Virus record (IMG/VR): IMGVR_UViG_3300028608_000011
Location: 20,008-84,007 of that record
Source of the DNA: a virus
Length of the DNA stretch: 64,000 nucleotides
Strand: one strand, 5' to 3'
Part shown: piece by piece, positions 1-64,000 of the stretch
How the letters are laid out: each line of letters opens with the position of its first letter
Numbering within the stretch: the first letter of the stretch is position 1
Notes under the pieces: generated by a model
Database searches by the model: none
Told to the model about the DNA's origin: nothing
The model's input: the letters and a program-made list of their open reading frames with translations, nothing else
Translations under genes and position numbers: made by a program

Positions 1-3000
1 CTGGGTATGGCGGGCCTTTCCGCCAACCAGGCACTGGTTGCACTCAAGCCTTCCCTGCAGCTGGCCAACCTTGCGAACGTGTCGATGGCGCGTTCGGCCG
101 ATATCTCGACCAACGTCCTCATGACCTTCGGCATGCAGGCCAAGGAGCTGCAGAGCGTTGTCGACCTGATGGCGACCGCGGTCAACAACTCCAACGCCGA
201 CATCGAGCAGCTGGCCAACTCGCTGAGCTACGCAGGCCCGGCGGCGAAGACCGCAGGCTTCTCTATTCAGGACACCACGGCGGCCATCGAGACGATGGCG
301 AACTCGGGCATCAAGGGTTCGCGCTCCGGCTCGGCGCTGCGCCGCATGTTCACCAGCTTGCTGAACCCTACCAAGAAGGGTGCCGAGGTCATCCAGAAAT
401 ACGGCCTCGACATCCTCGACGCGGAGGGCAACACCCGCTCGCTGACCAACATCATCAATCAGATGAGCAACGCCTTCAAAGATCTGCCCGGGCCTGAGCG
501 GCTGGCTGCGATCACCAACCTGGTTGGCGTGTACGCTTCCTCCGCGGTAACTGGTCTGGTGGACAACGCGAGCCAGTACAACCAGTTTGCCGAGCAGAAC
601 CAGAACGTGGCCGGCGCCGGCGACCGGATGGAAAAGATCATCTCGGACAACCTCAAGTTCGACTGGAAAGAGATGCTGTCCAGCCTTGAGGAAGTCCAGC
701 TGCAGGCGTTCAGCTCTCTGGATGGGAAGCTGCGCCTGGCTACCGCGCAGATGTCCAAGTACGTGCTGGACATGATGGAGCCGTACAAGGAAGGAACCGA
801 CATCACCGGCCTGGATCGTCTGTTGGTGCAGGCGCAAACCACGGCTGAAGCGTTTGCCCGTGTCGTAGCTGGCATCGTGGCCTACAAGTTTGCCAGCGGC
901 AGTGTCTTCGCGGCTTTCTCTGCTGACGCCAAGGGTGCGGCAGAACGGCTGACGCTGGTCTCGGATCGCCTAAAAAGCACCTCGGCGAATTACCAGATCA
1001 TGGGCATGGCCACGAGCGTGGCGCGCACCAACACCGAGATGCTCAACGCCACGATCGGCCGCTCGGTCGGCATAATGGGGGGAGTGACTGCGGCCTCGGC
1101 TACAGCAGCAGCAGGGTTGGCTCGGTTCGCCGCCGCTGCAGGCTTGGTGATGCGCGCGCTGGGCTGGGTAGGCCTGATCTACGGCATCGGCTCTGCGATC
1201 TGGGAGGTGTTCAGCACCAACACAGATGACGAAGTGTTGAAGCACCGGGATTCGGTGGACGACGTCAAGAGCAGCTATGACAAGCTGAAACAGTCGATTG
1301 AAGAGACTGGGCTGGCGCGCCAGCGTGCGGCCCTGAAAGAGCAGATCAAGGCTGATAAGCAGGGGTCTACTGACCTTTCCTCGCAGATCGCCAAGCAGGT
1401 CAACCTGATCAACAACGCGCGCGGTGCTGGCGTCTCCGAGGAGAACCTAGCGCCTCTTGAAAAGCGTCTTGAAAGTCTGCGCGGCCTGGTAGGCACCTAC
1501 GACCAAAAGGTCAAAGATTCCGAAGAGTCGCTGTCCAAGCTCGGCACCACCACAAACGACTACTCGACCGAGGCTGATTACCAAGCGCGGCGGATCGAGA
1601 AACTGATCGGCCTGACCAATGATCTGACCCTCGCTCAGGCGAAACTCGAGCAGAGCCAGAGCCGCAGCGGCATCGGGTTCAGCAACCTCGCGCTGGCGCA
1701 AAACGTCGGCAGGCTGACGCAGGAAAAAGCGCTGGCACAACGGCAGGTCGAACTCGGCACCGGCCAGCTGCTGCGCACCCAGAGCAACGTCCGCCCATTC
1801 TCCGAGACGATCAGCAGCCTGGAAGATGACGCCAAAAAAGCGGCCGACGCCAAGGTCTACAAAGACGTCACCTCGAATGCCCAACAGTTGCTCGACGTCG
1901 AGAACAAGATCACCGAGGCCAAGGCTGCGCAGGCCAAGCTCATTCAGCAGGACAAGGATGCGATCGCCGCAGGCAATACGGACATGCGCCCTGGTCTGCA
2001 GCTTGCTGAGGTGTCGGTAAGAACCATCGCCAAACTGGAAGCCGACCGAGCCAAAATCCAGGAGAAGGTCACCGACGAAGAAAACAAACTCGTCGAGGCG
2101 CGCCAAGCAGCGGCCGCGGTAACCCGCAGCGATACGGAGAACATGGCGGCGTACCAGAAGCAGGCTGCGGACATCGCCGCGAAGATCAAAGCGGCGGAGA
2201 ACCCCGGCGACGGCAAGGCCATGGACGTCAAAGCCGTCACGGAGCTGTACAAGGATCAGGCCAAGGTTCTTGGGCAGATCAAAGGGCTGGAATCGAAGAG
2301 CACCAAAGCCAGCGACAAGGCTGGCCGCAAGGATGACCGCCAAGCTTCCGAAGACCTGCGCACCTACACCGCGCTGGCCAAAAAATTCGATGAGGCCAGC
2401 TATGCCCAGCTTGAACTGCAGAAGGGCACCGAAGCCATGCAGCGGCTGCGCGCGGCCGGCACCATCACCATGGATCAGGAGAACAAGGCACTTGGCGAGC
2501 TGAACCTGACTCACTACAAGGCCATCCTCGCGCTGGACAAAGAGGCGACGGCGCTGGAGAAACTGCGAGACTCCTACGCCAACTCGCCATTCGGCGCCGC
2601 TGCCAACGATCTGGCTGTCCTGCAAAAAGGCCTGAATGACGGCAAGGTCAGCCTTGAAGAATTCAACCGGATCTACGGCCAGATCCGCAGTAAACAGCTG
2701 GATCAGGCCACTTCTGGGCTGCCTGAAGCGAACCTGCAGGTTGGTGATGCCTCAAGCTCGCCGTTTACCGACTGGGTATCCACTGAGGTTGAGCGGGCCA
2801 AGGGTCTGGGTGAGTTCGACAAGCGCCAGAAAGAGCTGGAGACCAGCCTTGAAATTCAGCAGGCTGCCAACCAGCGCGAACGCGACATGCAGATGGAGCA
2901 GCTCAACGCCAAGAAGCTGGCGGCCGAGGCTCACTCCACTGAGATGTTGCGCATCGAGCAGACCTATCAGGATCAGAAGTCGGCTATCGAGCGTACCGCG

Positions 3001-3693
3001 GGTGAGCAGCAGGCGGCTGTAGCAGCAAGCCAGGCCAAGTACACCGAGCAGATGGCGACCATGGCGATGATGTCGGCCATGGGCTCGCTGTCCAACATCC
3101 TCGGCACGTTCGCCAGCGCGGCAGAGGATGCCACAGCCGGCCAGAAGGCCGCGTTCATCGCACAGAAGGCGATCGCGATCGCCCAGATCATCATGTACAC
3201 CGAGCTGGCCGCTGCGCAGGCCATGGCGCTGTCGGGTAACCCGATGGTTGTTGGTATCCCTCTGGCTACCTTCATCCGCGCCACCGGTTATGCCAACGCC
3301 GGTTTGGTGGCTGCTCTGGCCATTGGTGAAGTTGCCAGCGGTGGCAAGTCCAGCAGCGGTAGCGGCACCACGATGTATGACACCGGAGGCTATATCCCGT
3401 ATAACCGAACCGGGATCGTCGGCGAATATGGCCCTGAGCTGGTAACCGGCCCAGCGCACGTTACAGGCCGAGGGAACAGCGCCTCGAAGATCAATCAGGC
3501 AGGCAGCGGCGGGAACGTCTACCAGATCACCTTGGCCCCGGTAATTTCCGTAGGAATGGATGGCGGTGCAGGCGATTCCAGCAAGGCCAGCCGAGAGGTT
3601 GCGGATACGGTGAAAACCGTAGTCATCCAAGTAATGCAAGAGCAGATCAGGCCTCAAGGGCTGCTGGATAACTGGATCAGATCAAGGGAATAA
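1..3693 (+). CDS. Tail tape measure protein, 5'-truncated by the window
   Basis: Tail-length ruler and chaperone-bound core of the siphovirus tail. The frame is open to base 1, so the true start lies upstream; the ATG at 7 is probably internal. The first about 210 residues match the conserved TP901/lambda-type tape-measure core (STNVLMTFG, NSNADIEQLANSLSYAGP, GSRSGSALRRM). Then come a hydrophobic Ala/Gly-rich stretch (about 350-400), a long Lys/Glu/Gln-rich coiled-coil region (about 420-1020), and a second hydrophobic Ala/Met-rich stretch (about 1030-1110). The length, helical content and position just before the M-L-K-I-J genes all fit. The tail assembly chaperones expected upstream are outside the window. 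Confidence 0.93.
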   Translation: MGMAGLSANQALVALKPSLQLANLANVSMARSADISTNVLMTFGMQAKELQSVVDLMATAVNNSNADIEQLANSLSYAGPAAKTAGFSIQDTTAAIETMANSGIKGSRSGSALRRMFTSLLNPTKKGAEVIQKYGLDILDAEGNTRSLTNIINQMSNAFKDLPGPERLAAITNLVGVYASSAVTGLVDNASQYNQFAEQNQNVAGAGDRMEKIISDNLKFDWKEMLSSLEEVQLQAFSSLDGKLRLATAQMSKYVLDMMEPYKEGTDITGLDRLLVQAQTTAEAFARVVAGIVAYKFASGSVFAAFSADAKGAAERLTLVSDRLKSTSANYQIMGMATSVARTNTEMLNATIGRSVGIMGGVTAASATAAAGLARFAAAAGLVMRALGWVGLIYGIGSAIWEVFSTNTDDEVLKHRDSVDDVKSSYDKLKQSIEETGLARQRAALKEQIKADKQGSTDLSSQIAKQVNLINNARGAGVSEENLAPLEKRLESLRGLVGTYDQKVKDSEESLSKLGTTTNDYSTEADYQARRIEKLIGLTNDLTLAQAKLEQSQSRSGIGFSNLALAQNVGRLTQEKALAQRQVELGTGQLLRTQSNVRPFSETISSLEDDAKKAADAKVYKDVTSNAQQLLDVENKITEAKAAQAKLIQQDKDAIAAGNTDMRPGLQLAEVSVRTIAKLEADRAKIQEKVTDEENKLVEARQAAAAVTRSDTENMAAYQKQAADIAAKIKAAENPGDGKAMDVKAVTELYKDQAKVLGQIKGLESKSTKASDKAGRKDDRQASEDLRTYTALAKKFDEASYAQLELQKGTEAMQRLRAAGTITMDQENKALGELNLTHYKAILALDKEATALEKLRDSYANSPFGAAANDLAVLQKGLNDGKVSLEEFNRIYGQIRSKQLDQATSGLPEANLQVGDASSSPFTDWVSTEVERAKGLGEFDKRQKELETSLEIQQAANQRERDMQMEQLNAKKLAAEAHSTEMLRIEQTYQDQKSAIERTAGEQQAAVAASQAKYTEQMATMAMMSAMGSLSNILGTFASAAEDATAGQKAAFIAQKAIAIAQIIMYTELAAAQAMALSGNPMVVGIPLATFIRATGYANAGLVAALAIGEVASGGKSSSGSGTTMYDTGGYIPYNRTGIVGEYGPELVTGPAHVTGRGNSASKINQAGSGGNVYQITLAPVISVGMDGGAGDSSKASREVADTVKTVVIQVMQEQIRPQGLLDNWIRSRE

Positions 3694-3698
3694 TTTTT

Positions 3699-4064
3699 AT
3701 GGCAGGGACATTTCCACCGCCAAGTCAGCCAAATTTTCCGGCACCGGACTGGGGCTTTGCCCAGTCACCGGAGGCCAACGTCGACGTCCAAAAGCTGGGG
3801 GACGGATACGAGTCGAGGGAATCAGTCGGGCTGAACTCCATTCGCGAAACTTTCCCTGTCAAATACTCAACGCTGGACAAGGGGGTGGGCCAGGCGGCCT
3901 ACGACTACCTCAAGCCAAAACTGAACAAGGAGAGTGTGACTTGGGTACACCCGGTCACCGGCGTGACCTACAAGGTCATACCCGAGTCCCTCAGCCTGAC
4001 CTATGACACATGGAACAACGAAGTGCTGGAGATCACCTTCCGCCAAGACTTCAACCCGGGTTAA
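3699..4064 (+). CDS. M: Minor tail protein, lambda gpM-like
   Basis: A 121-aa protein of the phage minor tail family (lambda gpM type), a component of the tail-tip complex. Recognised by the N-terminal pattern FPPPSQPNFPAPDWG, the central DGYESR segment, and the C-terminal beta-rich end with a conserved WVHP and TWNNEVLEITFRQDF. Starts 5 bases after the tape measure stop and precedes gpL, the standard lambda order. Acts with L, K, I and J in initiating tail assembly (family knowledge). Confidence 0.92.
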   Translation: MAGTFPPPSQPNFPAPDWGFAQSPEANVDVQKLGDGYESRESVGLNSIRETFPVKYSTLDKGVGQAAYDYLKPKLNKESVTWVHPVTGVTYKVIPESLSLTYDTWNNEVLEITFRQDFNPG

Positions 4065-4074
4065 GGACTGACTC

Positions 4075-4782
4075 ATGGAAATGATTGCAACGGACGCCCA
4101 GCGGCTGGTAAAGGAACCCAAAATCGTTCTCTTCGAGATCGACGCACGGGCCTACGGCGACACAGTGCTGCGCTTCACCCCAGTGGTAGATGGGAGTAAC
4201 TGGGATGTGCAGTTCGGGGGCAACATCTATCGCAGGCTGCCCATCACAGCATCCGGCTTTACATGGAATGGCACCGGGACGGCGCCGCGACCTTCGATCA
4301 GCCTGGCTGCGCAGGATCTGGTATTCCTCAGCCTGATCGTAAACGGCGATGACCTTATCGGCTGCCCTGTGCGCCGCATCCGAACCTACCGAAAATACCT
4401 CGACGACGGCGACAGCCCAAACCCTTCTGCGACTTTCCCGATCGACCATTTCGTCATTGAGAAAAAGACCAAACAGGTCAGGAAGCAGCTGTCGTTTGAA
4501 CTGTCCACGCCTATCGACCAACAGGGCAGGAAGATTCCTGCTCGACAAGTAATCCGCGATACCTGCCTCAACCGGTTCCGCTACTGGGCCAATGGCCGCT
4601 GGAACTATGACGGTGTGACCTGCCCATACGCTGGCGCAGCGATGTTCGAACCAAATGGCGATCCGACTTCAGACCCAACTAAAGCAAAGTGCGGTAAGCG
4701 ACTGAGCGACTGTGAAAAACATTTCGGTGTTGGCGCTGTGCTACCAATATTTGCCTTCCCCGGTGTCGGGCGGATAAGCTAG
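4075..4782 (+). CDS. L: Minor tail protein, lambda gpL-like (Fe-S)
   Basis: A 235-aa minor tail protein of the gpL family, part of the tail-tip initiator complex. The lambda protein carries a 4Fe-4S cluster bound by four cysteines in its C-terminal domain. Here four cysteines follow residue 160 in the contexts DTCLN, VTCPY, KCGKR and DCEKH, so the metal site looks intact. Starts 10 bases after M and ends about 20 bases before K. Confidence 0.93.
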   Translation: MEMIATDAQRLVKEPKIVLFEIDARAYGDTVLRFTPVVDGSNWDVQFGGNIYRRLPITASGFTWNGTGTAPRPSISLAAQDLVFLSLIVNGDDLIGCPVRRIRTYRKYLDDGDSPNPSATFPIDHFVIEKKTKQVRKQLSFELSTPIDQQGRKIPARQVIRDTCLNRFRYWANGRWNYDGVTCPYAGAAMFEPNGDPTSDPTKAKCGKRLSDCEKHFGVGAVLPIFAFPGVGRIS

Positions 4783-4802
4783 CGCAATCAGGGAGATTCA
4801 GC

Positions 4803-5540
4803 ATGCTTCAGTTCTATCCAGAACATCTCGAACAGATCCGCGCTGAGGCATTGGAAGCCTACCCAGAAGAAGGGGCTTGGCTCATCACCAAGGCCGGGTG
4901 TCGCCGAGTTCCTAACAACGCGGAAGACCCGGAGAATTTCTTCGACATCTCCCAAAGCGAGATCAAGAAAGCCCGAAAAGAAGGGCTTCTTGCCGTCGTG
5001 CATAGCCACACCAACGGCAATGAGTACCCCAGTGAAATGGACATGCAGTACCAGATCAACACGGCAGTGCCGTGGGGGCTTCTGGCCTGTGACGGCGTCA
5101 ACTCGACAGGCATCACCTGGTGGGGCGGGCGCGGCGAAGGCAACACCGAGGATCTGCTCAATCGCACGTTCTGCCACGGGGTTACCGATTGTTACGCGCT
5201 GGTGCGTGACTACTACGACCAGAAGTTCGATATCCAGCTGCCGGAGATGCCGCGCGAGTGGAAATGGTGGGAGACCAACGAGACGTTCATGCCTGACGGT
5301 CTCGAGCAAACAGGGTTCAGCCGTGTCCGAGATGAGCCGAAGCCCGGCGATATCTGGCTGGCCAGCATCGGTGTGCGCACCGGAGCGATCACCCATTGCG
5401 GAATCCTTCTGGAAGACGGCCTCACCATCCACCACCCGGGCAGCGGCGCCCCGGTCAGCCAGCGCAAGGCTGTGATCGAACCCATCTACCGTTACATCAG
5501 CATGATTTCAATGTGGGTAAGGCACAAGGATCGAGCATGA
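4803..5540 (+). CDS. K: Tail assembly protein K: JAMM plus NlpC/P60 peptidase
   Basis: A 245-aa two-domain protein. The N-terminal half has the JAMM/Mov34 metalloprotease signature HSHTNG...PSEMD...Q (about residues 64-80, zinc ligands His, His, Asp). The C-terminal half has an NlpC/P60 cysteine peptidase motif beginning at TDCYALVRDYY (about 125-135) with downstream histidines, for example THCGIL. In lambda, K is a tail-tip assembly factor; the NlpC domain can also act on peptidoglycan. The stop overlaps the start of I by ATGA. Confidence 0.93.
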   Translation: MLQFYPEHLEQIRAEALEAYPEEGAWLITKAGCRRVPNNAEDPENFFDISQSEIKKARKEGLLAVVHSHTNGNEYPSEMDMQYQINTAVPWGLLACDGVNSTGITWWGGRGEGNTEDLLNRTFCHGVTDCYALVRDYYDQKFDIQLPEMPREWKWWETNETFMPDGLEQTGFSRVRDEPKPGDIWLASIGVRTGAITHCGILLEDGLTIHHPGSGAPVSQRKAVIEPIYRYISMISMWVRHKDRA

Positions 5541-6106
5541 AAACCATTTACCTCCATGGATCGGCGGCGCAGTTCGGCGACAAGTTCGAGCTGGATATCA
5601 AGACCCCTCGCGAAGCCCTACACGCGCTTGCTGTGCAGATTGAGGGTTTCCGCAGCATGGTCAGGGACGGGGAGTGGTTCATGTTCCGCGGCCCTCTCGA
5701 GAATGAAGCTGACGACGATGAAGAAAGCATCGATCTAGCCCTCGGCGATGTTGACGAAATCCACCTGATGCCGGCTATCCGCGGCGCGGGCGGTGGCAAC
5801 GGAGGCATGTTCTCGATCATCCTGGGGATCGTGGCTATTGTGGCTGCGCCGTTCACCGGTGGTGCCTCTCTTGCGATGTACGCGGCAGGCGCAGGTCTTA
5901 TCGTGGGCGGCCTTATCCAGATGACCATGAAGGTGCCTGGCGTCAGCGACACTTCTAACTCCACGGCTGACAGCAAAGCGTCGTTCCTCTTCCAAGGGCC
6001 ACGAAATCAATCCACTCAAGGGGTGGCCGTGCCGCGCGGCTATGGCCGCATCCGCACCGGCAGCATCGTGATCAGCGCAGGACTATACGCGGAGCGTATC
6101 CTTTGA
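5537..6106 (+). CDS. I: Tail assembly protein I-like
   Basis: A 189-aa protein of the lambda gpI family. The ATG at 5537 was chosen because it overlaps the K stop as ATGA; the frame is open further upstream inside K, but that part is a shadow of K. The N-terminal half is a ubiquitin-like fold region (IYLHGSAAQFGDKFELDIKT, then a DGEWFMFRG segment). A Gly/Ala-rich hydrophobic stretch (about 95-135) follows. The conserved tail SFLFQGPRNQSTQGVAVPRGYG(R) is typical of gpI. Its stop is overlapped by the TTG start of J. Confidence 0.9.
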   Translation: MKTIYLHGSAAQFGDKFELDIKTPREALHALAVQIEGFRSMVRDGEWFMFRGPLENEADDDEESIDLALGDVDEIHLMPAIRGAGGGNGGMFSIILGIVAIVAAPFTGGASLAMYAAGAGLIVGGLIQMTMKVPGVSDTSNSTADSKASFLFQGPRNQSTQGVAVPRGYGRIRTGSIVISAGLYAERIL

Positions 6107-9100
6107 CGGCTCAACAGAAAATCAGCTGGGAATCTCCGCACCAAAAGTGGCCTTCGGAGTCTTTGGCTTACCCGCAACCAGAGCTGATCAAAGGCGCTGG
6201 CGGCGGTGGCGGGGACACCGGGCAGGCCCACACCCCGGTGGAGGCCCCCAACACGCTGCAGAGCGTGATCAAGGGCCGTATCCTTGACCTGATTGCCTAC
6301 GGGCCGGTCTACGGCCTGGTGGACGGCCTGAAGTCCGTGTATCTGGACAAGACCCCGGTGATGAACGCTGACGGGTCGTACAACTTCTCCGGCTGCAAGC
6401 TGACCACACGGGAAGGCTACCCATGGCAGACGCCGATTGAAGGATTCCCCGCGGTAGAAACCACTTTCGAGATCAACTCCGAGGTGCTGTTCGCCACCCC
6501 CGTTATTCGCTCGGTCAGCAACAATAACGCGGACGCTGCCCTGGTGACCATTCAGGTCGCCGCGCTGTGGGAGCAGCAGACCAATGGTGACACCGTCGGC
6601 TACAGGGTCGGCGTTGCGATCGACGTCAGAACCAACGGCGGTGCATGGAACACCATGGCTGCTGAGGAGATCGCGGGTAAAACTACCTCGCCATTCCCGG
6701 TCACCTACCGCGTCCCCCTATATGGCGACGGCCCGTTTGATATCCGGGTGCGCCGCTACGCACCTGAGAGCACTGTCAACAACAAGCAGGACAAGATCAC
6801 CTGGACGCTGCTGACTGAAGTGATCGACAAGCGTCTCAGCTATCCGAACATGGCCATGGTGGGGATCGAGATCGACTCCAAGCTGTTTGGGTCGTCGATC
6901 CCTGAGCGCAGCTATGACATGAAGCTGTCGATCATCAGCGTGCCAAGCAACTATGACCCCTTGACCCGGGTATACACCGGCATCTGGGATGGTACGTTCA
7001 AGCAGGCTTGGTCAGACAACCCGGCGTGGTGCTACTACGACCTCGCCACGCATCCGGTGATCGGAGCGGGCCTTGGCGACGTTGATAAGTGGATGATCTA
7101 CCGCATCGGCCAATACTGCGACCAGCTTGTGCCGGACGGCTACGGCGGCATGGAGCCGCGATTCACCTGCAACACCGTGTTCGCTGAGCAGGAAGACGCC
7201 ATTGTTGCGCTGAACACTTTCGCCAGCTGCTTCCGCGGCATGGCCTACTGGGGAACCAACACGATGGTGGCGGTGGCTGACATGCCTACCACCCCTGTGA
7301 AGATTGTCGGCCCTGCCAACGTCGTCGACGGTGACTTCGAATACACCGGCACCAGCCTGCGCGAGCGTCACTCAGTGGCTGTGGCAATGTGGAACGACCC
7401 GGATGATGAAGGCCGGGCAATCCCGGAAGTTTACGAAGACCCGCTCAGCATCGAGATGTATGGCTGGAAGGAGACCCGGGTCACTGCGGTGGCTTGCAAC
7501 TCTCGCGGCCAGGCACGCAGGCTGTGCAAGTGGATCCTCTACTCCGAGCGCCAAGAGACCCAGACGGTCAACTACAAGGCTACGCTTGACCACGCGGATG
7601 TCCGCCCCGGCGACATCGTGGAGATCGGCGACCCCTACCATCAGGGGGCAAGGATGGTTGGCCGGGTCACGCTGCCTGGCAACAAAATCCTTCAGCTCGA
7701 TGCGACTCCAGGCCCCGATATTCTGGCTATCACCCAGAACTGGTACCTCAGCGTCCAGATGCCGGATGGAACCATCCCGCGGATACCTGTCAGCTCGTTC
7801 AACGGCAATCAGGTGATTCTCAGCCTGACCTTGCCCGACACCCCCATTCCGGGCGCCATGTGGGCGCTAAGCGCCACGGCGCTGGAGCTGCCGCAGTTCC
7901 GTATTGTCAGCGTTACTGAGGACGACAGCGGTTCCTACTACAGCATCACCGCCACCGAGTACGACCCGCGCAAGTACGACATTGTCGAGCTGGATCTGGT
8001 TCTGCCTGATCGCCCTACCAGCGCCCTTCCAACGGGGCCGATCGCGCCGCCACTGGATCTGTCCTTCCAGGCCTACACGTACTTTGCAGGGGCTACCCGT
8101 CACCAAGGGCTGATCATCAGCTGGACGCCACCGAAAGACGTCCGTGTGAACGAGTACATCCTCGATGTCATGGCACCAAATGACGGAGGGTTCCGCACGG
8201 CCTACGTCGGTTCTGGCACCTCTTTCGATTTGAAAGACGCCATGGGCGGAGAGTGGACTATTCGCGTGCGCTCTCTGGCATCGGGGATCCCGGGGCCGTG
8301 GGTGTCGAGAACTGTGCAGATCGCGATGCTGCTGATGCCTGTTCCTCCTGATTCGATCCTGGTTACCGAAGGCACGTTCTCGATCACACTGACACCCTCC
8401 AGTGCGTACCCTGACGCTCTGTGGGAATTCTGGCGCAGCGATGTGCCCCTGTCACAGGACATGATCGAGAGCAACGCCATCAAGTTGCCGATCGGCCAGT
8501 ACCTGGTCGATACGCCGCTACGCGCCGGACGGACGTATTTCTACTATGTCCGCGGCACCAACCAGTACGGCAAGTCAGCCTGGTATGCGACTCAGGGCAC
8601 CACCCTGATGGACTTCGATGACATCCTTGAGGCAGTGAAGGACGACATCCTGAACGGTGACCTCTATGAGGAGCTGAACAACATCATCGTGCCGATCGCT
8701 ACCGACACTGCAACGGCCGTGGTAAACGAAGCCGTGGCTGACCTGCAGGAGCAGATCGACAACCTGCAGGACGCGCTGGCCTACGACAAGGACAAGGACT
8801 ATGTCAAAAACGCGGTAGTGCGAGAAGGCAGCGTGCTGTACCAATCCATCGCCGAGGTTCCGGCTGCCGCCGACGGCAGCAACGCCCCTCCAAACCCGCT
8901 CTACTGGAAGTCGGTAGGCGAGATCCTCGAGGACGCCAACGGCCTGATCGTGCAGGTGCAGCAGAACACCACCGACATCATCAAGGTCGATGACAAGCTG
9001 ACCTACACGGCGTCCCAGTTGACCAGCCTGCAGGCTGCCTGGCGTGATGATGACGCGGAGGGTGACCTCGACTCTGCGATGGATGCCTACGAGAGCAAAG

Positions 9101-10308
9101 CGTTCTTCAACCAGCGCATCAAGGTGCTGGCGGAAGAAGATCTGGCCTTGGCCCAGCGCATCACTGACATGGGCGCCGAATTAACCGAGAACATCAATGC
9201 CTCGCTGACCATCCTTGAGCAGACCATGGCTACGGCGGATGAGGCGCTGTCTCAGCGCATCATCGAGATGGAAGCTCAGTTCAACGAGGACAATCAGGAA
9301 ATCCACGCGGCCATTCAGGAAGAGCAAACCGCGCGGGCGAACGCTGACCAGGCGGAGGCTACGGCACGGCAGACGCTGACCACCGAATATAACAACAACA
9401 AGGCGGTCGTGCAGCTGACCCTTAACGGCTTGGCCACGCAGGACGCAGCCTTTGCCAGCAGCATCAGTACGCTGCAGGCGGGGGTCGGTTCCAACACCGC
9501 CTCGATCCAAGTGGTGCAGAATGCCCAAGCCAGCCTGAAGACCGGCCTTGAGGCGCTGTACGCGATCAAGCTACAGACCACCGTGGATGGCCGCACTTAC
9601 GCTGCGGGTATGGGCATCAACATCACCACCAACGGCGGGATCACCCAGAGCCAGATCATCTTCCAGGCCGACCGGTTCGCACTGCTAAGCACCGCCAGCG
9701 GCATTGTCACGCTTCCGTTCTTTGTCGAGGGCAACAGCACCTTCATCACCAACGCCATGATCAAGGATGCTTCGATCGGCACTGCAAAAATCACGGATGC
9801 GGCGATCACCAACGCCAAGATCCAGAACCTCGCGGTGGATGAGGCGAAGATCCAGAACCTGGCTGTGACTACCGCCAAGATCCGTGATTTGTCGGTGGAG
9901 ACATTGAAGATCGCCGGTCGCGCCGTTACGCTGCCGCTGGGCTATTACGATGTAGGGACTGTTCAGGTTGGTGGTAGCTTGTCGGGGACTTACTACGACC
10001 TGTCGGTCGTGTCGTGGAACGCATCTGGTTATGAGGTTACGGTAACCATCACCTGCCAATATGCCGCAAAAAGGGGTGAGATTGGCTGGAGGGTGCTGCT
10101 TAACGGAGGTGTTTATATAGCCGGCACTGTCGGTCAGAACACACAGGAAGACCAATATCGGGACAGCTTCTCTACCAGTTTTGTTGTTGCGCTTGGAGGG
10201 CCAGTTACAGTCCAGTTCCAGATGCGCCCGCCGTTAGTTAACGACGCCACCAACTACGGGATGGCTGTGTCCAACCGCTCGATGACCATCATGGAGACCA
10301 AACGATGA
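6103..10308 (+). CDS. J: Tail tip / host specificity protein J-like (central fibre)
   Basis: A 1,401-aa central tail-tip protein, the family that forms the trimeric tip and contacts the receptor. The start is TTG at 6103, overlapping the I stop (TTGA). The N-terminal about 650 residues carry the phage tail_3-type hub domain. A fibronectin-III-like segment (LIISWTPP...NEYILDV) follows at about 670-750. Then come long amphipathic helices (about 850-1120) and a run of short repeats (IGTAKITDAAITNAKIQN, DEAKIQNLAVTTAKI) ahead of a C-terminal beta-rich receptor-binding end (about 1270-1401). The C-terminal end is the part expected to vary with host receptor. Confidence 0.94.
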   Translation: MTAQQKISWESPHQKWPSESLAYPQPELIKGAGGGGGDTGQAHTPVEAPNTLQSVIKGRILDLIAYGPVYGLVDGLKSVYLDKTPVMNADGSYNFSGCKLTTREGYPWQTPIEGFPAVETTFEINSEVLFATPVIRSVSNNNADAALVTIQVAALWEQQTNGDTVGYRVGVAIDVRTNGGAWNTMAAEEIAGKTTSPFPVTYRVPLYGDGPFDIRVRRYAPESTVNNKQDKITWTLLTEVIDKRLSYPNMAMVGIEIDSKLFGSSIPERSYDMKLSIISVPSNYDPLTRVYTGIWDGTFKQAWSDNPAWCYYDLATHPVIGAGLGDVDKWMIYRIGQYCDQLVPDGYGGMEPRFTCNTVFAEQEDAIVALNTFASCFRGMAYWGTNTMVAVADMPTTPVKIVGPANVVDGDFEYTGTSLRERHSVAVAMWNDPDDEGRAIPEVYEDPLSIEMYGWKETRVTAVACNSRGQARRLCKWILYSERQETQTVNYKATLDHADVRPGDIVEIGDPYHQGARMVGRVTLPGNKILQLDATPGPDILAITQNWYLSVQMPDGTIPRIPVSSFNGNQVILSLTLPDTPIPGAMWALSATALELPQFRIVSVTEDDSGSYYSITATEYDPRKYDIVELDLVLPDRPTSALPTGPIAPPLDLSFQAYTYFAGATRHQGLIISWTPPKDVRVNEYILDVMAPNDGGFRTAYVGSGTSFDLKDAMGGEWTIRVRSLASGIPGPWVSRTVQIAMLLMPVPPDSILVTEGTFSITLTPSSAYPDALWEFWRSDVPLSQDMIESNAIKLPIGQYLVDTPLRAGRTYFYYVRGTNQYGKSAWYATQGTTLMDFDDILEAVKDDILNGDLYEELNNIIVPIATDTATAVVNEAVADLQEQIDNLQDALAYDKDKDYVKNAVVREGSVLYQSIAEVPAAADGSNAPPNPLYWKSVGEILEDANGLIVQVQQNTTDIIKVDDKLTYTASQLTSLQAAWRDDDAEGDLDSAMDAYESKAFFNQRIKVLAEEDLALAQRITDMGAELTENINASLTILEQTMATADEALSQRIIEMEAQFNEDNQEIHAAIQEEQTARANADQAEATARQTLTTEYNNNKAVVQLTLNGLATQDAAFASSISTLQAGVGSNTASIQVVQNAQASLKTGLEALYAIKLQTTVDGRTYAAGMGINITTNGGITQSQIIFQADRFALLSTASGIVTLPFFVEGNSTFITNAMIKDASIGTAKITDAAITNAKIQNLAVDEAKIQNLAVTTAKIRDLSVETLKIAGRAVTLPLGYYDVGTVQVGGSLSGTYYDLSVVSWNASGYEVTVTITCQYAAKRGEIGWRVLLNGGVYIAGTVGQNTQEDQYRDSFSTSFVVALGGPVTVQFQMRPPLVNDATNYGMAVSNRSMTIMETKR

Positions 10309-10664
10309 TTTGTGTCAGCTACAACAAAGAAACTGGCGAGATCGGGGCAGTCGTTACTTACCCTCTTGCCGACTATGAGGAGAGATACCCCGGATGGCTT
10401 TATCTCGGCAACACCGCTTTGGTCAACGCCAATTTCCATTATGTGGTCGATGGCAAGGTAGTCGACAGGCCTGTGCAGCCTATCGAGCTTGAAAACGGGG
10501 TTCTGCGAGGGGTAGCAAAAGGATCGAATATCTCAATCGAAGATCGCACGTACATCGCCGACGGCACCGACATTGAGCTGTCTTTCGGCCATACCGGGCT
10601 GTTCACTATCGTGATCACCCTGTTCCCATTTCAGGAAACACGGGTCTACCACCATGAAACTTGA
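10305..10664 (+). CDS. Tail-associated protein of unknown function
   Basis: A 119-aa protein translated from an ATGA overlap with the J stop. No family recognised. Aromatic and Asp-rich, predicted all-beta (DGKVVDRPVQPIELENG, SIEDRTYIADGTDIEL), without signal peptide or membrane segment. Its position between J and the XkdW-like and fibre genes suggests a tail-tip accessory or fibre-attachment role (inference). Confidence 0.82.
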   Translation: MICVSYNKETGEIGAVVTYPLADYEERYPGWLYLGNTALVNANFHYVVDGKVVDRPVQPIELENGVLRGVAKGSNISIEDRTYIADGTDIELSFGHTGLFTIVITLFPFQETRVYHHET

Positions 10665-10836
10665 GCACAAATGTAACTACGACGAACGACGCGAAAAAGC
10701 GTATCCTTCCGTCACCGAGCAGCTGGACATGCTCTGGCATGGAATGAACAACGGCGAAGCCCCAAAGCTTGAGCCGTTCTACTCAGAGATCAAGGCCATC
10801 AAGGACAAGTTCCCGAAGCCGGCCGAGGAAGAGTGA
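10654..10836 (+). CDS. XkdW-like small tail protein
   Basis: A 60-aa protein with the pattern YPSVTEQLDMLWHGMNNG followed by EPFYSEIKAIKDKFPKP, which matches the small XkdW-type proteins often found next to tail fibre genes (YPS-x-x-x-QLD-x-L-(Y/W)-H-G). The molecular role is not established. It overlaps the preceding gene by 11 bases, and its stop overlaps the next start as TGATG. Confidence 0.85.
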   Translation: MKLEHKCNYDERREKAYPSVTEQLDMLWHGMNNGEAPKLEPFYSEIKAIKDKFPKPAEEE

Positions 10837-11099
10837 TGAAAGGACTTCTCGTTGTACTGGCTGCACTGGCGCTCACAGGATGTGCCTCGAACTGGAAGGA
10901 CTACTCGGACGCCAACCACTGCCAAGCCACCGAGAAGACCACACGCAAAGCCGTGGCCAACAGCTTTTCCACTACCTCATACGCCGGCCCGGTGCCGATG
11001 AACGTGCCTGGCATGGATCTGCGCTACCAGCCTTACCGTCTGTACCACTGCAGCAATGGCCCGATCTGGGGGCCTATCACCACTGACTCAAAGGAATAA
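10836..11099 (+). CDS. Small predicted lipoprotein
   Basis: An 87-aa protein with a classic signal sequence: MKG, a Leu/Val/Ala-rich core, and a lipobox LTGC at residues 15-18, so it is predicted to be an outer- or inner-membrane lipoprotein. Two further cysteines (NHCQ, YHCS) could form a disulphide. ATG at 10836 (TGATG overlap, GAGGAAGAG upstream) is preferred over the GTG one codon earlier. Phage lipoproteins beside fibre genes often block superinfection through the same receptor, but nothing here proves that. Confidence 0.82.
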   Translation: MKGLLVVLAALALTGCASNWKDYSDANHCQATEKTTRKAVANSFSTTSYAGPVPMNVPGMDLRYQPYRLYHCSNGPIWGPITTDSKE

Positions 11100-11102
11100 G
11101 CC

Positions 11103-13370
11103 ATGTGGTACAACGAAGGCACAGTATCGCTCGTGCAAGGCTCGGTAACCGTCATCGGCGTCGGCACTGATTTCGTTTCCAACAGCCGGTCTGCGGACAT
11201 GTTCGTAGGCCCTGATGGGCGTATCTACGAAGTCGTGAACTACACCAACGAGAAGACCCTGGCCATCAAACCGGCCTACCTCGGCCCTTCTATTTCGAAC
11301 AGCCCTGATTTTTTCGTGGTACCTATTCAGGGCTACACGAAGTTGGCCGCAGACCGCCTGCACAAGATCACCTTGAGCATCGGCAACATCGAAGGCGACG
11401 TTGCAGCATCTGCGCAGAACGCCGCAGAGGCTAAGGCCGCGCGCGATGCCGCGGAAGCGTCTGAGGCCGCTGCCAAGATTTCTGAAGACAACGCCAAGGC
11501 TAGCGAGGCCGGTGTGGCGCAGTCCGCCGCATCAGCATTGAGCAGCAAGAACGCGGCTGCCAGCTCCGAATCGGTTGCCTCGACGAAGGCTGCCCAAGCC
11601 GCAGCGTCTCAGGCAGCAGCGCAAGACAGTGAAGAGGCCGCGGCAGCCTCTGCGCTCGCCGCACATAACAGCCAGGTATCCGCAGCCTCTTCTGAGGCGG
11701 TAGCAATCAGTAAAGCTACCATTGCCTCGGACAAGGCGGATATCGCCATCACCAAGGCAAACGAGGCCTCACTCTCGGCGTCTGATGCGCTGGACAGCAA
11801 GAATGCCGCTGCCCAGTCGGAGACCAATGCCAACAATGACGCTATAGCGACATCAGCTGACCGTATTCAGGTTGCCAATGACAAGGCCGTAACTACAGCG
11901 GCGCGTGATGAGGCGGTGGCTGCTGCAGCAACTGTTACCGGATCGGTTATCGACAAAGGCTACATCGACTTGTCCGGGGGCGCTTACCCAGCCAAGCCCG
12001 CTTTCTCAGCCTTCTGGAAAGTCACTGTTGGTGGCACCGTCGGCGGCGAGGAATACGGTATTGGCGACACGCTGGTGTACACCAAGCCACAAGACACCTT
12101 TTACAAGATCGACAACACCGAGAGCGTCAGCTCGGTAGCCGGGTTCAAGGGCGCGGTTACCAAAGCTCAGCTCGGTATTGACCAGATCGACAACACCCCA
12201 GATGCGGCCAAGCCTGTGAGTACACCGCAGGCTACCGCCCTGGCGCTAAAGGTAGCGATCGCTGATATCGTCGATAATCTGGCCAGCACTGCGGTAGATA
12301 AACCTCTATCCGCCAAGCAGGGCAAGGTGCTCTATGACATGGTGCAATCGAACAACACTACGATTGTTCGCTACACCTACTTCGCTACTGCGGGTCAAAC
12401 CACTTTCACCGGCGCGGATGCCAATGGCAAGACGCTGTCTTACGTTCCAGGCATTCCACTTATCGTAACGCTTAACGGCGTTGATCTTGAGATTACCGCG
12501 GATTACCTCGCTACGAGTGGATCGTCTTTGGTGCTGACAGAGGGCGCAGCGCTAGGAGAGCAGCTGACGATTACTACGTTTGGCGCTTTCTCGGTGGTAA
12601 ACCACTATACAATCGCCCAAGAGGATGCCCTGTTTGCCCAGCGTTACTTGAAATCTGAAACAGACGCACTGCTAGCCAACAACTTGAACCTGGTGCCGCA
12701 AGGGTTCATTGAAGGGCTTCAATTGGTATGGAATAGTGGCACAAGTATTAGCGTCAGGGCTGGTAGTGCCTATATCCCATCTATTGGTAAGAGGGTCAGT
12801 TACGCTGGCGGAACTATAGCGCCTATCACAGTTCCCGTTATCAACACTTTCATACACCTGTATATCAATGCGGCGGGCGCCATTGTTCAATCACTTACAG
12901 TGCCTGTGAAATATTACAACACCGCCTGGGCAATGACAGGGGATAACTCTAATCGCTATATAGGCAGTATGCTTATTTCCACCAACGCAGCGGGCGCTTA
13001 TAAGTTCCGGCAGGATCTTACCAGTAACAAGCTGTGGTATATCCAAGCTAACCCTACTTCAGCTCCGTTCCGTGCCATTTCTTCACAAACAACTCCTGCC
13101 ACTGTCAGCCTGTCCTCAGTTGTTCCGGTTACGGGTGTAACAGTTTTGGGTGTTTTCCAAAACGCCGGGGCGCTCGGTAACATTGTGTACTTCACCCCAG
13201 CTGACGCCGGAACTCCCGTGAGCGATACAGGCTGGATGATTTACTTGACGGGAGGGGCAGTGCAAAACGCAGAATGTCCGCTGTCCTCAGCCGGGGCTAT
13301 TAGTATTGGGGGTAACGGAGCGTCATGGTCGGCTAACCTTTATTGCAACGGTTACCAATTCGAACGATAA
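11103..13370 (+). CDS. Side tail fibre protein
   Basis: A 755-aa fibre. Residues 1-100 form an N-terminal attachment domain (GTVSLVQGSVTVIGVGTDF...FFVVPIQGYT). Residues about 100-280 are an Ala/Ser/Glu-rich heptad coiled coil (AAEAKAARDAAEASEAA-like repeats). A linker with an ITKANE...DNTPDAAKPVS fibre repeat follows (about 350-400), then globular C-terminal domains. The last about 220 residues, from GFIEGLQLVW to the stop, are paralogous to the protein at 13846. Codons in the C-terminal third look less GC-rich than the surrounding genes, as often seen for exchanged receptor-binding domains. Shine-Dalgarno GGAATAAG precedes the ATG. Confidence 0.92.
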   Translation: MWYNEGTVSLVQGSVTVIGVGTDFVSNSRSADMFVGPDGRIYEVVNYTNEKTLAIKPAYLGPSISNSPDFFVVPIQGYTKLAADRLHKITLSIGNIEGDVAASAQNAAEAKAARDAAEASEAAAKISEDNAKASEAGVAQSAASALSSKNAAASSESVASTKAAQAAASQAAAQDSEEAAAASALAAHNSQVSAASSEAVAISKATIASDKADIAITKANEASLSASDALDSKNAAAQSETNANNDAIATSADRIQVANDKAVTTAARDEAVAAAATVTGSVIDKGYIDLSGGAYPAKPAFSAFWKVTVGGTVGGEEYGIGDTLVYTKPQDTFYKIDNTESVSSVAGFKGAVTKAQLGIDQIDNTPDAAKPVSTPQATALALKVAIADIVDNLASTAVDKPLSAKQGKVLYDMVQSNNTTIVRYTYFATAGQTTFTGADANGKTLSYVPGIPLIVTLNGVDLEITADYLATSGSSLVLTEGAALGEQLTITTFGAFSVVNHYTIAQEDALFAQRYLKSETDALLANNLNLVPQGFIEGLQLVWNSGTSISVRAGSAYIPSIGKRVSYAGGTIAPITVPVINTFIHLYINAAGAIVQSLTVPVKYYNTAWAMTGDNSNRYIGSMLISTNAAGAYKFRQDLTSNKLWYIQANPTSAPFRAISSQTTPATVSLSSVVPVTGVTVLGVFQNAGALGNIVYFTPADAGTPVSDTGWMIYLTGGAVQNAECPLSSAGAISIGGNGASWSANLYCNGYQFER

Positions 13371-13391
13371 ACAAAACGGAGAGTTACCGAG

Positions 13392-13817
13392 ATGGCTGAC
13401 CAAAATAGCGATGTGAATGAAGCCGCTGAAGCCGCTGCGGAGATTACCAACGGGTACGCTGTTAATCAAAACGGCGGCTGGAGAGCAGTAACCTCTGACA
13501 TGGAGCTGTTTGACGACGAGGTTTTCTACCAAGATGTCCCTCAATGGGCGTATGACAAGCAAGAGGCTGACCGCATAAAAGCGGAAAAGACCGCCGCAGA
13601 AAATTCATGGCGAGACCTTGAGATTGCCGCCATCGCTAATCAGCTGATGGCGATAGAGGAGGCGGAAGCTGCGGAGGAAGCCGGCGAAGAACCTCCGGCG
13701 GATCTACTGCCAGGCACGCGGACTCAGTGGCTGTCGTACCGCACCAAGGTTCGCGCCTGGAAGGAAGGCAATGTAAACTTCCCTGACGAAACCAAACGCC
13801 CAGTACGCCCTGAGTAA
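13392..13817 (+). CDS. Tail fibre assembly-like protein
   Basis: A 141-aa acidic, helix-rich protein (EEAEAAEEAGEEPP). Its C-terminal pattern W-x-x-YR-x-x-VRAW-x-x-GNVNFPDE-x-x-RPVRPE is the hallmark of tail fibre assembly chaperones (Caudo_TAP type), which help the fibre trimer fold. It lies between the two fibre-tip genes, as a fibre chaperone would. Shine-Dalgarno GGAGAG lies upstream. Confidence 0.8.
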   Translation: MADQNSDVNEAAEAAAEITNGYAVNQNGGWRAVTSDMELFDDEVFYQDVPQWAYDKQEADRIKAEKTAAENSWRDLEIAAIANQLMAIEEAEAAEEAGEEPPADLLPGTRTQWLSYRTKVRAWKEGNVNFPDETKRPVRPE

Positions 13818-13845
13818 GGGCGTCACCACCACCAAGGAGTAGGTA

Positions 13846-14601
13846 ATGGGATCAATCGCGCGGGCGCTTGCCAAACTCAGGAACCCCCTTACTGCCTCCA
13901 TGGGTGGGGTCTCCCCTGGCTATATTGAAGGGCTGAATTACCGTTGGACAGCAGCTGAGCAAATCACTATCGATAGCGGTGCGGCTTGGTGCCCTTATAC
14001 CTCTAACCCCCATGTGGTAGTGCTGGCATCACCTCTAGTTTTGAGTGTGCCAGTGGGTACCGCGTTATCTCGCACCAACCTTTGGCTTCACGACGATAAC
14101 GGCGTTCCAACAGTAGTATCTGATGATTTCAGCGTGTTAACGGACAACTATTTTGGAAGTGCTTTCCGCCACCCTACTAATAAAGGGTGGCGCTATATCG
14201 GCTCTCTTATGCGCAACAGCCTTGGAGGCCTTTTTGCCCAGGGGGCAGAGAATGGGGTGCACACCTACTACGCGCATATGGCTCAGGCGCCCTTCGAGGC
14301 GCTTAATACCACGGCACAAACAGCGGCCAGAACCGTAAACCTGAACTCGGTTATTCCAGCTTCTGCCATTTCTGTAATAGCCCAGTTAACCGCTTCTGCA
14401 GCCGTTCTTAGAGTTGCGGCCTCCAGCGCAACCGCTGCGGGTAACACAGTATCTAGCGGCTGGTATGTAGCCCTTGTGTTAAGTGGCGCATCATCCGTAA
14501 TTGACGTGCCTTTAGGCAGAGATCAGGCCATGCAGTACGCTAGCGATGCAGCTACGGGCACGCTAACAATGCGCTGCATCGGCTACCGATACAGGCGGTG
14601 A
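13846..14601 (+). CDS. Second fibre-tip protein, paralogue of the side fibre C-terminus
   Basis: A 251-aa protein, all-beta and rich in Ser, Ala and Val, preceded by a strong AAGGAG. From residue 22 on it aligns with the end of the 755-aa fibre: GYIEGLNYRW/GFIEGLQLVW, SGAAW/AGSAY, WRYIGSLM/NRYIGSML, NLNSVIPASAISVIAQL/SLSSVVPVTGVTVLGVF, and both end in a short basic-aromatic tail (GYRYRR/GYQFER). It lacks the attachment and coiled-coil parts, so it is a free tip domain, an alternative adhesin, or a decoration of the fibre. Confidence 0.85.
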   Translation: MGSIARALAKLRNPLTASMGGVSPGYIEGLNYRWTAAEQITIDSGAAWCPYTSNPHVVVLASPLVLSVPVGTALSRTNLWLHDDNGVPTVVSDDFSVLTDNYFGSAFRHPTNKGWRYIGSLMRNSLGGLFAQGAENGVHTYYAHMAQAPFEALNTTAQTAARTVNLNSVIPASAISVIAQLTASAAVLRVAASSATAAGNTVSSGWYVALVLSGASSVIDVPLGRDQAMQYASDAATGTLTMRCIGYRYRR

Positions 14602-14608
14602 GCAGCTT

Positions 14609-14716
14609 ATGGATCCAACCTCCGACGGATGCCACTCTGCCTTCCTTGTGGGCACAGTGGCAAACGGCTATCCTGCGCGCACACGTTATAAGGAAATAGC
14701 CGCTGATGACTACTGA
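14609..14716 (+). CDS. Possible 35-aa ORF before the holin
   Basis: The only open frame in the 104-base gap between the fibre-tip gene and the holin runs from ATG 14609 to TGA 14714-14716, overlapping the holin start by 11 bases. The Shine-Dalgarno is poor and the product (MDPTSDGCHSAF...) matches nothing known. It may be chance; the gap otherwise holds only the holin leader with AAGGAAAT. Confidence 0.25.
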   Translation: MDPTSDGCHSAFLVGTVANGYPARTRYKEIAADDY

Positions 14717-15101
14717 TCCAGCTTCGAGCACAGGATGGCTGACGGTATCTGCAGTCTACGTGTGGGCAGTTCTAGAGCAGCTGCACCCCGGCTCCGCAAT
14801 GGGGGCTTCGTTCGGTTGCGTATTCTTCATTCTTCTCCCGGATCCTGTCGTTTCTTCCTGGTTCCTAAAACTTATTCGCAAAATCGGACTCACAATCGTG
14901 TCCTGGGGTTTCGGCTACGCTGTCGGGATAGCCTTCTCCAGCAACAGTTCGATGTTGGTGGCAGTCATTGGGGCTGCGGTAGCGTCCGGGGTTCTCGGCG
15001 CCATCAATCTGATGGTCAAGAACGATGGCGATCTTCCGCAGTGGATGTCTTCACTGATTAACGCAATCCTACGGTTAAAGCGAGGCGGCGATGAGCAATG
15101 A
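14706..15101 (+). CDS. Holin-like membrane protein (first)
   Basis: A 131-aa membrane protein with about three hydrophobic segments (around 10-50, 55-80 and 82-105) and a basic, charged C-terminus (LRLKRGGDEQ). The size, topology and position directly before a second holin-like gene, the endolysin and the spanins indicate a role in inner-membrane permeabilisation at lysis. Which of the two membrane proteins is the holin and which the antiholin cannot be told from sequence. Overlaps the next gene. Confidence 0.78.
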   Translation: MTTDPASSTGWLTVSAVYVWAVLEQLHPGSAMGASFGCVFFILLPDPVVSSWFLKLIRKIGLTIVSWGFGYAVGIAFSSNSSMLVAVIGAAVASGVLGAINLMVKNDGDLPQWMSSLINAILRLKRGGDEQ

Positions 15102-15408
15102 TCCTACTTACGGGGAAGTGCTTCTGAGCATTCGCATAGTTCTTCACATGATCACTTTTCTGTCGGTGATCGCTTACACCAGCGAACACCGCACCCGGTG
15201 GTTCTCCAGCTTCCTGGCCTTCCTACTGGCCGGTACTTCTCTGGCCCTGGCCACACAGGGCTACTCCGGGTTCGCGAAGATCGCACCCAACTCCGAAATC
15301 TGGCTGGTGCTGTTCGTAGCAGTGGTCACGGTTCTGGTTGTCGCCAACGGCGGCAACGTCGCAAAAGTCTTGCACAACACCCGGAAGAGACTCCCCTATG
15401 GACGATAA
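15091..15408 (+). CDS. Holin, 3-TM family (Phage_holin_3_7-like)
   Basis: A 105-aa protein with three predicted membrane helices (about 10-28, 36-54, 68-86) separated by short loops and a basic tail (NTRKRLPYGR). The pattern of a TSEHRTRWFSSFLAFLLAG segment in the middle fits the three-TM holins of Gram-negative phages. The start overlaps the preceding holin-like gene (GATGAGCAATGA), and its last 11 bases overlap the endolysin start, so expression is tightly coupled. Confidence 0.83.
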   Translation: MSNDPTYGEVLLSIRIVLHMITFLSVIAYTSEHRTRWFSSFLAFLLAGTSLALATQGYSGFAKIAPNSEIWLVLFVAVVTVLVVANGGNVAKVLHNTRKRLPYGR

Positions 15409-15940
15409 AACGCTGGCGGCTGCGGCAGGCATTCCTTTGGCTCTCGCACAGAAGTGGGTAGAACCGATCAACGAGGCGTTGAAGTACGCTGACATCACTC
15501 TGGCCAGGTCGATCGCTTCGTTCATCGCCCAGACCGGGCATGAAAGCCTGGGCTTCTCGGTGACCAAGGAGATGGGCAGCGACAAATACCTGAGCAAGTA
15601 CGACACCGGCAAGCTGGCTGCCAATCTCGGCAACACGCCAGAAGCCGACGGTGACGGTCAGCTGTACGCCGGCCGCGGCCTGATTCAGGTCACGGGCAAG
15701 CGCAACTACGCCAAGTGTAGCCAGGCACTGTTCGGTGATGACCGCCTGCTACAGCATCCGGAGATCCTCGAGCAGCCAAAGTATGCCGCGCTGTCCGCAG
15801 CCTGGTACTGGAAGCTGAACAACCTGAACCGGCTCTCGAACGACATCATGGCCCAGACCAAGGCGATCAACGGTGGCTACAACGGCATCGAAGACCGCAA
15901 GGAGCGGTTCGCGCGCGCGATGAAGGTGTTGGCCGCGTGA
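15398..15940 (+). CDS. Endolysin, glycoside hydrolase family 19
   Basis: A 180-aa chitinase-like lysozyme that cuts the peptidoglycan glycan chain. The GH19 signature is clear: FIAQTGHES with the catalytic Glu (about residue 50) and the conserved YAGRGLIQVTGKRNY loop (about 88-102), then the AAWYW and INGG segments. No signal peptide or SAR domain, so export depends on the holin. ATG at 15398 was chosen because upstream in-frame codons lie inside the holin gene. The 3' end overlaps the GTG start of the spanin. Confidence 0.95.
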   Translation: MDDKTLAAAAGIPLALAQKWVEPINEALKYADITLARSIASFIAQTGHESLGFSVTKEMGSDKYLSKYDTGKLAANLGNTPEADGDGQLYAGRGLIQVTGKRNYAKCSQALFGDDRLLQHPEILEQPKYAALSAAWYWKLNNLNRLSNDIMAQTKAINGGYNGIEDRKERFARAMKVLAA

Positions 15941-16470
15941 TCGAGATCAAGGCGGTGATCATCGCCGTCGGCGCTGCTCTGGTAATCGGGGCGGGCGCCG
16001 GCGGCTACGCTGCCTGGCAGTACCGGGCAATGAAGGCTGACAACGATCTGCTCGATCTGCGCAACACGTTCGACAGCGCCACCGCCGCGGCCAAAGAGCA
16101 GTCGCTGGGCGTAGAGCGAGAGCTGCAGGCCCAGATCAACCAGGTGAGTCAGAAGGGTCGAGATGAAAACCAGAAGATCGAATCTAACGCTGCTGTGGCT
16201 GCTTCCACTACTGGCAGCCTGCTCGCGGCAGCCGATCAGCGTTTCAGTGCCACCGCCTGTGATCCCGGAGTTGCCCGCCGAGGCGCGGCAGCAACCTCGG
16301 CCGCGTATCTGTATTCCCAGCTGCTTGGAGAATCTCAGCGCCTGGCAGAAGGGTTGGCAAAAGAAGCTGACAGCGCCCGAAGCCGAGGGCAGTCTTGTGA
16401 AGCCGCTTACGACACAGTGAGAAGGGGATTGGATTTGTTGCGGAAGGGGGCGGCTGTAACCGCTGGGTGA
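15937..16470 (+). CDS. Rz: i-spanin, Rz-like
   Basis: A 177-aa inner-membrane spanin subunit. One N-terminal transmembrane segment (about 5-26, Ile/Val/Ala/Gly-rich) is followed by a periplasmic coiled-coil region (about 30-100) and a cysteine-containing distal part. It starts with GTG overlapping the endolysin stop (GTGA). Rz pairs with the outer-membrane lipoprotein Rz1, encoded out of frame inside it, to fuse the two membranes at the last step of lysis. Confidence 0.85.
   Translation: MIEIKAVIIAVGAALVIGAGAGGYAAWQYRAMKADNDLLDLRNTFDSATAAAKEQSLGVERELQAQINQVSQKGRDENQKIESNAAVAASTTGSLLAAADQRFSATACDPGVARRGAAATSAAYLYSQLLGESQRLAEGLAKEADSARSRGQSCEAAYDTVRRGLDLLRKGAAVTAG
16163..16420 (+). CDS. Rz1: o-spanin, Rz1-like lipoprotein nested in Rz
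   Basis: An 85-aa gene wholly embedded in Rz in another frame. The N-terminus is MKTRRSN, a Leu-rich core and the lipobox LLAAC (Cys about 20), followed by a Pro-rich segment (VSVPPPVIPELP), the hallmark of Rz1 proteins. The embedded arrangement is one of the known Rz/Rz1 architectures. A second Cys pair downstream (ICIPSC) is notable and could link subunits. Confidence 0.85.
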   Translation: MKTRRSNLTLLWLLPLLAACSRQPISVSVPPPVIPELPAEARQQPRPRICIPSCLENLSAWQKGWQKKLTAPEAEGSLVKPLTTQ

Positions 16471-16474
16471 TGGG

Positions 16475-16499
16475 GAGGGCAGCGATCGCTGCCCTCTTT
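16475..16499. terminator. Palindromic terminator between convergent blocks
   Basis: A perfect 22-bp palindrome GAGGGCAGCGATCGCTGCCCTC (16475-16496) lies 4 bases after the spanin stop and 7 bases before the end of the first minus-strand gene. It is followed by TTT on the plus strand, and reads as a strong hairpin on both strands. Probably stops late transcription and blocks read-through from both sides. The U-tract is short, so termination efficiency is uncertain. Confidence 0.7.
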
Positions 16500-16503
16500 G
16501 CTG

Positions 16504-16797
16504 CTATGGATGTGTCCACCAGAACTTGCCGAACACCGTGCTGCCATCCAGCAGCCGGTACTCCATGTTGCCCTCGCGCTCCGACAGATGCCGGGTGCGG
16601 AACGCAATGACCACTTTGTCCGACTCGCTCAGCTTGGAAAGCGGAATGCCTTCCTCGTGAACTTTGGTGCCGGCTGGCAGCTTGATGTACATCCAGCTGC
16701 CTACCGGCGCCAGCTTGCCAGGGTCATTCCAGTGGGTGGTCTCATCGACGTGCCCACAGTGCGCGCAGACCGCGCCCTGAATTTTGTTCAGGCTCAT
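16504..16797 (-). CDS. Small zinc-finger-like protein
   Basis: A 97-aa protein of unknown function, the last gene of the minus-strand block. One N-terminal putative metal site, CAHCGHVDETTHW (residues about 11-23: Cys, Cys, His, His). The rest looks beta-rich (GSWMYIKLPAGTKVHEEG). ATG at 16797 follows the preceding stop immediately and has GAGGGC at proper spacing; the ATG 12 bases upstream is less likely. Confidence 0.75.
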   Translation of the reverse strand: MSLNKIQGAVCAHCGHVDETTHWNDPGKLAPVGSWMYIKLPAGTKVHEEGIPLSKLSESDKVVIAFRTRHLSEREGNMEYRLLDGSTVFGKFWWTHP

Positions 16798-16798
16798 T

Positions 16799-17041
16799 TC
16801 AGCCCTCACATTTGACGTGGTAGATGGTTTCGTTCTTGTCCCGGTAGGCCTTGGCCTGCGCTGACAGTTCGTCCTGAATCTCTCTGCGAGTCTTTACCGA
16901 GCCGTCGGCGTTGGTGTTGAAGGGGTTGAGGGTCTGCATGAACTCCTTCGTCCGGGTGCATTTCTTGCCGCACTTTCCGCACGGCGCCGTGGTCTTGTTG
17001 GTCAGCTTGACCACTTCAAAGGTTTGTCGGGTGGTACGCAT
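16799..17041 (-). CDS. Small Cys-rich protein
   Basis: An 80-aa basic protein with an APCGKCGKKCTR cluster (residues about 20-31) and a further C-terminal Cys, suggesting a zinc site. No family recognised. ATG at 17041 is taken (GGAGAG upstream); a GTG two codons earlier overlaps the SbcC stop. It is coupled to sbcC and could be an accessory of the recombination nuclease (inference from position only). Confidence 0.72.
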   Translation of the reverse strand: MRTTRQTFEVVKLTNKTTAPCGKCGKKCTRTKEFMQTLNPFNTNADGSVKTRREIQDELSAQAKAYRDKNETIYHVKCEG

Positions 17042-17043
17042 AC

Positions 17044-19308
17044 TCACTCTCCTACGTTGACGATGTTTTCGGCCAGCGCCTGGTCTGTCTCGCGGTGGGT
17101 GATCAGCAGCACCTGCTTGGCGCTGACAGCGATCATCGCGGCGAGGGACGCAGCGTTGTGTTCACGGCACGACTCAGTCGGCTCATCGAAGATCAGCAGG
17201 CTGTCCTTGCCGTACAGTGCACGGGCCAGGCCCACACGCAGTGACACGCCGATCATGGCCTTCTGAGCGCCGGAAGCACTGGCGGTTGGCGCCATGATCC
17301 CGTCCTCTTCGAACAGGAACTCGCCATCCTCGTTGGTGATCTTGGTGATCAGATCCTTCGAGGCGGTGCGCACCAGGCGGCTGGACACACCCATAACGGT
17401 GTCCCAGACTTCCTTCAGGTACTGCTGGCGGCGCTCGCGCAGGAACTGCACCAGCCGACCGTATTTCTTGGCCAGCACGGTGTGCTCCAGAGCCGCAGCG
17501 TTGCGAGCCTGCAGACCTTCGAGCTTTTCCTTCGCCAGTTTCAGCAGCTGCGATTGGTGCTTGAGGGTTTGCTCGGCGGCGGCCACTGCCGACTGGAGTT
17601 CCTGGCGCTTCTCCTTCCACATCGTGAGGGCATCGCGGTAGGTGATCTCCAGAGCTTCAGCTGCGCTCACCTCTTCGTCGGTTGGCGGCTCAGGCATGGC
17701 CTCCAGCTGGTCGTTGAGCAGCTGCAGGGTGACCTCGTTATCAGTCAGCGCCTTCTCAGCCTTGGCCAGGGCGTCCTTGTCGGTGTTGAACACCGAGTTG
17801 GCTTCGTTCACGCCCTTCAGCTTGGCGTTGAGATCCGCATAGGCCTCGCGGCTGGCCGTCAGTGCAGCGGTGGCTGCATCCAGCTCGGCCTGGATCACGT
17901 CAGCCTTGCGCAGCTTGGCCAGCGCCTCGGTGTTGGCCTTGTAACCTTCGTTGGCGCTGTCCACGGCCGCTGCAGCCTTGTTGTAGGCAGCCAGCTTGTC
18001 CTGCAGCTCAGTGCGGCGGGACTTGCTGGCGGTGATGCCCTTCTGCAGCTCAGCCACGGACGTCTTGCGACCTTCCCAGTAGACGCGAGCCTCTTCAGCC
18101 TCCGCTGCCAGCTTGACCGGGTCGTGCTCTTCCTTGGCGCGGTTGCAGGTTGGGCACACGGCGCCGTCGGACAGCATGATTAGGTTGTCGTAGGCACCCT
18201 TGGCCTTGCCTACTTCTTCCTGGCGCGCTGCGAGATCTTCCTCGGCGGCAGGGATGGCCTTGTCGAGCAAGGTCACCTCAGCCATCAGCTCGTCTTCCTC
18301 GAACTCAGCCCAGTTGGCGGTGAACTCGACCTGACGGGTGTTCAGCGTGAGATCCGACTCGTCGGTGTCCTGCTGCACAGCCTTGCGGTGTGAGGCCTCG
18401 TCCTGCAGGTTCTTTTCCTTTACCGCCAGCTCTCCGCCAGCAGTCTTGGCTTTTTGCAGCTCAGCCTGCAGCGCCGCAGCGTCTTGCAGTTCGCGACCTT
18501 CAAGACGTTTCTTCGCCTCGTCGACGCGCTCCTGCATGTTTTTGACCTGAACCTCGGCCACGCCGATCTTGTTCGACAGGGTGACGACGTCGGCCAACTG
18601 CTGACGCATTGCGGAGGAGGATGCAGGCTGCTCCATGGTGAACTCGCCGTGCAGATCCAGTGCACCGTTGGCATCTTCCAGCGCAATGCAGGCCTGCTGT
18701 TCAGAGTCGCTCGCTGTCTGCAGGTCACGCTGCACCGCTTCCATGTCCTCGGCAGACACTTCTTTGGCATCGGCTTGGCTGGTGTTCATGGTGGCCTGAC
18801 GCTGTGCTTCGACCTGCACCTTGTCGATCAGGTCAACGCCGGCGAACTCTTCGACCTTCTTGTTCAGCGCGGTGGCGCCGAAGTCGAGGATGCCGGCCGA
18901 GGAGCCCTGACGGGACTGCACGAACAGGTTCCAGTCCTTGGCTGCCAGCCCCAGCATTTCTTCCACAGCGGCGGTCACCGGCGTGTTGCCGTTGGCCACC
19001 AGCTCAACGGTGCCGTCGGCATTCAGGCGGCTGAGCTTGGCCGAGTTGTTGTTGCGGGACAGGGTGTAGATCCCGCCGTGCAGCTCGTACTTCAGCTCGA
19101 TGGTGAACTTGGTCTGGCCCCAGGTCGGGATGTTTTCTTTCTTGCCTGGCACCACAGTCACACCGAACAGCGCGGCTTCTACAGCCTGCAGCAGGGTGGA
19201 CTTGCCGCGAGCGTTGTCGCCGGCGATGACGTTCAGACCGTTGGTGAAATCCGCGGTGAAGTTGCCCAACTTCTTGAAGTGGGTGGTGACGAGTGATAAC
19301 AGACGCAT
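17044..19308 (-). CDS. sbcC: SbcC/Rad50-like recombination ATPase
   Basis: A 754-aa SMC-type ATPase, the partner of the SbcD/Mre11-like nuclease encoded at 20849. Walker A GDNARGKST (residues 30-38), a long coiled coil interrupted by a zinc-hook CPTC (about 386), an ABC signature region reading SASGAQKA instead of the usual LSGGQ, and Walker B LLIFDEPTE (about 700). With SbcD it processes DNA ends and hairpins (T4 gp46/gp47 equivalent). Strong AGGAGG 5 bases upstream of the ATG. The leader carries two potential hairpins, one of which would mask that AGGAGG. Confidence 0.93.
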   Translation of the reverse strand: MRLLSLVTTHFKKLGNFTADFTNGLNVIAGDNARGKSTLLQAVEAALFGVTVVPGKKENIPTWGQTKFTIELKYELHGGIYTLSRNNNSAKLSRLNADGTVELVANGNTPVTAAVEEMLGLAAKDWNLFVQSRQGSSAGILDFGATALNKKVEEFAGVDLIDKVQVEAQRQATMNTSQADAKEVSAEDMEAVQRDLQTASDSEQQACIALEDANGALDLHGEFTMEQPASSSAMRQQLADVVTLSNKIGVAEVQVKNMQERVDEAKKRLEGRELQDAAALQAELQKAKTAGGELAVKEKNLQDEASHRKAVQQDTDESDLTLNTRQVEFTANWAEFEEDELMAEVTLLDKAIPAAEEDLAARQEEVGKAKGAYDNLIMLSDGAVCPTCNRAKEEHDPVKLAAEAEEARVYWEGRKTSVAELQKGITASKSRRTELQDKLAAYNKAAAAVDSANEGYKANTEALAKLRKADVIQAELDAATAALTASREAYADLNAKLKGVNEANSVFNTDKDALAKAEKALTDNEVTLQLLNDQLEAMPEPPTDEEVSAAEALEITYRDALTMWKEKRQELQSAVAAAEQTLKHQSQLLKLAKEKLEGLQARNAAALEHTVLAKKYGRLVQFLRERRQQYLKEVWDTVMGVSSRLVRTASKDLITKITNEDGEFLFEEDGIMAPTASASGAQKAMIGVSLRVGLARALYGKDSLLIFDEPTESCREHNAASLAAMIAVSAKQVLLITHRETDQALAENIVNVGE

Positions 19309-19329
19309 GGCGCCTCCTAGTGAGGATTC

Positions 19330-19346
19330 TTCGCTGATTAGCGAGG
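19330..19346. promoter_or_regulatory. Intergenic stem-loop TTCGCT-GATT-AGCGAGG
   Basis: Five- to six-base arms (TCGCT/AGCGA) with a 4-base loop, immediately after the stop of the 58-aa gene and 22 bases before sbcC. On the minus-strand transcript it is followed by AATCCTCAC, whose CCTC can pair with GAGG of the sbcC Shine-Dalgarno. It belongs to a family of similar elements at 49208, 54196 and 62389. Confidence 0.5.
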
Positions 19347-19523
19347 TTACATTGATTTGATGGCGTCAGCTACAGCCAAGGAAAGGGGATGAGGGTTGCG
19401 ATTGGTTCTAGTTATTGAACCAATCAGCTGCTCAAGCTTGGCCAGTTTGGCTTCAGACCACCCGCACTGTGCGAATTTATTGAACAGTGCGGGGTGATCT
19501 GTGGGCACCCAGCCCACGTTCAC
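19347..19523 (-). CDS. 58-aa helical protein
   Basis: A short gene filling most of the gap between the MazG-like gene and sbcC. Its GTG start overlaps the MazG-like stop (GTGA), with GGAGG at ideal spacing (5 bases), which makes it convincing. The product (MNVGWVPTDHPALFNK..., ending ADAIKSM) is helix-rich and has one Cys; no family recognised. Two long inverted repeats visible in this stretch fall inside this coding sequence. Confidence 0.72.
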   Translation of the reverse strand: MNVGWVPTDHPALFNKFAQCGWSEAKLAKLEQLIGSITRTNRNPHPLSLAVADAIKSM

Positions 19524-20116
19524 AGGGCCTCCATTGCAGCCATGTAATCGCCGAAGTCCTCGCCCTGGTGGTGCGTGTAGGACAACTTCTTGATGAACGC
19601 CTTCTGGATCGCTGCGTCCGCAGCCTGCGCCACTTCGGCGTCGACTTCCACGCCTTGGCCCAGCTCCGGCAAGTCAATGTCGATCAGCATGGCAGCTGCC
19701 TTGACGTCGAACAGCTCGCGGATCAGCGCCTGGCGATTGGTCTCTTGGCTGTGGCCATACGGGCTGACGCTTTCGAAGCCGTGGCGGAGGATCTTGCCGA
19801 TGACCTGCACCACCTCGCCGCACTCTTCCATCAGGATGGCCAGGCGCTCAGCCTGCGCCGGTGACAGCCCGTTGAAGTGGGCGTCGGCCAGCTGACCAAT
19901 CCACGGCGCTGGCTCCTCGCTCTGCGGCCGCAGGAACAGCTCAGCCTTGCCAGCTGCCCGCTCCAGACGCTCGATGTCACCCTCCGGCAGGATGCCTTTG
20001 CTGGACAGTGTGTCCACCTCGTCGATCAGCTCGTCGAGGATGTTGTCGACCTTGTCGACGGCGCCCGGAATGCCCTGAGCGATGTTGCAGTAACCGTTGA
20101 ATCGGAAATTATTCAT
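19520..20116 (-). CDS. MazG-like nucleotide pyrophosphohydrolase (first)
   Basis: A 199-aa protein. Residues about 90-150 match the all-alpha MazG/phosphoribosyl-ATP pyrophosphatase-like fold: the LMEECGEVVQV...KILRHG motif (E-E-x-x-E metal ligands), then a loop and RELFDVKAA (E-x-x-D). Such phage proteins hydrolyse nucleoside triphosphates, or may lower ppGpp; the substrate is unknown. ATG at 20116 overlaps the end of the upstream gene (CATGAATAA). The frame is open further upstream but only inside that gene. Confidence 0.8.
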   Translation of the reverse strand: MNNFRFNGYCNIAQGIPGAVDKVDNILDELIDEVDTLSSKGILPEGDIERLERAAGKAELFLRPQSEEPAPWIGQLADAHFNGLSPAQAERLAILMEECGEVVQVIGKILRHGFESVSPYGHSQETNRQALIRELFDVKAAAMLIDIDLPELGQGVEVDAEVAQAADAAIQKAFIKKLSYTHHQGEDFGDYMAAMEAL

Positions 20117-20852
20117 GAGTTTTCTCCGGTGCGGCGAGTAGTGGGTTGATGCGGCTTTCCAGCGCAAGCTTCAGGGCTTCAGGCGGCTGTCCGAAGAAGT
20201 CGTGCATACGCTGGCCGATGCCTTCGATGGACGCCTTGAACGCTGCACAGGCAGCCTCCGCTTCGGCACTCCACACGATGGTCTGCCCAGCGTGGAAGCG
20301 GTCGTTGCTGAAGTTGGTGGTGCTCAAAGTTTCCTTCTCGTGGTCATCGGCGTCTTCGACGATCTCCAGCTCGTACAGCTTGTTGTCCACCAGATAACGG
20401 ACGCCGTAGTGGAAGCCGAGCACGGGAATCTCTTGGAACGACGGCTGCCCTTTGGATACCGAACGACCATCTGCGTCACGGGCAACGTAGGCCACGGTAT
20501 AGGCGATGACCTTGACCCGCGAGGCATGCAGCACCCGCTCATAGAACTCGCGTCCAATCGCACGCAGCAACTTTTCCATGGTGTCCAGGCTGGACTTGGT
20601 GCGGACGAAGTAGGTGCCGGTCTTTGGGTCTCGGTCGATAGGCTCCTGCCGGAACAGCGGGATGTAGCTGCCGAAGAACTTGGCGTAGTGGTCAGGCATA
20701 GCTGCCACAAACGACGTGTCGCCGCGCGGGTCGAGGTAAATCGCTGTCTTGCCCTGAATGTAGTTAGGCTCTCGACCAATGCAGTCCTCGAAGTAGCCTA
20801 CGCCGACGTCCTTCAGCTTCTTGTACGGAGCTGGGAATGGCTTATGGCTCAT
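20109..20852 (-). CDS. Conserved-looking phage protein of unknown function
   Basis: A 247-aa soluble protein between the SbcD-like and MazG-like genes; starts with ATGA overlapping the sbcD stop. Not recognised. Contains an acidic stretch EIVEDADDHEKE (about 168-179) and aromatic-rich segments (DHYAKFFGSYIPLF). Translational coupling to sbcD suggests it is made together with the repair nuclease; no catalytic motif seen. Confidence 0.82.
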   Translation of the reverse strand: MSHKPFPAPYKKLKDVGVGYFEDCIGREPNYIQGKTAIYLDPRGDTSFVAAMPDHYAKFFGSYIPLFRQEPIDRDPKTGTYFVRTKSSLDTMEKLLRAIGREFYERVLHASRVKVIAYTVAYVARDADGRSVSKGQPSFQEIPVLGFHYGVRYLVDNKLYELEIVEDADDHEKETLSTTNFSNDRFHAGQTIVWSAEAEAACAAFKASIEGIGQRMHDFFGQPPEALKLALESRINPLLAAPEKTHE

Positions 20853-21934
20853 GCGTTCACCTTCTGTACCAGTTCAGCGAAGAGAGGGGCGAGGTCGCTG
20901 CCTTCCAGATCGCGTGCAATCCGGGTCTGCAGATCTTCGGCGACCACACCCTCGATGTCGGTGTCCACGTCCTTCAGGGAGTCGAGCAGCTCGACCTTGT
21001 TGCGCACGGCGAACAGGTCGTTGCAAGTCTGCAGCTCAGTGCCTGCCGGGCCGCAAGCTTGGTACTCGCCGGCCTTCCAGATCTCGCGGATGAACTCGCT
21101 GACCTCCACCGCGCTGGACACGCTCTCGGCGCCGGTGACGTCAACGAACTGTACGCCTCTGAGATCGGGGATATCGCCGCCCAGCTTGATCTCGCAGTAG
21201 CTCTGTGTCTCCGACCAGATCAGCTCTTTGGTCAGCGTGGCGGTGTCCAGCTCCAGGTGGTAGATGAACTTGTCGCCGATGTCGTGGAAGCTGGTAGGGT
21301 GAGTGTTTCCCAGCACCACGACCTGGCCGCCGAGGTCTGTCGAACCATTGTGCTCATGGCCGATGAAGATGTAATCGAACGATGCGATCAACTCTTTGGC
21401 CAGGTCACGGCTCAGGTTAAGCGTGCTGTCCTCGGTGTTAAGCTCGAAGTTGTAGTTGCAGTGCAGGAACAGGTAGCTGGCCAGGCCGTCACGGTGCGCC
21501 GCTGCGTGCTCTGCTGCCTGGCGCATCGCGACTTCGAAAGTCTCTTGGCTGGCGTGGTGCGGCACGAAGTACAGCGACTCGTGGCAATCGAAGAACGGAT
21601 CTGTCAGGTTTGGCACCGCGATGATCGGTGCCCCCATGTCTCGGATCGCCCGAAGCGAGGTCACAGTGCCTTCGCGGTTGGTCTCATCGTGGTTGCCCGC
21701 CAACGTCCAGCGGCAGCCGCTGGCCACGTTGAACCCCTGCACGATGACCTCTTCGCTGTTGAACGACTTGTCGAACAGGTCGCCAACACAGATCAGCGGG
21801 TTGGTCGCGGTGTTGACGATGGTCATCGCTTGGTCGTACAGCGCCTGCTTCAGCCTGGCCGAAGACTCCCGAGTGGTGTGCGCTGCCCGGGAAGTCCCCA
21901 GATGGGGGTCGGTGAAGATGGTGATGTTTTTCAT
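20849..21934 (-). CDS. sbcD: SbcD/Mre11-like metallophosphoesterase nuclease
   Basis: A 361-aa calcineurin-like phosphoesterase, partner of the SbcC ATPase. Metal-binding motifs in order: FTDPHLG (about 7-13), VGDLFD (about 45-50), GNHDE (about 71-75), HCNYN (about 150) and GHEH (about 190), all as expected for a two-metal nuclease of the Mre11/T4 gp47 type. ATG at 21934 has GAAAGGA upstream and overlaps the stop of a small membrane-protein gene. In SbcCD pairs the two genes are usually adjacent; here three genes lie between them. Confidence 0.92.
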   Translation of the reverse strand: MKNITIFTDPHLGTSRAAHTTRESSARLKQALYDQAMTIVNTATNPLICVGDLFDKSFNSEEVIVQGFNVASGCRWTLAGNHDETNREGTVTSLRAIRDMGAPIIAVPNLTDPFFDCHESLYFVPHHASQETFEVAMRQAAEHAAAHRDGLASYLFLHCNYNFELNTEDSTLNLSRDLAKELIASFDYIFIGHEHNGSTDLGGQVVVLGNTHPTSFHDIGDKFIYHLELDTATLTKELIWSETQSYCEIKLGGDIPDLRGVQFVDVTGAESVSSAVEVSEFIREIWKAGEYQACGPAGTELQTCNDLFAVRNKVELLDSLKDVDTDIEGVVAEDLQTRIARDLEGSDLAPLFAELVQKVNA

Positions 21935-22047
21935 TGAAACAGTCCTTTCACGAAATGGTGAAGTGCAGAAAGGAGTGGGATCGCCGTGAACACGATGATC
22001 CCCTCGAGAATGAACAGCGCGAGTTTCTTCTTGACGTCGTTGGTCAT
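21931..22047 (-). CDS. 38-aa single-pass membrane peptide
   Basis: Tiny ORF MTNDVKKKLALFILEGIIVF..., with one hydrophobic helix (about 9-28) after a Lys-rich start, ending in an ATGA overlap with sbcD. A GGATGGA stands upstream of its ATG. The positive-inside pattern predicts an inner-membrane peptide with a cytoplasmic N-terminus. Function unknown; it may be a regulatory leader for sbcD or an envelope peptide. Confidence 0.6.
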   Translation of the reverse strand: MTNDVKKKLALFILEGIIVFTAIPLLSALHHFVKGLFQ

Positions 22048-22067
22048 GGTTCCATCCATTCAAGGTT

Positions 22068-22085
22068 GGGGCAGCGCGCTGCCCC
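22068..22085. repeat. Perfect palindrome GGGGCAGCGCGCTGCCCC
   Basis: An 18-bp GC-rich palindrome between the ligase stop and the small membrane peptide. It would form a stable hairpin in the minus-strand RNA, but no U-tract follows, so it is a weak terminator candidate or an RNA-stability element. Confidence 0.5.
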
Positions 22086-22096
22086 GGGCTTTACGG

Positions 22097-23272
22097 TCAG
22101 GCGTTCTTGTCCGATTCCCAGCACTTCGATACCGGCAAGTTGGGGATGCCGTCCGGCGTGAAGCCGAAGTGGCGAACCACGTTGCGCTGGCCGACGTAGG
22201 AGTCACGCGCTTCCCACTGTGCGTTCTTTTGGTCTTTGGTGCCGTGGGCGGTAGCCTTGAAGGTACGGCCGGTGCCGTCGCCGACGTCCATTACCCAGAC
22301 AGGGACGCGGAGGTAGCCGGTGACAACGCCGTCTTCATCGCGGATCTCGTAGGGCGTGCCTTCCTCGTAACCGGTGACGGTGTACTCGTGGTCTTCCATG
22401 TCCTTGATCTTCAGCAGGCCCGTGCTGCGTTTACCATCGAGGTAGCCGCTGTCACCGTGGCGAACGATGCTGCCCTCGTAACCCTGCTCAAGGTACTGCT
22501 GGTGCAGATGCTTGGCGCCTTCCAGGCTGTCAACGCGCACCGTCGATACCAGCTTCAACGGCGAGCTGACGGTGGAGTGGGTTACCTGGTACGGAGTCTG
22601 CCCGAGAATGGCAGCCACGCGGGCATAGCGGTCGCTGAACTGGTCACCGGCGACCATGTCGTAGATGTGGTATTCGATCACCGCGGACTCTTCGCGAGGA
22701 TCCTTGATCAGGCTGCCGATCTCTTGCAGCGAGATCCCGTGGCAGTACAGCTCACCGTCAAGGTGCACGTCGCCGAGAAGCGCCAGGGCTTCAGCGATGT
22801 GAGGCAAGTTGATCGGCTTGCCGTTGCGGCTGTACATCAGGCCGTTCTTCGACAGGCAGCGGTGGCCATCCAGCTTCGGCTGCACGAAAGCGTTGCTCCA
22901 GTCCACCTTCTCCGGCTTCACCTTGTCGATGGGGTGGGCCAGCATTGGCATTTCATTGCCGCTTGCGTTGGTGGCCGGCGCGGTGGCTGCTTCCTCGGTT
23001 TCAACGTAGCCCTTGTCGAGCTGTTTTTTCCAGCGCGACTCGGCTTCAGCGATCGCTTGCTGTGCCGGAGTGGTCTCGTTGGCTTTGCCGATATTCACTC
23101 CCTTCACCGCAGTGTTCTTCTCGACCGCCGCGCCGTCCATGGTCTTGGCGAACGTAATGTTCAGCGCTGCTTTGCCGTCTTCCAGCTCTCGGGCTTCCAC
23201 CTTCCACCAGCCCGTGGATTTGCCGTGGTTCTTGTACAGCGTCTTGCTCGACAGCGTTTTGAAATCAGTCAT
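22097..23272 (-). CDS. ATP-dependent DNA ligase
   Basis: A 391-aa ligase that seals nicks using ATP. An N-terminal WGR-like region (KTLYKNHGKSTGWWKVE...KGVNIGKANETT, residues about 7-80) precedes the nucleotidyltransferase core: motif I PKLDGHR with the adenylated Lys (about 134), motif III YSRNGK, motif IV DGELY, motif V-type YEGSIVRH and LLKIKD. A short C-terminal OB-like domain follows. ATG 23272 was chosen over a TTG five codons upstream. A terminator for the upstream gene lies just ahead, so the ligase may have its own promoter or depend on read-through. Confidence 0.95.
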   Translation of the reverse strand: MTDFKTLSSKTLYKNHGKSTGWWKVEARELEDGKAALNITFAKTMDGAAVEKNTAVKGVNIGKANETTPAQQAIAEAESRWKKQLDKGYVETEEAATAPATNASGNEMPMLAHPIDKVKPEKVDWSNAFVQPKLDGHRCLSKNGLMYSRNGKPINLPHIAEALALLGDVHLDGELYCHGISLQEIGSLIKDPREESAVIEYHIYDMVAGDQFSDRYARVAAILGQTPYQVTHSTVSSPLKLVSTVRVDSLEGAKHLHQQYLEQGYEGSIVRHGDSGYLDGKRSTGLLKIKDMEDHEYTVTGYEEGTPYEIRDEDGVVTGYLRVPVWVMDVGDGTGRTFKATAHGTKDQKNAQWEARDSYVGQRNVVRHFGFTPDGIPNLPVSKCWESDKNA

Positions 23273-23285
23273 CAGTCCATACCCC

Positions 23286-23314
23286 AAAAATTAGAAACCC
23301 CGCTACTTAGCGGG
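23286..23314 (-). terminator. Intrinsic terminator
   Basis: On the minus strand, stem CCCGCT-AAGT-AGCGGG (23299-23314) is followed by a T-rich stretch GTTTCTAATTTTT. The stem overlaps the stop codon of the 23307 gene. It separates the nuclease/kinase/polymerase unit from the ligase unit. Confidence 0.75.
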
Positions 23315-23828
23315 ATTTGTTCAGTGTATCCGCATGTGAAGGTATGCGGAAGTAGTCAGAGATCAGATCAACCACACGCTGCCTTTGCAGCTTGTTGATG
23401 ACCCCCACATTTGCCCAGGTGGCGAGCAGGTGGCGTTTGTCGATCCGCGCTGTGTCGTGTACGGCGATGCCGTCCCACAGCTGGATCACGCCGTTCTGCG
23501 CGTCCCAGAACAGGATGTAGTAGGGAATGCCCAGCAGGAACCTGAACCGGGCGATCGCTCCACGCTGCGCCGGCCGAACCGCGGCCTTGGGCATCGTGCT
23601 GTGTTCCTCACTGGCTTTCACCTCGAGGAAACACAGCCTCTGGCCGTCCTGCAGGTTCTGACACCCTGCAGGCAGGCCGAGGAGGTAATCGCTGGGCTGC
23701 TCAGCAACGATGGAGCCGGCGGCCCCGGAGTCCGAGAGGCGGTGGTAGCTGACAAGGCGCTGATCAAACAGCATCTTGAACACCTGCACCATTTCCTTCT
23801 CGAACACCTTCCCGATGCTTGCAGCCAT
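23307..23828 (-). CDS. PD-(D/E)XK nuclease-like protein
   Basis: A 173-aa protein with the layout of small PD-(D/E)XK resolvase-type nucleases: N-terminal GKVFEKEMVQVFK helix with the conserved Glu, RLSDSGAAG, then PSDYLLG (about 46-52), and FLEVKAS (about 68-74, the E-x-K). Probably acts on branched or recombination DNA like RecU or phage resolvases (family inference; substrate not shown). Two bases separate it from the dNMP kinase upstream; a terminator overlaps its 3' end. Confidence 0.78.
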   Translation of the reverse strand: MAASIGKVFEKEMVQVFKMLFDQRLVSYHRLSDSGAAGSIVAEQPSDYLLGLPAGCQNLQDGQRLCFLEVKASEEHSTMPKAAVRPAQRGAIARFRFLLGIPYYILFWDAQNGVIQLWDGIAVHDTARIDKRHLLATWANVGVINKLQRQRVVDLISDYFRIPSHADTLNKSR

Positions 23829-23830
23829 GG

Positions 23831-24394
23831 TCAGCCTTCCTTGAGCTGGTCGATCAACCCCATCAGGCTGATGTCGAAGTCGGTCAGCGACCCGTCGTTG
23901 ACGATGGTGTGGGTGATGTAGGAGCGAGCAATACCCTTCTCGCTGACATGCCCCTCAAGGCCTACGGCGGTCTTCACCTTCTCCACCAGGCTGTGGTGCT
24001 CCGGCCGGACGATCTCGATGATCACCCCGCCATTGAGCGTGATCCACTCCGCCTCGGAGTCGAATCGCACATCGCTGAGCACCATGCCGTCGATAGCCGG
24101 TAGGCTGTTGATCTCCTTCCAGCGCCTGGCCACCAGATTCACCCAGATCTGTGGGTTCATCAGCTCCCGGCCCCACTCGGTGCCGAGCGTCTGCATCATC
24201 ACCCGGTACGACTTGCAGGTTTCAGGGCAGATGTCCGAGCGATCGCCTTCGTGAAAGTGATCGCCGAAGACCGACTTCAGCATGGTCTTCAGCGGCTCCG
24301 CGAAAGCGTACTGACTGAGCGCCAGGTGTCGGGCCAGATAGCGCGCTGCGTGATCTTTACCCGACCTGGCCAGGCCGGTCACGCCGAGCAGCAT
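23831..24394 (-). CDS. Deoxynucleoside monophosphate kinase
   Basis: A 187-aa P-loop kinase of the T4 gp1 type, converting dNMPs to dNDPs to supply phage DNA synthesis. P-loop GLARSGKDH (about 7-15), the YRVMMQTLGTEWGREL segment (about 62-78) and the VLSDVRFDSEAE motif (about 105-116) are diagnostic. ATG 24394 overlaps the exonuclease stop as TGATG. It works with ThyX and the MazG-like proteins encoded nearby in nucleotide metabolism. Confidence 0.9.
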   Translation of the reverse strand: MLLGVTGLARSGKDHAARYLARHLALSQYAFAEPLKTMLKSVFGDHFHEGDRSDICPETCKSYRVMMQTLGTEWGRELMNPQIWVNLVARRWKEINSLPAIDGMVLSDVRFDSEAEWITLNGGVIIEIVRPEHHSLVEKVKTAVGLEGHVSEKGIARSYITHTIVNDGSLTDFDISLMGLIDQLKEG

Positions 24395-25140
24395 CACAGC
24401 GGCTGCTCAACGCGGAGTTTCAGGGCCTGTGTCAGCTCATCGCTGAACAGCATTTCGCACTTGTCGCTGAGCAGCCACTTGCAATAGTCACGGCCGAGGT
24501 TCTTCACCTTGCTGCCCTTGTGCTGGCCGAAGCCGATCTTCATTTCCAGCGTGCCGTCGTCACCCTGCATCCAGGCCATCAGCTGGTCGAGGTTCTCGAC
24601 CTTTGCCCAGCCGAACAGCGGCTTGATGCAGATCAGGGTGCCTTCAACGTCGGCGAAGGCGTCATGCGCCTTGCCCAGCGGTTCGCCCACCAGGTGCTCG
24701 TAGAAGTGAACCAGCTTGGCGCTCGGCCACTTGTGTTCGCTCTTGAGCTTTCGTGCAGCCTTCATCAGGTCGATGGACTTCGGTGCACGAAGGCCGACCC
24801 GCGCTGCAATCCGGTTGTCGAACGAGCCGCTGTTGTAGCCGATCACGGCATCCAGCTTCATCTCGTTGACGGTTTCCATCTGCTCGCGCAGATACTCTTC
24901 CCACGGCTTTTCATCGATCAGGTCGTGGGCGTAATAGCCGTGAACTTTCGAGGCTTCCGGGTGGATCTCCTGCCCGGGGTTCAACAAGGTCACGTCCTTG
25001 TCGTGGATTTCAAACTCACCATTCTGGTGAACGGTCACGATACACAGGGCTGACTGCAGAACGCCGCAGGTTGCGGCATCCACCCCCGTGGTTTCGTAGT
25101 CGTGCGCTAATGCCTTGACGCTCTGTCCATTGAAGCTCAT
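24394..25140 (-). CDS. DnaQ-like 3'-5' exonuclease with C-terminal DUF3820-like tail
   Basis: A 248-aa DEDDh exonuclease. Exo I motif DYETTG (residues 14-19), Exo II around VIGYNSGSFDNRI (about 98-110), and Exo III GKAHDAFADV (about 160) with the catalytic His and Asp. After residue about 200 comes a small domain, KIGFGQHKGSKVKNLGRDYCKWLL, resembling the DUF3820 family. The PolA here has its own exonuclease domain, so this may act in repair or host DNA degradation. Translation is coupled to the preceding gene (ATGA overlap at 25137-25140). Confidence 0.88.
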   Translation of the reverse strand: MSFNGQSVKALAHDYETTGVDAATCGVLQSALCIVTVHQNGEFEIHDKDVTLLNPGQEIHPEASKVHGYYAHDLIDEKPWEEYLREQMETVNEMKLDAVIGYNSGSFDNRIAARVGLRAPKSIDLMKAARKLKSEHKWPSAKLVHFYEHLVGEPLGKAHDAFADVEGTLICIKPLFGWAKVENLDQLMAWMQGDDGTLEMKIGFGQHKGSKVKNLGRDYCKWLLSDKCEMLFSDELTQALKLRVEQPL

Positions 25141-25436
25141 TTGGCTTTCCTTTCTGCTGTGAAGAAGTCTTTGTGGATGGCCGGCCATTTACGGCGGAAC
25201 GCCTCAATCCGCCTAGCCATGAGTGACTCGTTGTGCTGGGAGTCAGCGAGCTGCTTGCGCAGCTCACGGACTTTTGCAGCGGTTTCCCGCAGGCGCTGGT
25301 TCTCCACCAGCAGTCGGGTGTTGTCGGCGAGCAGCTGATCAACATCAATCGGCTTGGCTGGTGCGGGATCCGGGAGGTTGAGAACAGCCTCCCGAAATTT
25401 TTCCCACCAGCCGCCCTTAGTCGGCGATGTTTTCAA
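25137..25436 (-). CDS. Small coiled-coil protein after polA
   Basis: About 99 aa if started at TTG 25436, inside the last codons of polA and preceded by a purine-rich GAAGAGG; no ATG is available. Helix and coiled-coil-rich (DNTRLLVENQRLRETAAKVRELRKQL) with a basic end. The frame stays open further into polA, but that part is antisense-like noise. Function unknown; coupled to the exonuclease downstream. The start is uncertain. Confidence 0.6.
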   Translation of the reverse strand: MKTSPTKGGWWEKFREAVLNLPDPAPAKPIDVDQLLADNTRLLVENQRLRETAAKVRELRKQLADSQHNESLMARRIEAFRRKWPAIHKDFFTAERKAK

Positions 25437-28400
25437 CCTCCACCTCTTCGTCTTCGTCGGCTTCGATGTAGGTGGCCTTGCGGATCGGATCGAACGGTTC
25501 CAGCACGTCCTTCTCCCAGATGTCGCGGCCTTCTTCCAGCGCCTCTGCGACAAATTTGGCCACGTTCTCTGGGCTGATGTCACGGCCCAGCTCCTGCACT
25601 CTACCCCAGTCACAGCCGATAGAAAACTCCGGTACTTGTCGAACTTTGTGCCCCGGAGGGGTTGACTCTTCCATGAACCGTCCGACCTCTTGGCAATACG
25701 CCAGAACGTCGTCCTTGTGTACCCACGACACGACTTCATCGTAGATCGGCGCGAAGAACACCATCCGCAGGCGATCCATGATCCCGCTGTCGGCGATCCG
25801 GGTCAGCACGATGCGCAACATCTGCGCGGCGCTGCCCTGGATGGTGGCGTTGGTGCCTTGGCGATGCTGCCGAGCGACCTTGCCGCCGTCGTTGCTGAAA
25901 ATGTCCGGCGTAGCGTGACGCTTGGTGCCGAACGCTGTCAGCGTGAAGCCGTTCTTCTCCATGAAGCGGGCTGTCTCTTCCTGCCACGGGCGGATCCGCC
26001 AGTACAGGGCCATGGTCTGCTCCAGCAGCTGTTTCGCTTCCTCGAATGGTGCGATGAGGTTGCGAGACAGGGTGCCAGCCCCGGCGCCGTAAGCCATGCC
26101 GAAGTTGATCGTCTTGGCCTTGCCGCGAATCGCCACCGCCAGCTTGTGCAGAGGGTGATCCTTGGTGTCCTTGGCCAGGCAGAACTCCATGTAGTCCATC
26201 TTCGCGATACCGGCGCCAGTCATACTGTGCAGGTCTTTCTCGTTGCCTGGTTCATACACCGACAGCATCACCGGGTCGTTGGCGAGGTTAGCCATGAGAC
26301 GGATCTCTTGGCCGTTGAAGTCGATCGCCACACACAAGTAGTCCTTGTTGGGTGGAATGTAGATCGACCGCATGACCTTGCCTTCGCCTTTCTTCGGCAC
26401 CTGCAGGCTGTTCGGCGCGCTCGCCGTTGGCCGGGTGGTGTCGGTGCCCGCGTCGGTAACGATCGGGTGAACGTTGCCGTCTCGGTGACGCCACATCGGG
26501 TACTTGTCGTGGAACAGGCTGCAGCGTGTGCTGGCCGACTTCACCACTCGCAGTACCTGCAGCGCTTCCCGTTGCCAGCAGTCGTTCGGCACATCGTTAG
26601 CCAGCGCGGTGAGGATCGCTTGCTCATCGGTGGATGGGCCTGCTTCCTTGATGCCGATGGACAGCCGACCTTTGCCTGGCGACTTGCCACGCAGCCGCAC
26701 CGGCACGCCAATCTTGCAATACAGCAGTTGCTGCATCTGTGCCGGGCTGCCCACGTTCAGTGGATCGCCGAACTGCACAGTCCGCGGCTCAACCCCGGCC
26801 AACCGCTGAATCAGCTCAGCCAGCTTGTCAAAAGTCTTTTCCGCGGCTTCCAGCTTGGCACCGTCGGTGTCTTCTGCCGACTCCGACTCTTCTGCTTTGC
26901 GACGTAGGTCACCCATTTTCAGGCAGCCGGCGTTCACCGCCGCGGCGATCATATCGACAACTTCGGCCTGCTCCTTGGTGAGTTTCCACTCATCGCGGAA
27001 GCCTGCCGCGCCCGCCGCGTCGAACCACTCGGTGATTGCTTTGAGCGTTACCTTCTCGATCTCAGGCAACCCCACCGCCTTGAAGGCCGGATTCAACTGC
27101 AGAGGCGTGAAGGCAAACGTCGGCATCACCGACTCTTCGCGGTACGGCGTGTACTGGCAGGCTGCTTCGACCTTCTTGCGCCACTCTGCGACCTTGGCCC
27201 CGGCCTGATCCACGTCACCATCAGCTTTCTTCTTGGCCGAGCGGAACATGTAGTCCTTCTCGGCTTCGATCAGCGACTTGGCGCCTTCCGTGATGTTGCC
27301 GGTGACGTTCTTCTCAAGGATCTCGCGAAGCTCGATCATGCCGACGCGGATGGTTTCCAGATCCTTGGTATGGATGCGCTTCTGCAGTGCCCAGTTCATG
27401 TTCGAACCAGCCACGTAGGCACGCTGCAGCACTTCGGTTGGGCGCACTGCCCACTGCTGGTAGAAGTCCCACTGCCCATCCAGTTGCAGCAACAGCTGCA
27501 GCAGGTCGTGCAGGTGGCCGGTCACCAGGCTGTCATCGGTGCCGTAGGTGAAGGTTTCATCGGCGGTCAGCTCGCACATCATCCGCACGCCTTGCCCACC
27601 GTTACCGGCGGCCAGCGTGTCGGCGAAGGAGGTCTGCTCGTAAGCCAGGTAGTTCAGCGAGATCGCCTTCAGGCCCGCTTCCATGTTTTCGTCGTAGAAC
27701 CGCTGCATCATCCGGGTGTCTTGGATGTTTTTCAGCCAGACACCGAGGTTGGTGTGCGAGACCACGCCTTCAAACAAGGCGTTGTGGGCGATCCGGGTAG
27801 TGTGCTCGCCGGCGAATTCCAGAATTTCCAGAATCACCGAGTTGTTCACGTTGGCGCTATCGCGGTGATCCACTGGAATGTAGATCACGTTCTCCAGATG
27901 TCGGCCGAACTGGAACGAGGCACCTGCCAGCTCCTGGCTGAGCATGTCGACGAAGTTGTTGCCCGCCTGAGACGCGCGGCGGAAGTCAGCGATCGGGTTC
28001 TTGTCCGAGGACTCATAGTCGAACGCGGTCTTGTCGCCTGCTTTGATCTCCTCGAAGATCGCCTCGCGCATCTCGGGCCAGTTGCTGGCGTCGACGATCA
28101 TCGGCACCGGCATCAGGTGGCTGTACTCAGCCTCCCACATATCCTCGCAGCCAACTTCCTTGAGGCAGTTGTACAGCTCGGTGGCGTTCGGCACGCGCTT
28201 GTGGATCTTCGGCTTGGTCAGCTTGCGCTGGCGAGGTTTCCAGCACAGGTCTGGCTTCAGGTTGGCCAGGCGCCAGCCCATCTTCCAGTCCGCGAAGTTC
28301 TCCTTCAACTTGATCAGGATCTTGTCGCCGGAGGCTTCAATGGTCTCGTCGAGCAGGTCGGTGTTGCCACTTTCGACGATCTCGCACAGCTGCTCCAGGC

Positions 28401-29073
28401 CGTCCACGTCGTACAGCTCCAGCAGCTTCAAGACTTTTGCCGGGCCGAGACCCGTCACGCCTTTATAGTTGTCGGAGTCGTCGCCCATGATTGACTTGGC
28501 GAAGCTGGTGAAGCGGTATGGCAGGCCCGCCAGCTTGTGCCCTTCGGGGTACACGCCGTCGGCGCCGTAGTGAGCCACGTTCTTCAGGGTGACGATGGTG
28601 TCACCGTCCACCAGCTGCAGCATGTCTTCGTCGACGGTGTGGATGTCCTTGGCACCCTTCACCATCTGGCAAACCCAGGCAATCAGGTCATCCGCTTCAA
28701 CGCCTTCAACGAACATCTGGGTCGCGCCCAGCGCCGAGAAGAAACGCTTGGCCCACGCCATCAGCAGTTTGTACTGCTCGATCTCGATGGGGCTTTTGTT
28801 CTCGTCCTTCTTTTCCTTCTGGCCTTTGTAGGCCGGGTAGAGCCCGAGTCGATAGGCTTTGCCTGCGTCGTGGGCAACCAGCATTTCACGCGGTGACGCG
28901 CCCTGTTCCAGCATTGGGCGGATGTAGCGGGTGAGGAAGTCGGCAGCCGCCGCTTCCCATTCCGCGAACTTGCGATCCAGCTTCACGCAGTGCAGGGTCT
29001 TGTCGCTGACCCCGTAATAAGCGTGTTTAACTGTGGCTCGGAAGTCGATGATTTGTAGAGGGTATTTGTTCAT
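25417..29073 (-). CDS. polA: DNA polymerase I family protein with fused 5' nuclease and 3'-5' exonuclease
   Basis: A 1,218-aa replicative polymerase. The 5' nuclease (FEN) domain spans residues about 1-300: VEGVEADDLIA, VDEDMLQL and the helix-hairpin motif MGDDSDNYKGVTGLG (about 196-210). The 3'-5' exonuclease follows: FDYES (about 351-355) and IAHNALFEG (about 428-436). A long helical insertion (about 600-850) precedes the palm. Motif A is AIDFNGQEIRL (about 916), motif B RGKAKTINFGMAYG (about 983), and motif C APIYDEVV (about 1108), where Tyr replaces the usual His of HDE. ATG 29073 has AGGAGTG upstream. The acidic tail DEDEEVEVE is unusual. Confidence 0.94.
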   Translation of the reverse strand: MNKYPLQIIDFRATVKHAYYGVSDKTLHCVKLDRKFAEWEAAAADFLTRYIRPMLEQGASPREMLVAHDAGKAYRLGLYPAYKGQKEKKDENKSPIEIEQYKLLMAWAKRFFSALGATQMFVEGVEADDLIAWVCQMVKGAKDIHTVDEDMLQLVDGDTIVTLKNVAHYGADGVYPEGHKLAGLPYRFTSFAKSIMGDDSDNYKGVTGLGPAKVLKLLELYDVDGLEQLCEIVESGNTDLLDETIEASGDKILIKLKENFADWKMGWRLANLKPDLCWKPRQRKLTKPKIHKRVPNATELYNCLKEVGCEDMWEAEYSHLMPVPMIVDASNWPEMREAIFEEIKAGDKTAFDYESSDKNPIADFRRASQAGNNFVDMLSQELAGASFQFGRHLENVIYIPVDHRDSANVNNSVILEILEFAGEHTTRIAHNALFEGVVSHTNLGVWLKNIQDTRMMQRFYDENMEAGLKAISLNYLAYEQTSFADTLAAGNGGQGVRMMCELTADETFTYGTDDSLVTGHLHDLLQLLLQLDGQWDFYQQWAVRPTEVLQRAYVAGSNMNWALQKRIHTKDLETIRVGMIELREILEKNVTGNITEGAKSLIEAEKDYMFRSAKKKADGDVDQAGAKVAEWRKKVEAACQYTPYREESVMPTFAFTPLQLNPAFKAVGLPEIEKVTLKAITEWFDAAGAAGFRDEWKLTKEQAEVVDMIAAAVNAGCLKMGDLRRKAEESESAEDTDGAKLEAAEKTFDKLAELIQRLAGVEPRTVQFGDPLNVGSPAQMQQLLYCKIGVPVRLRGKSPGKGRLSIGIKEAGPSTDEQAILTALANDVPNDCWQREALQVLRVVKSASTRCSLFHDKYPMWRHRDGNVHPIVTDAGTDTTRPTASAPNSLQVPKKGEGKVMRSIYIPPNKDYLCVAIDFNGQEIRLMANLANDPVMLSVYEPGNEKDLHSMTGAGIAKMDYMEFCLAKDTKDHPLHKLAVAIRGKAKTINFGMAYGAGAGTLSRNLIAPFEEAKQLLEQTMALYWRIRPWQEETARFMEKNGFTLTAFGTKRHATPDIFSNDGGKVARQHRQGTNATIQGSAAQMLRIVLTRIADSGIMDRLRMVFFAPIYDEVVSWVHKDDVLAYCQEVGRFMEESTPPGHKVRQVPEFSIGCDWGRVQELGRDISPENVAKFVAEALEEGRDIWEKDVLEPFDPIRKATYIEADEDEEVEVENIAD

Positions 29074-29075
29074 GG

Positions 29076-29351
29076 TCACTCCTGAATGAAGAGGGCGTGC
29101 AGTACGGACCCTCCCCCTTGGAGCTGGCACGTACCCAGGTTGCAGTAGTTCTTGCTTGGGTCGAGGTCTTCGCCGGTTACCGCGACATAGATTTCGGCTG
29201 GGACAGTGCGCTGTGTATCGTCTACCAGTGTCCACAGCTGCAACGGCTCCACTTGCCCTGCCTGATGCTGAACTGTGGTATCAGCCGACAGGCCGCCGGG
29301 GACGTGGATAACATTCATGCCTACATTCAGACCGTACTTGAGCATCTTCAT
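29076..29351 (-). CDS. DUF7352-like small protein
   Basis: A 91-aa protein, resembling small phage proteins that start MK-x-(L/W)KY and contain a V-x-HQ-G-x-EPLQLW-(T/A)-LVDD segment followed by a G(T)CQL-x-GG-x-LHAL end. Function unknown. ATG 29351 was chosen; two bases separate its stop from the polA start, so it is made from the same message as the polymerase. Confidence 0.8.
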   Translation of the reverse strand: MKMLKYGLNVGMNVIHVPGGLSADTTVQHQAGQVEPLQLWTLVDDTQRTVPAEIYVAVTGEDLDPSKNYCNLGTCQLQGGGSVLHALFIQE

Positions 29352-29353
29352 GG

Positions 29354-29956
29354 TCAAACCTCCGGGAACGCTTTGAAAATAATCTGCAGGCACTGCGCCT
29401 GATAGCGGGCATCATCCAGCGCATCATGGGCGACACCGCCTTCCCGATCCGGCATGTACAGCCCGCGGGACTCTGCGAACTCCACAAGCGTGCGCTGGTC
29501 ACGAACTTTACGAAACGAGTAGGGGACAGCGATACCCTCTCGCTTGTGTGCCTCTTCCAGCCACACGCTGTCACGGTCACCTCGTATCCACAGCTCACCG
29601 GTGAAGTTTGAGTTTCGGCCAATCGGCGTGGTGTCAGCCTGCAGCCATTGCCAGAGGGCGCGAAGGGCGTTGCCGAGGCTGATCCCGCCCTTTCCTTCCA
29701 GCGCAACTTGCTGCGTATTCCGGCTCTGTTCCAGCCACCAGTAGAAAGTGCTTGGGTCTATCGGTGCCTGGCCTTCCAGATTCACCGCGACATGGAACTC
29801 GTTGCTCACTCCCGCAGGCGGCCCAGCCAGTACCTGATTGGAGGGGTTGGGCGAGAAGCGCACCGCGCCGATCGCAATGATCGGCGCGGCAGGCCCGAGG
29901 CCCGCAGTTTCCAGGTCAATCGACACCGGGTATTCAGCGATGCTCTCGTAGTACAT
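29354..29956 (-). CDS. DnaQ-fold 3'-5' exonuclease (second, ExoX/Rv2179c-like)
   Basis: A 200-aa exonuclease with SIDLETAGLGPAAPIIAIGAV (Exo I, about 12-32), WLEQSR and RGDRDSVWL in the middle (Exo II region), and VAHDALDDARYQA (Exo III, about 175-187) with the catalytic His-Asp. The arrangement matches the 3'-5' exoribonuclease/exodeoxyribonuclease VIII-like family found in phages. ATG 29956 has AGGAGA at good spacing; a GTG overlapping the thyX stop is the alternative. Role may be RNA or ssDNA trimming. Confidence 0.85.
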   Translation of the reverse strand: MYYESIAEYPVSIDLETAGLGPAAPIIAIGAVRFSPNPSNQVLAGPPAGVSNEFHVAVNLEGQAPIDPSTFYWWLEQSRNTQQVALEGKGGISLGNALRALWQWLQADTTPIGRNSNFTGELWIRGDRDSVWLEEAHKREGIAVPYSFRKVRDQRTLVEFAESRGLYMPDREGGVAHDALDDARYQAQCLQIIFKAFPEV

Positions 29957-29958
29957 CG

Positions 29959-30648
29959 TCACTCTCCTGTCAGGGCGTTCCAGCTGTACGGGAAGAGGCT
30001 CTGCATGATCGGGCCGATCTCGCTGAACAGATCGTTCACTTCGCCCTGAGCGTGAGAGTCGGTGCGTTTGGCGTAGGCCGCGGCGTAGGCGTAAAGGCTG
30101 CCAGTCCAGTACCAGTTCACTTCGCAGCCCTGCGGAAGGGCGAAGCGGGCCTGCTCAGGCGCCACGCCCTGCTTCACCAGATCCTCGTAGAACTTGATCA
30201 TGTCCTCGCAGCGTTGTTTGTACGCCAGAAGCAGGGCAGTGCTGTCAGGGTGAGGCCCAGCACTGCCCTGTTTGACCTTGTCACCATCGGGAGCCAGGCG
30301 GAACTCTTTTGGCACAAACAACACCGGGCGATCGCTGATGTAGCGGCGGCTTTCTTCGTTCTCGACGAAGCCGACCTTGTGCTTGAAGCACTGGGTACGG
30401 ATCGGCACCGGCGCCGACATTTTCAGGGTGATCGAGGTGTGCGCGAATGGCGTCCAGTGGCCGTGCTTGGCTAGGTAGTTGATCAGCGCCTCGTGGGAGC
30501 GAACTTTCACGCCCTGCTCAACCGACAAAGCTTCTGCTACCGCTTCGGTCAGGAACATCTGCACCGAATCGTCGTTGGCGAAGCTGACCTTGGCAGCGCG
30601 GACAACCGACAGGTCGTTGCCCATGTGGTCGATATATTCTGCTTTCAT
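29959..30648 (-). CDS. thyX: Flavin-dependent thymidylate synthase ThyX
   Basis: A 229-aa FAD-dependent enzyme that methylates dUMP to dTMP. The ThyX signature is present in the variant form CFKHKVGFVENEESRRYIS (about 112-130), with KHK in place of RHR. Also conserved: GHWTPFAHTSITLKMSAP upstream and ARFALPQGCEVNWYWTGSL downstream. Gives the phage its own dTMP supply with the dNMP kinase. Overlaps the P-loop protein gene upstream by ATGA. Confidence 0.95.
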   Translation of the reverse strand: MKAEYIDHMGNDLSVVRAAKVSFANDDSVQMFLTEAVAEALSVEQGVKVRSHEALINYLAKHGHWTPFAHTSITLKMSAPVPIRTQCFKHKVGFVENEESRRYISDRPVLFVPKEFRLAPDGDKVKQGSAGPHPDSTALLLAYKQRCEDMIKFYEDLVKQGVAPEQARFALPQGCEVNWYWTGSLYAYAAAYAKRTDSHAQGEVNDLFSEIGPIMQSLFPYSWNALTGE

Positions 30649-30947
30649 TGTCCGAGCCCCTTGCGGTTGCCAAAAGTGTTTACCGAACCGTCATCGTTCC
30701 AGATCGGGACGCCGCCTACCGCCACCATGGCCCGGTTCATCTGGTCTCGATCCAGAACCTCACCCTTCAGCTCACTGTTTGGGTGGCTGCACAGAATAAG
30801 GCTGCGTTTTGGGTTGGCCGTGCCGGGAGTTCGGCTTCGAAGGAGTTCGCCGTCGTCGAAAACCCGGTCACAGTTGAAGTGCTTCTTCAGCGCTTCCTTG
30901 AAATGCGTCTTGCCGGTCGCAGCCGGCGAGCAAAAGATGATGTTCAT
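30645..30947 (-). CDS. Small P-loop protein
   Basis: A 100-aa protein with a Walker A CSPAATGKTHF (residues 6-16) and an FDDGELL segment that could act as Walker B, much shorter than usual kinases. Possibly a minimal nucleoside/nucleotide kinase-like or a remnant; location next to thyX suggests nucleotide metabolism. ATG 30947 has GGAG 8 bases upstream; the ATG four codons earlier overlaps that site. Confidence 0.75.
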   Translation of the reverse strand: MNIIFCSPAATGKTHFKEALKKHFNCDRVFDDGELLRSRTPGTANPKRSLILCSHPNSELKGEVLDRDQMNRAMVAVGGVPIWNDDGSVNTFGNRKGLGQ

Positions 30948-30965
30948 TCCGTGCTCCATGTTCCA

Positions 30966-30993
30966 ATAAAAAGCCCCCGCCTATGGCAGGGGC
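30966..30993 (-). terminator. Intrinsic terminator
   Basis: On the minus strand, the GC stem GCCCC(T)GCC-ATA-GGC(G)GGGGC (30973-30993) is followed by TTTTTATT (30966-30972). It lies between the stop of the 31006 gene and the P-loop gene start. A textbook rho-independent terminator, though read-through must occur or a new promoter exist for thyX and polA. Confidence 0.85.
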
Positions 30994-31005
30994 GCGGCGG
31001 ACTTT

Positions 31006-31272
31006 TTAGCCCCGCGGGGCGTCACGGCTTGGGCCACCGTTCTTGTCGCCCTGCACGGACTTACCGGTGATACCGTCACCAACGATATCGACGCGGCCGG
31101 TGTCGAACCACTGGGTAGGCTCAATCTTGCCCTCGGCGTTCACCTTGGGGGCCAGGCCGTACTGATCGCAGCCGGTGATGTAGCTGCAGCAGGCCGTGAT
31201 GATGCCGGTGAAACCGGTGATCTTGTCCTGGCCTTCTTTGCCCAGGTTTTCGCGTGGGTTGGCGGTGCTCAT
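31006..31272 (-). CDS. Conserved phage protein of unknown function
   Basis: An 88-aa protein with the pattern KITGFTGIITACCSYITGCDQYGLAPKV...WFDTGRVDIVG, typical of a widespread small phage protein with a GC-x-QY-x-L-P core. Predicted compact beta fold; two adjacent Cys plus one more. Function unknown to me. Two bases separate it from the MazG-like gene upstream, and it is followed by a strong terminator. Confidence 0.85.
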   Translation of the reverse strand: MSTANPRENLGKEGQDKITGFTGIITACCSYITGCDQYGLAPKVNAEGKIEPTQWFDTGRVDIVGDGITGKSVQGDKNGGPSRDAPRG

Positions 31273-31274
31273 GA

Positions 31275-31919
31275 TTACTGACCCTCCGATTTGTCAGCGC
31301 GAGCCTGCGCGGCTTCGTCGCTGTAGCCGTTCTTGTAGCGCTTGCCCAGCAGCTTCACCTTGTTGGCCAGCTGCGCTTCGCCCAGGCTGGTTTGAATGCC
31401 GTTCAGCAGGCCCACGATGTAGAAAGTAGCATCGCCCGCTTCCTCGCGGACGTTCTCGCCGTCCAGCTCAGCGCCGAGGACGTGGCTGACCACCTGCTCG
31501 AGCATTTCAGCAGCTTCACCGGCCAGGCCTACCGCCATATGCAGCATGTGCATTTTTTCCGGGGTCAGGCCTTCGAAGGCTTCGCCCAGGCCTTGGCTAC
31601 TCGGCAACTTGAACGATTCAGGGTCTGCGCCATCGACCGGAGGTTTGTTGTAGACGATGACTTTCTTGGCGGCGTCGAGCTGATTGCCCTTGTTGACGAT
31701 GGCGGTACACAGGGTCAACAGCTGCAGAAAACCGGTGAACTTCAGGGTGTCCAGCATCGCTTGGCCGGGCTTTGCCAGCTCTCGCACCATGCCAGAGAAG
31801 CTGTGTTCAGCGATGCGCTGGCGGTTCTCTTCCGGGATATCGGAAAGGATCGCCGCGTTGCGCTCTTGAGAGAGTTGTTCGAAGGTTGAGGCCAAAGCTT
31901 GGTTGACTGGCTGGTTCAT
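31275..31919 (-). CDS. MazG-like nucleotide pyrophosphohydrolase (second)
   Basis: A 214-aa protein. The C-terminal half carries a MazG-type motif: LHMAVGLAGEAAEMLEQV (E-A-A-E) followed by VREEAGDATFYIVGLLNGI (E-x-x-D). The N-terminal about 110 residues are helical and not recognised. Probably hydrolyses a nucleoside triphosphate. It stands alone between two terminators with the 31006 gene, so this pair may be one transcription unit. ATG 31919 was chosen; the upstream extension would run through the terminator. Confidence 0.83.
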   Translation of the reverse strand: MNQPVNQALASTFEQLSQERNAAILSDIPEENRQRIAEHSFSGMVRELAKPGQAMLDTLKFTGFLQLLTLCTAIVNKGNQLDAAKKVIVYNKPPVDGADPESFKLPSSQGLGEAFEGLTPEKMHMLHMAVGLAGEAAEMLEQVVSHVLGAELDGENVREEAGDATFYIVGLLNGIQTSLGEAQLANKVKLLGKRYKNGYSDEAAQARADKSEGQ

Positions 31920-31942
31920 AGGTCTGTCTCGAAAATTTTTGA

Positions 31943-31973
31943 ATAAAAAGCCCGGCAGGATCACCGGCCGGGC
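31943..31973 (-). terminator. Intrinsic terminator
   Basis: On the minus strand, stem GCCCGGC/GCCGGGC (31950-31973) with a 10-base loop is followed by TTTTTATTC. Lies 20 bases after the stop of the 31993 gene, so the 31993 gene is bounded by a promoter and a terminator and is likely a strongly expressed monocistron. Confidence 0.87.
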
Positions 31974-31992
31974 TTCAGTTCAGAGCGCGGTG

Positions 31993-32916
31993 TTACTCAA
32001 CCTTGCCGATGGCCTTGAAGTTCCACGGGCGGAAAGCTTCTTCGCCGGTGCCGATCTTCTTGCCCACGGTGCAGTTGATGAGCAGTTCACCCGGAGTGCA
32101 GCCGAACTTGCGGATACCCACTGCGAACGCACCGGAGAGGCGATCCTTCGACGCCGGTGGAATCGACAGCGAGACCATCTGGTCATCGAACTCGTCGTCA
32201 CGGTTCTTGATCTGAGCCATGCCTTCGATATAGGTCTTGATTTCCAGAGGGTGGCCTTCCACGCCGTAACCGTCACCGCGCCACTCGGCCAGAGTTTCTT
32301 CGGCGCTGGTGCCGTCGGTGAAGGTCAGACCTTTAGGGTCGTAGCTGTAGAACATTTCAGCGCCGTTGCCCGGGAACTGGCGGACGATGTAGATCGAGCG
32401 GGTGCTGAAGATCTGCACGTCTACCGAATCACCCAGGTTGGTTTCTTCGCTGCCCAGCTGGAACTGACCTTCGGCCAGCTTCATGCGGTCAAACGACATA
32501 CCGGTGAGGTTCAGGCCTTCAAAGCCTTGCGCGGCCATTTCTTCCTGGAACTGCTTGGCTGCGCCCGCTTGGCGTTCAGTGTTCGACAGAGCCACGCCGC
32601 TTTCAGTTTTCACTGCCACTTCCTGCGGCTTGATCTGCTCCGGCTCGATTTCTGCTTCCGGCTCTGCGGCGGCGGTGGTGGCGGTGGCTTCAGGTTCCAC
32701 TACCTGAGCGTCATCGGCTTCAGCATCCTTGTCTGCGCCTTCATTGGCCAGCGCCTGGTCGTTTTCTTTTTCCAGCAGTTCGCCTTCCTTGACCTGCGAA
32801 TCCTTCGCAGTTTCGACTACCGCTTCCTTGACGGTTTCGGTTTCCTTCACCGCGGTCTGTGCGGTGGTTTGTACTTCGGTGGTTTCTGCCGGTGCTGCTG
32901 CGCGTTTCAGTGCCAT
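31993..32916 (-). CDS. Acidic highly expressed protein, possible ssDNA-binding protein
   Basis: A 307-aa protein. Residues about 1-105 are low-complexity Glu/Ala/Thr/Lys, acidic. Residues about 110-307 form an all-beta-looking globular part (SVDVQIFSTRSIYIVRQFPG, MFYSYDPKGLTFTDG, WNFKAIGKVE). It has its own consensus promoter and terminator, implying high expression, and no other SSB is visible among the replication genes. SSB-like function is therefore a reasonable guess, but the acidic region is N- rather than C-terminal as in classical SSB. Not recognised by family. Confidence 0.8.
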   Translation of the reverse strand: MALKRAAAPAETTEVQTTAQTAVKETETVKEAVVETAKDSQVKEGELLEKENDQALANEGADKDAEADDAQVVEPEATATTAAAEPEAEIEPEQIKPQEVAVKTESGVALSNTERQAGAAKQFQEEMAAQGFEGLNLTGMSFDRMKLAEGQFQLGSEETNLGDSVDVQIFSTRSIYIVRQFPGNGAEMFYSYDPKGLTFTDGTSAEETLAEWRGDGYGVEGHPLEIKTYIEGMAQIKNRDDEFDDQMVSLSIPPASKDRLSGAFAVGIRKFGCTPGELLINCTVGKKIGTGEEAFRPWNFKAIGKVE

Positions 32917-32972
32917 GATCGTTGTCTCTCTAAGTTAATTAGGTTTCGGTTCATCATCATTTTCATCGGCAA

Positions 32973-32991
32973 CTAGCGAGGAATCCGCTAG
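32973..32991. promoter_or_regulatory. Inverted repeat CTAGCG-N7-CGCTAG in the leader of the 31993 gene
   Basis: Six-base perfect arms lie 11 bases downstream of the -10 of the promoter at 33002-33031. The position fits an operator at or just after the transcription start, or a 5' UTR hairpin. It shares the TAGCGAGG core with the stem-loops found in other gaps. Confidence 0.45.
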
Positions 32992-33001
32992 CGCAGGCTG
33001 A

Positions 33002-33031
33002 TTTATACAGAGACGCCCAACCCTCTGTCAA
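33002..33031 (-). promoter_or_regulatory. Sigma70-type promoter for the 31993 gene
   Basis: On the minus strand, -35 TTGACA (perfect) and -10 TATAAA are separated by 18 bases. The -35 overlaps the stop codon of the SNF2-like helicase. Best promoter match seen in the window; it drives the gene starting at 32916, after a leader of about 80 bases. Confidence 0.75.
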
Positions 33032-34719
33032 CCGAGTAATTCGTGGAGCAAGTCGTGCTTGTCCTTGATCGCTCGGTTGTTGCTTTCCTCGTTCGCCAAC
33101 AACGACTTGAAGTTCTTGTCGGACAGTGTCCGCAATACCCTCATGAAGTACACGTTGACGATGTTGATCTGCCCCTTGCGGTCAGCCCTTGCGATTGCCT
33201 GCTTCGCCGCTTTTGGCGACGTCGGGCACTCGTAAAAGATGATGTAGCCGGCGACCTGCAGGTTCAGCCCTGCGCCGCCGGATACCCACTGGATGATTAT
33301 TGTGTCGCACTCATCATCGCTTTGGAACTTGTCCAGCTGCTCCTGTCTGTTGTCGATCCCGCCGTAGATGATCGCCACCTTACGGTGAGCAAACTGCATG
33401 GCGAGCCCTTCAATAGCCTGCCTGTAAAACGCGAAGATGATCAGCTTGCGGCCTGGGCCGGGGTTGATCGTCTCCACCAGCTGTCCAGTTGCCTTTGCCA
33501 GTTCGTCACACTCTGTAAGGGTGGGGTCGAATTTGGTTGGGCAGCTGATCAGCTGCAAGGCCAGGTGCCGCAAAGCGCTGGCGCTGTCCGGCGCCAGAAC
33601 CCGGTCGCCGAGGACTGCAAAGCGATCGCGGATCACCTGCTGATAGAGCTTCAAGTGGCGTCCGGACAGCCTCACCGGCACCTCGCTGATGATCGGCTCA
33701 GGCATCTGGATGACGTCACGCTTCTGCACCCGGTGAGCATTTTTCCAGAGCGAGTCGTAGATCTTTTCGACGTCCTTGTAGCCGACGATGTTCTTGATCT
33801 TCTTGCTCTTGCCATTCGGCAGCGGGACTTTGAACTCCTCGATCTCGCAGTGCTGCCGGATGAACGACGCCTTATTCAGGTAGGCGCCGGGGTTGATCAG
33901 CCTGATCAGGCCATAGGCATTGTGCAGGTGAGTCGGGATCGGCGTGCCGGTGAGGACGTACAGCGCGACCTCGTCCTTCAGCCTCATGCTCATCTCGTAC
34001 ACCGACTCGGAAAGGATTGAGTCCATCCCGCATAGCGCATCGCCCTCATCAAAGAACTGCACATGGTAGTTCTGATGGTAGAGCAGCATCTGCTTGGGAT
34101 TCGGCGCGGTGCCATTCTTCGGATTGATCATCCGGCCGTCCTTGGTGTACGGCTGGGCGCCGGGGAAGCGCGGATCGCCCTTGTTGTCCCCTTCTTCAAT
34201 GAAATAGCTGGTAGCGAATTCTTTTTTCGTACCTATCTCTTTGATATTCCTTATTTTCCACAGATTATTTCCGATGTTTTTCCGTGGGTGCTTGGCGTTG
34301 TACATGCGGTAGATGTCGTAGGACATGACCAGAATATCTGGCCAGCCTTCGACGTCCCAGCGGGCTTCCTTTTTCTTTTTCTTGTCCGCGCTGCAGTCCA
34401 GATCCTCGATCTTCAGGTGCTTGCTGACACCGGGAAAGAACACCTCGAACTCAGCCATGAACTGCGGGATCAGCCCGGGCAGAGTGGTGAACACCACCCG
34501 GTTGCCCATGGCTGCCATGAAAATTGCGTGAACCTGAGCTGGGTAGGTCTTGCCTGCGCCTGGCTCAGAAAAATCCCCGTAACGATCGTTCCAGGGGTAG
34601 ATCTTGATCATGTCGAGTTGATGCGGCATGGGCCAGTTGGGTAGCTCTATCTGGCTGAACCAGTCGGGGTGGTTGCCCACCCCGACCTCGAGCATCAAGT
34701 CGTGAAGACTTCTGCTCAT
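33028..34719 (-). CDS. SNF2-like superfamily 2 helicase
   Basis: A 563-aa SF2 ATPase. Motifs in order: Walker A SEPGAGKT (about 51-58), motif II FFDEGD (about 218), motif III LTGTPI (about 258), motif V SGGAGLNLQVA (about 480) and motif VI QAIARADRKGQ (about 507). The helicase_C spacing resembles SNF2/Rad54-like translocases. Likely remodels protein-DNA complexes or branches replication and recombination intermediates. ATGA overlap with the small zinc protein upstream. Confidence 0.9.
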   Translation of the reverse strand: MSRSLHDLMLEVGVGNHPDWFSQIELPNWPMPHQLDMIKIYPWNDRYGDFSEPGAGKTYPAQVHAIFMAAMGNRVVFTTLPGLIPQFMAEFEVFFPGVSKHLKIEDLDCSADKKKKKEARWDVEGWPDILVMSYDIYRMYNAKHPRKNIGNNLWKIRNIKEIGTKKEFATSYFIEEGDNKGDPRFPGAQPYTKDGRMINPKNGTAPNPKQMLLYHQNYHVQFFDEGDALCGMDSILSESVYEMSMRLKDEVALYVLTGTPIPTHLHNAYGLIRLINPGAYLNKASFIRQHCEIEEFKVPLPNGKSKKIKNIVGYKDVEKIYDSLWKNAHRVQKRDVIQMPEPIISEVPVRLSGRHLKLYQQVIRDRFAVLGDRVLAPDSASALRHLALQLISCPTKFDPTLTECDELAKATGQLVETINPGPGRKLIIFAFYRQAIEGLAMQFAHRKVAIIYGGIDNRQEQLDKFQSDDECDTIIIQWVSGGAGLNLQVAGYIIFYECPTSPKAAKQAIARADRKGQINIVNVYFMRVLRTLSDKNFKSLLANEESNNRAIKDKHDLLHELLG

Positions 34720-34943
34720 CAGTAGATCCTCTGTGACCTGCTTCGAAGGATTTTTTCGTGGTCGTCGCGACAGTCCGAATCACAGAAGCGCTGAGGCTCC
34801 GGGAGCGGCTCGTCGCAGTTGTAGCAGCTGCCTTTATAAGCCAGTGTCGCCACCGGCTTACGGGCCAAGCGCAGCTGCTCCTGCAGAATGTTCTCCTGCT
34901 CAACCCCTGCTCTATCAACCGGGTCTGCGTAATTCTCGGTCAT
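34719..34943 (-). CDS. DksA/TraR-like zinc-finger protein
   Basis: A 74-aa protein whose C-terminal half reads CYNCDEPLPEPQRFCDSDCRDDHEK: a C-x2-C...C-x3-C zinc finger of the type in TraR/DksA C-terminal domains. TraR-like proteins bind the RNA polymerase secondary channel, but a DNA-binding or adaptor role is equally possible because the N-terminal coiled coil is short. Overlaps both neighbours (ATGA), between primase-helicase and SNF2 helicase. Confidence 0.78.
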   Translation of the reverse strand: MTENYADPVDRAGVEQENILQEQLRLARKPVATLAYKGSCYNCDEPLPEPQRFCDSDCRDDHEKILRSRSQRIY

Positions 34944-37828
34944 TCCTCAGCCTCCGTGTCCTTGATGAAGTTGTTCAACAGCGTCCCTTTTTCGGTGAGC
35001 TTCTGCACACTGATCACGTAGACGTCGATTTCTGGGTTGTGTGGGTGGGGTTCGATGCGCAGGAAGTAAACTTCGCCCTCGATCAACTCGGCGAGCTGAT
35101 TGAAGTTTCGGATTACCGCCAGCTCGCCGACGTTTTTGGTGTGGGCTTGATAACGCGGCAGGCAGGATTGCAGCACCAGGTACAGCGAATCGCCTTGGCG
35201 CCAGTAATGCTTGCCTGCCACCAGACGCAGCCGCTCATCGAACGTAGCGTCAGCCAGGGTGTTCATCGTGCTCAGGACGCGGTCAACTTCCGAGGAAGAC
35301 TTGCCGCGCTCGACCTCGGTGACTCGGCCGCCGTAGTAGGTGATCAACTCACTTTCCAGCATGCGGACGCTTTCCACGCCGTCGACCTTGAACTCTTCCA
35401 TGGTGTGGATGAGCATGTGCAGTCCAGTCAGGCAGCACATCATTCCCCAGCGCGGCCGCTCCTCGACGCCCTTGTGGATCATGCTCGACTTGCTGTGCAG
35501 GATCTTCAGCAGCGCGCTCGGCGACGTGCCCAGTGCCACAGTGACCAATGCCCGAGCCATCCTCAGCAGAGCTGACCGGTTCTTCACCGCGATGCGGTAA
35601 TTGTCCCGGTAGGTTTGGTTCTGCAGCGCCTTGGCCTGAAGCCGGACTTCTACCGAACGGCTGCGCAGCGCTGGCACCGATGCCGACTGCTCACTGGTGT
35701 ACACCAGCGGCGCCGATACCCGATCTTCGGTCACAGTCAGCTCGCGCTGGCTGTTGATGTTGCCCCGTTGGATCGGCGCGTGGCTCCAAGCTGCCTTCAG
35801 GATGCCGACGATCTGGCCGTAGCGAGTGTTGCCCAGTTGCACCGGGTTCACCTCTTCGATCAGCCGTGGCACCGTCGTGCTGCTGCTCACATAGCGGGTC
35901 AGCGGGAACAGCGTGCCGACCTCCACGTTCTGCAGCTCAGCCTTGTTGTAGTCGATCCCGTTGATCATCGCCATCAGCGTGGCCAGGCAGGATTTGCCCG
36001 CCCCGGCGTTGCCGAAGATGTTGAGCAGCGGGAATTGAGGCTCTTCGAACTGGATGTGCTGGCGGAAGTGGCACGAGACAAACCACCCCAGCATCTGCGC
36101 GACCTGAACCGGTTCGTTCACTTCGCACAGGGCGCGGATGGCCTCGGCCAGCTGCTCATCATCCTCCAGCGGATTGCTGCCGCCGATCAATGCGGGGGAC
36201 TGCCGAGCATTGCCGTCGAAGCGGAAAGGGCTGCGCCCACCAAGACCGGTGATGGCTGCCCCAGCTTCAACATAGTGCGCGACCGTGCCCCGCTCGCTGC
36301 GATCTAAAACGATCCCGCAGACGTTCGCACGAATCATCTTGTCCAACTCTTTATCCTCAGCCTTTTCCCTGGAAAATTTCAGCAGGGCCACCAGCATCTT
36401 CTGGATTTCTCCGTCGCCGGCGTACACCGCCGCGTCCCGGCCTTTCACCGCCGAGATCAGGTCACGCTTGGAACTCCACGAACGCTCGGACAAGGCGATC
36501 TCGCTGACCGTCTCGCTGCCCGACACCTTGAGGGTGCCGACCAGTTCCTTGCGCTCACTGTTACGCCAGCTGGTATGGCCACTGGCGTTGGTGTAGGACT
36601 CCAGCTCAAACACTTCCAGCGTGGGCCAGAACGTGAAGTTGGTCAGCTGCCGGCTGTTCTCCTCGCCGACCAGGTGATAGCCGCTCTCGTCATAGCGGAT
36701 CCGCACCTCGGAGTTGTAGTTGCCCACGTTCTCCTGAGTGGTTTCGCCACTGGCAACGTCAGATCGGCAGATCGGGCACTGGCGGCAGGGGGTGCCGATG
36801 GTGGCGATCAGCGCGCCGGGAGCGAACTTGATGGAGCCGTTGAAGGTTCGGTGCAGCTGCCCTTGGACATGCTTGAGTCGCTCGACTTCAGAAGGCCGGC
36901 TGCTCGATTCGACATTCTTCACGAATGGCCGAACCAGCGTCTCCATGTACTCCTTCTCTTCCGACTTCTCGTAGCGGGCAGCGATGTACGCTGCCAGCTG
37001 CATGGCCGCTTGGTTCCAGTTTGAGTTGCCTGAATCACCATCGGTGATCAGCTTCTGGATGCAGCCCGGAATACCTTCCCACTCCCGCATCGCTTCTTTC
37101 GGCACGACACAGGCCGCGCTCATGGCCTTCACTTTGCGGGACGCCGCAACGCGGGCAGCCTTCAGCAACTGCTCGGCTTTCGCGTAAGTGACGTTCTTGC
37201 CTGGCTGTGGAGTTGCCAGCGCCGGCCGAGGGGAAGCCACGATGGCGTGGTACTCCTCGCTGTTCATATCGGCCAGCTCGTTCGGCGTGGTGCCAACCTT
37301 GTAGGTGCCGCTGCCCGGGCGAGGAACACCCTCACAACGCCACATCCGGCCACGGCCGCAGGAGTACACCGATTCATCCAGGCTGCACGGCGATTGAAGG
37401 CCAGCACCTTTGAGGATGGTCAGCATGATCTCGCGGTAGATCATCGGCAGGAACTTTGTAGGCTTCTTGACGCCAAACACCTGAGCCGGGATGGTGATGT
37501 GCACACCCTTGCCGCCGGACAGCCAGCAGTGGATGAACTCAGACGGGATGTCCAGCTTGTTCATCAGGTAGTCAATCACAGCGTTGACGTCAGCGAGCAC
37601 CTGATCAATGTCATCGGCGTCGTCGAAGTCCAGGTACATCGGGCCCATGTACAAAACGGTCTCTACAGCGTTGAGACCGTTTTCAGTAACGTCTTCCGGG
37701 TTTTGATCGACCATCAGGACAGTTTTGAACGCAGGCGGGCCTGGAAGCTCAGCTCTCTCAAGCTGCTCTTCTGTGTAAAGCCGCCATGGTTCCTTCTTGT
37801 CCGGTTTGAACTGAAGGAAATAATACAT
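34940..37828 (-). CDS. Primase-helicase: AEP primase fused to a P-loop ATPase
   Basis: A 962-aa protein. The N-terminal archaeo-eukaryotic-type primase domain shows the catalytic acid cluster YLDFDD (65-70), the SGGKGVH motif (104-110) and SCGRGRMWR (about 156-164). A cysteine cluster CRQCPIC (348-354) may bind zinc. The C-terminal ATPase has Walker A FGNAGAGKS (605-613) and resembles hexameric helicases of primase-polymerase phages and plasmids. Provides primer synthesis and unwinding for replication with the PolA and ligase encoded nearby. Ends four bases inside the next gene. Confidence 0.9.
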   Translation of the reverse strand: MYYFLQFKPDKKEPWRLYTEEQLERAELPGPPAFKTVLMVDQNPEDVTENGLNAVETVLYMGPMYLDFDDADDIDQVLADVNAVIDYLMNKLDIPSEFIHCWLSGGKGVHITIPAQVFGVKKPTKFLPMIYREIMLTILKGAGLQSPCSLDESVYSCGRGRMWRCEGVPRPGSGTYKVGTTPNELADMNSEEYHAIVASPRPALATPQPGKNVTYAKAEQLLKAARVAASRKVKAMSAACVVPKEAMREWEGIPGCIQKLITDGDSGNSNWNQAAMQLAAYIAARYEKSEEKEYMETLVRPFVKNVESSSRPSEVERLKHVQGQLHRTFNGSIKFAPGALIATIGTPCRQCPICRSDVASGETTQENVGNYNSEVRIRYDESGYHLVGEENSRQLTNFTFWPTLEVFELESYTNASGHTSWRNSERKELVGTLKVSGSETVSEIALSERSWSSKRDLISAVKGRDAAVYAGDGEIQKMLVALLKFSREKAEDKELDKMIRANVCGIVLDRSERGTVAHYVEAGAAITGLGGRSPFRFDGNARQSPALIGGSNPLEDDEQLAEAIRALCEVNEPVQVAQMLGWFVSCHFRQHIQFEEPQFPLLNIFGNAGAGKSCLATLMAMINGIDYNKAELQNVEVGTLFPLTRYVSSSTTVPRLIEEVNPVQLGNTRYGQIVGILKAAWSHAPIQRGNINSQRELTVTEDRVSAPLVYTSEQSASVPALRSRSVEVRLQAKALQNQTYRDNYRIAVKNRSALLRMARALVTVALGTSPSALLKILHSKSSMIHKGVEERPRWGMMCCLTGLHMLIHTMEEFKVDGVESVRMLESELITYYGGRVTEVERGKSSSEVDRVLSTMNTLADATFDERLRLVAGKHYWRQGDSLYLVLQSCLPRYQAHTKNVGELAVIRNFNQLAELIEGEVYFLRIEPHPHNPEIDVYVISVQKLTEKGTLLNNFIKDTEAEE

Positions 37829-37832
37829 GGCG

Positions 37833-38078
37833 TCAATCCTTGTTCATCGGGGCCTGTGACTCACGCTTGACGATGGTTTTGCCATCGCGATTGAATGCCA
37901 GAAAGTCGACCTCACGGCGAATGCCGCGGCGCTCGACCGCTTCTTTGAACAGGGTGATGTTGTAGACCTGATCCATCTCGACCGCGCCACCGATCTCCAG
38001 ACGGTTGTAATAATCAGCCAGCTTGTTGTAGTCGATAGGCGTGTTAGGGGTACGCTCTTCGTGTTCCACGACTTTCAT
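37833..38078 (-). CDS. Small protein of unknown function
   Basis: An 81-aa hydrophilic protein (KVVEHEERTPNTPIDYNKLADYYNRLEIGG...), located four bases upstream of the primase-helicase gene, with AGGAG before its ATG. No motif recognised; the EMDQVYNITLFKEAVERRGI region looks helical. Possibly a helicase loader or accessory given its place between two helicase genes (inference). Confidence 0.78.
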   Translation of the reverse strand: MKVVEHEERTPNTPIDYNKLADYYNRLEIGGAVEMDQVYNITLFKEAVERRGIRREVDFLAFNRDGKTIVKRESQAPMNKD

Positions 38079-38102
38079 GTAAGGCTCCTGTGTCCGGGCC
38101 GC

Positions 38103-39431
38103 CTACGCGGTGAACCCGAACTTGTTGATGATCAATTCCTCTTGTGGCCGACTGAACGCCACGTACAAAAGCCGCTGCCGTTCACTGCGGACTGGGTTGT
38201 CCAGCAGATCCTTGACATCGACCATGACACGCTTGAAGGTGCTGCCCTGGCTGCGGTGGACGGTGATGCAGTAGCAGTATTTCAGATCCGCAAACAGGTC
38301 TTTGAACTGGTGAAGCGTCTTCCAATGATAGCCTGCGTTTCCGCCGCTCTTGCTGGCCTTCTTGGCTTTTTCAGCCAGCTCATTGGTGTAGCGCTGGTAA
38401 CGCTCGTATTCGTCCTCGTGAAGGACATGAGCGAAGACCTGGCGTGCATCAGCATACACAGGATTCAGGGTTACCAGCCACGTCTTCCACTTCTCGCTGG
38501 TCTGCTCATCGAACATGGTGCTCTCGCGCACCGAGGCGACCAGCGACTCTTCGTCAGTGGACAGCTCGACTTCGCCGCCCTTGGTGATCGGGCTGCCGGT
38601 TACCAGCCGCTCGCCGATCTCAAATCGCGCGGCCTTATCGCCGTAAATCTTGGCGCGAATGGCCTTGTTGATGTCGTCAACGCGGTAGTTACGCCAGGCC
38701 AGCACCCGGACATCTTCCAGATCGGTGTTCAGGTCGAACTCGGCGACCACCGCCTGCAGGAAGTCGGCAGCCTTGAGCACACGCACGTTGTGATCCGGGA
38801 TCACGTCGAACTTGAACGCGCGGTTTTCCTTGATCGCCTCGCGCAGCGGGTGGGTCAGCTGCAGGATCCCGTTGGCGGTGCCGTCAGGGTTGTTCTTCTG
38901 GCGCTCAACTTGGGTCAGCTCGCTGGTAGGGTAAAGCCCGAAAGCCTTGGAGTCCTTCTCCTTGACCGGAGGCAGCTGCATGTTGTCGCCCATCAGCAGG
39001 CAGAACACGCCGCAGTTTTCCAGCTCTGGCACCATGTAATCGAACAGGAAGGTCTCGCCGAGCATCGACGCTTCGTCGCAGACCACCATGTTGTAATCGC
39101 CGATGACGCTGTCACGCACCTGAGCGGCGTACTTGCGTTCATCGGTCGGCATCAGCGACAAGCCCAGCGCGCTGTGCGCGGTCTTGAAGCCGATCTTGTC
39201 CATCGGTAGGCCGTACTTGCGGGCTGCTTTCTCAAGCTGCTTCACCGCCTTGTTGGTCGGCGCTACGAAAAGAATCTTCAGTCCCCCGTCGAGGAGGATC
39301 ACTGCGACTTCCATCACAGAAAACGTCTTGCCGGTGCCGCCTTCGCCGATGATGGTGTAGCCCTTGCCGCCATTCTCATAAGCGTCAAGAGCTTTGTTTA
39401 CGGCAATGGCTTGGCCACTGTTCAGCTGCAT
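38103..39431 (-). CDS. Dda/RecD-like superfamily 1 helicase
   Basis: A 442-aa SF1B helicase. Walker A GEGGTGKTFS (about 29-38), motif Ia VAPTNKAVKQL (about 55-65), motif II VVCDEASM (about 115), motif III MGDNMQLPPV (about 145), a UvrD_C_2-like TVHRSQGSTF (about 396) and motif VI YVAFSRPQE (about 426). A 5'-3' helicase like T4 Dda that could help replication initiation or clear proteins from DNA. Shine-Dalgarno AAGGGG; candidate promoter upstream at 39472-39500. Confidence 0.92.
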   Translation of the reverse strand: MQLNSGQAIAVNKALDAYENGGKGYTIIGEGGTGKTFSVMEVAVILLDGGLKILFVAPTNKAVKQLEKAARKYGLPMDKIGFKTAHSALGLSLMPTDERKYAAQVRDSVIGDYNMVVCDEASMLGETFLFDYMVPELENCGVFCLLMGDNMQLPPVKEKDSKAFGLYPTSELTQVERQKNNPDGTANGILQLTHPLREAIKENRAFKFDVIPDHNVRVLKAADFLQAVVAEFDLNTDLEDVRVLAWRNYRVDDINKAIRAKIYGDKAARFEIGERLVTGSPITKGGEVELSTDEESLVASVRESTMFDEQTSEKWKTWLVTLNPVYADARQVFAHVLHEDEYERYQRYTNELAEKAKKASKSGGNAGYHWKTLHQFKDLFADLKYCYCITVHRSQGSTFKRVMVDVKDLLDNPVRSERQRLLYVAFSRPQEELIINKFGFTA

Positions 39432-39440
39432 GGGTTATCC

Positions 39441-39466
39441 CCTTATAAATTTATACACTTATAGGG
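39441..39466. repeat. AT-rich imperfect inverted repeat before the helicase
   Basis: CCTTATAA ... TTATAGGG arms with one mismatch flank an AT-rich centre, in the leader of the Dda-like helicase. May act as operator or as an unwinding element. A second repeat, GGGCACG-N9-CGTGCCC (39468-39490), lies next to it and could be a weak terminator of the upstream gene. Confidence 0.4.
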
Positions 39467-39471
39467 TGGGC

Positions 39472-39500
39472 ACGATAATGAACCGTGCCCTCCCGGTCAA
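39472..39500 (-). promoter_or_regulatory. Candidate promoter for the Dda-like helicase
   Basis: On the minus strand, TTGACC, 17 bases, TATCGT. The -35 overlaps the stop of the 39497 gene. The -10 is poor (4 of 6), so support is moderate; it sits within an inverted repeat that could modulate it. Confidence 0.35.
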
Positions 39501-39823
39501 GCGTTCTTTTTGAAGATGCTCACCACGTTGGGTGAATCCGGTAACGCCTGCTTGATGATCGGCCGTGAAGTGCCGAGGGGATGGAACAGGTAGATCACCT
39601 GCTCCAGGCTGTCAGCCAGACTAAGGCCTTCGCTGTAGCCCTGGATGAACGCGACATACGCCGGCCGGAGCTGCTCAGCGCTGAAAGAGTTGATGCCCTG
39701 CTCCGTGAGGCTGTACTTCAGCCCCTCGAAGAATTTATCAATCCAGCGCGTCTGCTGCTCCGTTGTGCCTATGTCGCCGAGCCCCTTGCCGATCATCAAC
39801 AGCTCAGTCTTCAGTTGTTCCAC
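39497..39823 (-). CDS. Small protein of unknown function
   Basis: A 108-aa helical protein (MEQLKTELLMIGKGLGDIG..., ending SPNVVSIFKKNA). GTG 39823 was chosen because AGGAAGGAGAAGG stands directly upstream; the alternative TTG nine codons earlier has no site. No recognised motif. Confidence 0.75.
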   Translation of the reverse strand: MEQLKTELLMIGKGLGDIGTTEQQTRWIDKFFEGLKYSLTEQGINSFSAEQLRPAYVAFIQGYSEGLSLADSLEQVIYLFHPLGTSRPIIKQALPDSPNVVSIFKKNA

Positions 39824-39860
39824 GCCTTCTCCTTCCTGGCCTGTGGCCAAGTGTTTCTGG

Positions 39861-40670
39861 TTAGTCAGGGATGCCTGTCAGCAGTAGGGCACTGGCACGC
39901 TGCACCAGCTTTGGATCCGCCAGCTGCTTGACGTTGGGCTTGCGCTCGAGGAACTCAGCCGGCAGGTATTGCACCGCGTCAGGGAACTGGGCTTCCAGGT
40001 GCTTCAGGGTGCGAATCGGTGCGAGGATCTTGGTCAGGTCTTCGTACAGTTCGCCGGCAGCGGTGATCACCGCGAAGTACGCCTGCATCAGCCGGTCTGC
40101 CTGAACGCTAAGGGAATAGGCTTCAACGGAGTAGGGCAGGCGGTACTGATCGTCCTTCTTCACCTCGACTTCTGGGTGAAATATTTTGCCCAGGCCCGGG
40201 ATGCTGGGGAGATCCGCGTGGCTGCACTTCCAGCTGTAGTGGAAGTCGTAGCTACCGGTGTACTTGTTTGTGAAGTTGAGGAAGCTGCTCCACTCCTGCT
40301 CCACGGCTTCACGCACCAGCTGCCATTTCTGCATATCTTTTTCGCGTATTTTGCAGACTCCCCGGCCTTCGTAACTGAGGCCGACCTTGCCCACCGCCGT
40401 GCTCTCGGTGGTGTTGAACTTGTCGTTCGGCTTGACCGTTATGACGTCGATGTTGCCCTTCAGGCTGCTGAAGATGCCGTCCTGAATCAACGGGGCCCAG
40501 CGGCTCTGTGGCACCTCGGGGATCTTCAGCGAGATCTGCTTGGCGAACAGCTGGCGCCAGAGTTTGTCCAGCGCTCGAGCGGCCTTGGTGGTGCTGGCTG
40601 CCTGGCGCTTGGAGGCTTGACGCAGCAATGACACGATCAGGTCGCGTTTGACTTCGTTGGTGATGTTCAT
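39861..40670 (-). CDS. Nmad5-like putative nucleotide-modification-associated protein
   Basis: A 269-aa protein. The start MNITNEVKRDLIVSLLRQA followed by a helical basic segment and LDKLWRQLF resembles the Nmad5 family (predicted DNA-modification-associated proteins of phages), a low-certainty recognition by eye. The middle is beta-rich (TVGKVGLSYEGRGVC), and the C-terminal third is helical (LYEDLTKILAPIRTLKHLE). Coupled by ATGA to the PolA-fragment gene upstream. Confidence 0.75.
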   Translation of the reverse strand: MNITNEVKRDLIVSLLRQASKRQAASTTKAARALDKLWRQLFAKQISLKIPEVPQSRWAPLIQDGIFSSLKGNIDVITVKPNDKFNTTESTAVGKVGLSYEGRGVCKIREKDMQKWQLVREAVEQEWSSFLNFTNKYTGSYDFHYSWKCSHADLPSIPGLGKIFHPEVEVKKDDQYRLPYSVEAYSLSVQADRLMQAYFAVITAAGELYEDLTKILAPIRTLKHLEAQFPDAVQYLPAEFLERKPNVKQLADPKLVQRASALLLTGIPD

Positions 40671-41032
40671 GCTTTACCGCCGTAAATGTTGTTGAAGTGT
40701 TTGAGGATGAGCGGGTACAGCGCTCCGGGTTCTTCGATCTCCAGATCCTTGCGAATCTGTTCGCACTCGGCCTCTGTCCAGATGGCCATGAGTGCGGCCT
40801 CGCTCGGCACCTCCCACATGGCGCCGGGCGTGTAGAGCATCGTGAAGTTCAACGTCTTCCCTACGTTGCTGCGCTGTCGCTTGCAGACCTTGCTGTAGGG
40901 TAGGCCGAGGATCACAGCCGCCGTGATGGTGTGGATGTCCAGCAGCTTTGACGATTTGTACAGCTCCCCGGAGCTGGCCAGCCGCCGCTCGATAGCGGCG
41001 TAATCGACTTCGTGTTGGATCGGCTTGATCAT
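40667..41032 (-). CDS. Stand-alone fragment of a PolA palm/fingers domain
   Basis: A 121-aa protein whose residues 9-75 read like the active-site core of family A DNA polymerases: motif A VDYAAIERRLAS (9-20), DIHTITAA (32-39), GLPYSKV (43-49), then motif B QRSNVGKTLNFTMLY (53-67). In PolI these elements are separated by the same distances. Motif C, thumb and exonuclease domains are absent. It is not a broken end of the full polymerase at 25417, whose motifs differ. ATG with GAGG upstream, ATGA overlap with both neighbours, so it looks like a maintained gene. Catalysis alone is unlikely; a nucleotide- or polymerase-interacting role is possible. Confidence 0.85.
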   Translation of the reverse strand: MIKPIQHEVDYAAIERRLASSGELYKSSKLLDIHTITAAVILGLPYSKVCKRQRSNVGKTLNFTMLYTPGAMWEVPSEAALMAIWTEAECEQIRKDLEIEEPGALYPLILKHFNNIYGGKA

Positions 41033-41460
41033 TTATGGGCCTCGGGGTCTTTGATGTGCTTGTCGAACAATTTCTTGTGACGACGAGCAAAGCGGGCGGT
41101 GTGGGCGATGGCATACAACAGGGCCAGCGACAGCACGATAGGGTAAAAATTTACGGTGACGCAGATAGCCATCGGAATAGCCCCGACAACTACACACGAT
41201 CGCGCAAGCAGGTCGGCGCCGCGAATATCCTCCTTGCCTTCCTTCTGGAATCGCTCGTAGGAGTCGCTGTACTCGTAGCCGCACAGCGTGCCGATCAACG
41301 TCATCATCGGCCATGGGCCTTCAGGCTTGCGGTCATCTACCCATAACAGCGCGGTTTTCACCGCCTCTGTGGCTGCCGAGAGGGTGAAGAACAGCGCGGC
41401 CATTGCCACGCCCATCAGGATCATGGCGAGGAACATTCTTTCCGGTGGTAGATCAGTCAC
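41029..41460 (-). CDS. Membrane protein of unknown function
   Basis: A 143-aa protein with at least three hydrophobic segments (about 9-30, 88-108 and 110-128) and a basic C-terminus (RFARRHKKLFDKHIKD). GTG 41460 overlaps the upstream stop as GTGA with AAGGAG at good spacing; upstream in-frame sequence belongs to the neighbouring gene. Inner-membrane location predicted; possibly envelope or exclusion function. Confidence 0.75.
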   Translation of the reverse strand: MTDLPPERMFLAMILMGVAMAALFFTLSAATEAVKTALLWVDDRKPEGPWPMMTLIGTLCGYEYSDSYERFQKEGKEDIRGADLLARSCVVVGAIPMAICVTVNFYPIVLSLALLYAIAHTARFARRHKKLFDKHIKDPEAHK

Positions 41461-41879
41461 TTTAGGTACTCCTTTCTGATTCGCCGAAGCGAGGTTGCAT
41501 GGCTCAAGCCCTTCCAGGCGTAGAGCCTGGCCGAGCCGTCTGCCAAGAAGTGGATCTGCTCCGTCCAGCTGTAGGTGTAGGCACCTGACAGGCTCAGCGA
41601 CTGGTCGGCACGTTTGGCCAGCGCCAGACGAGTTTCTTCGCCGGTGCCGGCCGCAAACAGTTCGAATATTCCGCGCTGCGCCGCGGGGGTCAGCATCACG
41701 GAGCAAAAGCGCGGGTCTTTGGCAAATTCAAGCAGCTGGTCGTAGGGGATGAACTTCTCCTTTTCCCAGCGCTTTATGAATTTTTCCAATGCCTTGCGTG
41801 AACTTCTTGTAGCTGTTTCAAGCAGCGACTGGCCCGGACGTGCCGGCCAGGTAGGCTGCAATATCGTGTTGACGTCCAC
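41457..41879 (-). CDS. Protein of unknown function
   Basis: About 140 aa from GTG 41879 (GAGGAG seven bases upstream), which overlaps the upstream gene by 62 bases. Helical, basic (RSSRKALEKFIKRWEKEKF), with a C-terminal aromatic segment SGAYTYSWTEQIHFL and a basic end. No family recognised. Start uncertain: a TTG nearby is also possible. Confidence 0.65.
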   Translation of the reverse strand: MDVNTILQPTWPARPGQSLLETATRSSRKALEKFIKRWEKEKFIPYDQLLEFAKDPRFCSVMLTPAAQRGIFELFAAGTGEETRLALAKRADQSLSLSGAYTYSWTEQIHFLADGSARLYAWKGLSHATSLRRIRKEYLK

Positions 41880-42408
41880 GCTCTTGCTCCTCGGTGCGGT
41901 TCGGTACGAAGACCCAGGCCTGCACAAAGCAGCCCTGTTCGATCGGCATGACTTCAGGGTTGGCGTCCAGCACCACGATGTCGGAAGCCGCTTTGGCAAT
42001 TTCCTTGGCCCGCTCCCTCGCATCCGCCATCTTCAGCCGGTTGCGCATCACTTCAGCGTTGACCTTGAGCAGTTTGCTGAGAGGGTATTGCTGGCCGATG
42101 ACCAGCAGCAGTTCAAGATCTTGCTCGCTCAAGCCCTCCATCGGCTTGGTGCCCTTCTCGAAGAAGCGGATCAGCTCGGCCCGCCAGTATTTAGGCGACA
42201 GCTGCATGCACTTCATCAGCACCAGACACTGCTCCACTGACAGCTCGCCGTGCTTCGTCAACGGGACGACTCGAAAACCGGCGTCCTTGTCGGTGTTTAC
42301 GCGCAGCTCTGCGTAGAGCTGCGCCTCTTCCTCGGAGCTGAACTTGCCGCCCGGAGACCAGTAGCCTTTACGGCGCCACTGGATTTGATGGGTGAAAGCA
42401 CAGCTCAT
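41818..42408 (-). CDS. Protein of unknown function
   Basis: A 196-aa protein starting MSCAFTHQIQWRRKGYW in an ATGA overlap. The first half has a beta hairpin and a SSEEEAQLYAELR helix; the middle helix ERAKEIAKAASDI is followed by VVLDANPEVMPIEQGCFV. No catalytic motif recognised. Part of the translationally coupled series 39.8-44.9 kb. Confidence 0.8.
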   Translation of the reverse strand: MSCAFTHQIQWRRKGYWSPGGKFSSEEEAQLYAELRVNTDKDAGFRVVPLTKHGELSVEQCLVLMKCMQLSPKYWRAELIRFFEKGTKPMEGLSEQDLELLLVIGQQYPLSKLLKVNAEVMRNRLKMADARERAKEIAKAASDIVVLDANPEVMPIEQGCFVQAWVFVPNRTEEQERGRQHDIAAYLAGTSGPVAA

Positions 42409-42803
42409 GGTTCAACCCCAAATATCGCTTCCAGATTGTCCAGCAGTGGATAAATATCCACTCCACCGAGGAACGCCGCATCCGCTCCGACGTTTTTCAC
42501 TTTCTGCAGGGCAAACAGCAGGCTGCGAAGCGGTGCTTCATGTTCCTTGCCTATACCCTTCGGCGTTTTGGAATCGAGCAGCGCTTGAGCCTTGGCACGG
42601 TCGAGCCAGACGATGAAAGCCATCTTCTGCATCTTCATCTGGCCTAGCAGCGCGCCCATGTCATCGAGCTTTTCTTCCGTGACGAAGGTCACGTCTGCAT
42701 TCGCCCCCTTGTTGCGGCTCTGGTACTTGAGCATGCACTGATCAAGTGCCTGAATGCCGCTGTCATGATCCATCAGCACCATGTTTTGAATTGATACACC
42801 CAT
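42405..42803 (-). CDS. Protein of unknown function
   Basis: A 132-aa protein with alternating beta and alpha elements: QNMVLMDHD, VTFVTEEKL, MAFIVWLDRAKAQ, ADAAFLGGVDIYPLLDNL. It looks like a small alpha/beta fold; Met-rich. Not recognised. Lies eight bases downstream of its neighbour's stop with GAGGTGA upstream of the ATG. Confidence 0.8.
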   Translation of the reverse strand: MGVSIQNMVLMDHDSGIQALDQCMLKYQSRNKGANADVTFVTEEKLDDMGALLGQMKMQKMAFIVWLDRAKAQALLDSKTPKGIGKEHEAPLRSLLFALQKVKNVGADAAFLGGVDIYPLLDNLEAIFGVEP

Positions 42804-42811
42804 GATTCACC

Positions 42812-43291
42812 TCAGATAACGAGAGCAGGTTGAGCGGTGGTTTCATCGAAGCCGGCGTTGAGGGCCAGCACCAGGTCAATGGCACGTTCGCAGGCGTCTT
42901 CGTCGGTCAAGGGCTCGGCCGATTCGATGACGACGTAGTGGTTCAAGCTGTGGTATCCCTCGCGCGGCGGCCGCGGGTTCAGGAACTTCACCACCTTGGT
43001 CACCACGGGTTCTTCGAAGTCCCAGCAGACGATCTTGTGGAAATGGCCACCGTAGTGGTGGTTGTCGGCGTGCAGCTTGTAATCAGCTGGGTTGAAGTCC
43101 GGCATCTCTACCTGCCGCCAGTCCTCGCCGGTTTCATCCGACGGGTGAGCGTGGGCCAGGTGAGGCTTACCGTCGGTGTAATGCACGCCTTCGTTCATCC
43201 ACACCGTGCGGTAGTCAACGCCCTTGGGGGTGCCGCGGTAAACATGCAGGTGCTCGGCAACGAGCGCTTTGATCTGGTCAATCTGCAGCAT
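42812..43291 (-). CDS. Histidine-rich protein of unknown function
   Basis: A 159-aa protein unusually rich in His and aromatic residues (LAHAHPSDETGEDWRQ, HADNHHYGGHFHKIVCWDF). A metal-binding or cupin-like fold is conceivable, but no family was recognised. ATG 43291 has GGAG eight bases upstream; its start overlaps the preceding gene by 14 bases. Confidence 0.78.
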   Translation of the reverse strand: MLQIDQIKALVAEHLHVYRGTPKGVDYRTVWMNEGVHYTDGKPHLAHAHPSDETGEDWRQVEMPDFNPADYKLHADNHHYGGHFHKIVCWDFEEPVVTKVVKFLNPRPPREGYHSLNHYVVIESAEPLTDEDACERAIDLVLALNAGFDETTAQPALVI

Positions 43292-43739
43292 TTTCGGAAC
43301 TCCGCAGGTCAACAATCAGTTGGTCGATGGGGTTGCGTGGCTCGCTGTCGGCTGTGGGCAGCCCGCGGGTCACCTGTATCTCACGGATCAGGTGAGGCTG
43401 TTCTGGTGTGGACAAGGCCTTGAGCAACTTGTCCAGCGCGCTGCGATCGACCACACAAGTGGTCTGGAAGTAGCCATACTTGCGGAGAGCGTGGAACAGA
43501 GCCAAGACATCTGCATCACTAAGCGGCTCATTCTCGGCCTCTACGCACTTCAGCAGCTCCCGCATCAGGGCATTTGCCGTGGTTTTCCCAAGGTCTACAG
43601 CCTGGTGCTGGCCCTCATGGATCCGTCGCTCCTGCAGTTCATCGCACAGCAGGATTACGTCGCCGAAGCCATACGTTTGGTCGTTGTCTTCGGCAGCCGC
43701 GCGGATCGCGGCGATGTGTTTGTCACTCAGTCGTGGCAT
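43278..43739 (-). CDS. Helical protein of unknown function
   Basis: A 153-aa protein, mainly helical (KHIAAIRAAAEDND, LMRELLKCVEAENEPLSDADVLALFHALR) with an acidic end. No motif recognised. Starts within the last 17 bases of the upstream gene. Confidence 0.78.
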   Translation of the reverse strand: MPRLSDKHIAAIRAAAEDNDQTYGFGDVILLCDELQERRIHEGQHQAVDLGKTTANALMRELLKCVEAENEPLSDADVLALFHALRKYGYFQTTCVVDRSALDKLLKALSTPEQPHLIREIQVTRGLPTADSEPRNPIDQLIVDLRSSENAAD

Positions 43740-44307
43740 GTTGGTGCTCCGGGTGTCGGCTGCACTTGCAGCTGGCCAGGTATTTTTTCACCGCGGTCTT
43801 CGCTGAGACCTTGGCGGGCTGTTTCGGGATCTTGCAATCGAGGATGCACAGGCAGCCGCTCTCGAAGTAATCCCGGGTCAGTTCGTCGTCCGACTTGCGA
43901 ACCGCGAAGGCCCGTTGCACGCTGTCCAGCTCTGCTTCGCGGCCGGCGCGGTCAGTGGCACCGAACCAGCCAACCTCGCCGCTGGCCGTGAACTGCTGAA
44001 TGAACACCATGTGCTCGCGCGGGATCACCTTCCCGGCCTCGAGAATCTTCCAGCCCTCCGGTGGTGGAGGCACCGGAATGCCGTGGCGCATCGTTCGGTA
44101 TCGGCCTTTGCAGCGCATCTGGTCGCGCTCGCTGCCCCACTCAACCCACTCCCACAACGGCTTGCCGTTGCTGACCATGCACATGCCGGCGTAGCGCCGC
44201 TGCTGGCGCACCATCAGCACGCCCTTGACGTACTTCTCGTCGCCGGCCTTTGGAGTACGGCGCTCAGGGCCGTAGCTGTAGGTGATTCGGTCAATCCGCG
44301 GTTCCAT
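43723..44307 (-). CDS. Protein of unknown function with C-terminal Cys/His cluster
   Basis: A 194-aa protein. N-terminal beta-rich part (ITYSYGPERRTPKAGDEKYV, WEWVEWGSERDQM). The C-terminal about 45 residues have a cysteine-rich segment SGCLCILDCKIP...SCKCSRHPEHQH that could bind zinc. Not recognised. Overlaps both neighbours by 17 bases. Confidence 0.78.
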   Translation of the reverse strand: MEPRIDRITYSYGPERRTPKAGDEKYVKGVLMVRQQRRYAGMCMVSNGKPLWEWVEWGSERDQMRCKGRYRTMRHGIPVPPPPEGWKILEAGKVIPREHMVFIQQFTASGEVGWFGATDRAGREAELDSVQRAFAVRKSDDELTRDYFESGCLCILDCKIPKQPAKVSAKTAVKKYLASCKCSRHPEHQHATTE

Positions 44308-44563
44308 CAGGCACCTCCTGAAGTGGCGGTAGCGTGCTCACGTCAAAGTCCAGGTTCTTCAACTGCTCAAGCATTACCCGCGATTTTTCTTGCAGGGTCT
44401 TCTTGGCCTCGCGAATAGCCCCTTTTCGGAACTCATCTTTGTAGGTGCCAAGAACCTGCACGGTCAGGTTACTGCCGGTCTGGACGGTCTCGTACAGCTT
44501 GGCGAGCGCCTCCCAGTCGCAGAGCAGGTCATGAATCTTTTTGTGATTCTGCAGGGTCAGCAT
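44291..44563 (-). CDS. Small helical protein
   Basis: A 90-aa protein predicted as two or three helices (KKIHDLLCDWEALAKLYETV, KKTLQEKSRVMLEQLKNLD). No family recognised. Its start lies inside the end of the 44529 gene, so the two are translationally linked. Confidence 0.75.
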   Translation of the reverse strand: MLTLQNHKKIHDLLCDWEALAKLYETVQTGSNLTVQVLGTYKDEFRKGAIREAKKTLQEKSRVMLEQLKNLDFDVSTLPPLQEVPDGTAD

Positions 44564-44894
44564 CAGCCTTCTCCTTTTTGGCGATCACCCGGATGTCCTG
44601 ACCCCGCACCGTGAACTCGCGGTTCTTGCGCTTGGAGAGGACGCGGTACTTGTCGGCGCGCTCGTCATAGCTGACGACTTTGCCCTTGTCAGTCTCGGTG
44701 CCGACGTTCCAGGTGACCACCTGGTTGACCTCGATGTCCGGCACCGGCATACCGGCGTTGGTCAGCGCGATGTCGATCGCCTTGCGGAAGTTCTTCGAGG
44801 ACAGGTTGGTGATGTCGGTCGGCAGCTTGGCCAGCACGTCGATCTGTGCCTGGCTCAGCGCCTGCCCTTTGAAGATCATTTCGTGGTCGAGCAT
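44529..44894 (-). CDS. Small protein with SH3-like middle
   Basis: A 121-aa protein. A helical N-terminal half (LSQAQIDVLAKLP...NFRKAIDIALTNAG) is followed by a beta-rich segment (NQVVTWNVGTETDKGKVVSYDERADKYRVL) that resembles small SH3-like barrels seen in phage regulators, and a Lys-rich end. Function unknown. Confidence 0.75.
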   Translation of the reverse strand: MLDHEMIFKGQALSQAQIDVLAKLPTDITNLSSKNFRKAIDIALTNAGMPVPDIEVNQVVTWNVGTETDKGKVVSYDERADKYRVLSKRKNREFTVRGQDIRVIAKKEKADADPAESQKDS

Positions 44895-45778
44895 GGTGGA
44901 TTCTCCAGATCGTGGATTTTTTGAGTGAGGTCATCGATCTCTTCGCAGATCTCGCCATACTCACCTTCGGTGGTGTCACCGGTCATTGTGCCGTGCTGGT
45001 CAGCACGCTCCTGCAACTGGCCGCGGCGCTCCCGCAGCTGCTCAGCTGTAGGGACGTCGATCGTCCCGTACTCGCGCATGTTGCTGTTCATTCGGTCAGC
45101 GTCTTCCAAGGCCTCGGCCATCTCCTTTGGCGAGGGGATGTACTCGTCGCCGTGCACACCGTCACCGCCCGCGGCCGGATCACCCGGGGTCATTGCCGCG
45201 TCGAAACGGAACCCCACCCCGCCGGGAATGCACTCGGTGCACGCCGTTTCAATCGGCTGCCCTTCGTGATCCTTGTCGGTAGTGGTCAGCACGCGGCTAC
45301 CCTTGCAGGCTGCACAGTCCCATGTCACCGCCTCGGTGCCGGGTGAAAGCTGCGCTGGGTCACCCTTTGCAGTGACCTCGAATTCTTTCAGCTTGCTCAT
45401 GTCCATGGACAGGCTGGCCACGCTCATCTGGGCGACGACCATGGCCTGCAGAAAGTTCATCGCCCCGACCTTTTTGAAGATCAGGTGATGCAGGGATGCG
45501 CGAGCCAGCCGCCGTACTGCATCGCTGGACATACTCGCAGCGGAGTTCTCGGTCAGCCGGTTCCGGCTGTTGGGATGCAGCAAGACCGCCTTTACATCGT
45601 AACCGGTGCCCAGCTCGCTGATCGCCAAGGGACGCTGCAGGCCCTTGATACGCCCAGCCTTTGGATGCAGGGCGAATTCAAACTCCACCCCGCCGATGTT
45701 GAGCTTCCACTGATGGAAGCAGGGCACATCGACCAAGCCCGTAACGGTGCGGATTTGCACAATGCTTTTAGGTTTCAT
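44876..45778 (-). CDS. Protein with a DnaJ-like zinc ribbon
   Basis: A 300-aa protein. The central part has a two-CxxC arrangement CAACKGSRVLTTTDKDHEG...ACTECIPGG (about 155-190), like DnaJ-type CxxCxG zinc modules. The N-terminal half is mixed alpha/beta; the last about 80 residues are acidic helices (EMAEALEDADRMNSN, GEICEEIDDLTQKIHDLE). Not recognised as a whole. Coupled (ATGA) to the gene upstream. Confidence 0.8.
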   Translation of the reverse strand: MKPKSIVQIRTVTGLVDVPCFHQWKLNIGGVEFEFALHPKAGRIKGLQRPLAISELGTGYDVKAVLLHPNSRNRLTENSAASMSSDAVRRLARASLHHLIFKKVGAMNFLQAMVVAQMSVASLSMDMSKLKEFEVTAKGDPAQLSPGTEAVTWDCAACKGSRVLTTTDKDHEGQPIETACTECIPGGVGFRFDAAMTPGDPAAGGDGVHGDEYIPSPKEMAEALEDADRMNSNMREYGTIDVPTAEQLRERRGQLQERADQHGTMTGDTTEGEYGEICEEIDDLTQKIHDLENPPCSTTK

Positions 45779-46212
45779 TTCCAGTCCTTGCTATCGAGCC
45801 AGCGGTTGATGTCGTACTTCATGCTCGGGCAGACCTTGTGGTCGTCGAGCGCTGCCGCCATCCAGCCACCTACCAACAGGTCTTCGGGGCTGACAGGGTA
45901 GGCGCGACTTGGCAGGCCGAGGATCTCGACCTTGCGCGCCGTGGTGCGGTTGATCTTGCGATTGTCGATGACCGCCTGCCAGCTGGCCGCCACCTCTTGG
46001 GCGGTGGCCAGATCCGGCGCTACCTCGAAAGCCTCTCGGCCGCCGACGTCGGTGACCATGACGCCCAGCGGCACGTCGATCTGGACGTTACGCAGTGAGG
46101 ACTGGCCATGCCACCAGTCCGCGTGGCGTTTGGCTCTTTCCGGGTCGGTGAACCACTCGGTGTGGCCAGGCAGGTTGCCGTTGGTGTTGTCAGCAGTTAC
46201 ACGGATTCGCAT
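45775..46212 (-). CDS. Protein of unknown function
   Basis: A 145-aa protein, MRIRVTADNTNGNLPGHTEWF..., mixed alpha/beta with TAQEVAASWQAVIDNRKI helix and a C-terminal KYDINRWLDSKDWK. Starts 16 bases before the upstream gene ends. No family recognised. Confidence 0.78.
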   Translation of the reverse strand: MRIRVTADNTNGNLPGHTEWFTDPERAKRHADWWHGQSSLRNVQIDVPLGVMVTDVGGREAFEVAPDLATAQEVAASWQAVIDNRKINRTTARKVEILGLPSRAYPVSPEDLLVGGWMAAALDDHKVCPSMKYDINRWLDSKDWK

Positions 46213-46682
46213 GCGTCACCGCCTTTCGCTTCAACTGTCATTTCGAAACCCACGAACACCGCGCCGCTGGCGTCCATCGGCCCGCCGCTACCCTCCGCGG
46301 TGTGCTGATTGGCAAAGCCGGCCAGGTGATCCTCGAGGGCAGCCTTGGCTGCCTCGATGTTCTTGCCTTCTACGTTCACCTTGCCTACGAAGCGCAGGCT
46401 GTAGCTCAGGTGCTGCACACCCGCCACAGACGCATCGGGCTGGCAGGTGGGTTGGGCAACCACCTTCCAAGCCACGTTGTGGCCTGGCAGATCGCCCAGC
46501 ATGCAGTTGCTGGCGCAGTTGCCGTGGGGGTCAACCTGAATAGGGCCGCAGCCCTCGCAGATTGTGGATACGGCCAGCCCTTTATCCCAGCTCTCGTGAG
46601 AGGTAAGGCCCGCGAGGTCATTTTGTTCAGCCGCTTCTGGGCCGAACATGTCTTCCGTGCACTTCTTGCAAAAGTCAGCCAT
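46197..46682 (-). CDS. Zinc-ribbon protein
   Basis: A 161-aa protein with an N-terminal Cys-rich region: DFCKKCTEDMFG (4-15), then CEGCGPIQVDPHGNCASNC (about 42-60), a pattern common in small phage zinc proteins. The C-terminal half is a beta-alpha unit (LSYSLRFVGKVNVEGKNIEAAKAAL). It overlaps the methyltransferase stop by TAATG, so it is made along with that enzyme. Confidence 0.8.
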   Translation of the reverse strand: MADFCKKCTEDMFGPEAAEQNDLAGLTSHESWDKGLAVSTICEGCGPIQVDPHGNCASNCMLGDLPGHNVAWKVVAQPTCQPDASVAGVQHLSYSLRFVGKVNVEGKNIEAAKAALEDHLAGFANQHTAEGSGGPMDASGAVFVGFEMTVEAKGGDACESV

Positions 46683-48790
46683 TACGCGGTCTCCGCCATT
46701 TTGTTGTCCAGCGCCCAGCGCGGGATGTTTGCTGCTACCAGTGCCCGAGCCAATCCCGGAGGCACCGAGTTGCCTACCATGCGCACCTGTGCATGCTTGG
46801 CCAGTTTCTTGCCCATCACCACCTCGTGCTGGTAATCAGCCGGGAAGCCTTGGCAGCGGTACAGCTCGTGCGGCTCCAGCATTCGCATGCCGATGTCGAC
46901 GATCTGGTAGTCCTGCCCGTGGATGGTGACGATGCCAAAGCGCGCCTTGGCGGTGATGGTGTCCAGCGGCTCATCGCAGCTGACTGCGCCGCCGGTGCCG
47001 TAGAACTTGATTAGGAAGGCCTGCACCTCGGCAAAGTGATTGCCCTGCGCAGCGATCGCATCCAGCGGGCGGTCAAGTGACTGACCGTGCTGGCAGGTGC
47101 CTTTGAGTTTCACCAAGCTGCTGGCGACCAGCGCCGACTTGCCCCCGCCACCGGCGGTGATTGCACCCAGCGGCTCATCGGCGCCGTGGCCGACGCTGTT
47201 ACCGAAGTCGCGCTGGATATGCGCAACGTCGATGGCCTCGTTCAGATCCTGCACCGCATCGATCGGCTCCAGCGCGGCGGTCATCACCGAGTTGTGATCC
47301 TTGGAGGTGATCGTCGGCAGGGGTTTGTCCAGGTGCTGGCCGACCACACCAGTGTAATGCTTGAGCAGCGCGGCAACCTGAATGTGCCGGGCCTTGCTGG
47401 TGACCACTGACAGGGGTTCGTCGAAGCCTTTGGAGGTGTCGCCGCTGCTCTGGTGGTCGATGGTGGTGATGCAGCCCAGTTGAATCGGCTGCAGCTGGGC
47501 TTCCAGCACGCCAAGGGCGTGCGGTGCCCCTGCTGGCCGTGCTGCGCCGCCCCCGGCGGTGATCACCGGCAGAGGGGCATTGCAGCTGGCGCCGCCGGAA
47601 TCACCGCGGAACTTCATGATGGCTGCGGCGGACTGCAGTTCGGCTTCCACCACTGCAAATCGGGTGGCACCCGCCATGACGGTGTCCAGCGGCGCGTCAG
47701 CGCTCTGGCCGACGCTGTTCTGGTTGAACTTGCTCAGCGACACGGCCGTCAGCGCGGTGCCCAGCTTGCTGGTGAGGGTCTGCAGCGGCTCCTCCAGCGA
47801 CTGCCCGCGGAACTGGTCGTAGGCGTGGTTTGTCTTCACGAGGAAGGCGTCGTCACCGGCGCCGATCACGAACTTCTCGATGCCCTTGAAGATTCGCGCC
47901 AGTGTCTTGTCGGCCAGCGGCTTCTTGCGGTCGAAGATAGACGGGCACGGCAGGCTGAAGTCCAAGTTCTCGCCGGCGGTCTTCCACGGCTGCAACTTGC
48001 CCGGGTGGGCCAGGGCCAGCTTCTTCGGTGCGTGGGTAGGTTCCGGCCAGATGATTGGCAGCCCGTCCTTGCGGGCCATCAGGAAGAAGCGGTTGCGGGT
48101 GGTGGGGTCGCCGTAGTCGCAGGCGTTCAGGCCTTTCTCTTTCCACTCGACGGTGTAGCCAGCGGCGCGCAGCTGCTTGATGAACTGCTTGAAGATGCTG
48201 CCCGAACGCTTCTTGTCCGGCACCAGCGCCTGCTCCCAGTAGGGCACGTACTCGCCGGGCTCGCTGACCACTTCGTTCATCACAGGGTCGCCGTTCTTGT
48301 CCTTCTTTTTGTCATCGGCAACCAGTTTGATGACGCGGCCGGTCTTCTTGCAGCGCTTGGCTATGAGAGGGCCCCACGTCATGAATTCCTTCACGTTTTC
48401 CATGAAGAGCATGGCCATGTCGGACTGGCCGATCCACTTCTTGACGATCCAGGCCAGGCCGCGGATCGCTTTCTTCACCGGCTTCCCGCCCTTGGCCACG
48501 CTGAAGTGGGTGCAGTCAGGGCTGAACCAGCCCATCAAGGCTGGCTCGCCGTTCAACGCCGAGAGGATGTCGATGTCCCAGACCGACTCGTTGTAGTGCT
48601 TCGTCTCTGGGTGGTTCTGCTCGTGCATCATCAGCGCTTCGGCGTTGTGATTCACGGCGATGTCTGGGGAGCGGCCATTGGCCTGGGCGATGCCGGTGGA
48701 AGCACCGCCGCCACCTGCGAAGTTGTCGACGACCTTGCCGCCTATCCAGCGATACCCGGCGGGCACCGGGTAACTGTTGATGTCTCGCAT
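46682..48790 (-). CDS. DNA (cytosine-5) methyltransferase with repeat array
   Basis: A 702-aa C5 methyltransferase, transferring a methyl group from SAM to cytosine in DNA. Motif I NFAGGGGAS (about 23-31), motif IV SPDCTHFS with the catalytic Cys93, motif VI FMENV (about 130), motif VIII region DPTTRNRFFL (about 235) and motif X MVGNSVPPG near the C-terminus. Between about 325 and 640, where target recognition is expected, there are about eight repeats of about 36 aa built around (D/E)(E/K/A)PL-x-(T/A)(I/V)T. ATG 48790 has AAGGA at good spacing. Probably protects phage DNA from host restriction; no partner nuclease is adjacent. Confidence 0.92.
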   Translation of the reverse strand: MRDINSYPVPAGYRWIGGKVVDNFAGGGGASTGIAQANGRSPDIAVNHNAEALMMHEQNHPETKHYNESVWDIDILSALNGEPALMGWFSPDCTHFSVAKGGKPVKKAIRGLAWIVKKWIGQSDMAMLFMENVKEFMTWGPLIAKRCKKTGRVIKLVADDKKKDKNGDPVMNEVVSEPGEYVPYWEQALVPDKKRSGSIFKQFIKQLRAAGYTVEWKEKGLNACDYGDPTTRNRFFLMARKDGLPIIWPEPTHAPKKLALAHPGKLQPWKTAGENLDFSLPCPSIFDRKKPLADKTLARIFKGIEKFVIGAGDDAFLVKTNHAYDQFRGQSLEEPLQTLTSKLGTALTAVSLSKFNQNSVGQSADAPLDTVMAGATRFAVVEAELQSAAAIMKFRGDSGGASCNAPLPVITAGGGAARPAGAPHALGVLEAQLQPIQLGCITTIDHQSSGDTSKGFDEPLSVVTSKARHIQVAALLKHYTGVVGQHLDKPLPTITSKDHNSVMTAALEPIDAVQDLNEAIDVAHIQRDFGNSVGHGADEPLGAITAGGGGKSALVASSLVKLKGTCQHGQSLDRPLDAIAAQGNHFAEVQAFLIKFYGTGGAVSCDEPLDTITAKARFGIVTIHGQDYQIVDIGMRMLEPHELYRCQGFPADYQHEVVMGKKLAKHAQVRMVGNSVPPGLARALVAANIPRWALDNKMAETA

Positions 48791-48830
48791 CGTATATCCT
48801 TGAGACGCCACTGGGCGTCCTTGTCGTGGT
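48790..48830. repeat. Inverted repeat GACGCC-CAGT-GGCGTC in the methyltransferase leader
   Basis: A perfect 6-base-arm hairpin (48808-48823) lies about 18 bases upstream of the methyltransferase ATG, just before its Shine-Dalgarno. It could regulate translation or serve as a weak terminator for the gene before it. No U-tract. Confidence 0.4.
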
Positions 48831-49180
48831 TAAATTCCTACAGCCTTGAGCCAGCCGATAACGACCAGTCTGACTTCCTCTTTGGCTGGCATGTCCGTAA
48901 CAAGCAGATCGACCAGCCTATCCGCCAGCGACCCTTTACCTGCCTGGCTTAACAGCTCGTACCACACCACTCCGTCCCAGTCCTCTGGGTGCTCTCGGTG
49001 CATCTTGCTGATCAGTTTCAGCGCGCGCTTTGCGGCGATGTAAAACTCGCCATTATCTGACTGCGGCGTCCGGCTGATCTCGCCTTCCTGCACCAGCTCT
49101 TCCAGCTCGTTGCTGACCATCATCGCCGAGACCAAGGCGACGATGTCGTTGGTATCGACTTTAAATTGGTTGAGAATCAT
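48830..49180 (-). CDS. Helical protein of unknown function
   Basis: A 116-aa acidic-to-neutral helical protein (DIVALVSAMMVSNELEELVQEGE, FYIAAKRALKLISKMHREHPEDW). AGAGGC precedes the ATG. First gene after a gap that holds a palindrome; next to the methyltransferase gene. No family recognised. Confidence 0.8.
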   Translation of the reverse strand: MILNQFKVDTNDIVALVSAMMVSNELEELVQEGEISRTPQSDNGEFYIAAKRALKLISKMHREHPEDWDGVVWYELLSQAGKGSLADRLVDLLVTDMPAKEEVRLVVIGWLKAVGI

Positions 49181-49207
49181 GCTGTGCCTCTTTTAATCGT
49201 GCACGCA

Positions 49208-49233
49208 GATACCTCGCCAACTGGCGAAGTATC
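49208..49233. promoter_or_regulatory. 26-bp palindromic element between genes
   Basis: GATACYTCGCCA / TGGCGARGTATC, a near-perfect palindrome (one mismatch per arm) in the 82-base gap ahead of the 49180 start. Its core, TTCGCC-AGTT-GGCGAGG on the minus strand, matches the stem-loop family seen at 19330, 54196 and 62389. The symmetry also suits a dimeric repressor operator. Confidence 0.5.
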
Positions 49234-49262
49234 CTATGCAATGGGTTTGTTTGGCTAGACGG

Positions 49263-49472
49263 TTAGGAAGATTTTTCTTCCGGCTCCGGCACGACGCCGG
49301 GGATGGTGTCCATCTCGTCCATGTCGACGAAGGCGTTGAGGATCTGGCCGCAGCCTTTGCACTCAATGACCAGGTCGATCAGGGTGATGTCGTGGCAGGC
49401 TTGGCTGGCGTCCAGCGTCAGCTCACCACCGCAGGCCTTGCACTTGGTACGTTCATCCATTGGCTCGGCCAT
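49263..49472 (-). CDS. Small double-CxxC zinc protein
   Basis: A 69-aa protein with two CxxC knuckles: CKACGGELTL (about 11-20) and IECKGCGQIL (about 35-44), then a Glu/Pro-rich tail. Likely binds one zinc ion. ATG 49472 directly follows the upstream stop; the longer in-frame extension lies inside that gene. Confidence 0.75.
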   Translation of the reverse strand: MAEPMDERTKCKACGGELTLDASQACHDITLIDLVIECKGCGQILNAFVDMDEMDTIPGVVPEPEEKSS

Positions 49473-49474
49473 GA

Positions 49475-49678
49475 TTACTCCCCGTCGTCTTCTACAAAGA
49501 ACGATCCGCACTTGTTGCCGTTGATGTCGCGGATCGGCACTTCACCGTCCGGGTAATCCTGGTTCTCGATGCGCAGCGCGACATCCCGCAGAATGCGGGC
49601 AATCTCGCTGGCAGCAGCGTCCTCCTCGAACGCCGCGTTGCCATTGGTTTCCACGTTGACGCTGATTTTGACTGCCAT
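49475..49678 (-). CDS. Small protein of unknown function
   Basis: A 67-aa protein, MAVKISVNVETNGNAAFEED, with a helix AASEIARILRDVALRIEN followed by a DGEVPIRDINGNKCGSFFVE strand. This short alpha/beta layout is common in small phage proteins but no function is known. GGTGAAT before ATG. Confidence 0.78.
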   Translation of the reverse strand: MAVKISVNVETNGNAAFEEDAAASEIARILRDVALRIENQDYPDGEVPIRDINGNKCGSFFVEDDGE

Positions 49679-49681
49679 GAT

Positions 49682-49891
49682 TCACCCCAGCCGGTTTGAC
49701 GGCCACATTGATTTTTTGCCTTTCCCTTGAACCTCGACCCAGACGTACTCGACGCCGTCGATGTTCTTGGAGATGGTCTTGGAGCTGTTGCAGTTGTGCG
49801 TGACCTTCCCGGTAAAGGGCGGATCACCTCGGTCAGCAGGGCAATGCACCGTGTCACCGACCTTGAGCAATAGGGCCTTGTCGATCTTCAT
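49682..49891 (-). CDS. Small SH3-like protein
   Basis: A 69-aa basic, beta-rich protein (KVGDTVHCPADRGDPPFTGKVTH...VEYVWVEVQGKGKKSMWPSNRLG), consistent with a small barrel fold. ATGA overlap with the gene upstream. Possibly nucleic-acid binding. Confidence 0.75.
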   Translation of the reverse strand: MKIDKALLLKVGDTVHCPADRGDPPFTGKVTHNCNSSKTISKNIDGVEYVWVEVQGKGKKSMWPSNRLG

Positions 49892-50199
49892 GACAGCCTC
49901 CCGCGGAACAGTTCAATGACCCGGCGTGCGCGCTGCGACAACGTGCTGGCGCTGCGAGACAGCGTCAGCTCGATACGGCAGCCAGTCGGGCCCCACTGCC
50001 ATGCCTGGCGGATATGCAGCGCCGTGACGATGTTCTTCGGTGTGGTGAAGGGGCCTTCCAGCTTGCTGTCCTCTATCAGCACGCGACAGGCATGCTCCTC
50101 GAGGAATTTATTGAGTGACTCCAGCTGCGCAGCATGGGACTGGTTGAGCAGGTCGATCGCGTCGGCGCGGATCTCCTCGATGCGTTCCTGAGCGCTCAT
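49888..50199 (-). CDS. Small protein of unknown function
   Basis: A 103-aa protein with an N-terminal coiled coil (ERIEEIRADAIDLLNQSHAAQLESLNKFL) and a basic C-terminal helix (ASTLSQRARRVIELFRG). ATGA overlap upstream. No match recognised. Confidence 0.75.
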   Translation of the reverse strand: MSAQERIEEIRADAIDLLNQSHAAQLESLNKFLEEHACRVLIEDSKLEGPFTTPKNIVTALHIRQAWQWGPTGCRIELTLSRSASTLSQRARRVIELFRGRLS

Positions 50200-50552
50200 T
50201 TGTAGAACCTCGCCTTGGGGAATTCTTCCAGCACCTTGAGTTTTGCCGCGCGGCGGGTGACGCCGCGGACAAACATCTCGATGTGCACCACGTCACCGTC
50301 TTCGTCCTCGCCGTAATACCAAGCTCGGTACAGCCAACCGGTCTTTGGCGTGGCGGCGCCCCAGTAGGCGCCGCCGCGGTCGTAGTCACCGTCGATCATC
50401 GGCACCACCGTCAGGTGCATGGTGCCGTGGAAGTGCTCGCGGTCGGCGTCCATGGTATTGCGCCGGCCCATGGGCGCGCCGAACTTGCACGACAGCTGAG
50501 ACAACGGCTCAGGCTGTTTGGACTTGGTGTAGCAGGAGGCAATAGCGTTCAT
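50196..50552 (-). CDS. Protein of unknown function
   Basis: A 118-aa protein rich in aromatic residues (YDRGGAYWGAATPKTGWLYRAWYYGEDEDG) with a basic C-terminal helix. ATG 50552 has GGAGCTGAC; the open frame extends further upstream but across neighbours. Not recognised. Confidence 0.76.
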   Translation of the reverse strand: MNAIASCYTKSKQPEPLSQLSCKFGAPMGRRNTMDADREHFHGTMHLTVVPMIDGDYDRGGAYWGAATPKTGWLYRAWYYGEDEDGDVVHIEMFVRGVTRRAAKLKVLEEFPKARFYK

Positions 50553-50553
50553 G

Positions 50554-50751
50554 TCAGCTCCGAGGAACGGGGGTTGGGTCTTTCTCTGGCAGCGCGATGA
50601 CTGCCTTGTTGTAGGAGGCATAGCCGCACTGCTGCGCGGCCTGCTCCAGAGATTTGAAGTGTGGAAGGGTCTCGCCCTTGGCCCGCGCCGTGCGGCGCAG
50701 GTTGCGGGCGATCTGTTTGATATGGCCGAGGGATCGCGCTTGTTCAACCAC
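50554..50751 (-). CDS. Small basic protein
   Basis: About 65 aa from GTG 50751 (GGAGG nine bases upstream); an ATG six codons earlier would overlap the upstream gene by 26 bases. Basic helix LGHIKQIARNLRRTARAKG followed by SLEQAAQQCGYASYNKAV, which resembles a helix-turn-helix-like arrangement. Possible DNA-binding protein (weak). Confidence 0.68.
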   Translation of the reverse strand: MVEQARSLGHIKQIARNLRRTARAKGETLPHFKSLEQAAQQCGYASYNKAVIALPEKDPTPVPRS

Positions 50752-51010
50752 CGGTGGGATCCTCCGCATCGGTGATCGTCAGGGTCAGGGTGAACTTCTT
50801 CCACTCGCCGTTGAACTTGGCGATGAATTCGTCCTTGCGGTTGGGCAGCGATTCGATGCGCTCTACCACCGCTTTGACCGCGTCGGCGGTGAAGTCCTTA
50901 GACTCCAGCGCCACCTCCTCGGAGGTCTTGCCCATGCGGTAGACCAGGATGCGGTTGCTCAGCGGCGATCGGCCGAGGCGCAGGTTGTCCATCAGTTTGG
51001 TTTTAGCCAT
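50744..51010 (-). CDS. Small protein of unknown function
   Basis: An 88-aa basic protein (MAKTKLMDNLRLGRSPLSNRILVYRMG...) with a DAVKAVVERIESLPNRKDEF helix. Start ATG 51010 sits eight bases inside the end of the upstream gene. Unknown. Confidence 0.76.
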   Translation of the reverse strand: MAKTKLMDNLRLGRSPLSNRILVYRMGKTSEEVALESKDFTADAVKAVVERIESLPNRKDEFIAKFNGEWKKFTLTLTITDAEDPTGG

Positions 51011-51464
51011 TGGACACCTTCCCGTCGTTGTCGGCCGACCAGTCACCGTAGTAGTGACCCTCGAAGAACAGCATGTCCTCGACGTAGGGAACCAGCAGCT
51101 CGTCCCAGCCGTCGCCAGTGGCGTGATAGTTGATTACCTTGACGCCTTCCGTGCAGAAGTACAGCGCGTCACCGCGCGGCGGTACATGGCCTTCGATGGA
51201 GTCGGCGCCGTATCCGAAGCCGTTCATCTCTTCCTGCGGCGTGGCGCGGCCATGGTTCATGTTCAGCCACAGCTTGTGTCCCGGCATTTCCGGCTCGACC
51301 AGTACACTTTCCGGGTTGCGGATCTCGGTGTGAGGGTCTTCGCCGGAGATACCCACCCGCAGATTGCTGCGGTAGGTCATGGCGGCGTACTGATCCACCT
51401 TAAGGCGCACAGTGATGCCTGGCTGAGTGGTGTTATGAAGTTTGCAGTGAGGGGCTAAGTTCAT
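51003..51464 (-). CDS. Protein of unknown function
   Basis: A 153-aa protein, beta-rich, acidic and aromatic (YCTEGVKVINYHATGDGWDELLVPYVEDMLFFEGHYYGDW-type segment). ATGA overlap with the gene upstream. No family recognised. Confidence 0.78.
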   Translation of the reverse strand: MNLAPHCKLHNTTQPGITVRLKVDQYAAMTYRSNLRVGISGEDPHTEIRNPESVLVEPEMPGHKLWLNMNHGRATPQEEMNGFGYGADSIEGHVPPRGDALYFCTEGVKVINYHATGDGWDELLVPYVEDMLFFEGHYYGDWSADNDGKVSNG

Positions 51465-51655
51465 GATTTACCTTCTTTTTTGCAGTAAATACCGATGATT
51501 TGCTTGGCGGCTTGCACGCTCTTTGCCGAACGTGCCTTATCACCTTCGTAGCGCTGCACCTTGACCTCGGACTTGCCGGTGGTGCGGTTCTCGCAGCAGT
51601 GGATGAAGCCGCAGCGATACCCGAAGGTGTGGAACGTGTCTTTGACGTCAGTCAC
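51461..51655 (-). CDS. Small Cys-containing protein
   Basis: A 64-aa protein from GTG 51655 overlapping the upstream stop (GTGA) with GGGGAGG before it. Contains RCGFIHCCEN and a basic helix with SAKSVQAAKQIIG. Unknown. Confidence 0.72.
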   Translation of the reverse strand: MTDVKDTFHTFGYRCGFIHCCENRTTGKSEVKVQRYEGDKARSAKSVQAAKQIIGIYCKKEGKS

Positions 51656-51969
51656 GAGAACACCTCCCCGACCGTCACCTGCAGGATGCTGTTGAAGCTG
51701 ATAACCACCGCGTGGAACGCCGACTGGCCGGCGATCCCGCCCCACCCAGCCTCCTGCAGCATGCTGCCTTCACCGGTGGTCAAGAAATCACAGAACCCGT
51801 ACAGCTGGCCTTTGAAACGGAAGAACGCATGACCGTCCAGCTCGTCGCCGAGGTGGTCATATTCCTTGCGCTCTTGAGCCGTCAGCTCGTCGCCGGGGAA
51901 GGTGTCGCGGGCAATCAGGTTGGTGCGCACGGCGGTGCCGTCGCTGAGTATTCGTTTTGGCTTGGTCAT
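51652..51969 (-). CDS. Protein of unknown function
   Basis: A 105-aa protein (MTKPKRILSDGTAVRTNLIARDTFPGDELTAQERKEYDHLGDE..., then FFRFKGQLYGFCDFLTTG). Predicted beta with a charged linker. GGAGTG before ATG. No match known to me. Confidence 0.76.
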   Translation of the reverse strand: MTKPKRILSDGTAVRTNLIARDTFPGDELTAQERKEYDHLGDELDGHAFFRFKGQLYGFCDFLTTGEGSMLQEAGWGGIAGQSAFHAVVISFNSILQVTVGEVFS

Positions 51970-51972
51970 GGT

Positions 51973-52173
51973 TCACTCCATATGCTTGCTGTGCTGCTGT
52001 ATCTGGGAGATTCGAGAGTCGAGCTGGTAGAACAGAGCCGCCAAGAGCGGCGCGATCTTGTAGACCGAGGCCTCTGTCAGGCGGTATCCGTTATACGGGT
52101 TCCTCCCGGTGAGGTCGTTGGCAGTGAGGACTGAGTAGCCAGGCTCCCACGGGGTGTGTGCAATTCTCGCCAT
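51973..52173 (-). CDS. Small protein of unknown function
   Basis: A 66-aa protein (MARIAHTPWEPGYSVLTAND, C-terminal helix IAPLLAALFYQLDSRISQIQQHS) whose 5' end overlaps the 52077 gene by 97 bases in another frame. Both frames look coding at the overlap, so one start may be wrong. Confidence 0.62.
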   Translation of the reverse strand: MARIAHTPWEPGYSVLTANDLTGRNPYNGYRLTEASVYKIAPLLAALFYQLDSRISQIQQHSKHME

Positions 52174-52334
52174 TCCTGCAGACTCCGGCGCGTAACCACC
52201 GGTGACTTGCGTTTCCGGTCTGCCATGCGCATGACTTCGATGAATTTGTGGCACGCGCCGCGGGTGCCTTGGTAGGCCTCCTCCCATGTGCCGTCAGGTT
52301 TGCGGGTGACCACCCGATGCTGGTTGTACTTCAC
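52077..52334 (-). CDS. Small basic protein
   Basis: An 85-aa basic protein from GTG 52334 (overlaps upstream stop). KYNQHRVVTRKPDGTWEEAYQGTRG... then a basic middle RMADRKRKSPVVTRRSLQEW. Nucleic-acid binding is possible. The last about 30 residues overlap the next gene and are Ser/Thr-rich. Confidence 0.65.
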   Translation of the reverse strand: MKYNQHRVVTRKPDGTWEEAYQGTRGACHKFIEVMRMADRKRKSPVVTRRSLQEWRELHTPRGSLATQSSLPTTSPGGTRITDTA

Positions 52335-53002
52335 ACCCGGTCACCTTCTGCTGTGAACTCAACATCGTTCGCTTCCAGCGATTCGGCCACCGCTTCATCG
52401 CTGGTCAGGTAGTCGTAGGAGCGCCCAAGGGTGCTGTAGATCCAGTCCATGAAGTCACGGAGCAGCTGGGCCACTTCGCCTTCGGCGTCACCGATGTCGC
52501 GGTACTGGTCTTCAGCGTCGGTCACTTCAATACGGGTGCAGCCGCTGTGGCTGTAGTGACCGTAGGCGGTGACCTCAGCCTCCAGACGGTAGAAGTGTTT
52601 CTTCTGGACGGCGGTCAGAGCCTTGCAGATCCGGTGCAATTCGGCGTTGTTCTCGTTCAGGACTTTCTTACCGGTTTCGTCGCGGTGGAACTCCGGCGCC
52701 TGGCCATTCAGTTCGGTTCGGCTGCCCTTGCGGTAGCTGTACGAGCCTTCGAAGCTGGCGCCATCGCCTTGGCTGCTGAACCCGCTGAAGTAGATCGAGG
52801 GCTCTTTTCCGCCGCCTTTGCGGGTGTCGATGGAGATACCCAGGCAGTCGGCGATGCGAATCGCGTCTTCGTAGACTCCGTCCCACCAATTGTGGTCTAC
52901 GTTCCAGTCGCGGTTCTTGTCCAGCGCCCGGGCCTTGGCCTCCTCGCTGAGCTGGTTGAACTTGAAAACCGGTGTTTTTATGGTGCGGTGTGACGTCCCC
53001 AT
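52331..53002 (-). CDS. Antitoxin-like phage protein
   Basis: A 223-aa protein. The start VFKFNQLSEEAKARALDKNRDWN...WWDGVYEDAIRIADCLGISI fits a common phage family with F-x-(E/Q)LS-x-EAK-x-(R/K)A-x-(D/N)-x-R and YEDA-x-x-IA-x-x-LGI segments, often labelled antitoxin-of-TA-like without proof. The C-terminal part is acidic. No adjacent toxin is evident, so a toxin-antitoxin role is not supported here. Confidence 0.75.
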   Translation of the reverse strand: MGTSHRTIKTPVFKFNQLSEEAKARALDKNRDWNVDHNWWDGVYEDAIRIADCLGISIDTRKGGGKEPSIYFSGFSSQGDGASFEGSYSYRKGSRTELNGQAPEFHRDETGKKVLNENNAELHRICKALTAVQKKHFYRLEAEVTAYGHYSHSGCTRIEVTDAEDQYRDIGDAEGEVAQLLRDFMDWIYSTLGRSYDYLTSDEAVAESLEANDVEFTAEGDRV

Positions 53003-53046
53003 GAGAGGTACTCCGTTGGGTGTGGTGTTTCAGATGGCTCAAGTGA

Positions 53047-53064
53047 CAAGGCTCTGGAATCCAG
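53047..53064. repeat. Hairpin GGCTCTGGA-A-TCCAGAGCC
   Basis: Nine-base perfect arms around one base, in the gap between the 53-aa membrane peptide and the 53002 start. No U-tract on the minus strand; maybe a weak terminator or RNA stabiliser after the secreted-protein operon. Confidence 0.45.
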
Positions 53065-53078
53065 AGCCCTGCCTTGAA

Positions 53079-53240
53079 TCAACTGCCTTTCTTTTTGCGC
53101 AGCTTGCGCAGATGCCACCAGGCCAACACGGCAGCCAGCACCACGGCGCAGAGCACCGTGATGGCCCCGGCGATCAGGCCGATCAGTTTGATGATCAGCC
53201 ACGCCATGACGATGCAGCTGACCATCGTCAGCCAGTTCAT
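53079..53240 (-). CDS. 53-aa two-pass membrane peptide
   Basis: Tiny gene whose ATG 53240 overlaps the stop of the solute-binding protein gene as TGATG. It encodes MNWLTMVSCIVMAWLIIKLI..., two predicted transmembrane helices (about 4-21 and 23-43) and a basic end HLRKLRKKKGS. The translational coupling suggests that it works with the secreted protein. Confidence 0.7.
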   Translation of the reverse strand: MNWLTMVSCIVMAWLIIKLIGLIAGAITVLCAVVLAAVLAWWHLRKLRKKKGS

Positions 53241-54154
53241 CAGCGCACGACCTTGACCGTGCTGTTGATGCCTTTGTCCACCGCGCGGCGAACCGCCGTG
53301 GTTTCGGCTTCATCCAGACCGGTCAGGTAGGCGTTGTTGAAGACCACCTGAGCACGCAGGCAGTAGGTCTTGACGTCGCTGAAGGTGCCCGGGCCTTCAA
53401 GGCCAGACGTCTTGCCTTTCGGGATCGCGCAGTGGGTGTACAGCGGATTGCCGTTGGCGTCCTTGGCATTTTCGAACGAGCTGTCGTCGACGCCGCCGAC
53501 CATGAGCTGGTTGCCGAAGTCGGACGTGATATCAGCCGGCAACATGCCTAGGCGGCCGATGTAAAGCATGCCTGCGATATCGACCCGCACGCCGCTGTCC
53601 ATCGTAAAACCCTGCGCCACGGCTTCTGCCGCGCTGTACCAGTCCTTGAACTCGACCGGCACGGCGCCGGCGTAGTCCTTGTCGGTTTTGATCCAGTTGT
53701 TGAGGGTCACGCTGGCGCCGCTGCCTTTGACGGTGGCGAAGGCGTACTTCTTCATCACCTTGTCGTCTTCCATGTCGCCAAAGTCGTCCACCTCGCCGCC
53801 CTTTGGGTAGAGCCAGTAGACGACTTCCTCGTGGGCGTTGATCGCCTTGAACGAAGCCGGCATGGGTTGGGTGATCACGGCGTCGGCCTGGATGATCGCG
53901 ATGTCGCACTCGCCAGCCTTCAGCTTCTTGGCGTTGTCGACACTGCCGCCGGTGGTCATCACCTTCAGCGTGTTGCCGACCTCGTTGGTGATCTTGCCGC
54001 CGATGCTGGTGGCCAGACCTTCGTAGAAGCCACCGACGCCGCCGGAGCAGAACTTCAGGGTGTCAGGTGGGGCGGCGTATGCCAGGCAGGAGGCAATCGA
54101 GAGCATGGCGCTGACAATCAGGCCTTGCCAGTGGCGGGACGTGGTGTGTCGCAT
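53240..54154 (-). CDS. Secreted TAXI/TRAP-type solute-binding protein
   Basis: A 304-aa protein with a signal peptide (MRHTTSRHWQ, hydrophobic core, cleavage around AYA-APP at about 29) and the start of a TAXI family TRAP receptor: LKFCSGGVGGFYEGLATSIGG, then NAKKLKAGECDIAIIQADAV. The TRAP periplasmic receptor binds a small organic acid, but no TRAP membrane subunits are present. ATG 54154 has AAGGAAAT upstream; the frame extends upstream through the intergenic element and is rejected there. Cys residues (FC, EC, HC, YC) could form disulphides in the periplasm. Confidence 0.82.
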   Translation of the reverse strand: MRHTTSRHWQGLIVSAMLSIASCLAYAAPPDTLKFCSGGVGGFYEGLATSIGGKITNEVGNTLKVMTTGGSVDNAKKLKAGECDIAIIQADAVITQPMPASFKAINAHEEVVYWLYPKGGEVDDFGDMEDDKVMKKYAFATVKGSGASVTLNNWIKTDKDYAGAVPVEFKDWYSAAEAVAQGFTMDSGVRVDIAGMLYIGRLGMLPADITSDFGNQLMVGGVDDSSFENAKDANGNPLYTHCAIPKGKTSGLEGPGTFSDVKTYCLRAQVVFNNAYLTGLDEAETTAVRRAVDKGINSTVKVVR

Positions 54155-54195
54155 GGGGCATTTCCTTTTGGTTGGGGGTTGTAAAGCTGAGGTTT

Positions 54196-54211
54196 CTCGG
54201 GAGATTGCGAG
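54196..54211. promoter_or_regulatory. Intergenic stem-loop CTCG-N8-CGAG
   Basis: Imperfect member of the recurrent element (CTCGGGAGATTGCGAGGTTAC on the plus strand), 42 bases upstream of the secreted protein's ATG and 10 bases after the end of the 54222 gene. Flank GAGGTTAC is identical to that at 19341-19350. Confidence 0.45.
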
Positions 54212-54221
54212 GTTACTCTGG

Positions 54222-54581
54222 TTACTCGGCCATTGGAACATCGCCGAGCGTGATGAGGATTGCCGGGTCACCGTCGTGGTAATAACGGCCATACAGCGCC
54301 GTCTCCCACTCCTCGGCCGACGGAATATCGCAGCCATCGGCATCGGTCAGCAGCAGGTACTCGCCGCACGGCAGCATCTTGCGCAGCGCCATGCAGCCGC
54401 CGCCGGTGTGGAACTCATCGAACCCGTAGCTGCGGGGGTCGACCGTGCAGCGCCCGCATTCCGACAGCATCGGGTTGCGGATCTGCATTTCCTGATGGGT
54501 GAACGCCAGCAGGTCGGCGGAGTAGGGCACCTTCACCTCGTTGCCGCTGGCCAGGTAGAGCGTGCAGGGGAGATTGGCCAT
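54222..54581 (-). CDS. Protein of unknown function
   Basis: A 119-aa protein with several Cys (PCTLY, SECGRCTVDP, GGGCM, LPCGEY, DGCDIP). ECGRC in the middle suggests a metal site. Acidic C-terminus. GGGAGAC before the ATG. No family recognised. Confidence 0.78.
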   Translation of the reverse strand: MANLPCTLYLASGNEVKVPYSADLLAFTHQEMQIRNPMLSECGRCTVDPRSYGFDEFHTGGGCMALRKMLPCGEYLLLTDADGCDIPSAEEWETALYGRYYHDGDPAILITLGDVPMAE

Positions 54582-54582
54582 G

Positions 54583-54786
54583 TCAGTCTCCCGCCAGTGC
54601 TTCTAGAGCTTCGTTGATGTCCTTTGCCAGCTGCCTGGCTTCCATCGGGCTGAATAAATACGGCGGCCCTGCCGGTTTTTCACGGCCCGGGTAGATCATC
54701 ACGCAGGGGTCGCCGACTGCGTTGGCGATCACATGTGCTTTGCGTGGCACCATCGCTGGGCTACTGATTCGTTTTGAACCTTTCAT
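54583..54786 (-). CDS. Small protein of unknown function
   Basis: A 67-aa basic-to-neutral protein (KRISSPAMVPRKAHVIANAVGDPCVMIYPGRE...), C-terminal helix SPMEARQLAKDINEALEALAGD. ATGA overlap upstream. Unknown. Confidence 0.76.
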   Translation of the reverse strand: MKGSKRISSPAMVPRKAHVIANAVGDPCVMIYPGREKPAGPPYLFSPMEARQLAKDINEALEALAGD

Positions 54787-55148
54787 TGAGCCTCCTCGGC
54801 GTTACGCCGTTCGGCAAAGGTGATGGCGCGCTCCAGCATCCCGTCAAAGGCCTCGCGCCAGCGCCGTGGCACAGAGTTGCTGAACTCGACGATGTACTTG
54901 CCACCCTGCTTGAGGATCTTCGGCCGCCACATCGGCGGGATGCCGCAACCCCGGTGCCACGCCTGTTTGTTCCACATGCGCAGGTCGTCCTCATCGGCCA
55001 GGCGCATACGGTAATTTTCGCTGATGTAGGTGGTGCCACCCATGCACTGGTCAGCGTGCCAGCCGCCTACATGGGGCGACACCAGCTGCGCCAGCGCCGT
55101 GCAGCCGTGGTTGTAGCGGACGATGTCGCCGGCTTTGAACTCACTCAT
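54783..55148 (-). CDS. Protein of unknown function
   Basis: About 121 aa from ATG 55148 (an ATG three codons earlier is also possible). N-terminus FKAGDIVRYNHGCTALAQLVSPH is SH3-like, followed by an aromatic/basic region (MWNKQAWHRGCGIPPMWRPKIL) and a C-terminal helix. Unknown. Confidence 0.74.
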   Translation of the reverse strand: MSEFKAGDIVRYNHGCTALAQLVSPHVGGWHADQCMGGTTYISENYRMRLADEDDLRMWNKQAWHRGCGIPPMWRPKILKQGGKYIVEFSNSVPRRWREAFDGMLERAITFAERRNAEEAQ

Positions 55149-55338
55149 CGGGTTCATCCTCTTCGACCTGGCTGACGCGCCGATCAATTGCGTGATCGGA
55201 CTGCATCATCCAGTCCTGTGGATCGGTAGGTGCCTTGGCCATGGCAAATGCCTCGGCCTGCTCCTTGTTCTCGGCCTCGACCTCCACGTAGGTGAAGATC
55301 GTGGCCTCGGCCAGCAGGGTCACGGTGAATTTCGGCAT
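55141..55338 (-). CDS. Small protein of unknown function
   Basis: A 65-aa acidic protein, MPKFTVTLLAEATIFTYVEVEAENKEQAEAFAMAKA: a beta strand pair followed by a helix, resembling many small phage proteins with the V-E-V-x-A-x-(N/D)-x-E-x-A-x-x-x-A pattern. No function known. Ends in DEPDE. Confidence 0.77.
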   Translation of the reverse strand: MPKFTVTLLAEATIFTYVEVEAENKEQAEAFAMAKAPTDPQDWMMQSDHAIDRRVSQVEEDEPDE

Positions 55339-55595
55339 GTCGCGTTCCTGTTTTCGATGGCCGCCTTGATCTTTTCGATCGTGTCCGGGTGGGCGTAGTA
55401 GGTGCCGTTGAAGCAGATGATTTCATCGCTGGCTACCCACTTCGTCACGTACTTGGTCTTCTTGAACGGCTGCCATGGCCAGCTGAACAAGCGCTCTTTC
55501 CAGCTGCGCTCAATTTCTTCATTTCTGGGCACGCTGAGCAGTTCGTTCGGGTAAAACCGCTGCCCGTTGAGGATGGTGCTAAGTGGCTGCGGCAT
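55320..55595 (-). CDS. Small protein of unknown function
   Basis: A 91-aa basic protein (QRFYPNELLSVPRNEEIERSWKERLFSWPWQPFKKTKYVTKWV...). Contains ICFNGTYYAHPDTIEKIKAAI at the end. TAATG overlap with the upstream gene. Unknown. Confidence 0.74.
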   Translation of the reverse strand: MPQPLSTILNGQRFYPNELLSVPRNEEIERSWKERLFSWPWQPFKKTKYVTKWVASDEIICFNGTYYAHPDTIEKIKAAIENRNATCRNSP

Positions 55596-55981
55596 TACAC
55601 ACCTCGGTCTGTGCAGGCTGAGTCATGCGCCGGCAGGAGCCCGTTGCATTTCTCACAGTGTGGTGGGCGAATGTCCAACCCGTAGGCTGACAGGTAGTTA
55701 CCCACCGTCTCGCAGGTGTCGGCCGACCACTCTTCGCCGTCCATTTCGATACGCACGGCGTCGAGGCATTCCAGCATTTCGGCGGTGCGCCAGAGCTGCT
55801 TACGGTTGGGCACCCGCTTGCTGCCCGGCACCGCCGAATCTTTCAACAGCTGTGCCAGATAGGCCGGGGTCATGCCGGAGGCCTCGGCCTCCTCGCGGGT
55901 CTTGAACAGGGTGTGGACGTCGCTGTACTCGAAGACAGACGACTCAACCTGTTGCGTTTGCGGGTTCAGGAAGTAGCGCAT
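55595..55981 (-). CDS. Protein of unknown function
   Basis: A 128-aa protein with a helical middle (TREEAEASGMTPAYLAQLL, QLWRTAEMLECLDAVRIE) and a C-terminal HCEKCNGLLPAHDSACTD CxxC motif. ATG 55981 has GGGAGGC before it and overlaps the upstream gene by 16 bases. Unknown. Confidence 0.76.
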   Translation of the reverse strand: MRYFLNPQTQQVESSVFEYSDVHTLFKTREEAEASGMTPAYLAQLLKDSAVPGSKRVPNRKQLWRTAEMLECLDAVRIEMDGEEWSADTCETVGNYLSAYGLDIRPPHCEKCNGLLPAHDSACTDRGV

Positions 55982-56784
55982 GGAGCCTCCCAGACGAAGC
56001 ATCCGGTGGATTCGATGGCGGCTTTGAACTCCGCCACCATGTTCGGCAGGCGAGCCTCCAGCAGGGCTGTCAGCTCTTCCTTGGGCATGCTGAGTTGCTC
56101 GTCGGTGGCGTCCGGCCAGATCCCGCAGTTGCGGGCGGCGGCGAAGTCGCGCTCTTTACCCTCGCCAACCTTCCAGCACGGCTCCCAGAACAGGCGAGGC
56201 ACCGTCGATGGCATCTGCGCCGAATCGAGCATGTCCTGCAAGCGATAGAGCGGCAAGTTGCTGATGTCTTCATCGGCACTGAGCGCGGTCTTCAATGCGC
56301 AGCCTGTGGCGTCGGCACGCAGGCTCCACACTGGCTCCTTCGACCGCCCGTTGACGATCTGGCGTTTCTCGCCTTTGGCAAGCCCCCAGCAATCTTTGTC
56401 GCTGGCGTGATACACAGTGTTGGCCACGTAGTGCATCGGGCTGTCGCTCGACATCAGGTGCCACTTGATCAGGTGCTTCAGCTCCGGGAAGACCTTGGCG
56501 ATCTCTTCGTGGCAGCACCCGCCGAAGTCCCAGTCTCGGGACTTCCAGTGGTCATACCAGCCATGGCCAGTCACCGCGAAGCTGTTGTGGCCGTTCTTGC
56601 AGTTGTCGTCGAAGCGCACCTCGGCGTGCATCAAGATCTTTTCGCCTTTCACCGTCTTGGTGCGGCGCTCGCTCACCCACTTCTGATGCATAAACAGGCC
56701 GGGCTTGCCGTCACGGCTTTGGCTGCCCCACGGTACAACGGTCAGCGTGCCAGGCACGCCGCAGAGAGTGGCTTTGGTTTCCAT
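55966..56784 (-). CDS. Unknown protein, paralogue of the next gene upstream
   Basis: A 272-aa protein. The section VFPELKHLIKWHLMSSDSPMHYVANTVYHA (about 97-126) and the end LEARLPNMVAEFKAAIESTG are matched by the 180-aa protein encoded at 56797 (WPELAHLVKWHLSSDGEPMHYLDNTLYWA; LRDRLPSLQQQFRDDLAATG). It carries an additional about 80-residue insertion and a Cys pair (GGCCHEE). Function unknown; the P-M-H-Y-x-x-N-T motif may mark an active or binding site. Confidence 0.8.
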   Translation of the reverse strand: METKATLCGVPGTLTVVPWGSQSRDGKPGLFMHQKWVSERRTKTVKGEKILMHAEVRFDDNCKNGHNSFAVTGHGWYDHWKSRDWDFGGCCHEEIAKVFPELKHLIKWHLMSSDSPMHYVANTVYHASDKDCWGLAKGEKRQIVNGRSKEPVWSLRADATGCALKTALSADEDISNLPLYRLQDMLDSAQMPSTVPRLFWEPCWKVGEGKERDFAAARNCGIWPDATDEQLSMPKEELTALLEARLPNMVAEFKAAIESTGCFVWEAPCATS

Positions 56785-56796
56785 GATTGCTCCGAG

Positions 56797-57339
56797 TTAC
56801 GGGTGAAGTTTGAGGCCGGTAGCGGCCAGGTCGTCACGAAATTGCTGTTGGAGGGAAGGCAGGCGATCGCGCAAGGCCTGCGCCAGCACCGAAGGCTCTC
56901 CTAGGATCACCGACTCCGGCGCGTCCAGCCATTTGGCGGTCTTGCGAGCGAACTCAGTGTTGCCTTGCGCTGCCCAGTACAGTGTGTTGTCGAGGTAGTG
57001 CATCGGCTCGCCGTCAGATGACAGGTGCCACTTCACCAGATGGGCCAGCTCCGGCCAGAACTCTGTGGCCTGCTCAATATCCATAGGCCCGGTCACGCCA
57101 TCGAAGTCGCGGACGATGACAAAGGTGTTGGAGAGGTTGCTGAGGTGGCCACGAGCATACGAGATGCACACCTCGAAGCGTCCGCCCTTGCCGGGGAAGT
57201 CCCGGTACGCCACGAACATCTGTGGCTCCCACAACGTCCCGCCTGCTGACTTTCGCGACAGCAGGCCTTCGATGCCGAGTAGCGTGTGAGGAACCGCGAT
57301 GCTGTTGGCCTTTAGAAAGGCTGATTTGAAAGTGTTCAC
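56797..57339 (-). CDS. Unknown protein, shorter paralogue of the 55966 gene
   Basis: A 180-aa protein, GTG start overlapping the LytTR-gene stop (GTGA) with AAGGAG before it. The N-terminus has a VPHTLLGIEGLLSRKSAGG segment and a beta sheet (FVAYRDFPGKGGRFEVCISYARG). Its middle and end align with the 55966 product, indicating a tandem duplication followed by divergence. Function unknown. Confidence 0.8.
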   Translation of the reverse strand: MNTFKSAFLKANSIAVPHTLLGIEGLLSRKSAGGTLWEPQMFVAYRDFPGKGGRFEVCISYARGHLSNLSNTFVIVRDFDGVTGPMDIEQATEFWPELAHLVKWHLSSDGEPMHYLDNTLYWAAQGNTEFARKTAKWLDAPESVILGEPSVLAQALRDRLPSLQQQFRDDLAATGLKLHP

Positions 57340-57740
57340 GCTGACTCCTTGGCCAGTTGCTTTCTGACCTTGCTGACCAGCCGCCGGCTGATCGGAATGA
57401 TGTGAGGGCAGGCGCCGAGTCGGTCACCGAAGCGCACGCTGGTGATCACCTCGAACACCCAGTGGCTGCCTTTTCGCCAGTTGCTGCGCCCGGGCAGAAT
57501 CCCGGTCATTACCAGATAAGCGCGGTGGACGCGCATCACCTTGTCGCCCAGCGTGGCCTCGATCTCCACCAGCGGGATGTCGAGGGTGAACGAGCCGTTG
57601 CTCTTGGTGTGGGCCACGACCGCTTTGTGCTCGGCCTGGAAGAACGCGATGTTGTCGATCGGCGTCCTGATGAAGACGCCCAACCTGTACGCTTCGATGT
57701 ATTCAGGGGTGACGGCGTCGGGGTGTTTGAGGTTCGGCAT
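57336..57740 (-). CDS. LytTR-type DNA-binding regulator
   Basis: A 134-aa protein. From about residue 23 to 128 it has the LytTR pattern: IRTPIDNIAFFQAEHKAVVAHTKS (strands with an A-E-x-K-x-V), a L-x-E-I-E-x-x-L helix (about 57-64), the signature RVHRAYLV (about 70-77), and the closing PHIIPISRRLVSKVRKQL (about 112-129). LytTR domains (as in AgrA or AlgR) bind direct repeats upstream of promoters. No receiver domain is attached, so it is a stand-alone regulator. Overlaps the upstream gene by 38 bases. Confidence 0.78.
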   Translation of the reverse strand: MPNLKHPDAVTPEYIEAYRLGVFIRTPIDNIAFFQAEHKAVVAHTKSNGSFTLDIPLVEIEATLGDKVMRVHRAYLVMTGILPGRSNWRKGSHWVFEVITSVRFGDRLGACPHIIPISRRLVSKVRKQLAKESA

Positions 57741-58032
57741 AGGGCAGTCCTATGAGCAGGGCGTTCACGCACCGCAGCAGTTGGAGGTGGTACTTCATGG
57801 TCTTCGGCACGCAGTTGTCGTCCAGCCGTTTCGGTGTGAGGCTGCGGGACTTCGCCCACCATGGGCTGGCCCTGCCTTCCCACAGCGCGCTGACCAGTTC
57901 CTTGTGGGAGCGGCCCACCCAGTCTTCCAGCGCCGGGCTGGCGTAGGTGATCACGCCGTTGAGCTCGTACCAGTGGGAGGCGAGAGGGCGGCCTTCTTTA
58001 CCCTTCTGCCAGTAGACTGTGTAGTGGGCCAT
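57703..58032 (-). CDS. Small basic protein of unknown function
   Basis: A 109-aa basic protein (GRPLASHWYELNGVITYASPALEDWVGRSHKELVSALWEGR), GGGGGTGAG before the ATG. C-terminal end rich in Arg/Pro. No family recognised. Confidence 0.75.
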   Translation of the reverse strand: MAHYTVYWQKGKEGRPLASHWYELNGVITYASPALEDWVGRSHKELVSALWEGRASPWWAKSRSLTPKRLDDNCVPKTMKYHLQLLRCVNALLIGLPYAEPQTPRRRHP

Positions 58033-58035
58033 GTC

Positions 58036-58344
58036 TCACCCCCAGACCACAAAGCGGTGCGGGTGCCATTCGTTGGGGAAGGTGTAGCTGTGCTCGGCTA
58101 CGTTGTGTTTGAGGCGGCCGTCCACTACCCGAACATCCGGCAGTAGGTCAACCGTCTCTACCCAGCATCCCTTAACGCCTACCAACTTGGCCATAGGCTT
58201 GAGCTGCAAAGTGCCTTGGACGTCGAAGTCCATCACTATCTTGCTCTGGTCGTCCACCGTAGGAACCATGTTGATGGGGCTGATGACGGTGCCGGCCGGC
58301 ATCAGCGAGAGCTGGGCCAGGGTGATGATGCGGAGTGGTTTCAT
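58036..58344 (-). CDS. Protein of unknown function
   Basis: A 102-aa beta-rich protein (MKPLRIITLAQLSLMPAGTVISPINMVPTVDD..., LKPMAKLVGVKGCWVETVDLLPD). TGATG overlap upstream. Reminiscent of small OB or SH3 folds; unknown. Confidence 0.76.
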   Translation of the reverse strand: MKPLRIITLAQLSLMPAGTVISPINMVPTVDDQSKIVMDFDVQGTLQLKPMAKLVGVKGCWVETVDLLPDVRVVDGRLKHNVAEHSYTFPNEWHPHRFVVWG

Positions 58345-58982
58345 CAGATGAACCCCTTGAACGCCACGTCGATGCGCAACGGGCGCGATTCATAGAAGAA
58401 CGTGCCGTTGCAATACGGGCACGTCGCCAGGCTGTCCCACATCTCGCCGCTACCCTTGGCAGGGCGGGCGATTTTCAGCCGGTGATCACAGCCGCCCGTG
58501 TTGGGGCAGTCAATCTCGTGGTGGGACTTGGTCAGGCAGCGCTGCCAGTAATCCTCGTAGCGCTGGATGGCGGCGGCCTTGTCTTCAGCGCTGCGCAGAT
58601 CCTGCGAGGTGGCCATCTCGCGGGGCAGGTCGCGCTGCTGGCTGACCTCGTACTCGGCGTCCATCATGTTCCAGCGCTTTTCAATGGCCGGGCCGGCGAT
58701 GCAGGCGCTGTAGCCCGCCTGAATGCACTCGTGCAGGGTCTGGTCGGGGAAGAAGCCTCGCGACCAGCCATCGGCGATGATGGTCTGCATCTTGGTGCCG
58801 GGCGCCCAGGCGCCGGCTGCCATTGCCAGTCGAGTGGCGATGGCGGGAAGCACGAGTCGGCCCGTTACTGTCGGCGCTACCGGCGGCTTCTGAATTCCTA
58901 GCCCGTTGCACGCTGTGCAAGTGTGGCCGGCACCGTCGTATTCGATCTTGGTGCCGTTGCAGGTTTTGCAGATGTTGTTCAT
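58344..58982 (-). CDS. DnaJ-like zinc-finger protein
   Basis: A 212-aa protein with an N-terminal CKTCNGTKIEYDGAGHTCTACNGLG (5-29), the DnaJ CxxCxG zinc pattern. A further pair of cysteines lies near the C-terminus (DCPNTGGC, TCPYCNG), so at least one more zinc site is possible. The middle is helical. Could be a chaperone-adaptor or nucleic-acid-binding protein; unknown. Confidence 0.78.
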   Translation of the reverse strand: MNNICKTCNGTKIEYDGAGHTCTACNGLGIQKPPVAPTVTGRLVLPAIATRLAMAAGAWAPGTKMQTIIADGWSRGFFPDQTLHECIQAGYSACIAGPAIEKRWNMMDAEYEVSQQRDLPREMATSQDLRSAEDKAAAIQRYEDYWQRCLTKSHHEIDCPNTGGCDHRLKIARPAKGSGEMWDSLATCPYCNGTFFYESRPLRIDVAFKGFI

Positions 58983-59452
58983 GGCTGCTCCCGGCTCTTG
59001 TATTTGTCGATTTTCGTAGTCAAGGTCGAAGTAGCGGGTGGCGGCGCCACGTACCCGCTGTGCTTGTCCGCGTCGTAGGCGAGCATGTCAGGCTCCTCAG
59101 CCAGCTCACCGATCAGCCAGCGCACGCAGTCCGCTTCGTAGCGCACCCGGTCGGGGTACTCGGAGCGGGCGATGGTGAACCCGTTGGTCATTTCCTGCAG
59201 GAACGTACCGCCACCTTTGCGCATGAGGATGGCGGTGAAGTTGGACTTGCCGTTTGACTCGGGCATTGGCCCTTCCCAGACGGTGAGGATAGGGCGCTCG
59301 GTCAGGTACTTCAGACCCAGGTCTCGAAGGCGCTGGATCTCGTCCAGCAGCTCCTGCACCACGCTGGCGGTGAAACAGCTGTCCTGCGCCACCAGCTGGA
59401 TGATCTGGTCATGCCGGTGGGAGTCGAGCGGTTTGATAATGCGATCGGTCAT
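58979..59452 (-). CDS. Protein of unknown function
   Basis: A 157-aa protein (MTDRIIKPLDSHRHDQIIQLVAQD..., helical VVQELLDEIQRLRDLG, then strands KSNFTAILMRKGGG). ATGA overlap with the preceding small gene. No match. Confidence 0.76.
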   Translation of the reverse strand: MTDRIIKPLDSHRHDQIIQLVAQDSCFTASVVQELLDEIQRLRDLGLKYLTERPILTVWEGPMPESNGKSNFTAILMRKGGGTFLQEMTNGFTIARSEYPDRVRYEADCVRWLIGELAEEPDMLAYDADKHSGYVAPPPATSTLTTKIDKYKSREQP

Positions 59453-59628
59453 GGCTTGGCTTCCAGTTTGGCGATCAGCGCCTTGTTGTTGGCGGTCAGG
59501 ATGTCCTTGGTCTCGCGGATCATCAGCGATTCCACGATGTTCAGGCAGTCCTGATACGAATAGTCGATGTTGAAGTGCCCGCGGATGATCGCCACGAGCT
59601 GCTCCGGGGTGTGGGCTTGGATGTTCAT
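59449..59628 (-). CDS. 59-aa helical protein
   Basis: A small gene, ATG 59628, coupled on both sides by ATGA. Helix-rich (PEQLVAIIRGHFNIDYSYQDCLNIVESLMIRETKDILTANN). Unknown. Confidence 0.74.
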   Translation of the reverse strand: MNIQAHTPEQLVAIIRGHFNIDYSYQDCLNIVESLMIRETKDILTANNKALIAKLEAKP

Positions 59629-59984
59629 GCTCGGGCATCCTCTTCCAGCTGGTGCATCACCCACTCCCAGTAGCCGAGCAGGCTTTCCTCCCGATCGACT
59701 GCCTGGCGCCACTGGTACTGCTGATAGTCGGGGTGCTCGCTGGCAAACATCTTGCGCAACTGAGTTGGCGTGAGCGCTGCGGCGATCTTTGACAGGTCGA
59801 TTACCTCGCCGTCGTCCGATTCCCACGATGGCTCGCCGTCCTTCTCAACCTGAAACACGCAAGCCGTACCTTCGCGGCCTTGCTGGATGCGGCTCTGGAA
59901 GTAGTCGGCCGCCGTGTTAATGGCGGCATCCACGGCAGTTTCTGCCTCGACGTTGATCTCCCACTTTACGAGATACTGGTTCAT
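59625..59984 (-). CDS. Protein of unknown function
   Basis: A 119-aa acidic protein: MNQYLVKWEINVEAETAVDAAINTAADY, a strand-helix start shared with many small phage proteins, then VIDLSKIAAALTPTQLRKMF and a C-terminal WEWVMHQLEEDA. AGGAGTG before ATG. Unknown. Confidence 0.77.
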   Translation of the reverse strand: MNQYLVKWEINVEAETAVDAAINTAADYFQSRIQQGREGTACVFQVEKDGEPSWESDDGEVIDLSKIAAALTPTQLRKMFASEHPDYQQYQWRQAVDREESLLGYWEWVMHQLEEDARA

Positions 59985-59996
59985 GCTGTTTCACTC

Positions 59997-60494
59997 CTAC
60001 AGGATCCCCTTGAGGATCAGTGATGCGTAAGCGTCAGGTTCATTGCAGCCGTCGGCGATTTGTTGCAGCGCGGCGCGCAGGCGGTCTGTCTCTTTGACCC
60101 GCTCCTCGGCGGCGTGCACGGTCTCGCCGCGCAACTCCACCTCGATCTTCTGACGCATCTGCTCCCGATCGTAGGCGGTGGTTTCTACGCCTTGACCGAC
60201 ACTGTTGAGCGTCCAATCGGTGAGGTAATGCTCGGCCAGGTTGAGCAGGTGGATCAGGCGTTCGACCTTCACCACCTGCTCGCGGTACAGGGTGTACTGC
60301 GGCGTCGGCCACATGGTGTGCTTGTTCTTGTCGCCGTCCATGCACACCATGCAGTTGTAGGTCAGCGGCTTGGGGCCATCGCTGGCCGAGGCACCTCCCT
60401 GCCCGCAGAGAATGCAGCGGTACTGCTGGCCCCTGTTCGGGGCCGCGTAGAAAGACTGCCAGCCGTTTTCGGCGTGCCCGATGGGGTAGGTCAT
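59997..60494 (-). CDS. Zinc-binding-like protein
   Basis: A 165-aa protein with two CxxC pairs in its N-terminal third: RCILCGQGG (about 26-34) and NCMVCMDGD (about 47-55). The rest is helical (VKVERLIHLLNLAEHYLTDW, VHAAEERVKETDRLRAAL). Unknown; zinc-ribbon plus helical tail. Confidence 0.76.
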   Translation of the reverse strand: MTYPIGHAENGWQSFYAAPNRGQQYRCILCGQGGASASDGPKPLTYNCMVCMDGDKNKHTMWPTPQYTLYREQVVKVERLIHLLNLAEHYLTDWTLNSVGQGVETTAYDREQMRQKIEVELRGETVHAAEERVKETDRLRAALQQIADGCNEPDAYASLILKGIL

Positions 60495-60772
60495 GGCTCC
60501 CTCCGAAGTACATGCTCAGGTTTCGGCCGCCGTCCTTCACCGAACAGCACAAGGCGATCCAGCTGGCTGAGTTTCGCCAGCGCCTCGTTGCGCGCCACCT
60601 CGACGTCAACCACCTGCGGCTCGATCTTGTAGCGGCAGTCGATGCCGTACTTGCCTTGGGTTGCGGCCTTATCGAAAGAGGCGGACACCAGCGTTCCGCC
60701 TTTGTCGGTGTTGTCCATCCCGTCGACCCCGCCACCGGCGGAGAGAACGAGGTAAACGATGCGGTCGGTCAT
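60491..60772 (-). CDS. Protein of unknown function
   Basis: A 93-aa protein (MTDRIVYLVLSAGGGVDGMDNTDKGGT..., VDVEVARNEALAKLSQLDRLVLFGEG). Gly-rich N-terminus, helical middle, basic end. Overlaps neighbours by ATGA. Unknown. Confidence 0.75.
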   Translation of the reverse strand: MTDRIVYLVLSAGGGVDGMDNTDKGGTLVSASFDKAATQGKYGIDCRYKIEPQVVDVEVARNEALAKLSQLDRLVLFGEGRRPKPEHVLRREP

Positions 60773-60773
60773 G

Positions 60774-61880
60774 TCACTTCACCTCTTCGATGTCGCACTT
60801 GTCGATGCGGGTGGTGATGAATCCCTCGGTGCCGATGAAGGTGCCGACCTGCTGCAACCAGACCCAGTCACCCCAGTAGCCGCGGATGTCGCAGAGCACC
60901 GGGTCAAGGCGGCTGAAGCCCCATATGGTGTTGTGCGGGGTGACCAGCGCGCGGCTGCCTACCTCGGGCCAGACTTCTGGCGGAGTGATGGCAGGTTCTG
61001 CGCTAGTTAGCGCGTCTTCTGCGGTTGTGACGGCGGGAATCTCGGTCATCGCCGCGCTCGCAATTTCAGCGCCTTCCAGACCCAGCCAGCCGATCACGTC
61101 GGGCACCCCCTCCGGGTTGTCTCGCAGCCAGATCTTCAGGGCGTCCTTGATGCAGGCTGCGTGGCTGGCGTGACCACCGACGGTGAGGGTTCCGAGCGTC
61201 CAGCATTCGCCTTCACTCTTCAAGTTGGTGAACCGGAACCCTTGCTTGATCAGCATGCGCTTTATGGCGCCGAGTACCGGGCCTTCGGGGTTCATGTTGT
61301 GGCCCGGAAACTTGTCGGAGAAGGTTTCGTAACGCTTGGAGGGCTGGCTCTGGCTGTGCGGGCGCATCCGAGGATTGCGCGCCCAGACCTCTTCCATGGT
61401 GGTGATCGCGTCACGCCAGGCAGCTTCCTCGGTGGGGAACAACGCGCTGACCCGGTGGTTATGCTCGGCGCGCCAGTAGTGGGTTCCCTCGCCGATGGTG
61501 TGGGGCTCGACCTTGATGCCGGCGCTCTGCGCGGTGCGGATACCGTCGTACAGGCCGATGAGGTGCCAGTAGGCATTCTTCGCCGCGGCTTCCAGCGTGT
61601 GGAAATGCGACCCGGTCGTGCCGAACTTGGTCAGGTGATCCCAGCCCCAGCGCCGCTCGGCCACATCAAGGTTGTTGCCGTGATCGAAAGTGAACTCGAA
61701 GCCTTCCTTGTCCAGCAACACAAAGTGCTGCGGCATCGACGGGAAGTTGGGGTAGGTGCCGTGGAGCAGGTGCTGATCCATCTCGTCCTTGCTGGGGTAG
61801 GCGTGCTGCGAGGTGTAGGCGCGGTTGCGCCACAACGCGATGATGTTGCAATCCTTCAGGCGATGCTCGACTTTGCTCAT
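60774..61880 (-). CDS. Large protein of unknown function
   Basis: A 368-aa protein, the largest unknown of this section apart from the 62410 gene. N-terminal third His/aromatic-rich (HLLHGTYPNFPSMPQHFVLLDKEG, GTHYWRAEHNHRV); middle with a KRMLIKQGFRF helix; C-terminal low-complexity Ala/Glu/Pro linker (about 280-310) and a final strand-rich part (SRALVTPHNTIWGFSRLDPVLCDIRGYWGDWVW). No motif recognised. Confidence 0.8.
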   Translation of the reverse strand: MSKVEHRLKDCNIIALWRNRAYTSQHAYPSKDEMDQHLLHGTYPNFPSMPQHFVLLDKEGFEFTFDHGNNLDVAERRWGWDHLTKFGTTGSHFHTLEAAAKNAYWHLIGLYDGIRTAQSAGIKVEPHTIGEGTHYWRAEHNHRVSALFPTEEAAWRDAITTMEEVWARNPRMRPHSQSQPSKRYETFSDKFPGHNMNPEGPVLGAIKRMLIKQGFRFTNLKSEGECWTLGTLTVGGHASHAACIKDALKIWLRDNPEGVPDVIGWLGLEGAEIASAAMTEIPAVTTAEDALTSAEPAITPPEVWPEVGSRALVTPHNTIWGFSRLDPVLCDIRGYWGDWVWLQQVGTFIGTEGFITTRIDKCDIEEVK

Positions 61881-61895
61881 AATTCTTAGTCCTAA

Positions 61896-62339
61896 TTAAA
61901 TGCCCAACTCGTTGATATGGTTGACTATCTCCGGGAAATCCCGAGGGTAGTCCTTCCACAGTTCCTGATCCTTGCGGGTGTACCCGTACAGCTTCTGGGC
62001 CTCCCAGCGGATCCAGGTGCGCGCCTCCTCCTTGTCACGGAAGTGGCGGTAGATCTTGGCCAGCGCCGCGAACGACGCATCCCCGCGCGAGGTCAGGGGC
62101 AGGCCAAGGAACGCCGCGATGGCGCCCTCGGCCTTGAACCCGCCGTACTCGACAAAGCCGCGGTGGTTCCAGTGCAGACCCGCCTTGTGGAAGCGCGGAT
62201 CGTGCGAGGCGAAATACCGGAACAGCTCCTCCAGCATTTCGTGAGAGTGCAGGGTGTCCCCGTGCCTGCCGAGGTACACCTCATCAAACAGACAGTCCAC
62301 CATCCCCCAGTGATCTCGGATAATTGGCTGCGTGTGCAT
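61896..62339 (-). CDS. Protein of unknown function
   Basis: A 147-aa protein rich in His and aromatic residues (LGRHGDTLHSHEMLEELFRYF, WNHRGFVEYGGF), helical end (RTWIRWEAQKLYGYTRKDQELWKDYP). ATG 62339 was chosen because it has AAGG at good spacing; an ATG nine codons upstream lies inside a hairpin and lacks a site. Unknown. Confidence 0.77.
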   Translation of the reverse strand: MHTQPIIRDHWGMVDCLFDEVYLGRHGDTLHSHEMLEELFRYFASHDPRFHKAGLHWNHRGFVEYGGFKAEGAIAAFLGLPLTSRGDASFAALAKIYRHFRDKEEARTWIRWEAQKLYGYTRKDQELWKDYPRDFPEIVNHINELGI

Positions 62340-62356
62340 TGCTACGACCTTGGGAA

Positions 62357-62374
62357 CCTCACCCATTTGTGAGG
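62357..62374. repeat. Hairpin CCTCAC-N6-GTGAGG before the 62339 start
   Basis: Six-base arms with a six-base loop. Together with the stem-loop at 62389 it gives a two-hairpin leader of the same design as that of sbcC (AATCCTCAC followed by a complementary GAGG). Confidence 0.45.
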
Positions 62375-62388
62375 ATTGGTTAGGTTAT

Positions 62389-62404
62389 CTCGCTCAATAG
62401 CGAG
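62389..62404. promoter_or_regulatory. Intergenic stem-loop CTCGCT-N4-AGCGAG
   Basis: Perfect six-base arms, five bases after the stop of the 62410 gene. Fourth member of the recurrent intergenic element (see 19330, 49208, 54196). Confidence 0.5.
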
Positions 62405-62409
62405 GGATC

Positions 62410-63675
62410 TTAGTCTTCAGAGACACGGTACGGCTTGTGCTTGAAGGTGGGCAATCCGTGGCTGTCACGTCCGCTCTGGTAGAGCAGGCCATTGGTACTC
62501 CACAGCGGCTGGCGTGTCGACCGAAGCCGGCGCGCCCATGCCGCTTTCTCCGTGGAGGCAAACTTGATCTGCGTGGCCGCGTCGTACATGGCCTCGCCAC
62601 AGCGGAAGTGCGGGGACACCTCGGCAATGGCGATCGCTTCCTCAATTGCCTCGGCCGTGATGAACGTCTCCCCTCTCCTGCGTAGATCATAGACGGCAAA
62701 TTCCGTCCAGTTGGCAATGGATACGCCGGTAAGGAGCGAGATACCGACCAGAGTTTGCGCGCTCATCTTGTCGGCGCTGGCGAAGTTCTTGATCAGCTCA
62801 CGGGCGATCAGCACCTCGGCGTCGTGGTGGAACTGCTGCTGATCCCCGCGCAGATCCAGATCGGCCCACGGCTTTTCAAACACGCGGCGCACCGCCCGGT
62901 TGAACATCAGCGGAGTGATCTTGACCGGCGCGCGCTGCTCGGCAGCGAACTCACCCATCTCACCACCGTCCGGATCGAGCAGCCGCTCGACCTCGTGGAT
63001 GATGTCCGGTTGCAGCTTGGCGATCTTCTCCCGGGTGGAAGCGGCGTAGGCACCGTGGTCAATGAGCAGCCGGGCATACGACCCGGTGCGCGGCAACTCC
63101 AGCAGGTATTCCTGCCGCCGGCTGAGGTGGTTGTAGCGTTTGACGGCCTCCACGTCGTGGTGGATGTGCGGCCGGGCGCCGAAGCCGACCAAAGCCAGCG
63201 CGTTGGGCAGCGTGCACACCTTCAAGGGGGAGGGGAAGAACTCCATCACCTCCAGCGCGCGGTGGGCCAGCTTCTCGACCGTCTTGATCGGGATGCCGCC
63301 GAGCAGGTAGGGCACCAATGCCGGGCTGATGAGGTCAGCGCCGGGCAAACCGAAGGCCGGCTTCTGCAGCCAGGCGCAATACTGCGCGAGGATCCGGTCG
63401 CTGTAACGGGCCGGGCCGATGAGGATTCGCTCAGGCGCACCGGTGTCGAGACCCAGCGCATCGAGCAGGGAGCCTGCAAAAAGGGAGGCGGCAGTGAGCA
63501 TCTCGGGGCTGTCGTCACCGAGGTGAGAACCGAGGATGCGGTAGGCGGGCCGGGCCTCTCCGGCGGGCAGGTAGCAGCCGAAATTGGCCATGCGGGGGCG
63601 CCTCAAACTTTTCTGTCTTTGGGGGTTGACAGTGCCGAGAAGTTCTGAAACTTCGATTTTGGTCAAATTTCGCAT
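62410..63675 (-). CDS. Large protein of unknown function
   Basis: A 421-aa protein, first gene after a terminator. Not recognised. Predicted mostly helical with a Gly/Ala/Leu-rich N-terminal third (MLTAASLFAGSLLDALGLDTGAPERILIG), a middle with repeated His (RPHIHHDVEAVKRYNHLSRRQEYLLELPR), and a basic C-terminus. The Shine-Dalgarno of ATG 63675 is poor; ATG 63591 (MANFGCYLPAG) has GAGG eight bases upstream and is the alternative. Confidence 0.8.
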   Translation of the reverse strand: MRNLTKIEVSELLGTVNPQRQKSLRRPRMANFGCYLPAGEARPAYRILGSHLGDDSPEMLTAASLFAGSLLDALGLDTGAPERILIGPARYSDRILAQYCAWLQKPAFGLPGADLISPALVPYLLGGIPIKTVEKLAHRALEVMEFFPSPLKVCTLPNALALVGFGARPHIHHDVEAVKRYNHLSRRQEYLLELPRTGSYARLLIDHGAYAASTREKIAKLQPDIIHEVERLLDPDGGEMGEFAAEQRAPVKITPLMFNRAVRRVFEKPWADLDLRGDQQQFHHDAEVLIARELIKNFASADKMSAQTLVGISLLTGVSIANWTEFAVYDLRRRGETFITAEAIEEAIAIAEVSPHFRCGEAMYDAATQIKFASTEKAAWARRLRSTRQPLWSTNGLLYQSGRDSHGLPTFKHKPYRVSED

Positions 63676-63833
63676 GTTTATACGGCCTTTAAGCAGGGAG
63701 TCTTATGAAGTTAGCATAAAACGATAAAAAACGCCCCATTTCTGGTGAGAAAGAGGGAAAATCAGGGTTGTATAAAAGCATCATTAGAGCAAATGCTCGA
63801 ACTGTGGATAATTGACAAATAAAAAATTGACCT
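63676..63833. other. AT-rich intergenic region
   Basis: The longest clear gap of the window (about 158 bases). Contains an intrinsic terminator (63724-63757), a 12-bp palindrome GAGCAAATGCTC (63790-63801), two TTGAC repeats 14 bases apart, and a perfect TTGACA but no good -10 at the right spacing. No ORF. A promoter for the gene starting at 63675 is expected but none is convincing. Confidence 0.6.
63724..63757 (-). terminator. Intrinsic terminator of the right-edge gene
   Basis: On the minus strand, a ten-base stem CCCTCTTTCT/AGAAATGGGG (one mismatch, one G-T pair, loop CACC) is followed by CG and TTTTTTATC. Lies about 75 bases after the stop of the partial gene at the right edge. Confidence 0.65.
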
Positions 63834-64000
63834 TTAAGTCAGGGCCGACGAACGGTGAGCAACCACCTTGAAGTATAAGGTGAGATGGTCAGGGTAGGTG
63901 CCGGGTTTACTGGCTGCGAGGCGGGCGCTGAAGAAAAAGAGGTGAGTTTCGGGGTGGGTGGAGATGTAGGTGATAGAGGGGTTGAAGGGGAAGGTGAGGG
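63834..64000 (-). CDS. C-terminus of a gene running out of the window
   Basis: An open frame on the minus strand enters at base 64000 and stops near 63834. Its last about 55 residues (LTFPFNPSITYISTHPETHLF..., GTYPDHLTLYFKVVAHRSSALT) alternate hydrophobic residues like a beta-rich structural domain. Too short to identify. The terminator behind it supports a real gene end. Confidence 0.5.
   Translation of the reverse strand, partial: LTFPFNPSITYISTHPETHLFFFSARLAASKPGTYPDHLTLYFKVVAHRSSALT

Follow-up and report, generated by a model that had tools for sequence, protein, structure and literature searches.

The closest described counterparts of the protein analysed here are phage proteins known from their annotations; searches of the open literature found no functional description of stand-alone fingers proteins. 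The gp12 protein of phiKMV is labelled 'putative DNA binding protein' and, in RefSeq, 'DNA polymerase', and PHROG_30466 and its relatives in VHS1-like Vibrio phages and Vibrio phage KarBoss are often annotated as 'putative/partial DNA polymerase I'. We compare them with a 121-aa protein encoded in a 64,000-nucleotide stretch (the window), which belongs to a virus record of 84 kb whose relatives include the Pseudomonas phages PMBT3 and Lana. Its residues 9-70 align with about 702-769 of the Klenow fragment of DNA polymerase I (family A; PF00476, TIGR00593), from motif A to motif B, and the dNTP-contacting residues of this stretch are present. The protein differs from Pol I in lacking motif C, the thumb, the exonuclease and the remaining palm, in its sub-cut-off Pfam score, in having no glycine after the motif B tyrosine and in being accompanied by a complete PolA in the same genome. 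With gp12 of phiKMV and LUZ19 it shares maintenance as a phage protein, the fingers hairpin of canonical PolA (residues 5-40 of gp12) and a full PolA in the genome; phiKMV gp12 itself also has a motif A-like stretch. However, the gp12 proteins are 225-316 aa long, carry the hairpin before motif A, have a C-terminal hydrophobic membrane-type segment and are not positional orthologues of the 121-aa gene. PHROG_30466 and its relatives have motif A and then the fingers hairpin, as here, but add a C-terminal zinc ribbon and, in KarBoss, an N-terminal one too. Judged from sequence comparison, the 121-aa protein may best be explained as a non-catalytic fingers module that acts as a nucleotide-binding accessory in replication (probability about 0.38).

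The gene and its borders are laid out as follows.
40667-41032, minus strand: stand-alone PolA motif A and fingers gene, 121 aa (codons 40670-41032, stop TGA 40667-40669).
41033-41045, minus strand: candidate ribosome-binding site, GAGG 7 nt 5' of the ATG, within the final part of the upstream gene.
41029-41475, minus strand: membrane-type protein, upstream; its stop and the start of the 121-aa gene overlap.
40976-41011, minus strand: motif A stretch, residues 8-19 (EVDYAAIERRLA), from alignments; low pLDDT in the model.
40823-40939, minus strand: N/O-helix hairpin, residues 32-70 (DIHTITAA...QRSNVGKTLNFTMLYTPG), from alignments and the model.

The open reading frame is intact from its ATG to its TGA. 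The initial annotation reported a Shine-Dalgarno sequence and ATGA overlaps on both sides, and these are present: GAGG stands 7 nt before the ATG, the TGA of the upstream gene (41029-41031) overlaps the ATG (41030-41032), and the TGA (40667-40669) overlaps the ATG of the next gene (40668-40670). The upstream membrane-type protein has a similar C-terminus in PMBT3, and Lana has a different upstream gene. The 121-aa protein contains VDYAAIERRLAS, LLDIHTITAA, GLPYSKV and QRSNVGKTLNFTMLYTPG, and every motif first quoted for it is found at 40667-41032 on the minus strand. In the alignments D10 corresponds to E. coli D705 and E15 to E710, and the Klenow alignment pairs H34 with H734, R54 with R754, K59 with K758, F63 with F762 and Y67 with Y766. 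The Asp and Glu of motif A and the Arg, Lys, Phe and Tyr of motif B are thus present in the protein and its orthologues, and the equivalents of D705, E710, H734, R754, K758, F762 and Y766 are invariant in six of six orthologues. Five of the six, and also two full phage polymerases (L009, L010), carry an additional residue between the equivalents of R754 and K758.

Pfam DNA_pol_A matches residues 9-70 with E=2e-5 and 24.1 bits, below the curated cut-off of 34.3 bits, and the match covers positions 157-222 of the 381 of PF00476. NCBIfam matches fall on the same Pol I stretch. A profile built from the six stand-alone orthologues only finds E. coli Klenow with E=4.4e-6, and compared with a PolA profile it reaches 97.2% probability (E=2.9e-11), the 70 aligned columns beginning at motif A and ending shortly after motif B. 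Because of the Pfam, Klenow and profile-profile matches, the similarity to PolA goes beyond chance; the identity of the protein as PolA fingers is solid. An AlphaFold2 model has a pLDDT of 77 and a pTM of 0.68, with pLDDT 93-95 over residues 31-60 and a poor motif A strand. The 50 PDB matches listed for the model are all family A polymerases, but because their E-values are 0.1 or worse and their TM-scores 0.28-0.37, the whole chain superposes poorly on the fingers; of the superposition on PolA fingers that the initial annotation asked about, the kind of nearest match agrees and the strength of the match does not. Among viral structure models the PMBT3 orthologue is the best match, and the list also holds a CX5 protein of 60 aa (35 residues at 0.8 A) and proteins of Aci02-2, fBenAci002 and phiNFS, most of these E-values being greater than 1 and the matches pointers only. 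The protein ends after the fingers, so that the earlier statements that motif C and the thumb are missing and that it is unlikely to be a polymerase itself both stand: because it has no motif C, it cannot polymerise.

Two further genes bear on whether the missing parts are supplied from elsewhere.
25417-29235, minus strand: complete PolA with 5'-3' exonuclease, 3'-5' exonuclease and motifs A, B and C (Pfam, PF00476 search).
39861-40670, minus strand: downstream neighbour of 269 aa, PHROG_15487, linked by position; its functional tie is putative.

The 84-kb record, which is possibly incomplete, holds two PF00476 matches, the 121-aa gene and the complete PolA, and no second gene with motif C but without motifs A and B was found in it. 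Because the phage's own PolA is complete and the record holds no other PolA piece, the 121-aa gene is not half of a split polymerase. The PolA has all its domains and motifs, and its similarity to the 121-aa protein is weak, in agreement with the early description of it as complete and different. A duplicate of the own PolA is rejected, since the Lana group scores z 1.6-6.7 against its own PolA and 12.5-16.5 against E. coli Pol I. The PolA frame as read from a GTG start gives 1272 aa; because the orthologues start about 54 residues later (MNKYPLQIIDFRA...), the true start is probably at about 29073.

That the 269-aa neighbour provides the palm, motif C and thumb is nevertheless suggested by two facts: the genes are adjacent and overlapping, and the neighbour is labelled DNA polymerase by RefSeq and PHROG (in RefSeq for Lana, PMBT3, KPP25 and phiR18). 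However, the profile of the neighbour matches the PolA profile with a probability of 0.2%, against 97.2% for the fragment, and this comparison rejects the pairing. The neighbour has no match in Pfam (E<=1), NCBIfam or PDB, its relatives occur in phages without the fragment, and its structure model (pLDDT 42) is uninformative and unusable here. A polymerase split between these two genes is therefore extremely improbable. The initial annotation also called a neighbour 'Nmad5-like'; this is not supported, as the 269-aa gene has none of the matches just listed and the nearby genes scanned gave no Nmad5 match. A weak PADLOC match of the 269-aa protein to CARF (E=0.004) covers residues 24-105. Elsewhere in the window, 46682-48811 encodes a 709-aa C5-cytosine methyltransferase whose Pfam match is split into three stretches, which suggests an insertion inside the protein.

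Orthologues of the 121-aa gene stand alone at the same position in Lana, PMBT3 and three IMG/VR contigs, with lengths of 120-127 aa. No prophage or bacterial copies were found in a search of genome contigs. In the related phage UAntarctica the surrounding block is kept and the single PF00476 match is the full PolA, and for this reason the 121-aa gene is regarded as an accessory. The frame is under purifying selection: codon models of the whole gene prefer a free omega to omega=1 with 2dlnL of about 249, and omega=1 is rejected separately for the N-terminal part (2dlnL about 61), the core (135) and the C-terminal part (70). The initial description of a maintained gene is thereby supported, and in place of the always degenerate or frameshifted homologues that it named as the opposite case, all six orthologues are intact. 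These data weigh on the idea that the gene is left over from a polymerase gene that was lost or captured and that it drifts without function. It covers just one piece of the enzyme, UAntarctica lost or never had the gene, and the pairwise NG86 estimates of omega (0.29-0.92) are only moderately low, all of which would fit such a remnant. However, drift is hard to reconcile with six intact orthologues out of six, with the rejection of omega=1 in every part, with gene overlaps like those of translational coupling and with the retention of similarly bordered pieces in about 150 records. We consider a drifting remnant improbable.

Searches from the 121-aa protein and its first relatives reach stand-alone fingers in six further phage settings.
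phiKMV gp12 and relatives: 94 Pseudomonas records; phiKMV gp12 itself (L031:1501-2310; also L025:3489-4298) has the fingers hairpin, a permuted motif A-like stretch and a membrane-type segment.
Friunavirus proteins: 59 aa, 33 Acinetobacter records.
Saclayvirus proteins: 55-66 aa, 20 Acinetobacter records.
Corkvirinae proteins (CX5/PPWS2): 60 aa, 4 records.
VHS1-like Vibrio phage proteins: 122-154 aa, with a C-terminal zinc ribbon.
Vibrio phage KarBoss protein: 284 aa (L016:2853-3707), zinc ribbons at both ends and degenerate PolA fingers between them.

The initial annotation proposed that the same short architecture be sought in other phages; it is found in the Lana/PMBT3 group, and the other settings had been missed. 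The 55-66-aa proteins of Saclayvirus, Friunavirus and Corkvirinae share the free-standing N/O hairpin of canonical PolA with the 121-aa protein but consist of the hairpin and little else; only CX5/PPWS2 have a remnant of motif A. A PF00476 search of 23 records, in which UAntarctica, KPP25 and phCDa served as contrasts without a stand-alone, finds a full PolA in 23 of 23, including all 20 carriers. The carriers have a second, short match at positions of about 148-228 that never includes motif C; that of LV6 was too weak in this search and is visible in another. The 121-aa protein shares the features by which we propose to group stand-alones, namely a short ORF, a PolA match to motifs A and B only and a full PolA alongside. 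Searches of IMG/VR with single-protein patterns added few new families, and Kc259 and BvP were rejected as further small cases because their polymerase genes are long.

Of the 20 stand-alones compared, 19 retain R754, 19 retain K758 and all 20 retain Y766, residues that polymerases keep as well. In contrast, only 4 of the 20 have G767, which all 98 full PolAs carry, and 1 has G763, which is present in 90 of the 98. Because the compared stand-alones are not independent of each other, Fisher values for these counts are only a guide. By lineage, the Lana group, the Vibrio phages, phiKMV gp12 and Aci05 have lost G767; CX5/PPWS2, IME200 and KissB retain it. The position of H734 is Tyr in phiKMV gp12 and IME200, and IME200 has Q and R at R754 and K758. 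In this residue pattern, the stand-alones lack the templating face and retain the triphosphate-contact residues. Polymerase fingers contact the template, and a role as a nucleic-acid-binding adaptor, with the O-helix hairpin as the DNA-binding element, could also draw on the label 'putative DNA binding protein' of phiKMV gp12, putative as that label is, and on the zinc ribbons that follow the hairpin in Vibrio phages. However, it is the template-side glycines of the O-helix that are mostly lost, and we regard such an adaptor as improbable. Because the triphosphate contacts are kept and the templating glycines lost, the likeliest role seems to be that of a non-catalytic accessory which binds nucleotides or phosphate, although the kept residues may be structural instead.

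In phiKMV gp12, motif A (DYADLEARVAASL) follows the fingers in permuted order, and none of 2000 shuffles is as good; it is as if both pocket halves mattered to the protein. Permutation throughout the phiKMV-like phages is rejected, as the divergent MPK7 and JB10 have no significant motif A. Motif A is likewise absent or not significant in IME200, KissB, Aci05, LV6 and KarBoss, and because of these cases the full pocket is not general.

The stand-alones, all but LV6, score z of about 10-28 against E. coli Pol I and mostly less than 3 against the PolA of their own phage, the exceptions being the protein of the window (6.7) and VHS1 (9.4). They thus resemble canonical Pol I fingers and mostly hardly their own phage's PolA, a comparison biased towards canonical fingers because the searches began from canonical-type queries. 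On the best tree of the short segment that all share, 6 changes of state are required (bootstrap 4-6), and a single clade for all seven settings, with a p-AU of 0.105 on this segment, is not rejected; the counterparts in the six other settings look independent. Among bacterial PolAs, those of the host group are not more similar to the stand-alones than the others are. An approximate Pseudomonas-like sequence served as bait for the bacterial PolAs and gave 80 PolA loci with a top identity of 94%; a Taq row in the comparison is not relied on. Some Pseudomonas PolA fingers (L082, L085, L088, L089, L094, L101-L103, L114, L117) are 73-80% identical to the bait, and other Pseudomonas PolAs match it at 90% or more; the former are possibly a second polA copy.

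These relationships bear on two further explanations. A mimic or decoy would imitate canonical Pol I fingers, keep a host factor or defence protein with recognition of such fingers occupied and spare the divergent PolA of the phage. This main rival gains from the canonical short-loop fingers in seven of seven settings with divergent own PolAs, from the position of the Autographiviridae genes among small early or early-middle genes, and from short proteins, variable context and a patchy distribution (absent in UAntarctica). However, the lack of preference for the host group's PolA gives no sign of host-specific mimicry, which is rejected; the canonical-type queries bias the search to such fingers; and the fragment has no PADLOC match, so that its membership in a defence system is also rejected. 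To our knowledge, no host factor binds Pol I fingers. Mimicry is therefore unlikely. Alternatively, the fragment may bind host Pol I or phage PolA and inhibit or modulate it. Consistently, carriers always have a full PolA, and the Lana-group gene lies in one strand block with primase, helicase and PolA. However, the fragment is not derived from its own phage's fingers, the co-occurrence may simply arise because it was PolA phages that were found, and we know of no fingers dimer contacts in PolA structures. Regulation of a polymerase seems less probable than mimicry.

We therefore rank the roles as nucleotide accessory, mimic or decoy, polymerase regulator, remnant and DNA-binding adaptor; the nucleotide-sensing, polymerase-binding or DNA-modification role suggested in the initial annotation is putative. 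In the preferred reading, the product of the gene would be the fingers of a canonical, Pol I-type family A polymerase as a free-standing module without catalytic activity, and the motif A strand and N/O-helix hairpin would form the half of the pocket that grips the incoming dNTP. A nucleoside triphosphate, or some other ligand rich in phosphate, may still bind in the retained pocket. The protein may act, by itself or docked on a larger protein, as a nucleotide-responsive accessory when the phage replicates its DNA; in other phages a zinc ribbon or a C-terminal membrane-type segment comes after the module. The low-confidence model of motif A, the poor global match to PolA, the restricted occurrence of motif A and the residue replacements in phiKMV gp12 and IME200 count against this reading.

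The recurrence of stand-alone PolA fingers beside a full PolA in unrelated phages is the point of interest. It suggests that stand-alone fingers are a recurring class, so far undescribed, with phiKMV gp12 among its members. At somewhat less than even odds, phages have repeatedly domesticated canonical Pol I fingers as free-standing proteins that bind nucleotides or a host partner outside polymerisation, as sensors or as decoys in takeover or counter-defence. If true, this would account for small phage genes labelled 'DNA polymerase', 'DNA-binding protein' or 'hypothetical' and correct a misleading annotation in well over 100 records. The residue pattern, with triphosphate contacts kept and templating glycines lost, is a concrete prediction of the bound ligand, and a clear test would be possible in the easy model phages phiKMV and LUZ19. 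A piece of a well-known enzyme would then have a second, maintained, non-enzyme life in phages.

Follow-up and report, generated by a model that had tools for sequence, protein, structure and literature searches.

Bacteria take up nutrients with periplasmic binding proteins at the front end, and a gene for such a protein in a phage raises the question of what the receptor does there with no transporter of its own. The gene considered here lies in the window, the stretch of DNA that was analysed, which comprises the last 64 kb of an 84,007-base viral record. The record is that of a tailed phage, with genes for a tape measure, a J-like tail fibre protein, a holin, an endolysin and a spanin in the window, and the hosts of the virus are Pseudomonas-like bacteria. 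A receptor very closely related to that of the window (87.5% identity) is encoded by Pseudomonas phage Lana, an 88-kb siphovirus of a groundwater Pseudomonas (PMC7368026). In the window and in Lana alike, the receptor gene and the small gene that overlaps it sit among small genes of unassigned function, and the Lana receptor, gp88, is not among the five virion proteins reported for that phage (PMC7368026). Elsewhere in the window (46682-48811, minus strand) is a gene for a 709-residue C5-cytosine methyltransferase. Its match to Pfam is broken into three parts, which suggests a large insertion between the catalytic motifs.

The receptor gene encodes a TAXI-type periplasmic binding protein of 304 amino acids (53240..54154, minus strand), reading from an ATG at 54154 to a TGA stop that ends at 53240. 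No sigma-70 promoter was found near the gene, where 0.7 would be expected by chance, and there was no match to RNA families. The N-terminus, read by eye as MRHTTSRHWQGLIVSAMLSIASCLAYA before the cleavage site and APPDTLKFCSGGVGGFYEGLAT after it, has a basic n-region, a hydrophobic core and an A-Y-A site followed by Ala; the predicted signal peptide thus covers residues 1-27 (54074..54154, minus strand), and the structural model has low confidence over residues 1-20. An AXA-type signal peptide is visible across the relatives too. A lipobox-like IASC motif (residues 20-23) overlaps the signal peptide in the window receptor and in Lana, so that the protein may be soluble or lipid-anchored; the motif is missing in two further phage relatives (L009 and L011) and in the Pseudomonas prophage copies. 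Either form is predicted to be periplasmic.

The protein scores 27.9 bits against PF16868 (Pfam NMT1_3; cut-off 27), and matches TIGR02122 (NCBIfam TRAP_TAXI) with an E-value of 8e-13 at 47.9 bits, under the curated cut-off of 84.35, which six further phage or prophage members that were tried do not reach either. Residues 12-294 match phrog_6856 (E 2.9e-40), an existing phage family with no function assigned, to which the window receptor belongs without difference. When 12 phage members were combined into a profile, it matched TAXI proteins of solved structure with E-values of 2e-15 to 1e-7. The AlphaFold2 model, made from 43 aligned phage sequences (pLDDT 87.1, pTM 0.81), is predicted to have the two-lobed cluster-F TAXI fold: in a Foldseek search of the PDB, ranks 1 to 7 are all TAXI structures (E 6e-15 to 6e-12), with a large gap before the next fold neighbours. 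The preliminary description had proposed a secreted TAXI-type receptor and had named a lack of periplasmic export, or a fold unrelated to type II binding proteins, as grounds for giving the proposal up; the search instead puts seven TAXI structures first, and the proposal stands, with export judged from sequence alone. The top match is the glutamate-bound Vibrio cholerae protein VcGluP (VC0430; 9ibo/8s4j; E 6e-15, TM 0.65, 17% identity). The phage receptor shares its fold with VcGluP and with TtGluBP (TTHA1157; 1us4), at 17-19% identity in structural alignment, and all three are exported, the phage protein as predicted from its sequence. Cys36 and Asp232 are mostly conserved in the phage receptors and missing from the bacterial TAXI proteins sampled.

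VcGluP holds glutamate by Y45, S75, Q93, E125 and the main chain at G156; mutation of Y45 lowers the affinity 213-fold and of Q93 990-fold, and only 54% of TAXI proteins family-wide have Gln at the Q93 position (PMC11574862). Equivalents of the five positions were placed in the phage receptors by profile alignment to 8s4j and counted in 42 phage representatives (85% identity) and 24 bacterial TAXI proteins, all from Pseudomonadaceae. Tyr44 (54023..54025, minus strand, as are the codons that follow), the counterpart of the key glutamate contact Tyr45, is Tyr in 42/42 phage and 18/24 bacterial sequences. At Ser71 (53942..53944), which corresponds to the alpha-carboxylate contact Ser75, the phage sequences have Ser (32/42) or Thr (10/42) and 10 of the 24 bacterial ones have Ser. 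Gln89 (53888..53890), equivalent to Gln93, the key amino-group contact, is Gln in all 42 phage sequences and in 13 of the 24; Glu110 (53825..53827), equivalent to Glu125, is Glu in 42/42 and 12/24; and Gly146 (53717..53719), equivalent to Gly156, whose main chain contacts the alpha-carboxylate, is Gly in 42/42 and 14/24. All five contact positions are therefore kept in every phage representative (with Ser or Thr at one), against 10-18 of 24 per site in the bacterial set, and these counts indicate that the phage lineage keeps one amino-acid-type pocket where bacterial TAXI proteins vary. The ligand of the secreted receptor is almost certainly an amino acid, for example glutamate. We infer specificity for glutamate from the first-shell residues; the second-shell positions S40, Y46 and D157 of VcGluP are not conserved in the phage receptors, so the exact amino acid may differ.

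The receptor is no isolated oddity and belongs to a lineage that is widely spread among phages. In a tblastn search, 305 phage records had a homologue over 80% or more of the receptor length, among them Vibrio T5-like phages, Ackermannviridae, other Vibrio phages, Lana, the jumbo phage Noxifer, rhizobial phages and EBPR siphovirus 2, and with the PBC5 copy as query the rhizobial phages PBC5, Atu_ph08, RHph_I1_18 and BDU-MI-1 were found together with a Vibrio jumbo phage. IMG/VR scans added about 90 loci, and prophage copies are present on five Pseudomonas genome contigs. The window receptor matched nothing in a plasmid search. Starting from a protein of a prophage on a Klebsiella plasmid, a further branch was reached, with 47 phage records, mainly jumbo phages named for Erwinia, Klebsiella and Serratia, that partly overlap the set of 305, and with an E. 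coli lambdoid prophage besides. At least eight unrelated phage backgrounds are represented. Vibrio phage 2.275.O has a divergent TAXI relative (L056:3728-4648) that bears the annotation of a cyclic nucleotide-binding domain protein. Annotation mentions occur in the records of Klebsiella phage FBKp24 and Erwinia phage Asesino; in the open-licence literature no paper was found that describes the function of phage TAXI proteins, TAXI-like phage proteins being mentioned as annotations only, and Ralstonia phage RP12 is reported to have a TRAP-like receptor in the neighbourhood of genes for ABC transporters (PMC5468394). Bug/TTT-type binding proteins are annotated in BFVD for uncultured tailed phages, and such phage receptors may be more widespread.

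In a quick maximum-likelihood tree, with several long branches and a bacterial sample from one family, a single branch (support 69) separates the 42 phage rows from the others, and the corresponding branch has support 92 for the 39 phage rows without the enterobacterial group. With shuffled labels a mean of 19.8 changes is needed, against the single branch that splits off the phage rows. A single origin of the phage receptors is favoured, though not proven, by these sequences, and recent capture from a host is disfavoured, as the phage copies form one lineage. In pairs of Lana-like receptors dN is well below dS.

The preliminary description had noted that no TRAP permease accompanies the receptor, and this extends to the whole 84-kb record, in which nothing matches the DctM permease. 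Among 102 phage loci none has an ORF of at least 250 amino acids with six helices within 4 kb, whereas in the same test 14 of the 18 bacterial TAXI loci have one; relaxing the length limit adds a single phage locus, which has a 227-residue, six-helix TerC-like membrane protein near the receptor (L088:1664-2347). In Erwinia phage Asesino terB lies two genes upstream of the receptor (L160:1219-2729). Some Vibrio-type receptors have beside them, on either side, a membrane-anchored DUF1523/phrog_301-like protein (L004:6900-7247, L006:5589-5897, L101:3887-4219), which has a single helix and is unrelated to the peptides described below. The phage receptor differs from TAXI-type TRAP proteins in lying under the curated TIGR02122 cut-off, in having no membrane QM or fused permease encoded with it and in being coupled to a small membrane peptide. 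Four Pseudomonas genomes that carry a prophage copy, which are drafts (one a metagenome bin) and give provisional results, contain no fused TAXI permease above the cut-off; in three of them no second TAXI receptor is convincing, and in one no GltS appears. Donation of the ligand to a TAXI permease of the host is therefore disfavoured.

A TAXI receptor can have a partner outside the TRAP family. In Bordetella, BP0403 and a GltS carrier form a translationally coupled pair of a TAXI protein and a non-TRAP carrier (PMC12344293), and in P. alcaligenes RU38D a chromosomal TAXI gene lies about 0.7 kb from gltS (G004:C9:682638-685289), a further TAXI-GltS arrangement. The B. pertussis BP0402/BP0403 system and the phage pair are alike in having a TAXI receptor without a TRAP permease and a receptor gene that overlaps a gene for a membrane protein. 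Glutamate is the ligand in Bordetella and the predicted ligand of the phage receptor. The two differ in that BP0403 is a larger, dimeric lipoprotein. The Bordetella partner is a complete polytopic Na+/glutamate carrier, whereas that of the phage is a hairpin of roughly 50 amino acids, with no polytopic carrier nearby.

In the window this partner is a 53-residue, two-helix membrane peptide with a KR-rich C-terminus (53079..53240, minus strand). The overlap previously described as TGATG was found again, the start of the peptide gene overlapping the receptor stop by one base, and the peptide has two hydrophobic segments; transmembrane calls here and below are hydropathy windows, and both ends of the hairpin are probably in the cytoplasm. 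Small hydrophobic, basic-tailed ORFs start between -45 and +60 nt from the receptor stop in 19 of the 42 representatives, two of them dubious with one clear helix each (L079 and L089), compared with 8 of 593 other long ORFs of the same loci; counted differently, the figures are 55 of 98 loci against a background of 6/634. Downstream hairpins occur in at least five deep branches, namely the Pseudomonas phages and prophages, the rhizobial phages, the group of L076 and L078, RHph_I1_18 and the enterobacterial group, in which they begin MLRRLCFLALFVVLL (E. coli) and MLKKIGWLIILAVIF (FBKp24). The hairpins of different groups have no recognisable sequence relation, and it is the length, the two helices and the basic tail that recur.

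Across 16 Pseudomonas prophage copies the hairpin has mean dN of 0.17 and dS of 0.96 (dN/dS about 0.17), which shows real coding constraint. With 305 phage records containing a receptor homologue and hairpins far above background, this ratio places the receptor-hairpin pair beyond chance. Asesino has instead a 60-residue hairpin (gp7) just upstream of the receptor, and small upstream peptides with one or two transmembrane segments in other members without a downstream hairpin are only suggestive, the background at that position being 27/593. The hairpins have no significant match in Pfam, PHROGs, NCBIfam or PADLOC; one of them, that of L077, weakly matches a TciB-like PHROG (E 0.0066). A role in the lysis cassette was ruled out for the window, where the holin, endolysin and spanin genes lie at 14706-16470 on the plus strand, 37 kb away, and where the peptide matches no lysis family.

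Taken together, the locus very probably holds a two-gene phage module, in which an exported TAXI-fold receptor with an alpha-amino-acid pocket (likeliest for L-glutamate or a close analogue) is coupled to an inner-membrane hairpin whose gene overlaps its own. The conservation of the pocket implies that ligand binding matters, the coupled hairpin implies action at the inner membrane, and the missing permease implies that the carrier, if there is one, is that of the host. Since neither the phage loci nor the hosts examined yielded a TAXI permease, the hairpin may be cast as an adaptor or anchor to a host carrier: during infection the periplasmic receptor would close on its amino acid and present it at the inner membrane, and through the hairpin it would dock on, or re-tune, a secondary amino-acid transporter of the host, GltS-like or DctM-like elevator carriers being natural candidates. 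The pay-off would be a supply of nitrogen, carbon or osmolytes for phage production. This presentation to a host carrier, for which TAXI-GltS of Bordetella is the closest precedent, is the favoured reading, and is put forward tentatively, at somewhat less than an even chance. The predicted fold with VcGluP-glutamate as the nearest structure, the pocket kept in 42/42 and the hairpin, coupled in 19/42 and under constraint as a protein, favour it, as does the partnership with non-TRAP carriers described above. It is also favoured by the faster divergence of the hairpin (19-55% identity among Lana-like phages, against 85-91% for the receptor), which is expected if the partner is host-specific; an arms race or relaxed constraint would explain that divergence equally well. 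Further points against a host carrier are the four Pseudomonas hosts with no TAXI permease above the cut-off, one of them with no GltS, the adjacent downstream hairpin missing in about half of the non-redundant members, and the reliance of the glutamate assignment on first-shell residues with no second-shell conservation.

The same architecture would suit a guard at the envelope. T4 has the exclusion proteins Imm and Sp, which are membrane and periplasmic proteins; the phage pair resembles them in combining a membrane protein with an exported one, and no sequence or fold relation has been shown. As a superinfection exclusion or host-takeover factor that works like Imm and Sp and is unrelated to them, the receptor and hairpin could block DNA entry by other phages, or another periplasmic process, at the inner membrane, with the ligand as a conformational switch. 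The fast divergence of the hairpin fits such a role, as does the position of the pair: in two Pseudomonas prophages (L107 and L111) it follows a repressor-like gene on the same strand, and in the E. coli lambdoid prophage it occupies the moron slot ahead of the holin genes, which are separate from it. A blocker has no need of an invariant ligand pocket, however, and the fixed contact positions favour a role that depends on the ligand over that of a purely structural blocker; the carriers include jumbo and T5-like phages of seemingly strictly lytic habit, and PADLOC, whose defence models include few exclusion factors, gave no match. Exclusion or takeover is possible on this evidence and rather doubtful. 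The pocket could alternatively serve a sensor. Glutamate is abundant in cells and could, in the periplasm, report the lysis of neighbours, the closed receptor acting on the hairpin to change lysis timing or membrane state. This would account for a fully conserved pocket with no transport partner and for the coupled hairpin, and in two jumbo-phage relatives a glutamate-receptor-type channel lies directly upstream of a TAXI fusion. Most hairpin groups have almost no periplasmic loop, though, the hairpins have no sequence link to holins or antiholins, and the lysis genes of the window are distant and on the other strand, so that sensing appears improbable. A bolder version, in which one lineage across temperate, T5-like and jumbo phages is a phage-specific glutamate-sensing module that reads the amino acids of lysing neighbours, with the hairpin as the output that alters lysis, exclusion or membrane state, seems a shade less probable still. 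The channel, of the ionotropic-glutamate-receptor type (SBP_bac_3 and Ion_trans_2), is found at L084:2256-4876, L097:2123-4801 and L100; the TAXI domain there is fused to an RRGG/Ser-rich N-terminus and is followed by DUF2491 and a coiled-coil protein. These are jumbo-phage contigs, with a terminase in L084 and L097.

Simple sequestration, in which the receptor deprives binding proteins or chemoreceptors of the host of a periplasmic ligand by titration and the hairpin has a separate job, would agree with phage loci that keep the pocket and have no permease. Titrating an abundant metabolite stoichiometrically with one protein would nevertheless be inefficient, and tight coupling to the hairpin in several distant branches points to a shared task, which makes sequestration a poor prospect. 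That the gene is a passenger acquired from hosts, with no selected function in the phage, is scarcely credible: orphan TRAP receptor genes do occur in bacteria (PMC12344293), but the phage sequences form one lineage across many backgrounds, the pocket is strongly conserved, and dN is well below dS both in Lana-like receptor pairs and in the prophage hairpins.

The module is thus a widespread, uncharacterised phage pair of a predicted amino-acid (probably glutamate) receptor and a membrane hairpin, present in hundreds of sequenced phages and mostly labelled 'hypothetical protein'. If presentation to a host carrier is correct, one phage lineage that keeps an amino-acid pocket without a permease and adds a tiny membrane partner would represent a new way to feed on or tune host transport; alternatively, it would be a new way for phages to sense their surroundings. 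The copy in the E. coli prophage puts the module within reach of laboratory tests.
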